Source: a virus. Taken from it: a stretch of 26,604 nt of DNA. The notes below the pieces were generated by a model. The model made no database searches. It had not been told where the DNA came from and was given only the letters and a program-made list of their open reading frames with translations. Numbering within the stretch: the first letter of the stretch is position 1; every line of letters starts with the position of its first letter. Location of the stretch: IMG/VR virus record IMGVR_UViG_3300012228_000015, positions 1 to 26,604 of that record. One strand, given 5' to 3'. The translations under genes and the position numbers were made by a program. This document shows, one piece after another, positions 1-26,604 of this stretch.

Positions 1-424
1 AATGCTGATCGCTGTACGCTGTGTCTACATCCATCGAAAGCACACTGCTCGCAATCGTCGCATGTTTCGCCCACAACTCAAAATCATCCACCAAAGTCAG
101 GTACGCATTATCTGCCCATGCGATCTCACTCGTCAGCCCGATATAGAAAGTGGATGCCCCCGGCGTCTTGCGGATCACACACATCCCCAAATCATACGCG
201 CCTGCAACGGTACCCACATACAGCGTCATCCCCACCTTCACATTCCCCAGCGTCCCCGCGCCGCCATCGAACGTGATCTGATACGCGCGGTCATTCGAAG
301 ATGGCACACCATTCAAACGCGCCGTATAGATCGTATTCGGCTGATAGATCGCCAAATACAACTTCGACCACTGCCCATCCCCCCGCAACAAAGCCAACTC
401 AGGGGCGGTGATAGCTCTAGCCAT
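1..424 (-). CDS. Distal tail protein, 5' part (runs off the left edge)
   Basis: An open frame of 141 codons starts at an ATG ending at 424 and runs off the window without a stop. The protein begins MARAITAPELALLRGDGQWS and is rich in beta-type, Gly/Thr/Tyr-containing sequence, as in tail-tip or receptor-binding proteins. It overlaps the preceding 60-residue gene by 8 bases, which is typical translational coupling. Its place after the tape measure and one small tail gene supports a distal tail role, but I recognise no domain. The opposite-strand frame here is a shadow. The function is inferred from position only. Confidence 0.7.
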   Translation of the reverse strand, partial: MARAITAPELALLRGDGQWSKLYLAIYQPNTIYTARLNGVPSSNDRAYQITFDGGAGTLGNVKVGMTLYVGTVAGAYDLGMCVIRKTPGASTFYIGLTSEIAWADNAYLTLVDDFELWAKHATIASSVLSMDVDTAYSDQH

Positions 425-599
425 TGCGCTCCTTTAGCCAAGCCATAAATCCATAAACTTGTGCTTCTGCATGACCTCGATAACTGTCATATATTTCACA
501 GCCATCATTACTGGGCAATGTAGATAAATATTCTTCAACCAATTTTTCAAGATGAACGAAATCTAATTTGATCTTTACAGTCACTTCAGCAGTCGCCAT
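417..599 (-). CDS. Small protein of unknown function between tail genes
   Basis: This encodes 60 residues (MATAEVTVKIKLDFVHLEKL...), acidic and probably soluble, with no transmembrane segment. A Shine-Dalgarno-like GAAGGA lies 6 bases before the ATG. The stop overlaps the start of the next tail gene by 8 bases, so the two are probably translated together. The early part alternates beta-strand-like residues and the rest could be helical. The family is not recognised. Its base composition is more AT-rich than the flanking tail genes, which may point to separate acquisition. Confidence 0.65.
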   Translation of the reverse strand: MATAEVTVKIKLDFVHLEKLVEEYLSTLPSNDGCEIYDSYRGHAEAQVYGFMAWLKERNG

Positions 600-610
600 A
601 ATTCATCCTT

Positions 611-643
611 CGCTAAAAGCTAACAGCTAAAAGCTAATAGCTA
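611..643. repeat. TTAGCNN heptad array 1
   Basis: Read on the minus strand this is a run of 7-base units TTAGCNN (TTAGCTT, TTAGCTG and similar), seen on the plus strand as GCTAANN. It begins at the stop codon of the 123-residue tail gene and ends just before the ribosome binding site of the 60-residue gene. Because 7 is not a multiple of 3, the TAG in each unit falls in successive frames. Confidence 0.85.
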
Positions 644-1012
644 CAAAAGAACCAAATTCCGAAACGTCACCACATAATTCTTCCGGTTCCCAAACCACCG
701 CCCCATCCCCTCATTCGGCAAAACCATCTTCGCTGAAAAACTGGCATACGTGTCATCATCAATGCGCGTGCGGATGAACACCTCCGCTGATGCGCCTGTG
801 CAAAACGTTCTCAACTGCGTATACTCCGCCAGGATCAGCATTTGGAATGTCCACGTCACCACTGGCGAACCCACACCGCGCGTCCCGCCACTGCCCAAAT
901 TCACCGTCCGCGCGAACGGCAAAAAATCGAACTGTGGCAACGGCAACGGCGTCGTCAATGATTCGATATTCGTCATCCCGCCTTCAGTCGTTCCAATCTT
1001 GAAATCTGCCAT
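641..1012 (-). CDS. Minor tail protein downstream of the tape measure
   Basis: This 123-residue protein (MADFKIGTTEGGMTNIESLT...) ends in a beta-rich segment, WFGNRKNYVVTFRNLVLL. It directly follows the tape measure gene, separated only by a hairpin repeat, where lambda-like phages carry their first tail-tip genes. A binding site AAGGA lies 6 bases before the ATG. The last codons run straight into the TTAGCNN heptad array, which supplies the stop. The tail assignment comes from position and length; I do not recognise the exact family. Confidence 0.7.
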   Translation of the reverse strand: MADFKIGTTEGGMTNIESLTTPLPLPQFDFLPFARTVNLGSGGTRGVGSPVVTWTFQMLILAEYTQLRTFCTGASAEVFIRTRIDDDTYASFSAKMVLPNEGMGRWFGNRKNYVVTFRNLVLL

Positions 1013-1024
1013 AATTTTCCTTAT

Positions 1025-1093
1025 CCTCTCCCCCCAAATTGACGCACGCTCTTCGCGTCCATTTGGGGGGATGTCGCTAAAGTGACAGGGGGG
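1025..1093. repeat. Two-hairpin C/G-rich repeat, copy 1
   Basis: The layout is CCCCCCAAAT, a variable stem-loop, ATTTGGGGGG, then GATG and a second short stem-loop TGTCGCTAAAGTGACA, then GGGGGG. It ends at the base adjoining the tape measure stop codon (TAG at 1094-1096) and begins just before the binding site of the next gene. Confidence 0.9.
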
Positions 1094-3280
1094 CTACCCA
1101 TCTCCCAAACTCGTGATGATCTGATTGGCAAGTGCATCCACACGTTCATCCACATACCCGCGCACCTGCTTCAATGACAGACCACCTGCGAAGTTTTGAA
1201 CGATGGTCTGCTGTTGGGAATTGCTTTGGTTGTTGATCGGTCTCGCCAGTGCAGTCTGTAAATTCGGAATATTGTTATTTGATAACATATCCATTGCAGA
1301 TGCGACCCCACGCAAGCCTGTTTCAAATGGGGTAGGACTGCCAGGCGTGAGAGCCTTGGGCAGTTTTAAACTTGCTAATATCGCCTTCAGCCTATCTATC
1401 TTTCCAACAAGCCAATCCACCGCCATACCAATGCCACTGAATGCAGATTTTATGATCGCCCATAATTGCAGTGCAGTGTTTGCGACATTCCTAAATGAAT
1501 TTCCGACACGCAGTGCGAACGAATGAAATCTATTTACAAGGGCTTCTAATTGTGGATTTGTAATCCCAAAGAAACCCACCGCAAAATCCTTTACAGCTTC
1601 TAACATATCTCCTCTAAATAATTTTATAAAACCAGATGCAACAAAGAACATGCGACTAAGGAAGTCTTGTGCCGCTTGTGCAGGAATTCCAAATGCCGTT
1701 GCTAAATCTAATAGTGCGCCGCTGCCATCTTCGTATAATAATTCTGCACCTCTAGTGATATTTAATAATGCTTTGTTAACAACATCTGACAAAATACCAA
1801 ACTGCAACATCACCAGTCTTATCGCTTCAACAAAGTTGCCACTAAAAACATTTCTAATAGTGTCAGCAATAAGATATATCTTTGCAAGGAAATCCTGCGA
1901 TGCTTTTTCTGGCAACCCAAATGCGACAGCCAAATCCATCAATGCGCCACTGCCATCTTCATACAATTTGACAGTGCCGTTCCTAAGATCAGCAACCGCC
2001 GCTCTTACATCAGCGAGACCGGGTGTCATGGCTTGTATATTTCTCTCGAAATTACCAAACAGCTCTGACATTATTCCAACTGCTTCCTCGGTATCGCCGC
2101 GCCAGAACGCAGTGAAGGCTTCCCACAATCTTTTCATCACGACTATGGCACTATCAAATACATCGCGCATCCCAAAGATGTCATATTTCCACATCAGATA
2201 AAGAATGCCAATGGCAATTCCAATCGCGGCAATGACCAGTAAGATCGGAGCCAATGCAGTCAGCATCGCTATAATCGCAGGGATCAACGTGCCAGTGATG
2301 ACAGTCCCCACGGTTGCCAATGCCGTCCCAACGCCCGCCAGGGTGATTCCCAAACCACTCAAACTGGCAACGAAGCCTGAAATGGTACCGATGGCGCTGA
2401 TGATGGTTCCTACAAACATGATCACCGGACCAGCCAGCGCCAGCAATAACATCAAAACAATAATTACTTTTTGCATCCAGGGCGGCATTGCCATGAATTT
2501 CTCGATCAACTTTGTGAGTCCTGCCGCAAGCTGTAACAGGGTTGGGATGAACGCCGCGCCCACAGTCTCTTTCAAATCGTCGAAAGCATTGGTCAATTGT
2601 GCCAGCTTGCCAGCCGTGGTATTCCCTGCGGTTCTTGCCAGCCCGCCAAACTCTGTTTCTAACTCACTCAGGATGATCTTCTGCGCGGATGCAATATCAT
2701 TCACCGCCATGAAGCCTTTGATCTGGTCTTCCTGCTCTTGTGTGAGCATCACACCCACCCGCCGCAAGGCAGTGACGCCGCCAATGGGATCATTCAACGC
2801 CTTGCCCAATTGCACCGATGCCTGTTCAACGCTTCCGAATTTCTCCGCCATGTTCAGCATCGCTTCGGTTGCCAGCGGGAAAACGTCCTTGCCGATCTTC
2901 GTGAAAGTCAACAACATCGATTGCCCCGAGATGATCTGGTCATCCGAGAACTTCGTCACCTTCTGAAGTTCAGCCGCCATGTGGGTGATCTCATCGGCGG
3001 TCAATCCCGCTGCACTCCCCGTAGATGCCAGTACCGCATTCAACTCAGCCAGTGCGCTTTCAGCTTCGATTGCTGAATCAACCGATTTCTTGAAGAAGGC
3101 AATGATCGGCAGAGTGAGACCGAGCGTCATGGCTCCGCCGATCTTCTGCATGGCTCCACCGATAGCCAGCCCCGCAGTTTCCAGCGTTCTCAAACTGGCA
3201 ACGCCCTGCGACACGCCGGATTTTATTCCGCTCGCATCCAGACCGACCTTCCCATAGGCACTACCTAGATTGATAGCCAT
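1094..3280 (-). CDS. Tape measure protein
   Basis: This 728-residue protein sets tail length and is the longest tail gene here. The N-terminal ~260 residues are helical (ALAELNAVLASTG..., with phage tape-measure style ITHMAAELQKVTKFSDDQII). Residues ~271-365 form a long series of hydrophobic segments, usual for tape measures that insert into the host membrane. Residues ~433-496 and ~508-573 are an internal duplication around LYEDGSGAL. I chose the ATG at 3280 because GGAG stands 7 bases upstream; the ATG at 3295 lacks a site. Context after the tail chaperones fits exactly. Confidence 0.93.
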   Translation of the reverse strand: MAINLGSAYGKVGLDASGIKSGVSQGVASLRTLETAGLAIGGAMQKIGGAMTLGLTLPIIAFFKKSVDSAIEAESALAELNAVLASTGSAAGLTADEITHMAAELQKVTKFSDDQIISGQSMLLTFTKIGKDVFPLATEAMLNMAEKFGSVEQASVQLGKALNDPIGGVTALRRVGVMLTQEQEDQIKGFMAVNDIASAQKIILSELETEFGGLARTAGNTTAGKLAQLTNAFDDLKETVGAAFIPTLLQLAAGLTKLIEKFMAMPPWMQKVIIVLMLLLALAGPVIMFVGTIISAIGTISGFVASLSGLGITLAGVGTALATVGTVITGTLIPAIIAMLTALAPILLVIAAIGIAIGILYLMWKYDIFGMRDVFDSAIVVMKRLWEAFTAFWRGDTEEAVGIMSELFGNFERNIQAMTPGLADVRAAVADLRNGTVKLYEDGSGALMDLAVAFGLPEKASQDFLAKIYLIADTIRNVFSGNFVEAIRLVMLQFGILSDVVNKALLNITRGAELLYEDGSGALLDLATAFGIPAQAAQDFLSRMFFVASGFIKLFRGDMLEAVKDFAVGFFGITNPQLEALVNRFHSFALRVGNSFRNVANTALQLWAIIKSAFSGIGMAVDWLVGKIDRLKAILASLKLPKALTPGSPTPFETGLRGVASAMDMLSNNNIPNLQTALARPINNQSNSQQQTIVQNFAGGLSLKQVRGYVDERVDALANQIITSLGDG

Positions 3281-3307
3281 GACTTCTCCAAACAAAAACA
3301 GACGTTC

Positions 3308-3345
3308 AACGCCTCCCCCTCGCCTCTCAGGAGAGGGGCTAGGGG
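3308..3345. repeat. GC-rich dispersed palindrome between tail genes
   Basis: CTCCCCCTCGCCTCTCAGGA followed by GAGGGGCTAGGGGTGAGG forms an imperfect inverted repeat (CGCCTCTC / GAGAGG core). It resembles a repeat type found dispersed in many bacterial genomes, but it is distinct from the two-hairpin family in this window. It lies between the 114-residue gene and the tape measure start. Confidence 0.75.
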
Positions 3346-3389
3346 TGAGGTCAGAACGTCTGCCAGTTTCAATTGTGCTTGCGTTACGG

Positions 3390-3734
3390 TTACTTCAACA
3401 CAATGCCTGAAGGCGCTTCGAAGTGACCGCCCAGCCTGGGCACCATGTGACTGATGCGCCCGATGGCATAACTCGCTTCGTCGTTCCAGACGTACAGCAC
3501 CATCGGTTCTTCCTTGTAAATTTCGCGGATGCCCATCAACTGCATCAGTGCATCCAACAATTCCACCGCATTCAAATCGCCCTGTGCTTTCAGATGATCG
3601 TGCAGGGTATTGTATGCGTAGTCCGTCATCGCTGAGATAAAGACCATCGAGAAGGCATGCGACTGCCGTTCTCCATCCGTTGTAACGGGCGTGACTGCTT
3701 GCTTCTTGCTTTGGGTTTTCGTATTCGGTAACAT
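3390..3734 (-). CDS. Conserved-looking tail-region protein
   Basis: This encodes 114 residues (MLPNTKTQSKKQAVTPVTTD...). After a basic, probably disordered N-terminus comes a helical segment, FSMVFISAMTDYAYNTLHDH, and a compact C-terminal part. GGAG lies 7 bases before the ATG. A longer overlapping frame on the same strand has no sensible composition and is rejected. Position between the tail chaperone and tape measure suggests a tail assembly or tail-structural role, though I do not recognise the family. Confidence 0.75.
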   Translation of the reverse strand: MLPNTKTQSKKQAVTPVTTDGERQSHAFSMVFISAMTDYAYNTLHDHLKAQGDLNAVELLDALMQLMGIREIYKEEPMVLYVWNDEASYAIGRISHMVPRLGGHFEAPSGIVLK

Positions 3735-3806
3735 GAGGGTCTCCTTCTTCGTGGGGGAGATGAGGGTCTCTATTTGGATTGTACATCTTTAGATTCTGCA
3801 TGTCAA

Positions 3807-4046
3807 CTACCAAGTTCCATCTTTCCTGATCTTGACCTTCTTCGACACTTTACCTTTTACACTGCGATATCCGCGCGGCGTGGTGGCTGATTGTCCACTA
3901 AAGCCTGCAAACGCATCCTTGCCTTCGTTCAAATTCTTTTCAATGCGCCTGCCCACTGCCATCGTCGCCTCATCCAACATCCATTGCGCGATCTCCGTTT
4001 CCAGAGTGAAGTATTGGCTCGCTCGCAAGCCGTACCCGGTCGCCAT
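3807..4046 (-). CDS. Tail assembly chaperone, T-like C-terminal part (probable frameshift product)
   Basis: From the ATG at 4046 this gives 79 residues (MATGYGLRASQYFTLETEIA...) with a basic C-terminus, KGKVSKKVKIRKDGTW. The same frame stays open upstream across the end of the preceding gene, with NPFVKERSNLWRLYN in register. There is no ribosome binding site directly before the ATG. In lambda and many siphophages the protein after the tail tube (G) is extended by a frameshift into an overlapping T frame just before the tape measure; the layout here is the same. The shift would be +1 (or -2), unlike lambda's -1. It might instead be independently translated. Confidence 0.6.
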   Translation of the reverse strand: MATGYGLRASQYFTLETEIAQWMLDEATMAVGRRIEKNLNEGKDAFAGFSGQSATTPRGYRSVKGKVSKKVKIRKDGTW

Positions 4047-4497
4047 GTTGTAGAGCCGCCACAGATTCGATCTCTCCTTCACGAAAGGATTTGAGCTGCT
4101 CCACCTCCCGGTACGCCCAATTGAAGATCGCCATCTTGTCATCGGCTGTAATTTCATCGATGCCCAAATGGTCATCATCACCCACGTCCGCGATCGGTGG
4201 TTCCACTACACATAAACGTGTCAACATATCCAAAAGGATTTTGAACTCGGGACCATTCTTCGAAACCTTGCGCAGGTCCAGGCTGGCTTGTCCATTGCTG
4301 GCTGATTCTTCCGCAATATCCAAAAGCATATCGGGCAGTTTGCCCGTCAACATGAGATCGGTCATCGTCGCATCCTTCACGAAAACCACCGTCCCGCTGG
4401 GTAATGCCAGCTCCTTAATTTGATCCGCACGAAACTGCGCCAGCATCTCCCGCCGCGCCTGCTGTGCCTGCTTTAATCTGTTTAATTGATTGTCCAT
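3970..4497 (-). CDS. Tail assembly chaperone, G-like protein
   Basis: The protein has 175 residues: a basic helical N-terminus (MDNQLNRLKQAQQARREMLA), a compact core, and AIFNWAYREVEQLKSF near residue 140. After that residue the sequence loses its character, and the overlapping frame takes over as the T-like extension. An AAGG binding site precedes the start. Located between the tail tube and tape measure genes, the normal place for the chaperone that coats the tape measure protein. Identification is by context and size; sequence similarity alone would not settle it. Confidence 0.75.
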   Translation of the reverse strand: MDNQLNRLKQAQQARREMLAQFRADQIKELALPSGTVVFVKDATMTDLMLTGKLPDMLLDIAEESASNGQASLDLRKVSKNGPEFKILLDMLTRLCVVEPPIADVGDDDHLGIDEITADDKMAIFNWAYREVEQLKSFREGEIESVAALQHGDRVRLASEPILHSGNGDRAMDVG

Positions 4498-4518
4498 ATT
4501 TACCTTTCATTCTCATGT

Positions 4519-4577
4519 TCTCCCCCAAATATTCCCGAAGGGATATTTGGGGGAGATGCCCTTTAGGGCAGAGGGGG
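4519..4577. repeat. Two-hairpin C/G-rich repeat, copy 2
   Basis: CCCCCAAATATTCCC-GAA-GGGATATTTGGGGG is followed by the second stem TGCCCTTTAGGGCA and GAGGGGG. It lies between the tail tube stop and the chaperone start. This is the five-C subtype with the GGGAGATGCC junction. Confidence 0.9.
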
Positions 4578-4583
4578 CTGGGT

Positions 4584-5402
4584 CTACGCCGTAGTAAAGT
4601 TCACCACAGCATCTGCCAACACTTGACCGAACACATCTTCCACGCCTGCGATGATCAACAGATAATCGGTCGCTGCGCCCAAACTTGCGGTTGGGTTGAA
4701 TGTCACCACCGTGCGAGCGCCATTGATCGTGCGTGCGCCTGCCACCGGCACACCCGCTGCCGTGGTCAGGATGATGCCAGATTCCGCGCCTGAAGCCAAC
4801 GGGTTGTTGAACGTCAGGGTCAGGTCCGCAGTCACCACCACACCGATTGCCGCATCCGCAGGCACCGTGATCACACTCAAGGCATCGGGAGTATCAGGCA
4901 GTGCGGGCAGGGTGGTTGCGGTCTCATTCGCCACCACGTCATAGGCTTTGCCGTCCACTTTCACGCCGGTGAACTCCGTCTCCAGCATGAAAAATTCCGC
5001 GCGCTTGAACGTGCCTTTCGGGGATGATGTCAACTTCGCCTTGAAGATCTTCACATGCACATCATCGCCTTCATCGCCCAGGCTTTTCCCGTAGATCTTG
5101 AAATACGGATAGGTGCTCGAATCACCTTGCAAAGTCCTGACCTCATTCGGCGTAGAACCAGTCACGGCGTAATCGTGACCCGTCATCAGCGAAAGCGCCG
5201 CGAGCGAATAACCGCCCTGCTTGAACGCGCCCTTCAATCCGATCGGTTGCGTCACAACCCCTTGCAGATCGTCGTTCCCGTAAAACTCACCGGTCACGAC
5301 CATCTCTTCGAAACCAAGTTCGAGCGCGGCAGGTAGAGCAACTCTTTCAGTCCCTGCCATGTTCTCAACAATGATCTCTTTCAATCCAAACGGCTTTTCC
5401 AT
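4584..5402 (-). CDS. Major tail tube protein with C-terminal Ig-like domain
   Basis: This 272-residue protein begins MEKPFGLKEIIVENMAGTER. The first ~170 residues look like a tail tube subunit (FKIYGKSLGDEGDDVHVKIF, then a LTSSPKGTFKRAEFFMLETE stretch). Residues ~178-272 form an Ig-like module of the Big_5/SbsA kind (LTLTFNNPL..., ending VFGQVLADAVVNFTTA), typical of decorative surface domains on tail tubes. AAGGAG precedes the ATG by 9 bases. Position after the tail terminator and before the chaperones is canonical. The Ig-like domain probably faces outward and helps adhesion; this is known of the domain class and inferred here. Confidence 0.85.
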   Translation of the reverse strand: MEKPFGLKEIIVENMAGTERVALPAALELGFEEMVVTGEFYGNDDLQGVVTQPIGLKGAFKQGGYSLAALSLMTGHDYAVTGSTPNEVRTLQGDSSTYPYFKIYGKSLGDEGDDVHVKIFKAKLTSSPKGTFKRAEFFMLETEFTGVKVDGKAYDVVANETATTLPALPDTPDALSVITVPADAAIGVVVTADLTLTFNNPLASGAESGIILTTAAGVPVAGARTINGARTVVTFNPTASLGAATDYLLIIAGVEDVFGQVLADAVVNFTTA

Positions 5403-5426
5403 AACATTTCTCCTTTTGTGTTATTT

Positions 5427-5480
5427 CCCCTCCCCCAAATTCGCGCTCTCCGAATTTGGGGGAGGCAGGGTGGGGGCGGG
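5427..5480. repeat. Two-hairpin C/G-rich repeat, copy 3 (variant with GGGTGGGGG tail)
   Basis: CCCCTCCCCCAAATTCG pairs with CGAATTTGGGGGAGG. The second hairpin is replaced by CAGGGTGGGGGCGGG. The same variant structure occurs at 19755-19810. It fills the gap between the tail terminator and tail tube genes. Confidence 0.85.
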
Positions 5481-5495
5481 TGGAATGCAGTGCAG

Positions 5496-5912
5496 TTACA
5501 ATTTCCGCACCGCATTGAATCTCAACGCACCAAGTGGACAATCGAGAGCCTGGTCACGTTGCTGATACACAGCGCCTACATACTCAATATTCCAAACGTT
5601 GTCACCGATCTGCTTTTCATTCAGGTCCGCGAACGCCAGCGCCATCGCCGGTTCGATCACCGCATAACCTTGCCGCTGATAAAAATAGATCACGAACGTC
5701 GTCCGCGCGCTTGTCAAATACGGACCCGCTGGCGCCTCCGTCGAATGCTTGATCAACGCGCACGGCTTCAACTCCGTTGAAGTGGCATCGAACGCCCCAG
5801 CCGTATTCTGGCGAGAAACTTCCTCCACATCATTGAAGATCCCCCCCGTCAACAAAGCCACCAAAGCCTCATCCGCCTGCAAAGCCGTTTTGATATCGTC
5901 ACTTAAACTCAT
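5496..5912 (-). CDS. Tail terminator / tail completion protein (DUF3168-like)
   Basis: A 138-residue protein beginning MSLSDDIKTALQADEALVAL, with an early helix followed by ARTTFVIYFYQRQGYAVIEP and a C-terminal WNIEYVGAVYQQRDQALDC. The helix, strand and W/Y pattern, size and place immediately before the tail tube gene match the DUF3168 tail completion (terminator) family that caps the tail tube and docks it on the head. The family match is by eye, not by search. The start lies directly after a run of GGTCAAA-type heptads. No strong Shine-Dalgarno is seen apart from that run (AAGG). Confidence 0.75.
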   Translation of the reverse strand: MSLSDDIKTALQADEALVALLTGGIFNDVEEVSRQNTAGAFDATSTELKPCALIKHSTEAPAGPYLTSARTTFVIYFYQRQGYAVIEPAMALAFADLNEKQIGDNVWNIEYVGAVYQQRDQALDCPLGALRFNAVRKL

Positions 5913-5936
5913 TTTGACCTTTGACCTTAGACCTTC
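5913..5936. repeat. GGTCAAA-type heptad run
   Basis: On the minus strand the string GGTCTAAGGTCAAAGGTCAA ends immediately before the ATG at 5912. It is three 7-base units (GGTCTAA, GGTCAAA, GGTCAAA) and includes the TAA stop of the upstream minor head gene. This is a second heptad family, separate from TTAGCNN. Confidence 0.7.
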
Positions 5937-7114
5937 AACTTATCCGAAAACAGCCACACCGCCAAATTGATCGCATTCGGCAAAATGGATTGATTCAAGT
6001 CACCGCCGATCGTCTGTTCATACGCGTCTAACTCAGCCCAATCCTGCTCGCCTTTCAACCAGCCATTCAATCTGCCCGTAAATTCTTTTTCAGGCATCAA
6101 CACTGCGGTCTTATAATCCAAACAGTTCGGATGCAATGGTAATTCAATTGTGCCAACAGGATAAACACCATCACCATTCGTGCCGCCTTCGCAGACATCA
6201 TCACAAATATCGCGCTCAGGATGTGCCGCGCTCAGGTTGATCTTTTCCGCTTCAACCCACGGTTGCGCGGATAAAACGCGATCCGTTGCCAGGGCATGGG
6301 CTTTCTGAATTTCAGTCCGCACCAAACGGAGCGCATTGTACGAAACGCCGCGTCCGTCACATGGCGCCGAGACCAGCCCCCCCGTATCCCCTGCAGCGAT
6401 CTGACTTTTCGTTTTGCCATACAACCTCTGCGAAGTCCACCGCGGACAATCCTGATTCGCGCCCAACCACTGCTCCAACTCCTGCGCAATATTCCAGGCT
6501 GAATCACTGTTCGCAATGCCCTTCATCAACACCACATTCATCGCATCTCGCGCATCGCGGTCAATGTTCCAAATCCGTGCCGAAAGGTTCAAACTATCCC
6601 CATACAAATGCTCCGATGCCGCATTCAGTAGAACCGAAAGCTGGGGAGAGAAAACGCCATCCTGCACGGCTTCCAAAAATTCATCATTCATCATTCTGCC
6701 TTCTGAAATTCCCGTTTGCTCCACAACAGGAACGATCAATCTTTTATGTGCAACGGCAAGCACACCGAAGGGAATCGATGCCGCCTCGATGCGCACCTTC
6801 TGGAACTCATCACTCCAGGTCTTGAACACATCCCCCCACGCCTTCAACAACTCACTCTGCACCGCGAAGCCGGATGCCCCATCCAACACCTGCTCCTTGC
6901 CGCCTGCCTTCAAGATCAACGCCTGTGCATCCTTCGTGAATTCACCGAACAACTCATGCGTCCGCCCCGTGAACCACAAATGCAACCGCACCACCGCCTT
7001 GAACGAAGCGTTATACATCCGACCCAGCGGCACCTTATCCAACTGCGCGATCAACTCCGCAGATTTGAATTTCTTCTCATTGATAACTATCGGTTGCAAT
7101 ATGACACTCATCAT
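5927..7114 (-). CDS. Minor head protein, Mu gpF / SPP1 gp7-like
   Basis: This 395-residue protein (MMSVILQPIVINEKKFKSAE...) has a long helical N-terminal part and a C-terminal domain with the cysteine/histidine pattern ERDICDDVCEGG ... LPLHPNCLDYK. That pattern is characteristic of the Mu gpF-like head morphogenesis family, which is normally paired with portal proteins and involved in head assembly or DNA ejection. GAAGGA stands just before tandem ATGs, so the start may be 7114 or 7111. It follows the portal directly, as usual, but both genes are displaced downstream of the capsid gene. Its stop lies in a heptad run. Confidence 0.85.
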   Translation of the reverse strand: MMSVILQPIVINEKKFKSAELIAQLDKVPLGRMYNASFKAVVRLHLWFTGRTHELFGEFTKDAQALILKAGGKEQVLDGASGFAVQSELLKAWGDVFKTWSDEFQKVRIEAASIPFGVLAVAHKRLIVPVVEQTGISEGRMMNDEFLEAVQDGVFSPQLSVLLNAASEHLYGDSLNLSARIWNIDRDARDAMNVVLMKGIANSDSAWNIAQELEQWLGANQDCPRWTSQRLYGKTKSQIAAGDTGGLVSAPCDGRGVSYNALRLVRTEIQKAHALATDRVLSAQPWVEAEKINLSAAHPERDICDDVCEGGTNGDGVYPVGTIELPLHPNCLDYKTAVLMPEKEFTGRLNGWLKGEQDWAELDAYEQTIGGDLNQSILPNAINLAVWLFSDKLKV

Positions 7115-7122
7115 GTTCCTTC

Positions 7123-7152
7123 GTTAAAAGCTAACAGCTAACCGCTGCTCTA
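7123..7152. repeat. TTAGCNN heptad array 2
   Basis: Three TTAGC-type units on the minus strand, immediately following the portal stop codon and preceding the minor head gene's ribosome binding site. Confidence 0.8.
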
Positions 7153-8430
7153 AATGCTAATACCCTGAAGACTCTTCGCAAACTGCTCCGCGCTGAACCC
7201 ATCGCCGCTCATGAAATCCTTATCCACATTCTTCAAATACATCGCCGCGATCGATTGGATCACTTCCTCCTTCACACCCAACACCCGCAAGCGTGCCAAC
7301 CCATCCGCCAGGTCACGGATATCCGCCGGAGTCAAAGGCTTTGCCGTGCGCCATACGATTTCATAATCCACACTCGCAGGCAGGATGCCCTTTAACAGCC
7401 ATTGCCGTTCCAACAACGGCTGGATGACCTGTGCCGTCAACCACTCCCGTCCCTGCGAAAGATTGTTCTCATACTCATCCTTCTTCTCGCCCAAAACATC
7501 GCGGTTCAACCCATCGCCATGAACAATCAACTCCATCGGCACATCGCTGGCTGCCATCATCGTCGCCACGTGATGATTCACATCCCCGATCTTGTCAATG
7601 TTGCCATCGCCCTGATGCACATTCAACGAGCTGGGCTTGTTCGAAAACACATCTGTCACCGCCGCCAGCTTGCCGAAGGTTGCCTTGTTATTTTCCTTAT
7701 ACGCTTCCACATCCGCGGGCGACCCTTCGATCACGTGTTGCCTGAGCTGTGACCCTGCCGCTTTGCGACGCACTGCCACATTCAACTCACCATCTACAAC
7801 TTTTTTGTAAGGACCCGTAGCACCCCCATACATCGGCGTGCCATAGCGTTGATTTGATTCATGATCCCAGCGCGCATGGATCATCTGCCACTCCGCAAAA
7901 TAGATCGCATCCTGTGGCGGCTCCCCGCTATACCAGGCGCTCGAACTCATCCAAAACGCCTGCGCTGCATTATCAAATTCATCTGCCTTATTGCTATTGC
8001 GCCGCACTTGCGCAGTGGGCTTGCGCGATGCCTTCGCAATATCCAACGCATCGTTGACCACCAGCTCATAGAACGAATCCCCTTCACGGCTGGTCTCACG
8101 CACCGCATCTTCCAACAATTGATTCAACTTCAAACGCTTCTGCAATTCATCGGCGATCCGTTTCGCCTCCGCATCTTTCGTCTTCACGATGAACCCAGCC
8201 CGCACAATATCACGCGCATAGAACCGATGTGACTTCTTGACAGGTGGATAGGTATCATACATTTCCACGCACGTCTTCATCACCGCGATCCGCTCCCGGT
8301 CCGCCTTCAACTTCTCCCACACCCCCTCCCCCGCAATCGACGGAGCCACAGCCGTGCTCTCATCCGCCGCTTGCGCCGCAGGTACCGGGTTCATAAACGC
8401 CTGAATTCTTTGCCGTAAAGTAGTTGCCAT
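7150..8430 (-). CDS. Portal protein
   Basis: The 426-residue protein has portal hallmarks: VKKSHRFYARDIVRAGFIVK, then a WQMIHARWDHESNQRYGTPM segment close to the usual 'ihfr...s..YG.s.l' portal motif. It also has a helical stem/clip region and GDGLNRDVLGEKKDEYENNL near residue 310. It forms the dodecameric DNA-entry ring at one capsid vertex and works with the terminase. Length is within the normal range for short portal families. GAGGAG lies ~14 bases before the ATG, a rather long spacing. Unusually it is located after the capsid and connector genes rather than directly after terminase. Confidence 0.88.
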   Translation of the reverse strand: MATTLRQRIQAFMNPVPAAQAADESTAVAPSIAGEGVWEKLKADRERIAVMKTCVEMYDTYPPVKKSHRFYARDIVRAGFIVKTKDAEAKRIADELQKRLKLNQLLEDAVRETSREGDSFYELVVNDALDIAKASRKPTAQVRRNSNKADEFDNAAQAFWMSSSAWYSGEPPQDAIYFAEWQMIHARWDHESNQRYGTPMYGGATGPYKKVVDGELNVAVRRKAAGSQLRQHVIEGSPADVEAYKENNKATFGKLAAVTDVFSNKPSSLNVHQGDGNIDKIGDVNHHVATMMAASDVPMELIVHGDGLNRDVLGEKKDEYENNLSQGREWLTAQVIQPLLERQWLLKGILPASVDYEIVWRTAKPLTPADIRDLADGLARLRVLGVKEEVIQSIAAMYLKNVDKDFMSGDGFSAEQFAKSLQGISI

Positions 8431-8442
8431 AACTTTTCATTT

Positions 8443-8519
8443 CTCCTCCCCCCAAATTGACGCACGCTCTTCGCGTCAATTTGGGGGGATGTCGCTTTAG
8501 CGACAGGGGGGTCGGGGGG
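8443..8519. repeat. Two-hairpin C/G-rich repeat, copy 4
   Basis: A nearly perfect copy. The first stem is CCCCCCAAATTGACGC with GCGTCAATTTGGGGGG; the second stem is TGTCGCTTTAGCGACA, fully paired. An extra GTCGGGGGGT is added at the right end. It adjoins the stop codon of the gp10-like gene. Confidence 0.92.
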
Positions 8520-8954
8520 TCATCCTTGAAATACTTCCTGAACCATTCTTTCCAACTTCGGAAGATTACTTTCCAACGTGCTCATCACAATCGCGTACCT
8601 GCCGCCGTTCGATAATTCCAAAAACTTTCCATAAAAAACCGTGTGCCCCAAAGTGATGATCAGCGTATCTTTTGAACCGCTCTCGATTGCCACATCACTC
8701 ATCTCACTCTTCGCTTCAGGCGTCACCTCACCGGTGATCGTGCCCAAGTCAAAACCATCCACCGCAAAAAACAAACCGCCGCGCGCGTTCGATGTCCGAT
8801 CTTCCCAAACCGCATTCTCACGCGCCTCATCCTGCACCCCCTGCCCCCAATAATTCGCCACCGCCTGCAAAGCCACCATCACCTTATCGCCATAATCTTC
8901 CAAACCTTTGGCGATCACACTCGGCGAAACCACCCATTGAAATCCGCTTTGCAT
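8520..8954 (-). CDS. HK97 gp10-like neck/tail component
   Basis: This encodes 144 residues (MQSGFQWVVSPSVIAKGLED...). The segment HTVFYGKFLELSNGGRYAIV followed by a helical C-terminus corresponds to the 'YG.fvE.G....a.p.m.pa' signature of the HK97 gp10 / minor capsid family of head-tail joining proteins. Preceded by AAAGGA close to the ATG, within a dispersed ACCACAAAGG-type repeat that supplies its ribosome binding site. Position after the head-closure candidate is the normal connector order. Confidence 0.78.
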   Translation of the reverse strand: MQSGFQWVVSPSVIAKGLEDYGDKVMVALQAVANYWGQGVQDEARENAVWEDRTSNARGGLFFAVDGFDLGTITGEVTPEAKSEMSDVAIESGSKDTLIITLGHTVFYGKFLELSNGGRYAIVMSTLESNLPKLERMVQEVFQG

Positions 8955-8986
8955 TTCCTTTGTGCTCCTTAGTTCCTTTGTGGTGA
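8955..8986. repeat. ACCACAAAGG-type dispersed repeat, copy 1
   Basis: On the minus strand ACCACAAAGGAACTAAGGAG is followed by CACAAAGGAA and then the ATG of the gp10-like gene. A related copy is at 13064-13099. The AAAGGA at its end is in ribosome-binding position. Confidence 0.65.
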
Positions 8987-8992
8987 AAAGAA

Positions 8993-9304
8993 TTACTCTT
9001 CCACAACGCCTTCCGCGATCGTCCCAGCCAACCGATTCACCTGGATAAACACCACCTTGATCAAATGCCCGTCATACGTCAAACGGTCTTCCGGTTGAAT
9101 GTTCATATCGTGCTCACCCAAAATGAACACCGCCTGGTTCGCCGCGCGTGCCGCATCACTCTGCAACCGAAACCCGCGCGCCCCCGCATACTCGATCCGC
9201 ATCGGCTGAGCAGACAAGGTTGAACCATCCCGCCGCATCGCCAGCGAAACCTCATTCCGCGCTCGTATCTTCCGCAACCGCTCTCGATAAAATGTCGTAT
9301 TCAC
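8993..9304 (-). CDS. Head-closure / head-tail joining protein
   Basis: This 103-residue protein (MNTTFYRERLRKIRARNEVS...) starts at GTG, 4 bases after AGGAG. It has a basic helical N-terminus, then a beta-rich part with MNIQPEDRLTYDGHLIKVVF, which fits the 'gD.l..dG..y.V..v' core of small head-closure proteins. It sits between the connector (gp6-like) and gp10-like genes, where head closure genes normally are. The family is suggested by this motif and order, not confirmed. Confidence 0.72.
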   Translation of the reverse strand: MNTTFYRERLRKIRARNEVSLAMRRDGSTLSAQPMRIEYAGARGFRLQSDAARAANQAVFILGEHDMNIQPEDRLTYDGHLIKVVFIQVNRLAGTIAEGVVEE

Positions 9305-9319
9305 AATTCTCCTGATTTA

Positions 9320-9382
9320 TTCTCTCCATTTACTCCCGCAGGGATAAATGGGGAGATGTCAGCGTACCCGCTGACAGAGGGG
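9320..9382. repeat. Two-hairpin C/G-rich repeat, copy 5
   Basis: CTCCATTTACTCCC-GCA-GGGATAAATGGGGAG followed by TGTCAGCGTACCCGCTGACA and GAGGGG. The second stem is an 8-bp perfect pairing different from other copies. It ends at the connector stop codon. Confidence 0.88.
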
Positions 9383-10003
9383 TCATGCCGTCGCATACGT
9401 CCCGTTATAACTCTTGCACGCATCCAAATATTCCTTCTCCGCATCATTCGCATTCTTCCGGCTCGTATCACTCGCCCCTCCGAGATCTTCACTCACCGCG
9501 CCAAAGCTATACTTGATATTGTCACCAGCCTGGTCATTCGTGATCTTCATCAACGCCTTCGATTTTGCCAACAGCAAAACGATCTGCGCTTCGTCCTCGC
9601 CCAGTGTGGTGTAATCGCCAGCGGTCGCCACCCACTGCATCTTATATTTGTAATAGCGCGTCATCGTATATTGCGGAGTGGGATAAAACGTGATTTGCTT
9701 ATTGACGATGGTATGTTCTTCCTCGAAATTCTTGCTGACTGGAATCAACTTATCCGAAACGATCACGCCATCGATGCCAACCAGCGCATCCAATGCAATC
9801 AACTTCAAAAAATCCGTTGCCAGGCTATAGGTCGCCGTGCCTGAAATAATGCTCAATGAAGATATCTTGATCAACCCGCAGCGCCGTGAAAAATCGATCA
9901 CCGCCTCTTCCACCGCCTGGTTATATTGCGCCGTCGTAGGTATCCCGTCCACTGCGGGAACTTCCGATTGTAGATCCGCCACCATCGCCGCCAATGTCGT
10001 CAT
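9383..10003 (-). CDS. Head-tail connector (gp6-like adaptor)
   Basis: The 206-residue protein begins MTTLAAMVADLQSEVPAVDG and contains YNQAVEEAVIDFSRRCGLIK, then beta strands (SISGTATYSLATDFLKLI) and a C-terminal helix, YGTYATA-type end after KEYLDACKSY. Helical N-terminus, middle beta hairpin with a structural residue pattern and long terminal helix are typical of gp6/gp15-like adaptor proteins that bind beneath the portal. Its start overlaps the preceding stop by 4 bases (ATGA). The exact family is not confirmed. Confidence 0.7.
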   Translation of the reverse strand: MTTLAAMVADLQSEVPAVDGIPTTAQYNQAVEEAVIDFSRRCGLIKISSLSIISGTATYSLATDFLKLIALDALVGIDGVIVSDKLIPVSKNFEEEHTIVNKQITFYPTPQYTMTRYYKYKMQWVATAGDYTTLGEDEAQIVLLLAKSKALMKITNDQAGDNIKYSFGAVSEDLGGASDTSRKNANDAEKEYLDACKSYNGTYATA

Positions 10004-10296
10004 TTCTTCTTACCTCGTCTCTTCGCCTTCGCGCTGAGCGGAGGCGTACCCGCCGAAGTCGAAGCGGCAGGCACAACCTCCACCCGCACCTTCAGCAAAG
10101 CGGATTTTTCTTTCTCATCATTGAAAGCTAGATGCTCCTCACGAAGCCCTGATTGCTGCTCTTTTTGGATCTCAAAATCTGCATCCCCTTTCAACTGCTC
10201 CGCCTGCGACGGCGTAATATCCTTCGCCTCACCCGGCTGCAAAATCCGATCCGCAACCATCCGAACTTTTTTACCAATATTCTTTATGATGGGCAT
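10000..10296 (-). CDS. Small head protein, with repeat-derived tail
   Basis: A 98-residue protein (MPIIKNIGKKVRMVADRILQ...). The N-terminal part with ADRILQPGEAKDITPSQAEQL resembles small capsid-associated proteins of siphophages encoded right after the major capsid gene. Residues 78-89 (ASTSAGTPPLSA) are encoded by a 36-bp dispersed repeat, and the last residues are very basic (KAKRRGKKK). The ribosome binding site CAGGAG is 8 bases from the ATG. A decoration or head-completion role is possible but not shown. Confidence 0.68.
   Translation of the reverse strand: MPIIKNIGKKVRMVADRILQPGEAKDITPSQAEQLKGDADFEIQKEQQSGLREEHLAFNDEKEKSALLKVRVEVVPAASTSAGTPPLSAKAKRRGKKK
10031..10066. repeat. 36-bp dispersed element, copy 1 (inside a gene)
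   Basis: GCGCTGAGCGGAGGCGTAC-C-CGCCGAAGTCGAAGCG matches the copy at 14755-14790 at 34 of 36 positions. It lies in the 3' end of the 98-residue gene and is translated as ASTSAGTPPLSA. Confidence 0.88.
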
Positions 10297-10308
10297 CTCA
10301 TTCTCCTG

Positions 10309-10371
10309 CTCCCCCCATTTACTCCCGAAGGGATAAATGGGGGGATGTCTATGTACTCAGAGACAGGGGGG
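10309..10371. repeat. Two-hairpin C/G-rich repeat, copy 6
   Basis: CCCCCCATTTACTCCC-GAA-GGGATAAATGGGGGG followed by TGTCTATGTACTCAGAGACA and GGGGGG. Its right end is adjacent to the TAA of the capsid gene. Confidence 0.9.
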
Positions 10372-12111
10372 TTACGCCTGCGTGGGCACAACACTGCCCT
10401 TGCCGCCGATCGGCGCAAGCGAAGCGTTGTATTCTTCGGCATAATATTGATCAGCCGCCACGAGTTTGCCGTTGCTGTAAGTCGGGTATGGACCCTTCAC
10501 AGTCATCGGCGAGAAAACACGGTGCATCACGAGTTCGCGGTTCAACACCAGGTTGAAGGTATCGCGCATCTCGGGCGTCTCAAAGACATTCAAGCCTTTT
10601 ACCGAACCCACGAAACCAGCCGCGTTCAACAGCGCATTGGGATAACCATCGCGCTTGAAGCCATCCCAGTTGCTCAGATAATCGGAGTTCGTGGCGCTCA
10701 TCACCAACGAAGTCGGTTCATAGAAGCGGTTCAAAACCTTCACTTTCGCTTCGCCGATGCGTTTCACGAAATCGAGATACACAGCATCGCTGATATCCCA
10801 GGCGGCGGTCTTATTGCTTGCCACTGCCAGCGCAGCCATCAAACCTTTTTCGATCAGGCGGCGGTCCTTATCGCGCCGCATTTCGCGGATGATATTTGCC
10901 ATCGTGCGACCAACCGCATCCCAACCGATCTGCGAACGACTGAACACGATCGCTTCACTGGTGATGTAATCCGCCAGGCGATCAGCCGCAGCCGTGATGG
11001 TCTGGTAAGCCAGCGTGGTCTTGGCGCGTTCGATTTCAGCATCCTCGCCCTTGCGGGTCGCATGGTAGCTGTAATCCACCAACACATCGTTGGCTCCAAT
11101 ATCGCCAGCCGCGATCGCGCGGATCTTGCCCAACTCGTAATCGATCACGAAGTCAGTGCCTTCCACGTAGGTGGTGCCAGCTGGGTTGCTCGTCACAACC
11201 ACGGTGCCCGGCACGATGTTCTTTTGCGCCAGGTCATACCAGGTATCTTCCGCGCCCGCGGTTTCAACTTCATCAGTGACTGCCACGGTGAAACCAGTCT
11301 CGCCGGTAAAGGTCTCGTAAAAGATGTTGATCGGCGATTGTTCCATGATGCCAAAATCGAACACATTGGCAGCCACCAGGTTCGGATACGCTTCCGCGAT
11401 CACCGTGCGGCTCACAGAATAGGGCAGGTTCAAATCCGAAGTGGTCTCAGCCTCTTCGAATATCTTCGCCTCGTTCATCAACTGGCGCATGAACATCTTG
11501 TCGAATTTCTCCAACAACATTTCGGTGAAAACCGCCGCGGGACTTTCAGCGCGCAGAACGAGTGTGCGCTTGGCGCGTTTCTCATGCTTGCGCACCGATT
11601 CGGTCAGCTCGAAAGCCACCCGTGCGAATTCCGGCGTGCCGGTCTCATTCTCCAACACATCCCCGATCACCTGAATGCGCTTATTCTTCTCATCGAAGCC
11701 CATGCCCTTCAACACACCCGCAGCCGCCATCTTGCCAAACTGCTTGCGTTGGCTTTCGGCGAATTTCTTCACCGCTTCAGCGTTCGGAAGTTCGGCTTCA
11801 TTGATCGATTCGATGAAAAGCTCGTTCAATGTCTTACCGAAAGGCAGGTCCTTCACAACTTCAGCCTTCGCCTCGCTGATGGCATTCTGCGCCTGGCTCT
11901 CATCAAACTTCTTCGCCTTCTCCACATTGCCCTTCACAGCTTCGATGATGTTCACATCCGCGCCGATCCCCAACGCCGTGCGCAGACTTTCATCCATCTT
12001 CTTCAACTGCTTCTCATTCAGCGCTTCCAACTGCGCTTCGGTCATGCCACGTCCGAAAAGTTCCGGCTGTTCAGCCAATAACTTTTTCAGGTTTTCCAAA
12101 AGTTCGTTCAT
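10372..12111 (-). CDS. Internal in-frame start: scaffold-major capsid protein (nested)
   Basis: Codon 314 of the fusion is an ATG (MNELLENLKKLLAEQPELFG) with AAGGAG 8 bases upstream, spacing ideal for initiation. This would produce a 579-residue protein containing the scaffold (~1-185) and capsid domains but no protease. The upstream residues NSQGEFE just before it are the translated binding site. This resembles lambda C/Nu3, where the scaffold starts inside the protease frame. It would supply many capsid subunits per protease molecule. Initiation here is inferred from sequence, not shown. Confidence 0.7.
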   Translation of the reverse strand: MNELLENLKKLLAEQPELFGRGMTEAQLEALNEKQLKKMDESLRTALGIGADVNIIEAVKGNVEKAKKFDESQAQNAISEAKAEVVKDLPFGKTLNELFIESINEAELPNAEAVKKFAESQRKQFGKMAAAGVLKGMGFDEKNKRIQVIGDVLENETGTPEFARVAFELTESVRKHEKRAKRTLVLRAESPAAVFTEMLLEKFDKMFMRQLMNEAKIFEEAETTSDLNLPYSVSRTVIAEAYPNLVAANVFDFGIMEQSPINIFYETFTGETGFTVAVTDEVETAGAEDTWYDLAQKNIVPGTVVVTSNPAGTTYVEGTDFVIDYELGKIRAIAAGDIGANDVLVDYSYHATRKGEDAEIERAKTTLAYQTITAAADRLADYITSEAIVFSRSQIGWDAVGRTMANIIREMRRDKDRRLIEKGLMAALAVASNKTAAWDISDAVYLDFVKRIGEAKVKVLNRFYEPTSLVMSATNSDYLSNWDGFKRDGYPNALLNAAGFVGSVKGLNVFETPEMRDTFNLVLNRELVMHRVFSPMTVKGPYPTYSNGKLVAADQYYAEEYNASLAPIGGKGSVVPTQA

Positions 12112-13050
12112 TTCAAATTCTCCTTGTGAGTTAATTGATTCGATTAATTGAGCGGCATTCTCAAAGGACGGTTCCAACACCAGGTCAAAGCCCGTGATGT
12201 GCAACTCCGTCACCTCGAAAACTTTATCGTCGCCCTTGCCAATAGATTTACCTTCGCCGTACCCACGCAGGGACACGCCTGGCATCACGCCGCCTTCCAT
12301 CAGGGTTAAGATATCCTTGCCCTTGCTGGTTTCCAGAATACGACCTGAGATATCGACCCGCGTCCCATCGAACGCGATCTCATCCCATTTCGTCACTGTC
12401 TCCAGCAGGTTCGGACGCCCACCCTTATCGGACGGATGTTCTGCCTCACCGAGTACCTGAATCGCACGTCCCTGCCCGGCGCTCTCGTTCAGATGGCTTC
12501 GTAACTCCTCCACCGCCGAACGCACCACTTCAACAGGATATCGGCGCCTGTTGCCATTCACAACATTCGCCGTCATAGCACCTTGTATTTTGATCTTGCG
12601 CGGCTTGCCAGCTTCCCCTTCTTCCAAAGCGATTACCGCATTCACGCGCTCTTCAAACCGCGCCCCGCGTTTCTTCTTTTCCCCTAAATTGGATGCTTCT
12701 CCAATTTGGGGGGATGTCTCCGTACTCGGAGACAGGGGGGTCGCAGGGGGGCTGGTCTGCGGCTGATAAGCCAGCTCCACGATCTCCCACGCATCCCGCG
12801 CCGCGAAACTATATTCATCGCCACTCCTTGAATAAGTGACTTTGAAATATTCATCCATCTTCAATGGGCTATCACCCATGCAACCCACGATCACATGATC
12901 GGCAAAGGTTTCCATGATGTAATAGCTGGGTCCACTTTCCGCATATGGGAACTGTGCTCGAAAAGCCTGCACGATCAAACTCATCGTGTAATCCAACGAC
13001 CCCTTCACCAGCTCGGTGATCAATTTGCCTTTACCAATTTTCTTAGCCAT
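10372..13050 (-). CDS. Prohead protease-scaffold-major capsid fusion polyprotein
   Basis: One 892-residue frame carries: a leader domain (1-95); a repeat-derived linker (about 98-124); a gp21/U35-type prohead protease (about 135-305) with probable catalytic His205 (GEAEHPSDKGG) and Ser260 (MPGVSLRGYG); a charged helical scaffold region (about 314-500); and an HK97-fold major capsid protein (about 500-892, with MRRDKDRRLIEKGLMAAL and GSVKGLNVFETPEM). The protease normally cleaves scaffold and capsid precursors, so self-processing is expected. AAGGAG lies before ATG 13050. These three functions are usually separate genes, so the fusion is unusual; an internal start exists. Confidence 0.9.
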   Translation of the reverse strand: MAKKIGKGKLITELVKGSLDYTMSLIVQAFRAQFPYAESGPSYYIMETFADHVIVGCMGDSPLKMDEYFKVTYSRSGDEYSFAARDAWEIVELAYQPQTSPPATPLSPSTETSPQIGEASNLGEKKKRGARFEERVNAVIALEEGEAGKPRKIKIQGAMTANVVNGNRRRYPVEVVRSAVEELRSHLNESAGQGRAIQVLGEAEHPSDKGGRPNLLETVTKWDEIAFDGTRVDISGRILETSKGKDILTLMEGGVMPGVSLRGYGEGKSIGKGDDKVFEVTELHITGFDLVLEPSFENAAQLIESINSQGEFEMNELLENLKKLLAEQPELFGRGMTEAQLEALNEKQLKKMDESLRTALGIGADVNIIEAVKGNVEKAKKFDESQAQNAISEAKAEVVKDLPFGKTLNELFIESINEAELPNAEAVKKFAESQRKQFGKMAAAGVLKGMGFDEKNKRIQVIGDVLENETGTPEFARVAFELTESVRKHEKRAKRTLVLRAESPAAVFTEMLLEKFDKMFMRQLMNEAKIFEEAETTSDLNLPYSVSRTVIAEAYPNLVAANVFDFGIMEQSPINIFYETFTGETGFTVAVTDEVETAGAEDTWYDLAQKNIVPGTVVVTSNPAGTTYVEGTDFVIDYELGKIRAIAAGDIGANDVLVDYSYHATRKGEDAEIERAKTTLAYQTITAAADRLADYITSEAIVFSRSQIGWDAVGRTMANIIREMRRDKDRRLIEKGLMAALAVASNKTAAWDISDAVYLDFVKRIGEAKVKVLNRFYEPTSLVMSATNSDYLSNWDGFKRDGYPNALLNAAGFVGSVKGLNVFETPEMRDTFNLVLNRELVMHRVFSPMTVKGPYPTYSNGKLVAADQYYAEEYNASLAPIGGKGSVVPTQA
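12680..12752. repeat. Two-hairpin C/G-rich repeat, copy 7 (inside the capsid polyprotein)
   Basis: CCCCTAAATTGGATGCTTCTCCAATTTGGGGGG, written here in two halves, followed by TGTCTCCGTACTCGGAGACA and GGGGGG. It is translated in frame as residues ~98-124 (TPLSPSTETSPQIGEASNLG) between the leader domain and protease. Confidence 0.88.
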
Positions 13051-13063
13051 AATTTTCTCCTTG

Positions 13064-13099
13064 CTCTTTCCTTCGTATACTTTGTGCCCTTTGTGGTAA
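13064..13099. repeat. ACCACAAAGG-type dispersed repeat, copy 2
   Basis: On the minus strand ACCACAAAGGGCACAAAGTA is followed by ACGAAGGAAAGAGC, upstream of the capsid polyprotein's AAGGAG site. It adjoins heptad array 3. Confidence 0.6.
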
Positions 13100-13103
13100 A
13101 AAA

Positions 13104-13138
13104 CCTAACCGCTAACCGCTAACAGCTAAAAGCTGCTC
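13104..13138. repeat. TTAGCNN heptad array 3
   Basis: Four TTAGC-type units, starting inside the terminase C-terminus where they encode LLAVSG, and supplying its stop codon. Confidence 0.85.
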
Positions 13139-14713
13139 GCCAAATAGCTCCTCCGCACTCACCACCACCGCCTCACTACTCGCCGTGCGCCCCATCCCGC
13201 TCACGTTATCCGCGATCATCTGATTCCCCCCGCTCACCGTATCGATCTCATCATCATTGCGCCCATTCGGGAACGAAGCCGCCGTCCGCATAAACGATAA
13301 ATTCCACGGACCGCGTACCAGCGTCACCTTCCCAGCCTTCGCCCGCAAACGCCACGGCTGCGCCCACTGCGTCTTATCGCCGCCGCCGCTCGTGCGTGTC
13401 ATCCCAATGATCGCGATCTTCGCCAGGTCACGGTCTGCCATAAACTGCTTCACCACCAACGACTGAAACGCATTATCCTCAATGCCCCAGATCGTCCCAT
13501 GCTCAGAATCTGAAAGCATCAACGCCTTCAGGCTTCCCAAAAACAGATCAAGATCGCGTTCCTTCAACATATCGCGGATAAACTCATCGCCTGCATCGTT
13601 CATCGCCACCGCCGCCGTCGCATTGAAATCGCTTTGCTCCGTCTTCCCCAAAGCCAGATCAACATACCGATACCACTGCAACCCCTTCGGCGCTTGCTCC
13701 ACGATCCCAAAATAATCCTCATCAAAGAAATTACCTTCAGCCAAACGCGGCATCTGCTGGAATTGCGCCTGGAATTCAAAATCATCCATATTCACAGCCA
13801 GCGCCTTCAACAGATCCGCATCGTGTTTCTGTTCCCACAACGGCTCGCCTGCACTGCGACCCAACTGATCGCCTGCCATCGGCACGAACACACCGCGCAA
13901 TAAATTCTCCACAAACTCCGCCTGCGTCTTCGGATACTGATCATCCTCCAACGCCACCGCGGGCATAAACACCACATCCCACTGATCCGCTTCCGGGTCG
14001 CTCACCATCGCCTTCAACAACTCACCGCTCAGATCTTCCACATCCCACCGTGTCATGATGACAATGATCGCCGCATGATCTTCGAGACGTGTATAAGCCG
14101 TGGACCGATACCACTCATAATTATCCCGTCGCAAAGTTTCGGAACTCGCCTCTTTCCGACCCTTGACCGGATCATCAATAATGAACAGATTCGCCCCGAA
14201 GCCTGTGATACCGCCGCCCACACCCGCCGCCAGCATCCCGCCATTCCGGTCTGCGATCTCCCATGAAGCGCTTGCCTTGCTCTCCGGGTCCAACATCACC
14301 GGCTCATTCGTGGATGACAACGCCCCAAACACCTGTGAATATTCCTCGCTCATGATCAAGTCACGTACCGCCTTCGAATGTTTGCTTGCCAGGTCTGCGT
14401 TATACGATGTCATAATGATGCGCAGGTCCGGGTTCTTCCCCATCAACCACGCCGGGAACTTACGTGAGGCAGTTTGGCTTTTCCAATACCGTGGCGGCAT
14501 AAACACCATCAAACGCGAAATACCTTCCTTGCCATTGCTCAGAATATACTTCGCCACCTGCTCCAACTTATGCCCCAACACCTGCACATGCCGCGCCTCA
14601 GTCGGATGCTTCTTATCCACGTGACGGCAGAATGACAAAAAATCACGCTCAGCCATCAACCGGCTGCGGATCTCACTCTTTACCGCCTCACGTTTCACAT
14701 CAGCTTTAGGCAT
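13112..14713 (-). CDS. terL: Terminase large subunit
   Basis: This packaging motor ATPase/nuclease has 533 residues from the chosen ATG. Near residues 72-80 is the Walker A MPPRYWKSQ, where the usual Gly before Lys is Trp; Walker B LFIIDDP is at ~176-181; the coupling motif IMTRW is at ~219-223. A nuclease domain has DLALGKTEQSDF, EDNAFQ and NGRNDDEID. ATG 14713 overlaps the small-subunit stop by 8 bases; earlier ATGs at 14722-14752 lie in the upstream gene. The last residues LLAVSG come from a heptad array. Family assignment is firm. Confidence 0.93.
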   Translation of the reverse strand: MPKADVKREAVKSEIRSRLMAERDFLSFCRHVDKKHPTEARHVQVLGHKLEQVAKYILSNGKEGISRLMVFMPPRYWKSQTASRKFPAWLMGKNPDLRIIMTSYNADLASKHSKAVRDLIMSEEYSQVFGALSSTNEPVMLDPESKASASWEIADRNGGMLAAGVGGGITGFGANLFIIDDPVKGRKEASSETLRRDNYEWYRSTAYTRLEDHAAIIVIMTRWDVEDLSGELLKAMVSDPEADQWDVVFMPAVALEDDQYPKTQAEFVENLLRGVFVPMAGDQLGRSAGEPLWEQKHDADLLKALAVNMDDFEFQAQFQQMPRLAEGNFFDEDYFGIVEQAPKGLQWYRYVDLALGKTEQSDFNATAAVAMNDAGDEFIRDMLKERDLDLFLGSLKALMLSDSEHGTIWGIEDNAFQSLVVKQFMADRDLAKIAIIGMTRTSGGGDKTQWAQPWRLRAKAGKVTLVRGPWNLSFMRTAASFPNGRNDDEIDTVSGGNQMIADNVSGMGRTASSEAVVVSAEELFGEQLLAVSG

Positions 14714-15476
14714 CTTCTTCATCCTCATAAGCGTCATCCGCGCTGATATCATCCGCGCTGAGCGGAGGCGTACTCGCCGCAGTCGAAGCGTCGCTAATCG
14801 CTAAAAGCTCATCGCTCGAAAGCTCCTCCTCCAACTCCTTCATCAACTCCATCGCATCCGCCCCCAGCGTTTCCAACAACTGCGCCGTGGGCAGTTTCTT
14901 CAACTGATCCAACAACTTATGCCCAACCCCAACCCCTTCGCTATTTTCGATCTTCTGCCTCGGGGTGTAATCCTTCGTCATCTCAAAGAACAACCTGCGG
15001 TCAGGGTTCGCGCGATAACTCGGGTCACTCGCCACACTCCCCAACGCATGGAACGCGCCCGGACGATATTCCAACATCGATTCCGCCTGCAACTGCGAGA
15101 TCATCATGTCAATTTCGGGATACTTCTTCCGCCACGTTGCGATCGCGCGGTCCGAAGTTAATCCCAAAATTTCAGTTGCCAACTTATCCTGTGTCTCAGG
15201 GTAGCGATACTTCTTCGGCATCGTCGCCCACGCCACATACGCCGCGATCCGCGGACGCACATTCGAATTCAATAATTGCTGATACACATCCGCCCACGAT
15301 GGGATCTCTTTGCCCTCTTCGATCTTCTTCGTCTCGATCAATACCTTGCGGAACATCATTTCCTTAGCCCGCACATCCGCAACCGAAAGCAGAACTTTGT
15401 CATCGGCATCCTCAGCATTCGAGACACCGCTGGCAAAATTCTCCAACTCCAATTGCGTAATTTTTCGAACGCTCAT
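14706..15476 (-). CDS. terS: Terminase small subunit (phBC6A51-like)
   Basis: The 256-residue protein recognises phage DNA for packaging. Residues ~80-122 (AAYVAWATMPKKYRYPETQD, then TEILGLTSDRAIATWRKKYP) form the helix-turn-helix of phBC6A51-type terminase small subunits. A helical oligomerisation region follows, ending in acidic ELMKELEEELSSDE. Residues 224-241 (LLAISDASTAASTPPLSA) are encoded by two adjacent dispersed repeats (heptads plus 36-bp element), then an acidic DEEDA end. Its ATG overlaps the lysin stop by 4 bases, and its stop overlaps the large subunit. Confidence 0.88.
   Translation of the reverse strand: MSVRKITQLELENFASGVSNAEDADDKVLLSVADVRAKEMMFRKVLIETKKIEEGKEIPSWADVYQQLLNSNVRPRIAAYVAWATMPKKYRYPETQDKLATEILGLTSDRAIATWRKKYPEIDMMISQLQAESMLEYRPGAFHALGSVASDPSYRANPDRRLFFEMTKDYTPRQKIENSEGVGVGHKLLDQLKKLPTAQLLETLGADAMELMKELEEELSSDELLAISDASTAASTPPLSADDISADDAYEDEEDA
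14755..14790. repeat. 36-bp dispersed element, copy 2 (inside terS)
   Basis: Same element as at 10031-10066 (34 of 36 bases identical), same orientation and reading frame. It encodes ASTAASTPPLSA. Confidence 0.88.
14791..14823. repeat. TTAGCNN heptad array 4 (inside terS)
   Basis: Two full TTAGC units plus degenerate neighbours, abutting the 36-bp element. Only two units are present, leaving one open frame, translated as LLAISD. Confidence 0.7.
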
Positions 15477-16336
15477 TCCAACTCTTTCCTGCGTGCTTCC
15501 AGATACGCCATCATGCGCGCCACCTCACCCAACCGCGCAACCTTCTCTCCCCCCAAATCGTGCTCTTCTATTTGGGGGGATGCCCCTTCGGGGGCAGGGG
15601 GGCTCGGGGGCAGGGGGGCTGGCTGATCGCTAACTGCTAACCGCTCCAGCCTCGCATACACCTTCCCCTGATACTTCACACACACCCACTCCGCGCGCAA
15701 ACTGCGGATGCGTGCCCATTGCGTCTGCGCATCCACATCCTTGGTCTCAGCCACCTCAAAGCGCATGTGCTTGCCCAGCGCATCGATGATCGTGTCCCTG
15801 GTGCCGGTGCCGGGCGAAAGCCTGATGCGTAAACCTTCGGCTTCAGTGACAGTACCAATCTGAACGGCAGGCGGAGCGAAGCGGTCCAACAAATATTTGA
15901 ACGGGTTCACGGTCCAACCCAGCACGGTCTTCACAAAATCGATCTTCGGCTCATGGTCCAGGATCACTTCAAAATGCAAATGCGGACCGGTGCTCGCACC
16001 GTCGATCTTGTCATGGTCCGTGGGATCGCCGCCCATCTCACCGATCAACGCGCCCGCTTCCACGGTCTGCGCAGACATCACGAACACCTGATGCAAATGC
16101 GCATACAACGTTCTGAAATCACCATGCTCGATGATCACATGCCGTCCATAGCCATGCGCGCCGGTGAAATTCGCCGTATCCACAACGCCCGGGCATGCCG
16201 CAAAAATATGCGTGCCAACCTTCGCGGAAATATCCACGCCCATGTGCCTGCCTGAGCCTGGATACATCGCCGGGTTCACATTGCCAAATGCCTGCACCTG
16301 GCGCGCTGTCGGAATGGTGGGATAAGCCAAATTCAT
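15473..16336 (-). CDS. Endolysin: M23 metallopeptidase with SH3-type wall-binding domain
   Basis: The 287-residue enzyme cleaves peptidoglycan cross-bridges in host lysis. The M23/LytM zinc site is intact: His31 and Asp35 (GRHMGVD), the YAHLH element at 78-82, and GPHLHFEV with His119 and His121. Residues ~160-232 are an SH3-like domain (GTVTEAEGLRIRLSPGTGTR). Residues 232-264 are encoded by a heptad array and a two-hairpin repeat, followed by a charged helix. There is no signal peptide, so a holin is needed. It lies upstream of the terminases, unusual for siphophages. ATGA overlap with terS. Confidence 0.9.
   Translation of the reverse strand: MNLAYPTIPTARQVQAFGNVNPAMYPGSGRHMGVDISAKVGTHIFAACPGVVDTANFTGAHGYGRHVIIEHGDFRTLYAHLHQVFVMSAQTVEAGALIGEMGGDPTDHDKIDGASTGPHLHFEVILDHEPKIDFVKTVLGWTVNPFKYLLDRFAPPAVQIGTVTEAEGLRIRLSPGTGTRDTIIDALGKHMRFEVAETKDVDAQTQWARIRSLRAEWVCVKYQGKVYARLERLAVSDQPAPLPPSPPAPEGASPQIEEHDLGGEKVARLGEVARMMAYLEARRKELE
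15547..15620. repeat. Two-hairpin C/G-rich repeat, copy 8 (inside the endolysin)
   Basis: CCCCCCAAATCGTGCTCTTC then TATTTGGGGGG, followed by TGCCCCTTCGGGGGCA and two GGGGGG tracts. It is translated in frame as PLPPSPPAPEGASPQIEEHD then LGGE. Confidence 0.88.
15620..15648. repeat. TTAGCNN heptad array 5 (inside the endolysin)
   Basis: Two TTAGC units with partial flanks directly joined to two-hairpin copy 8. Translated as RLAVSDQ; the remaining frame carries no stop. Confidence 0.75.
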
Positions 16337-16341
16337 TTCTT

Positions 16342-16860
16342 CTATACCTTCGGTACTTTCTTCATTTCAAGGTCTCGATTGGTCTGCTGTAATTCCTGCA
16401 TGGTCTTTTCCTTTTCGGTCAACACTTTTTGCAACTCAGCCTGTGTGGCTTGAAAACCTGCCGCGATACTGGTTACAGCATCCAATTGCTTCCGCAGGGT
16501 TTCGATGATCGGCGCCTGCTCTGCCAGACTGGAAAGGCGTTTCATCTGTTCATTGACCGTCCCCAGTTGTTGATCACGCGCTTCCAGGCGTGCGGTCAAT
16601 ATCTCGATCGTGCGTGCCTTATCAGTGTTTTGCTTCTCAAGCTCAGTGTTCTGCCGATAGAGAGCGACATTTTCGATCTGCATATCTTTGAGCAGGTCTG
16701 AAACCTTGCTGGTCGCATCCACCTGCTCAGATGCCGTTTCCGCGTTGACCTTATCGGTTTCGGCTGCGATCTTGCGCCGCGTAAACCATAAAGTCACAAA
16801 CGCGGTAAAGACCGAAGATCCCAATATTGAAATCACGATGGAAACGATATCTGAATTCAT
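16342..16860 (-). CDS. Spanin-like single-span coiled-coil protein
   Basis: From ATG 16860 this gives 172 residues: MNSDIVSIVISILGSSVFTA with a transmembrane segment (residues ~3-25), WFTRRKI as the positive-inside anchor, then a long predicted coiled coil (ENVALYRQNTELEKQNTDKA, and further to the end). One N-terminal anchor plus a long coiled-coil is the architecture of i-spanins (Rz) or holin-associated proteins. It lies just upstream of the lysin in the lysis cluster. The upstream extension of the frame overlaps another gene and is rejected. Start choice is weakly supported by a Shine-Dalgarno. Confidence 0.68.
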   Translation of the reverse strand: MNSDIVSIVISILGSSVFTAFVTLWFTRRKIAAETDKVNAETASEQVDATSKVSDLLKDMQIENVALYRQNTELEKQNTDKARTIEILTARLEARDQQLGTVNEQMKRLSSLAEQAPIIETLRKQLDAVTSIAAGFQATQAELQKVLTEKEKTMQELQQTNRDLEMKKVPKV

Positions 16861-16904
16861 GCGTCTGTACTCTTGAAATAACTTTTCTTTACAGCCATCA
16901 TCAT

Positions 16905-17132
16905 CTAATCGAACACGAAAGCCGCCACGATGAACGCCTCGCCCACATCCCGCGCAAAACGTCCACTCTCCAAAAACGGACCGAGCGGACCTTCGAACGT
17001 AATGATCGGCACCATCCATTCACCCAGCGCAGATTGTCTCTGCGACACGATAATGACGATACGCTTCCGTGATTCAGTCGGATAGCGGATCGGGATGATG
17101 ACCTGGCGCAGCTTCGGTTCATTGAGCGGCAT
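16905..17132 (-). CDS. Unknown small protein in the lysis cluster
   Basis: This is 75 residues (MPLNEPKLRQVIIPIRYPTE...) with a beta-rich middle (RKRIVIIVSQRQSALGEWMV) and a C-terminal FIVAAFVFD. No transmembrane segment is certain. It lies 9 bases after the holin candidate's stop, so the two are coupled. Two alternative frames on the same strand are shadows with poor composition. I do not recognise the family. Confidence 0.6.
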   Translation of the reverse strand: MPLNEPKLRQVIIPIRYPTESRKRIVIIVSQRQSALGEWMVPIITFEGPLGPFLESGRFARDVGEAFIVAAFVFD

Positions 17133-17141
17133 TCCAATTCA

Positions 17142-17330
17142 TTATTTCCAAAAACCCTTGAACCCTTTGGCGCGCAGTTGTGGCACGATATCGAACATCT
17201 TCAACACTGCCAGCACCAACACCAGCAACACACCGGCTTCCAATTTATAGGCTGTGAAGTAGGCGACCAAAGCCGCGATCACATAAGCCAAAGCCTGCCA
17301 AAACGCGAGCGAGTAAACAAACGGGGGCAT
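17142..17330 (-). CDS. Probable holin (62 residues, two membrane segments)
   Basis: MPPFVYSLAFWQALAYVIAA continues with two hydrophobic segments (about 7-26 and 31-48) and ends in a positively charged GFKGFWK tail. Small size, two membrane spans, charged end and position at the head of the lysis genes match class II/III holins, which make membrane lesions that release the endolysin. AAGGAG lies 6 bases before the ATG. It is the first gene after the candidate late promoter and terminator. Function is inferred from topology and context. Confidence 0.68.
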   Translation of the reverse strand: MPPFVYSLAFWQALAYVIAALVAYFTAYKLEAGVLLVLVLAVLKMFDIVPQLRAKGFKGFWK

Positions 17331-17355
17331 GATGTTCTCCTTTTCAATTCCGCTC

Positions 17356-17422
17356 CCCTCTCCCCCCCAAATACTCCCGTAGGGATATTTGGGGGGATGC
17401 GGCTTCAGCCGCAGGGGGGGGG
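17356..17422. repeat. Two-hairpin C/G-rich repeat, copy 9
   Basis: CCCCCCCAAATACTCCC-GTA-GGGATATTTGGGGGG followed by TGCGGCTTCAGCCGCA and a run of eight G. It lies in the leader between the terminator and the holin. Confidence 0.88.
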
Positions 17423-17430
17423 TCGGGTTA

Positions 17431-17465
17431 AAGCAAAAACGCCGATGGCAAAAAAGCCATCGGCG
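17431..17465 (-). terminator. Intrinsic terminator upstream of the late genes
   Basis: The perfect 10-bp inverted repeat CGCCGATGGC / GCCATCGGCG with a 6-base loop is followed on the minus strand by TTTTTGCTTT. There is no T-run on the plus-strand side, so it acts on leftward transcripts. It lies downstream of the candidate promoter and 100 bases before the holin. Confidence 0.85.
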
Positions 17466-17515
17466 CTCTCACTTCCGATTCAAGATCTCAACCAAGATGA
17501 GACCTGAGCCAAGTC

Positions 17516-17541
17516 AAATTATTCAGTTATAAGAATAATTT
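17516..17541. promoter_or_regulatory. Inverted repeat over the late promoter start site
   Basis: AAATTATTC and GAATAATTT form a perfect 9-bp inverted repeat around an 8-base spacer (AGTTATAA). It overlaps the -10 box and the predicted start point, so it is a plausible operator, or an early RNA hairpin. Confidence 0.5.
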
Positions 17542-17565
17542 TAATACCAACCCCTCGTTTGTCAA
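17538..17565 (-). promoter_or_regulatory. Candidate leftward (late) promoter
   Basis: On the minus strand TTGACA, a 16-base spacer and TAAAAT (one mismatch to TATAAT) make a good sigma70-type promoter. A second TTGACA lies a few bases upstream. The transcript would begin near 17531 and meet the terminator at 17465 before reaching the holin. The rest of 17466-17600 holds no gene. Confidence 0.6.
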
Positions 17566-17600
17566 GAGTCAGTTAGTGTCAATTTCACACAATCTTCTGC

Positions 17601-17795
17601 TCATTCTTGCGGGTTGATCACTGAAGACAGTGATGCTTCTGCTTTCTCTATAGCTTGAACGATACTGAAGGCGCTTTCGCCCAGGTATTCATTCCCCCCA
17701 ACATTGATCTTTACACGATAAATTCCATCTTCCGATGGAAGAATTTGCACTAACCATCCAGCCATAGCCATACGTTCCAAATCATGACTTAACAT
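17601..17795 (-). CDS. Small unknown protein (last early gene)
   Basis: 64 residues, MLSHDLERMAMAGWLVQILP..., with a strand-strand-helix pattern (YRVKINVGGNEYLGESAFSI, then a helix). The AAGGAGTGAAGTAGAGAT leader immediately before the ATG is shared almost exactly with the next two upstream genes. It is the last gene before the late promoter region. The family is unknown. Confidence 0.68.
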   Translation of the reverse strand: MLSHDLERMAMAGWLVQILPSEDGIYRVKINVGGNEYLGESAFSIVQAIEKAEASLSSVINPQE

Positions 17796-17817
17796 ATCTC
17801 TACTTCACTCCTTCCAA

Positions 17818-18021
17818 TCAACCGATCAACTTCAATTCTTCAGAACCGATATCAATATACCCGATCTGATTATCGCCCCTCGCAATACCCAAATTACCAG
17901 CTGAATTCGGATAGAGTAAGTCATCATCTTCGAGTGCAGCTAGAAACTTCTTTAGATCCCGTACCGTAATCCACTTCTCGCAAAATGATGATATAACTTT
18001 TGTAGTGTTTTTTATTTCCAT
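17818..18021 (-). CDS. Small unknown protein with shared leader
   Basis: 67 residues (MEIKNTTKVISSFCEKWITV...), mixed helix and strand, with acidic LAALEDDDLLYPNSAGNLG and a C-terminal IGYIDIGSEELKLIG. It looks like a small soluble domain; the family is not recognised. It has the same AAGGAGTGAAGTAGAGAT leader, here partly inside the upstream gene's last codons (KKGVK stop), so it is tightly coupled to that gene. AT-richer than the structural genes. Confidence 0.68.
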   Translation of the reverse strand: MEIKNTTKVISSFCEKWITVRDLKKFLAALEDDDLLYPNSAGNLGIARGDNQIGYIDIGSEELKLIG

Positions 18022-18025
18022 ATCT

Positions 18026-18238
18026 CTACTTCACTCCTTTCTTCAAAAGGGAAGAGTTATTGATTTCTTCTGTTTTATGCCATGCACAACAATACCCACC
18101 GATTTCAACGCCCGATATGAAACTTCCTTTTTTTTCTTCTTGACAAACAATGCAGAAAAAAGGAGGCAAATCTTCAAAAGAAATATCATTTGTTGCTGGT
18201 TTCAATTTACTTAATTCATCAACTGAAAGAATTCTCAT
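18026..18238 (-). CDS. Small zinc-ribbon-like protein with shared leader
   Basis: 70 residues. The middle FFCIVCQEEKKG followed by GGYCCAWHKTEE gives a CxxC ... C-C-x-x-H arrangement, compatible with a small zinc-binding fold, but this is not a named family to me. The leader is AAGGAGTAAAATAGAGAT, one of three near-identical ribosome binding regions. It is the first of the three-gene set 18238-17601, probably one translational unit. Confidence 0.68.
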   Translation of the reverse strand: MRILSVDELSKLKPATNDISFEDLPPFFCIVCQEEKKGSFISGVEIGGYCCAWHKTEEINNSSLLKKGVK

Positions 18239-18263
18239 ATCTCTATTTTACTCCTTCTGGCAG

Positions 18264-18291
18264 ATCGCCAACAGCTAATCGCTAAAAGCCA
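18264..18291. repeat. TTAGCNN heptad array 6
   Basis: Two TTAGC units with TTGGC variants on either side. It supplies the last codons (LAFSD) and the stop of the membrane protein. Confidence 0.75.
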
Positions 18292-18919
18292 ACACCCACA
18301 CCACCGGAAACACCTCCGCGAACACCCGCACCTCGAACGCCACCCCCAACACCAAATAAAAGACCAGCAAGGCAGGCATCAACACCGCGAACGCCGTCCG
18401 CAGCAACGCAGGCTTCCGTTGCCAATGCCGCAGGCACAACCAAATCACCAGCGCGAACCCTGCCCAATGGACCGCACCCTGCCACGGCACCCGCATGAAC
18501 GCCGCCACATTCTCCAACGGCAGATATAAAAACTCTACGCCGTCCCGCGCCGCGAACCATACCATCACCTGAATCCGCACCAACACCCAGATCAACGCCT
18601 GCAACGCGATCCCACCCAACCACACCCCCCGTCCCATCCGCCTGAAAAAATAGACCGCGAACACCAGCGTCAACAACGCCATAGTCTCACGGTTCACACA
18701 CCCCAGAATGAACACCCACACATACTCACGCCACATCCCGCGTGCCATGCACGCCAGCCCCAGCGCAAAACTGACCGCCGTGGGAATATCATAGACCTTG
18801 CTCTCCCTGAAAAACAACAGGCAAAACACCAACACCGCCGCGCATCCCCGCAGCCACGGCTCAAACTTATTCGTGCTTGAAAGAGTCAGACAAGAATTTG
18901 ATCGCATATACCAATCCAA
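18275..18919 (-). CDS. Polytopic membrane protein, C-terminal part of a split gene
   Basis: This 214-residue frame carries about five or six membrane spans (VLVFCLLFFRESKVYDIPTA, ALLTLVFAVYFFRRMGRGVW, and others). The family, with phrases like 'YD.PT..sF.LGLa.mAr' and 'NRET..LL.L', is a conserved Chloroflexi-type integral membrane protein that I recognise only in outline. It overlaps the upstream 93-residue frame by 53 bases, and the good homology-like sequence begins at about STNKFEPWLRG, inside the overlap. The two frames together read as one protein. It ends in a heptad array. Function unknown; a cell-surface or glycosyl-type role is possible. Confidence 0.62.
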   Translation of the reverse strand: MDWYMRSNSCLTLSSTNKFEPWLRGCAAVLVFCLLFFRESKVYDIPTAVSFALGLACMARGMWREYVWVFILGCVNRETMALLTLVFAVYFFRRMGRGVWLGGIALQALIWVLVRIQVMVWFAARDGVEFLYLPLENVAAFMRVPWQGAVHWAGFALVIWLCLRHWQRKPALLRTAFAVLMPALLVFYLVLGVAFEVRVFAEVFPVVWVLAFSD

Positions 18920-19148
18920 TCGCCGCGCAAAAGATCAGGCTCAACACCGCCACATCCGCCCGCACACCCAATGCCACCAGCCCGCGTGCCAGCCAGGGCA
19001 TCAACGTCCGATACACATACGGACGCGGCATCTCACTCAACGCAATCGCCTCCGCACTCCCCACCGACCACGTTACGATATCCGCATACAAATACACCAC
19101 CACAGCCAACAACATCCCGATCAACACCTTTGCAAAAACTATTTTCAT
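18867..19148 (-). CDS. Membrane protein, N-terminal part of a split gene
   Basis: 93 residues beginning MKIVFAKVLIGMLLAVVVYL (transmembrane segment) and containing RPYVYRTLMPWLARGLVALG, then a second hydrophobic span (DVAVLSLIFCAAIGLVYAIK). The C-terminus is SDSFKHE. It stops 53 bases after the ATG of the downstream frame, which continues the same membrane protein in another frame. Either a single-base frameshift has split one gene, or a frameshift is programmed. No domain of known function is recognised. Confidence 0.6.
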   Translation of the reverse strand: MKIVFAKVLIGMLLAVVVYLYADIVTWSVGSAEAIALSEMPRPYVYRTLMPWLARGLVALGVRADVAVLSLIFCAAIGLVYAIKFLSDSFKHE

Positions 19149-19154
19149 TCAACT

Positions 19155-19214
19155 CCTCTCCCCCCAAATTGCGCTCTTCCATTTGGGGGGATGCGGCTTC
19201 AGCCGCAGGGGGGC
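19155..19214. repeat. Two-hairpin C/G-rich repeat, copy 10
   Basis: CCCCCCAAATTGCGCTCTTC then CATTTGGGGGG, followed by TGCGGCTTCAGCCGCA and GGGGGG. It lies between the 87-residue gene's stop and the membrane protein gene. Confidence 0.88.
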
Positions 19215-19217
19215 GCA

Positions 19218-19481
19218 TCACTCCGCCGCATACATCTGGATCACACGCTGCGCCGCTTCCTTCCCGATCTCCCACGTGCGCACTTCATCGCATCCCGCCA
19301 CATCACAGCGGATTCGCAGCACCGTGCCTTCGATCTCACCGATAATATCCACCTGTTCAGGCGCCTCCGCAGACATATCCACAGCATGCCGATACAACAA
19401 CAACTGCCGGATGCCCCTGCCATTCCGCTTCACCTGCCCGAGCACATGCCCATTCCCACATTGCCATTGCTTCACATCCAT
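19218..19481 (-). CDS. Small zinc-binding-like protein
   Basis: From ATG 19481 this gives 87 residues: MDVKQWQCGNGHVLGQVKRN, then LRIRCDVAGCDEVRTWEIGK, ending VIQMYAAE. The paired C-x-x-G-H and C-x4-C motifs suggest one zinc site. I chose this ATG because AAGGAG is 6 bases upstream; a start at 19487 would touch the Shine-Dalgarno. The family is not recognised with certainty. Flanked on both sides by two-hairpin repeats. Confidence 0.68.
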   Translation of the reverse strand: MDVKQWQCGNGHVLGQVKRNGRGIRQLLLYRHAVDMSAEAPEQVDIIGEIEGTVLRIRCDVAGCDEVRTWEIGKEAAQRVIQMYAAE

Positions 19482-19500
19482 AATCATCTCCTTATCTCCG

Positions 19501-19565
19501 CTCCCCCAAATTGACGCACGCACTTCGCGTCCATTTGGGGGAGATGCCCGAAGGGCAGAGGGGGC
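19501..19565. repeat. Two-hairpin C/G-rich repeat, copy 11
   Basis: CCCCCAAATTGACGCACGCA, then GCGTCCATTTGGGGG, TGCCCGAAGGGCA and GAGGGGG. It lies downstream of the truncated Gp37/Gp68 fragment, whose stop is ten bases away. Confidence 0.88.
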
Positions 19566-19574
19566 TATTCTCCG

Positions 19575-19739
19575 CTACCGATCACCACACACCCAGGCGG
19601 GACCCCACTTCACCTTCCCCCAATGCTTATCCATCTCACGCTCAGCATAACAATGCTGGCAACCTGGCGAAACCTTCGTGCAACCCATCCACGGATTGAA
19701 AGTATGATCAGTCCATTCGATCTTGCTATTCTCTGCCAT
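19575..19739 (-). pseudogene. Truncated Gp37/Gp68 (DUF5131) family remnant
   Basis: 54 residues. [20 protein letters not shown], then [16 protein letters not shown] is the unmistakable N-terminus of the phage Gp37/Gp68 family, whose members carry the cysteine cluster GCxxVSPGCxxCYA. Full-length members are several times longer (usually over 200 residues); here the frame ends at GPAWVCGDR, just before a two-hairpin repeat. GGAG precedes the ATG. The truncation most likely left an inactive remnant, and the repeat lies at the breakpoint. A trimmed but functional small protein is less likely. Confidence 0.72.
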
Positions 19740-19754
19740 TTCAAATCTCCTATT

Positions 19755-19810
19755 CCCCTCCCCCAAATTCCGCGCTCTTTGCGGAATTTGGGGGAGGACG
19801 GGTGGGGGTC
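19755..19810. repeat. Two-hairpin C/G-rich repeat, copy 12 (variant with GGGTGGGGG tail)
   Basis: CCCCTCCCCCAAATTCCG pairs with CGGAATTTGGGGGAGG, then ACGGGTGGGGG, as in copy 3. It adjoins the stop of the ASCH-like gene. Confidence 0.86.
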
Positions 19811-19811
19811 T

Positions 19812-20174
19812 CTACCTCCAGTAAATGACTTCCATCTCGCGCTCCAACACCTCTTGCGGATAGCGCTCGAAGAACTTGAAAAAATCCATCTGATTCGCGA
19901 ACCCATCCCTGATCGCAAATCGCAGCGTGTCATCCAGCGAAAGCATCTTCCCACCCAACACCACCCGCCCCAGGTTGGGATAGATCACCACCGGCACCAC
20001 CGCCGTACATAATCGCGCCGCGATCATCTCGCATTGCTTCGTCCGCATCCCCGTATAAAGCTGCAACATCTGCCCAACCTTGATCGGGTTCTTACGCTTC
20101 CGCCTGATCGTATGCAGTTTCGTTCCATCCGCTACCATCGGCACAAACTGATTTTGAAAATTCAACGCTGGCAT
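19812..20174 (-). CDS. ASCH-like small phage protein
   Basis: 120 residues. MPALNFQNQFVPMVADGTKL continues HTIRRKRKNPIKVGQMLQLY, then TGMRTKQCEMI. The pattern 'F...V..GtK.hTIR..R......G..LqLYtGmRtk.C' is that of ASCH/PUA-like small phage proteins, RNA-binding or modified-base related in known relatives; the function here is not known. AAGGGA is placed before the ATG. It starts 4 bases after the interrupted J-domain gene ends, hence formerly in one operon with it. Confidence 0.72.
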   Translation of the reverse strand: MPALNFQNQFVPMVADGTKLHTIRRKRKNPIKVGQMLQLYTGMRTKQCEMIAARLCTAVVPVVIYPNLGRVVLGGKMLSLDDTLRFAIRDGFANQMDFFKFFERYPQEVLEREMEVIYWR

Positions 20175-20177
20175 GGC

Positions 20178-20471
20178 TTATCCCTTCACAACTTTCATAC
20201 CTTCGCGGAAGGCTTCATTGATCTTCTTGAAATCTTCATCCTTGCCGCCACGATCTGGATGATGCACCAGCGACAAAGCGCGGAACGCATTCCGAACATC
20301 TTCCCGTTTTGCATCTGCCTTCACACCTAGAATTTCAAACCACGGCGATTTACCATCACCCAACAACAGCGCTGTATCATCAGGTGTCGCCAGAAAGCCG
20401 TTGAAGATCCGATCAAACTCAATGTCAAACGAAGTTTCAACGATATCCTCCGCATACACTTCCAACGCCCG
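20178..20471 (-). pseudogene. J-domain gene, 3' part (cut by the IS)
   Basis: Downstream half of a gene of 172 residues before insertion. It contains a full J-domain: SPWFEILGVKADAKREDVRN, then AFRALSLVHHPDRGGKDEDF with the essential HPD, and a third helix KKINEAFREGM. J-domains stimulate Hsp70 ATPase and recruit it to substrates, phage ones to phage-specific jobs. Without the IS its first codons (RALEVYAED...) follow directly on DFLY of the other half, in frame. The J-domain itself is intact and might be translated from inside the IS, but no suitable start is convincing. Confidence 0.85.
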
Positions 20472-20479
20472 ATACAAAA
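20472..20479. other. Target site duplication, left copy
   Basis: ATACAAAA, identical to 22264-22271; an 8-bp duplication as IS1595-family elements make. Confidence 0.93.
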
Positions 20480-20505
20480 GGTAACTATATACTTGGCACG
20501 CATTT
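20480..20505. repeat. Left terminal inverted repeat of the IS
   Basis: 26 bp, identical to the reverse complement of 22238-22263. Confidence 0.95.
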
Positions 20506-20545
20506 GAGCCTCCTAAACTGGTCTGATTCTGGTGGTCTCCAACCC

Positions 20546-20574
20546 TTGACAAACCTAACCGCTTAGGATAAGAT
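20546..20574 (+). promoter_or_regulatory. Promoter of the IS genes with palindromic operator-like spacer
   Basis: TTGACA, a 17-base spacer and TAAGAT (20569-20574) form a near-consensus sigma70 promoter. The spacer contains CCTAA-CCGC-TTAGG (20554-20567). A second palindrome TGGTAC-GAG-GTACCA follows at 20587-20601 in the 5' leader. Confidence 0.75.
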
Positions 20575-20626
20575 AGGGGTATAAGTTGGTACGAGGTACC
20601 AGCAAAAACAAACAAGGATACACGAA

Positions 20627-20869
20627 ATGGAACACACTCACTCACCCCAAACTCTCGCAAACGGCTTAACTCTATATGTATGCTCATGCGGAGCCCGTAA
20701 GCAAAAGAGCAAGATCGTCAACGGCAAGAAAGTCGAAGTCTGGCAAATTGAAAGCAAAGCAGAAGAAACCGCCCGCAACCACGCGATTGAAATGCTCGAA
20801 ACCGAAGGTTACGGATACGGCAAAGAAGCGAACGATCCGCTTGACTCTCACATGCCAAACATTGATTAA
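20627..20869 (+). CDS. IS passenger protein 1
   Basis: 80 residues (MEHTHSPQTLANGLTLYVCS...) with CxC in YVCSCGARKQKSKI, a helical middle rich in Lys/Glu (KVEVWQIESKAEETARNHAI), and an acidic C-terminus. Preceded by the IS promoter. Not a recognised family; such accessory genes are found next to some IS1595 transposases. Followed by a hairpin, which may limit transcription into the next genes. Confidence 0.6.
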   Translation: MEHTHSPQTLANGLTLYVCSCGARKQKSKIVNGKKVEVWQIESKAEETARNHAIEMLETEGYGYGKEANDPLDSHMPNID

Positions 20870-20878
20870 GATAAAAAT

Positions 20879-20900
20879 GGGGAGGGCGCAAGTCCTCCCC
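20879..20900 (+). terminator. Hairpin between IS passenger genes
   Basis: GGGGAGG, an 8-base loop and CCTCCCC form a perfect stem. It is followed by AAAAGG, not a T-run, so it is more likely an attenuator or RNA-stabilising hairpin than a full intrinsic terminator on the plus strand. Confidence 0.5.
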
Positions 20901-20914
20901 AAAAGGAAAAAACC

Positions 20915-21196
20915 ATGAGAATCAAACTTGAAGTTTACGATGTAGATACCGGCGAAACCCTCGAAGAAATCGGGGAATGCCTGACCGATAGCCCTAGCCG
21001 CGCCGTGCAGAATTACGATCAAGACGAGGCATGGATTAAAAAAGGGTACAACGCTGACATCCGTTGGAAAGACATCACCGATAAAGCCGCCGCTAGACTT
21101 GGGCGTAAAGGTGGACAATCCACTAGTGACGCCAAGAAAAAATCCAGCGCGAATAATGGCAAGTTGGGCGGACGCCCTAAAACCAAAAAGGAATAG
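20915..21196 (+). CDS. IS passenger protein 2 with GGRPK-type basic tail
   Basis: 93 residues. The N-terminal part is beta-rich and acidic (MRIKLEVYDVDTGETLEEIG). The C-terminal part, LGRKGGQSTSDAKKKSSANN then GKLGGRPKTKKE, matches the 'GRKGG...K...nGK.GGRPkk' pattern found at the ends of many small putative DNA-binding proteins of bacteria. AGGA lies 7 bases before the ATG, and the next gene (transposase) starts 3 bases after its stop, so it is coupled to transposase and could regulate transposition. Function is inferred. Confidence 0.6.
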   Translation: MRIKLEVYDVDTGETLEEIGECLTDSPSRAVQNYDQDEAWIKKGYNADIRWKDITDKAAARLGRKGGQSTSDAKKKSSANNGKLGGRPKTKKE

Positions 21197-21198
21197 CA

Positions 21199-22161
21199 AT
21201 GACTGACAAACCGCAAACCCTCCAACAAGCAATCGTATACTTTGCCGATAAAGATGTTGCTCACCAATATCTTGTAGACCTACGTTGGTCTGATGGTGTA
21301 GTATGCCCGCATTGTGGAGGACTAGAGCACGCATACACCACCACCCGCAAAATTTGGCGATGCAAAGATTGCAAAAAAGAATTTTCGGTAAAGGTTGGCA
21401 CTATCTTCGAGGGGTCTCCAATTGGCTTGGATAAGTGGCTCTCTGCGGTTTGGATGATTGCCAATGCTAAAAATGGCATTAGCTCTCTTGAGATACATCG
21501 CGCTCTTGGAGTTACCCAAAAGACTGCATGGTTTGTATTGCATCGCATCCGCACAGCCATGCAGTCTGGCACGTTTGAAAAATTGAGCGGCGAAATCGAA
21601 GCCGATGAAACATACGTCGGAGGCAAAGCCGAGAATATGCACAAGTGGGACAGATTGCAAAGCGGCATACAGGGACGTGGCACTGTTGGCAAAGCTATCG
21701 TGTTTGGAGTTTTGCAACGAAACACTAAAGACACGTCTAGCAAAGTCAAAGTTAAGGTTGTCAGAAACACCAAGAGAAAGACCCTGCACACTGAAATTAA
21801 AAACAGTGTTGACACTGGCTCTAATATCTTTACAGACGCGCTCCAATCCTACAATGGACTCGATGAATACATCCATGAAAGCATTGACCACGCTACCGAA
21901 TACGTTCGTGATAATGTCCACACAAACGGCATAGAAAATTACTGGTCTCTGTTCAAGCGTTCCCTTCGTGGCACTTATGTAAGTTGCGATGCGTCTCATC
22001 TTTTTAGATACCTTGACGAACAAACATTCAGATTTAATAATCGTCGCGACAATGACAGCATGAGATTTGAGACCGTGCTGGCAATGGTTGCGGGAAAGAG
22101 ATTGACCTATGCCGAACTCATCCAAAAAACCGAATACAAACAAGCCCGACTCTTTCGATAA
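21199..22161 (+). CDS. IS1595-family transposase (ISXO2-like DDE)
   Basis: 320 residues. An N-terminal zinc ribbon (VCPHCGG, Cys36/39, and RCKDCKK, Cys55/58), then a helix-turn-helix around ISSLEIHRALGVTQKTAWFV (~95-115). The catalytic core has EIEADETYVGG (Asp136), FTDALQSYNG (Asp213) and GIENYWSLFKRSLRGTY (near 244-260), the ISXO2/IS1595 signature. It cuts and pastes the element. Preceded by AAAAAGGA; starts 3 bases after the upstream stop. All features of an active enzyme are present. Confidence 0.95.
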   Translation: MTDKPQTLQQAIVYFADKDVAHQYLVDLRWSDGVVCPHCGGLEHAYTTTRKIWRCKDCKKEFSVKVGTIFEGSPIGLDKWLSAVWMIANAKNGISSLEIHRALGVTQKTAWFVLHRIRTAMQSGTFEKLSGEIEADETYVGGKAENMHKWDRLQSGIQGRGTVGKAIVFGVLQRNTKDTSSKVKVKVVRNTKRKTLHTEIKNSVDTGSNIFTDALQSYNGLDEYIHESIDHATEYVRDNVHTNGIENYWSLFKRSLRGTYVSCDASHLFRYLDEQTFRFNNRRDNDSMRFETVLAMVAGKRLTYAELIQKTEYKQARLFR

Positions 22162-22258
22162 ATTCAACGACTTGATGAAAAAGTTAATCAAAGTGCCTCC
22201 GAAGAAAAAAGCGAAGCCAAAGAAACGGATAAAGAAAAAATGCGTGCCAAGTATATAG
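22109..22258 (+). CDS. Small lysine-rich ORF at the right end of the IS
   Basis: 49 residues: MPNSSKKPNTNKPDSFDKFN, then DLMKKLIKVPPKKKAKPKKR, ending in CVPSI. It starts inside the transposase gene in another frame and its last codons lie in the terminal inverted repeat (22238-22263). The DSFDKFNDLMKKLIKVPPKK segment is similar in kind to small proteins located just after some IS1595 transposases; I recall these only in general terms. A real protein is plausible but not proven. Confidence 0.42.
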   Translation: MPNSSKKPNTNKPDSFDKFNDLMKKLIKVPPKKKAKPKKRIKKKCVPSI

Positions 22259-22263
22259 TTACC
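22238..22263. repeat. Right terminal inverted repeat of the IS
   Basis: Perfect reverse complement of the left end, 26 bp. Confidence 0.95.
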
Positions 22264-22271
22264 ATACAAAA
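22264..22271. other. Target site duplication, right copy
   Basis: ATACAAAA, matching 20472-20479. Confidence 0.93.
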
Positions 22272-22488
22272 AGTCGATCTGCAAACCGATCACCCGCAAG
22301 TTGTCCAATGAACTTTCATACTTCGTACACTCACGCACATAACGCTTGCCCGCTCGATCAAATATCACCTTGACGCCGCCCTTCATCACATCCTGGTCGA
22401 TGCGCAGCGAAGTGGCACCGATCTTCGTCATGACTCGTTGTAGATCTCTAATCGTTGTTTGTTGTGTTGCCTGAAATCTTCTTTTCAT
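22264..22488 (-). pseudogene. J-domain gene, 5' part (cut by the IS)
   Basis: The first 75 codons: MKRRFQATQQTTIRDLQRVM, then a beta-rich segment to LQIDFLY, where the IS target duplication begins. AAAGGAG precedes the ATG at good spacing. Removing the IS and one target copy gives a 172-residue protein with this domain at the N-terminus and a J-domain at the C-terminus. The N-terminal domain is not recognised. Its reading continues into IS sequence as a spurious long hybrid frame. Confidence 0.85.
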
Positions 22489-22514
22489 CTCAAACTCCTT
22501 TCATCATCCAAAAA

Positions 22515-22540
22515 TCTAATCGCTAACAGCCAACCGCTTC
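22515..22540. repeat. TTAGCNN heptad array 7
   Basis: Two TTAGC-type units plus a TTGGC variant on the minus strand, in the gap before the J-domain gene. The surrounding gap (22541-22654) contains two TTAACCGGAG copies flanking a small stem (AGAAGTG / CACTTCT), with no convincing gene. Confidence 0.7.
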
Positions 22541-22654
22541 ACCACCACCTCCCTCCCCCACCTCCGCGCGGACCCCATTGTTTCCACCTGTCCCAGCGCA
22601 CGCAAAATTCCCTCCGGTTAAGAAGTGGGCAACACTTCTCTCCGGTTAATATTT

Positions 22655-22715
22655 TCCCCTAAATATTTCCGAAGGAATATTTGGGGGGATGTCACTGTAC
22701 TCAGCGACAGGGGGG
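22655..22715. repeat. Two-hairpin C/G-rich repeat, copy 13
   Basis: CCCCTAAATATTTCC-GAA-GGAATATTTGGGGGG, followed by TGTCACTGTACTCAGCGACA and GGGGGG. Its right end adjoins the TAA of the ParR-like gene. Confidence 0.88.
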
Positions 22716-23006
22716 TTACTCATCGTTATACCGATCAAAGAATGCCTCTGCCACACTCTCCGCTTCGCGCACCATCCGCAAAATTTCATCACTCGATGTA
22801 TCAGCTGTCACAGTTTCCATCGCCTGACCAGTCAACAGCCGTGTCAAAACAGTCTTGCCTTTCAACCCAACCTTGGCAAGTTCCTGAAGCTCATGATATA
22901 GCGCATCCACTTTTTCGTCCTGCCCCAATTTGATATTCAGATCTCCAAGTCTCAATCGGGTACTTTTCACAGCGTCAGGTCTTCTACCTGTTCTGAACTG
23001 ATCCAT
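22716..23006 (-). CDS. Small partner of the actin-like protein (ParR-like?)
   Basis: 96 residues, MDQFRTGRRPDAVKSTRLRL..., with a short basic start, then a largely helical acidic body ending VAEAFFDRYNDE. Second gene after an actin-like ATPase, in parMR order, so the best guess is the DNA-binding adaptor that links a centromere to the filament. No ribbon-helix-helix motif is obvious by eye, although RRPDAVKSTRLRLGDLNIKL might be one. The Shine-Dalgarno is weak. Other roles are open. Confidence 0.55.
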   Translation of the reverse strand: MDQFRTGRRPDAVKSTRLRLGDLNIKLGQDEKVDALYHELQELAKVGLKGKTVLTRLLTGQAMETVTADTSSDEILRMVREAESVAEAFFDRYNDE

Positions 23007-23017
23007 AACTCACGCTC

Positions 23018-23054
23018 CAATCGCTAATCGCTAAAAGCTAATAGCCAACAGCTA
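23018..23054. repeat. TTAGCNN heptad array 8
   Basis: Three TTAGC units plus TTGGC variants between the actin-like gene and its partner; the first base of the array touches the stop codon of the former. Confidence 0.82.
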
Positions 23055-24071
23055 CTTCTTGAACTTCAAAGCCATCTTATACAAACCATGACTGATCGAC
23101 ATCACCGGCTCATCCAACACGATCGCCTTCCCGCGCAGCATCTGCGGAATATAGTTTCGCAGCAACTCAGCACCGCCGCCCACTACTAACACCGCCGAAA
23201 AACGCCGGTAATATTGACCCCAACGATCTTCAATCGCGCCCGCCACGCGGTCCTTCCAATCCTCCAACGCGAGTTTCAACAGATCCTTATCAATACGCTT
23301 GTTTCGCAGCTTCATATCCAGCTCACCCAACGAATATGGACGTTCACAATCCAACAGCACCTCATAGCGGCGATTGATATCCTCCAAGAGGCGTGTCACA
23401 CCCATCTCGATCCCGCCTGTGAAGCGATCAATATCATCATTCTCGCGCGTCAACATGAATTCGATGGTCTTGCGTCCCAGAGAAAGCCCGGCAGTTTCAT
23501 CCAGCCAATATTTGGCTTTATTCGGGTCCAATATGCCCTGATCGTCATAGGTGTAATCGAACAAAATACCTTGTGCCTGTGGCTTCAAAATCGCTTCCAC
23601 CACCTCGATCTCGAACTTCTCCGCATCCACAGACCAGGTATGCTTCCCTAATATCCACCTCTTCACCGCCGCCTTATACTCCTTCGCCGTATTCCCCATC
23701 AACATCTGGAATGGTAAACCCACCATCAGCGAAAGCGGACGATCAAACTTCCCATGCTCCATTTGATACTTCGACAGCCCCGCATAAAAAATACTGCGGA
23801 TCTCCGAAGTCCCTGCCAGCCGGTCGAATGCCATGTTCTGCATCGGCGTTCCATAATCATGGGCATTGTCACCCACAAAAAAGGAACCATATTCGCTTCT
23901 CACTTCCATCGGTCGCTTCTTCGCGCTCGAACGTCCACCCAACGAAGCCTCTTCCAAATGTTGTGAACCATTCGATGACACCAGGCTCAACACCTGCACA
24001 CCACCCTGCGCGCCAAACAACTTATTCGCGCCCATCCCCAAATCTTCACCAAGATAAATATAATCAGACAT
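23052..24071 (-). CDS. ParM/Alp7-type actin-like ATPase
   Basis: 339 residues of the bacterial actin-like family that polymerises to segregate plasmids or move phage DNA. Seen motifs: phosphate 1 GEDLGMGANK (Asp10, Lys17), VGLPFQMLMGN (~117-127), a phosphate 2 segment LSLGRKT (196-202), and adenosine loop LVVGGGAEL (~295-303). In phosphate 2 the usual Asp of 'DxGxxT' is Ser197. AAGGAG lies before the ATG. It is followed by a small partner gene, as in parMR. No clear centromere repeats lie directly upstream. A structural filament rather than a plasmid system cannot be excluded. Confidence 0.78.
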   Translation of the reverse strand: MSDYIYLGEDLGMGANKLFGAQGGVQVLSLVSSNGSQHLEEASLGGRSSAKKRPMEVRSEYGSFFVGDNAHDYGTPMQNMAFDRLAGTSEIRSIFYAGLSKYQMEHGKFDRPLSLMVGLPFQMLMGNTAKEYKAAVKRWILGKHTWSVDAEKFEIEVVEAILKPQAQGILFDYTYDDQGILDPNKAKYWLDETAGLSLGRKTIEFMLTRENDDIDRFTGGIEMGVTRLLEDINRRYEVLLDCERPYSLGELDMKLRNKRIDKDLLKLALEDWKDRVAGAIEDRWGQYYRRFSAVLVVGGGAELLRNYIPQMLRGKAIVLDEPVMSISHGLYKMALKFKK

Positions 24072-24087
24072 GTCATTTCTCCTTTTT

Positions 24088-24942
24088 TTATGAATTCAAC
24101 TTATACACGCGCGCCGCAGCCGCCTTCATCGCGGACGTTTGTTCCAGATCTGCCAACGCACTCTCGATCACATTCGGCACTTCTCCCCCCAAATTCCCGC
24201 CGTTCTTCGCGGGCATTTGGGGGGATGTCCCCGTACTCGGGGACAGGGGGGCTTGGTTCCTCACCACACTCCGCATCGCCTCGCTCATCCCATCATCCAC
24301 CTCATACCCCTCCCCATCCAACCCGAAGCGCTTCTGAAGCAGCCCCACCGTCCACGGCGGCAACAAATGCGGCGGCTGATTCCCGAATGCCTGCGTACAC
24401 ATCAACTTCTGCTGCATGAGGAACAACAGATCGTCATACTGTTGATAATCCGTGATCAAACCATCCGGGTCATACTTCGTCGAACCCTCCGCCAAAAACC
24501 GCTTCGGCATCAATGACACATCATTCGAATGTTCCAAGACGAAATCCACGAACCCCGCATGGACCGTCTGCGCTTCATCCAAAATCCAATCCGTCACATC
24601 CTTCAGCGCCACATACTTGATCCGCCACGCCGTACGCCGGTGCATCAACAACGCCTTCACCGTCTCAGGGTGCATCGTCTTTGCCGCCTCGAACATCCGC
24701 ACCTCTGGCGTGGAATTGTTCGCCGTGCGGATGTTGGCATACACATCCGCCCAATGCTCAGCCACATACGCCCACACATTCACCAGCGCCGCGATAAACA
24801 ACACCGCCGCCAAACCATACGGCACCAACGCCCACTCCTGCCAATGCCACACCATCCATGCCTTCGTCCCCAACACCAGGCACGGAATGCTCAACGTAGC
24901 GGGCACCATCCACTTCCAATTCCGCGGACTATGATCGAACAT
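24088..24942 (-). CDS. Two-span membrane protein with repeat-derived linker
   Basis: 284 residues from ATG 24942; GGAGG lies 6 bases upstream. Two membrane segments (residues ~12-32 and 38-60) are followed by a soluble domain with MHPETVKALLMHRRTAWRIK and DPDGLITDYQQYDDLLFLMQ. Residues 231-254 (APLSPSTGTSPQMPAKNGGN then LGGE) come from a two-hairpin repeat, leaving a helical end. It is coupled to the next gene upstream (TGATG overlap). Unknown family. Being the gene just before the actin-like ATPase, a membrane anchor for it is one idea, unsupported otherwise. Confidence 0.65.
   Translation of the reverse strand: MFDHSPRNWKWMVPATLSIPCLVLGTKAWMVWHWQEWALVPYGLAAVLFIAALVNVWAYVAEHWADVYANIRTANNSTPEVRMFEAAKTMHPETVKALLMHRRTAWRIKYVALKDVTDWILDEAQTVHAGFVDFVLEHSNDVSLMPKRFLAEGSTKYDPDGLITDYQQYDDLLFLMQQKLMCTQAFGNQPPHLLPPWTVGLLQKRFGLDGEGYEVDDGMSEAMRSVVRNQAPLSPSTGTSPQMPAKNGGNLGGEVPNVIESALADLEQTSAMKAAAARVYKLNS
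24183..24251. repeat. Two-hairpin C/G-rich repeat, copy 14 (inside a membrane protein gene)
   Basis: CCCCCCAAATTCCCGCCGTT, then CGCGGGCATTTGGGGGG, TGTCCCCGTACTCGGGGACA and GGGGGG. Translated in frame within the 284-residue protein, in the same frame as copies 7 and 8. Confidence 0.88.
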
Positions 24943-25388
24943 CACGCACCTCCATACAAATGCCGTTGGATTTCCTCATCACTCAAACCATAACCTTCCA
25001 ACTCGATCACCTCATTGCATGTTTTCTTCCACCAGGCAGCATACTCAGCATTCTTCTCGCGGTACTGCTCCCAAAGCAACTCCTGCTCAGGTGAAAATCT
25101 GCCGTTGCAAGTGGGCTTGCCAACCCGCTCGATCATCCAGATCAAATGGTTATTCCGTGCCACACTCTCATTCGTGAAATCTTCGTAAGCCTTTTTTGCC
25201 TTCGACTCACGCTCATCTCGCTGCGTACCAATGACCATACAGATCAGCACGAACGCACCCAGCGAGATCCACCAATAGCGGATGCCCAAATACACCAATG
25301 CCAGCGCCCCACCGCCCAAAGGCATCCAAAACAAACAGATCGCGCCCGCGCTCCACGGCTTCTTAATAACCATTTCTAAAAAATTCAT
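24942..25388 (-). CDS. Membrane protein of unknown function
   Basis: 148 residues. After MNFLEMVIKKPW, two or three hydrophobic segments (SAGAICLFWMPLGGGALALV and YWWISLGAFVLICMVIG), then a long charged helical part (RDERESKAKKAYEDFTNESV ...). GGAGG stands 5 bases before ATG, inside the end of the upstream small gene. The 3' end overlaps the next gene. No family recognised. Together with neighbours it forms a block of membrane proteins. Confidence 0.68.
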   Translation of the reverse strand: MNFLEMVIKKPWSAGAICLFWMPLGGGALALVYLGIRYWWISLGAFVLICMVIGTQRDERESKAKKAYEDFTNESVARNNHLIWMIERVGKPTCNGRFSPEQELLWEQYREKNAEYAAWWKKTCNEVIELEGYGLSDEEIQRHLYGGA

Positions 25389-25389
25389 A

Positions 25390-25557
25390 TCAACCTCCGA
25401 TCCACTGCACCACCAAAACCACCAGCGTCACCAGCCCCAACCCTGCCAACGCATTCCACACATTCCGCTTCAAACCCTTCACCCCCGCATCCCAATTCCG
25501 CTTCCACCGCGGCACCCGCTTCGACTTCACGATCACACTCTTCCGCTTCTTCATCAT
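25390..25557 (-). CDS. Small single-span membrane protein (55 residues)
   Basis: MMKKRKSVIVKSKRVPRWKR starts a very basic N-terminus, then NALAGLGLVTLVVLVVQWIGG gives one membrane span at the C-terminus, so the N-terminus stays inside the cell. GGAGGTGG precedes the tandem ATGs, which overlap the stop of the gene before. Function unknown. A longer frame on the same strand is discarded because the Shine-Dalgarno and coupling fix this start. Confidence 0.6.
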   Translation of the reverse strand: MMKKRKSVIVKSKRVPRWKRNWDAGVKGLKRNVWNALAGLGLVTLVVLVVQWIGG

Positions 25558-25694
25558 CCACCTCCAAACACGCGCATCCCAATGAACAACCCGGCATACA
25601 AACAGAGCGCACTGAAGAACCCCACCAACACCCACACGATCACCCGCATCCCTCGCAAAGCCCTGCGGTTTTCCCGCAACTCCTCCTGATTCAC
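25554..25694 (-). CDS. Small single-span membrane protein with GTG start (46 residues)
   Basis: MNQEELRENRRALRGMRVIV, then a membrane span (VWVLVGFFSALCLYAGLFIG) and MRVFGGG. The GTG start has AAGGAGG 7 bases upstream, and its TGA overlaps the tandem ATG of the next gene; the GTG itself overlaps the TGA of the upstream gene. This double coupling makes the gene convincing although it is short and has no ATG. Unknown function. Confidence 0.62.
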   Translation of the reverse strand: MNQEELRENRRALRGMRVIVWVLVGFFSALCLYAGLFIGMRVFGGG

Positions 25695-25993
25695 CTCGCC
25701 ACCTCCTTTCCACAATGTTGACATCGCTTTATCACAAACTTTTCATCAACGGTCTCACCACTCAAAACATCAAACAAATGCACGCCAAAGCACTTCAAAC
25801 AATAATGCTCTTCAGAAGTCAACCGAAACGACCTGACTTCCTTCCCCTTGTAATAATTGCCAGGCAAGCGCAAATCCACATCCCTTCGCACGATCGCCAC
25901 AAACTGCAAAACCACCACAGACGTGCCCTGATCTTGTAGGGGCGGGGTTTTCCCGCCCTGTTTATCCGAAGAACCAACAAAATGAGCGTCCAT
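25691..25993 (-). CDS. Zinc-ribbon-containing small protein
   Basis: 100 residues from ATG 25993 (AAAGG 5 bases upstream). Starts MDAHFVGSSDKQGGKTPPLQ; residues ~11-21 come from a dispersed palindrome. The middle (SVVVLQFVAIVRRDVDLRLP) is beta-rich. YCLKCFGVHLF and KRCQHCGKEVAR carry two CxxC pairs, so it likely binds zinc. It overlaps the next gene by the GTGA. Not assigned to a named family. Confidence 0.68.
   Translation of the reverse strand: MDAHFVGSSDKQGGKTPPLQDQGTSVVVLQFVAIVRRDVDLRLPGNYYKGKEVRSFRLTSEEHYCLKCFGVHLFDVLSGETVDEKFVIKRCQHCGKEVAR
25935..25960. repeat. GTAGGGGCGGGG-type palindrome (inside a gene)
   Basis: GGGCGGG, a short TTTT-type loop and CCCGCCC form a stable stem of a kind dispersed in some bacterial genomes. 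Translated as GGKTPPLQ in the zinc-ribbon protein. Confidence 0.72.
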
Positions 25994-26004
25994 AATCACC
26001 TTTC

Positions 26005-26020
26005 CGCATAAATCTATGCG
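26005..26020. promoter_or_regulatory. CGCATA-AATC-TATGCG palindrome before a ribosome binding site
   Basis: A perfect 6-bp inverted repeat with a 4-base loop, immediately upstream of the zinc-ribbon gene's GGAAAGG on the minus strand. It could be a translational hairpin or an operator. Confidence 0.5.
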
Positions 26021-26035
26021 AATTTTCTAACCTTA

Positions 26036-26308
26036 GTGAACACGAATGAACATGCCAAAAAAATCGTGTTCACTTGTTCATTAATTCCATAGCAAATTGA
26101 CGCATACTGTCACCATGTTCCTCATAATTCTTCACTACTTCATTAGATAGAATAAGAATAACAATGAACTGAATGACCAAAAACAGCCCAAAACCGCTAA
26201 AAACCATCAAAAAACCGCCCGAATGAACAAGTGAACACGAAAACGCCCACACCATACAAAACATAATGTTTTGCACCCGCTGGAGGTGATTCGTGTTCAC
26301 TTGTTCAC
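26036..26308. repeat. Four TGAACA-based sites in a gene-poor stretch
   Basis: ATGAACAAGTGAACACGA occurs at 26064-26081 (minus), 26223-26240 (plus) and, with one change, 26291-26308 (minus); a partial GTGAACACGA is at 26036-26045 (plus). Each full copy contains TGAACA twice, 8 bp apart. The sites surround a doubtful small membrane ORF and look like operators or iterons. Confidence 0.72.
26070..26264 (-). CDS. Doubtful small membrane protein
   Basis: From ATG 26264: MFCMVWAFSCSLVHSGGFLM, a strong membrane span around VFSGFGLFLVIQFIVILIL, then a charged tail ending AMELMNK (64 residues). No ribosome binding site is visible, and the 18-bp repeat sites are embedded in both ends of the frame. A longer start at 26390 would translate the whole two-hairpin repeat and is thus unlikely. 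If not real, the 26000-26380 stretch is a regulatory region. Confidence 0.35.
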   Translation of the reverse strand: MFCMVWAFSCSLVHSGGFLMVFSGFGLFLVIQFIVILILSNEVVKNYEEHGDSMRQFAMELMNK

Positions 26309-26316
26309 TGCTCTTC

Positions 26317-26382
26317 TTCCCCCAAATACTCCCGAGCGTAGCGAGTGGATATTTGGGGGAAGTGCCCGAAGGGCGAAGGGGG
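26317..26382. repeat. Two-hairpin C/G-rich repeat, copy 15
   Basis: CCCCCAAATACTCCCGAGCG then AGTGGATATTTGGGGG, TGCCCGAAGGGCG and AAGGGGG. It adjoins the TGA of the edge gene. Confidence 0.85.
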
Positions 26383-26604
26383 TCAATCATCGCTCACTCC
26401 CAAACTGATCTGACTCGGCTTCACCAACTTCGCCCGGATCGCCGCCAAAGCCTGGCGTGCCTTCGCGATCTTCTCATCACTCGGCAGCGCCCCATACTTC
26501 TTCCCGATCGCGAACATCTTCGCCTCATCCCACTCGAAATACACCCCGTTCCCCTTCCGTGGCGGAGTATGCAACTGGAAAGTGTCTCGGATGATCTTCC
26601 CAAC
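26383..26604 (-). CDS. Unknown protein, 3' part (enters from the right edge)
   Basis: The frame is open from the window edge (VGKIIRDTFQLHTPPRKGNG...) to the TGA at 26383, giving 73 visible C-terminal residues. The visible part contains VYFEWDEAKMFAIGKKYGAL and a basic helix KARQALAAIRAKLVKPSQI. The start lies outside. The family is not recognised. Its stop overlaps the two-hairpin repeat, as in many genes here. Confidence 0.65.
   Translation of the reverse strand, partial: VGKIIRDTFQLHTPPRKGNGVYFEWDEAKMFAIGKKYGALPSDEKIAKARQALAAIRAKLVKPSQISLGVSDD

Follow-up and report, generated by a model that had tools for sequence, protein, structure and literature searches.

Phage lambda C/Nu3 is a protease-scaffold gene in which an in-frame internal start gives rise to the scaffold alone. 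In HK97, gp5 consists of a delta domain followed by the shell protein, and the scaffold is removed by the protease gp4, the product of a separate gene. T4-type phages, including Vibrio phage F86, encode an S77 protease, a scaffold and a capsid protein in the order gp21-gp22-gp23, each as a separate gene. T4 proheads contain roughly 55–100 proteases and more than 900 capsid subunits (PMC9958956, PMC5694885). Genes in which protease and capsid are fused are already known, with published examples in Arthrobacter phages and in RRH1 (PMC5513430); we found no mention of an internal start in that report. Such a gene poses a dosage puzzle, as reading it into one product gives one protease per subunit, in contrast to the ratio in the T4 prohead. 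In open-access papers, we found no description of a nested start that excises the protease from the capsid protein. One fused gene, APU89242 of Virus Rctr41k (KX853513.1), is annotated as a single product, ‘putative phage capsid protein and protease’, with no internal start. The Methylomirabilis enrichment virome paper that is possibly the source of Rctr41k mentions neither that name nor proteomics (PMC5099504).

Here, we analyzed the 26,604-base virus record IMGVR_UViG_3300012228_000015 (the window). It carries a fused leader-protease-scaffold-capsid ORF that runs from an ATG at 13050 to 10372 on the minus strand (892 codons; Table 1). The initial annotation had given this single frame as 10372–13050 without a strand, and the frame proved to be a real ORF. 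APU89242 belongs to the same gene family and is 60% identical over 99% of the chain, and Rctr41k shows the same fusion, the same neighbors, and an AAGGAG with an ATG at the same internal place. As in lambda C/Nu3, a conserved in-frame start lies between protease and scaffold. In lambda, however, the capsid protein is encoded by a separate gene and the protease is of another family; moreover, the nested product here would not be scaffold only, as the internal frame reads on across the capsid domain and shares the stop of the full-length ORF. The gene would thus work like lambda C/Nu3 but is no member of that system, and the earlier description of C/Nu3-like nesting extended to the whole capsid gene is supported. 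The predicted 64 kDa product has the layout of HK97 gp5, and the protease is predicted to remove the scaffold as in HK97, but gp4 belongs to a different protease family and the identity to the HK97 shell domain is only ~10%. With T4-type phages, including F86, the locus shares the S77 protease and the order of the three functions, which are separate genes in those phages.

Table 1 Features of the locus in the window.
Feature	Position	Strand	Basis or remark
Terminase large subunit, upstream neighbor	13112..14752	-	phrog_38, E 5e-92
Shine-Dalgarno (SD) AAGGAG of the full-length start, before ATG at 13050	13056..13061	-	sequence
Fused leader-protease-scaffold-capsid ORF	10372..13050	-	892 aa, 98.3 kDa
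Leader domain, residues 1–98	12757..13050	-	one helix and five-stranded sheet, AF2 pLDDT 88.7
Disordered leader-protease linker, residues 99–130	12660..12756	-	pLDDT <50 at 99–128
S77 (T4 gp21-like) protease domain, residues 128–295	12166..12669	-	PF03420, 5jbl match
Protease His205	12438-12436	-	invariant
Protease Ser260	12273-12271	-	invariant
L-x-E/S (I-E304/S305), putative site of self-cleavage that would release the protease	12136..12144	-	conserved motif
Internal SD AAGGAG, 8-base spacer	12120..12125	-	sequence and conservation
Internal start codon ATG (Met314)	12109..12111	-	76 ATG and 2 GTG among 78 relatives
Scaffold (delta-like) domain, residues 314–484, helical	11599..12111	-	AF2 helices 315–450
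VLE467 and LTE484, candidate scaffold-capsid maturation cleavage sites	11599..11658	-	conserved hydrophobic-x-E
Mature capsid protein, residues 485–892, predicted 45.2 kDa	10375..11598	-	HK97 fold
Head-tail adaptor (SU10-type), downstream	9383..10003	-	PF24175, E 1e-8
Portal / head morphogenesis protein	7150..8430	-	phrog_19480, E 2e-21; phrog_9232
Two-hairpin repeat copies	1030, 4522, 5432, 8448, 10311, 12681, 15549, 17363, 19160, 19503, 19760, 22656, 24185, 26319		
GCTAA(A/C)(A/C)GCT-like repeats	606-643, 7117-7146, 13105-13134, 14787-14816, 18261-18290, 23010-23053		

Gene context and domain architecture

The surroundings of the fused ORF are those of an ordinary tailed-phage head cluster. 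The terminase large subunit lies upstream, and an SU10-type adaptor, a neck protein, portal/head morphogenesis proteins, a major tail protein, a tail assembly chaperone and a tape measure protein are found downstream, so that the capsid ORF is flanked by terminase on one side and adaptor/portal genes on the other. An antisense ORF at 10153–12081 (642 aa) was rejected as a gene, since it overlaps the conserved fused gene and nothing points to its use.

The domain reading first made from the letters alone (leader, gp21-like protease, scaffold and HK97-fold capsid protein) was borne out by profile matches, structure prediction and structure matches. An AlphaFold2 model of the 892-residue chain, a check that the initial annotation had proposed, was built with 65 sequences and resolved the protease, helical scaffold and capsid domains. 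With a mean pLDDT of 75.8 and a pTM of 0.46, the domains of this model can be trusted, but not their arrangement relative to each other. The layout consists of a leader (residues 1–95), the protease (~128–295), a disordered linker (294–315) and scaffold helices (315–450), followed by the capsid domain.

The protease matched Pfam Peptidase_S77 (PF03420) at residues 141–299 (E 7e-17, 61.9 bits against a cut-off of 27) as well as the head maturation protease family phrog_207 (E 2.5e-26), and its predicted fold superimposed on T4 gp21 (5jbl_B) with Z 18.2 and an rmsd of 2.4 Å over 147 residues. His205, Ser260 and Asp289 were invariant in 65 aligned relatives. The first two, which had been named at the outset, align with the T4 gp21 motifs in the segments GEL(N/E)-x-P and G-V-x-S-R-G (GELN-x-P and GVASRG in gp21). 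In 5jbl, an Ala stands at the position of the aligned catalytic His, which we take to be an inactivating mutation of the crystallized chain. Profile match above cut-off, gp21 fold and catalytic His and Ser together place the domain in peptidase family S77.

The predicted capsid fold matched the T4 capsid protein 7vrt with Z 18.9 (242 residues) and HK97 Prohead II (2gp1) with Z 16.7, identifying an HK97-fold major capsid protein on the predicted structure. It contains an inserted beta-rich domain near residues 588–666 (11053–11289) that matches the tail-tube/Ig-like profiles phrog_807 and NF052337, the latter below cut-off. Identity as a tail protein was rejected for this segment, which we read instead as a domain within the capsid protein; it looks as though the shell protein had taken up a domain of tail type.

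The shape of the leader is cystatin/NTF2-like at best, with weak structure matches (best Z 6.0) and weak BFVD matches. The leader is missing in eleven relatives (L051, L053, L058, L059, L061, L063, L066, L068, L072, L081 and L088); these begin at the protease and retain the fusion and the internal start codon, L088 lacking an SD there.

Distribution and age of the fusion

The initial annotation had proposed that a stop codon between protease and capsid genes was lost, and that the old ribosome binding site thereby became codons (QGEFE). We scanned IMG/VR, GTDB genomes and GenBank phages and obtained 241 matching sequences, many of which come from shared contigs and overlap one another. Protease and capsid shared one ORF in 229 of these 241 loci, overlapping ones included. 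The remaining 12 comprised 11 loci truncated by the contig end and one (L130) with an apparent frameshift near the contig start. L130 was rejected as a capsid-only ORF, as the preceding sequence is open in another frame up to the contig start, which probably reflects a frameshift; a further frameshift was found within the capsid domain of L057. Hence, all relatives whose sequence is long enough to be assessed carry the fusion, at identities down to ~40%.

The initial annotation had also called for a comparison with relatives to find the lost stop, and in this comparison no relative had a stop codon at the junction. Scans with capsid-only and protease-only profiles found no separate protease or capsid genes among the relatives. 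The stop loss proposed for this lineage, or the masking of a stop by a sequencing error, would fit the T4-type relatives, in which the same functions occur in the same order as separate genes. However, the fusion spans ~40–77% identity, independent metagenomes and GenBank KX853513, and we consider such a loss or error extremely improbable. As all judgeable relatives are fused, a lost or hidden stop in this phage is excluded, including a sequencing error near codon 310, and the comparison refutes stop loss as a recent or local event. The presence of the fusion in every judgeable relative to ~40% identity indicates that it predates the family and is an ancestral trait within it. An ancestral split state can be deduced only from the T4-type gene order, because the searches revealed no sister lineage in which this capsid protein is encoded by an unfused gene.

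Among relatives found in named bacterial genome bins, the closest (L097, 77% identity) comes from an Anaerolineales MAG, which makes a host in the Chloroflexota plausible. In L087 (3689–4300), the fused ORF can extend upstream and then opens with an unrelated-looking N-terminal stretch, MPYSNEHSARIKEPGDFE; within this extension, the start MTKKIQRGKPLE resembles that of other relatives. The extension may represent an additional module fused to the gene, or it may point to a third nested start.

The internal start at codon 314 and its predicted products

The initial annotation had placed an AAGGAG 8 bases upstream of the ATG at codon 314 (12111), and this was exact. We examined the site in 78 non-redundant relatives spanning the junction, the record itself included. 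An in-frame start was present in 78/78 (76 ATG and 2 GTG), no more than two codons away from the aligned codon 314, and Met314 was nearly invariant in alignment A2. The start was preceded by an SD of four or more bases in 77/78 relatives and by one of five or more in 70/78 (90%), as compared to 30% and 7%, respectively, for 1273 other internal Met codons. At the gene start itself, a start codon with an SD of five or more bases was found in ~80% of leader-bearing relatives. When all alignment columns were scanned with one start-plus-SD rule, codon 314 scored 0.90, the true gene start 0.81, and all other positions 0.41 or less. The boundary between scaffold and capsid was rejected as the site of a further internal start, as the rule held there in just 23/79 relatives, seemingly owing to GTG valine codons.

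Redrawing synonymous codons from each gene's own usage, with amino acids fixed, predicted SDs of this length (5 bases or more) in 26.4 ± 3.8 relatives, against 70 observed. The SD core occurs in two codon registers, G|GAG (GAG being Glu in frame) in 48 relatives and GGA|G (Gly-Glu/Asp) in 28. The capsid-domain tree requires 14 register changes, and well-supported branches make at least 13 of these unavoidable. The GGAG core is nevertheless kept in 76/77 relatives, including all 21 representatives less than 60% identical, and the spacing to the start is mostly 5 or 8 bases. Retention of the core through ~14 register changes indicates that selection acts on the nucleotide signal and not on the peptide. 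The relatives are phylogenetically linked, so that these counts are not independent, which the tree corrects in part. The ribosome binding site is still under selection, and not the fossil that had been supposed. L088 is the one plain exception, keeping the ATG and lacking the SD, and a cruder scan found no clear site in some of the most distant loci (L104, L107, L117, L200, L211 and L215). The start and SD at codon 314 are conserved and selected far beyond chance; like the fusion and its domains, this is established by computation.

The mean 60-nt folding energy was −7.7 kcal/mol at codon 314 and −7.4 kcal/mol at codon 1, compared to −15.3 ± 2.5 kcal/mol along the ORF. Low G+C at the junction accounts for part of this weak mRNA structure, but genuine starts commonly show both features. 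In the AlphaFold2 model, codon 314 belongs to the linker with the lowest confidence (294–315), between two folded domains. SD-like pausing within genes has been proposed, and the conserved SD, exactly at the domain boundary, might be a pause site that helps the protease to fold before scaffold synthesis, with no initiation. Such a pause would need no start codon at a fixed spacing, yet all 78 relatives keep one and both non-ATG exceptions are GTG; we regard this explanation as very improbable.

S77 enzymes cut at hydrophobic-x-E-type sites. In the fused protein, E304, E467 and E484 are candidate S77 cleavage sites by their motif: hydrophobic-x-E is kept at 304 in 76/78 relatives, at VLE467 in 78/79 and at LTE484 in 79/79. 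AxE cleavage sites are used in SPN3US (PMC5694885). The conserved L-x-E/S at 304, ten residues before codon 314, opens an alternative in which the full-length chain alone is made, self-cleavage there separates the protease at a 1:1 ratio to the capsid protein, and the SD and ATG are incidental. The resulting fragment (305–892, 65.0 kDa) would be nearly identical to the product of internal initiation, and the upstream start is likewise well conserved. Self-cleavage alone, however, leaves unexplained why the start codon is conserved, with ATG swapped for GTG only, why the SD persists, usually 5 or 8 bases from the start, through ~14 register changes, and why the mRNA is unstructured at codon 314, and we consider it unlikely. 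Internal initiation and cleavage at 304 may well operate together.

We therefore favor nested initiation, and consider it highly probable that one mRNA gives two in-frame products that co-assemble, with the protease tethered inside and S77 cleavage at hydrophobic-x-E sites. As read from the gene, the two products are likely a 98 kDa protease-scaffold-capsid and a 64 kDa scaffold-capsid protein (calculated masses 98.3 kDa for the full-length chain and 64.0 kDa from codon 314). The longer chain, including the leader, would arise from ribosomes initiating at 13050 and the shorter one from de novo initiation at codon 314. Because both contain the same scaffold and shell domain, they would be expected to co-assemble in one procapsid, where tethering would put the protease inside. 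Cleavage at E304 would then free the protease, and cleavage at E467/E484 would strip the scaffold to leave a capsid protein of ~45 kDa.

A conserved internal start solves the dosage puzzle in principle, and in a form testable with one gene. The initial annotation had seen in it a way to make few protease and many capsid copies. In the record, SD pairing and local structure are −8.5 and −4.5 kcal/mol at one start versus −8.5 and −4.3 kcal/mol at the other, and across relatives the internal start was predicted to be the better one in just 31/68. SD pairing and local structure thus gave no difference in product ratio; the signals are alike, from which comparable initiation is predicted, and a capsid excess is not. 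Any excess of the short form, like the making of both chains, is something we infer. In this large family of phages, all of them uncultivated, annotation as a single product is probably wrong; the same may hold for the actinophage fusions, whose phages grow readily in the laboratory.

Actinophage fusions and dispersed repeats

The actinophage ‘major capsid and protease fusion protein’ (Arthrobacter Decurro/Maggie type, Rhodococcus RRH1 and Gordonia Coeur) also has protease, linker/scaffold and capsid in one gene, and such fusions are represented by the NCBIfam model NF045541. Its protease is HK97-type (TIGR01543 match, below cut-off), in contrast to the S77 protease of the record ORF. The record gene likewise has protease and capsid in one ORF, but its protein matches S77 and neither TIGR01543 nor NF045541, and tblastn with its capsid domain recovered no actinophage fusion; it resembles these fusions in layout and is no member of them.

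In a small, hand-picked set of 14 actinophage fusions, an in-frame ATG with SD-like bases was present at or near the protease-capsid junction in 12. The mRNA structure at this ATG was mostly strikingly weak, with junction versus mean folding energies of −4.1 versus −21.0 for Coeur, −4.4 versus −22.6 for Jeanie, and −2.7 versus −16.8 for BlueFeather. The ATG was aligned within the RRH1/GMA5/GRU3/Coeur/Jeanie group, and several other fusions had a weak SD (GAGG, AGGT or AAGG). The candidate start would be codon 307 in Coeur and codon 160 in Decurro. The Gordonia phages SallySpecial and EpicDab showed no clear start site at the junction. The set suggests convergence on a junction start. With slightly more doubt than belief, we propose that tailed-phage protease-capsid fusions are as a rule not one-product genes, and that a junction start evolved or was kept in at least two unrelated lineages, the S77-type and the HK97-type actinophage fusions. 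If so, only some of the shell subunits entering the procapsid would carry a protease, and nested initiation would serve these phages as frameshifting serves retroviruses in controlling Gag/Gag-Pol dosage. In SallySpecial (L246:553-2460) and EpicDab (L247:409-2295), an ATG with AAGGA lies before the protease domain, at codons 134 and 117, respectively; a start there would yield a protease-capsid protein without the N-terminal region.

The window also contains a dispersed two-hairpin repeat in ~14 copies, of the form CCCCCCAAAT-(variable stem)-ATTTGGGGGGATG-(variable stem)-CAGGGGGG, in which the stems are variable yet still paired in most copies. Nearly all copies are intergenic; two lie in other ORFs and one (12681–12740) in the leader-protease linker of the capsid ORF. 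Short matches to the repeat were seen in a few relatives (L005, L008, L044, L059 and L060), and it is a candidate REP/MITE-like or gene-end element. A second family of dispersed short repeats, with GCTAA(A/C)(A/C)GCT-like units, is also mostly intergenic.
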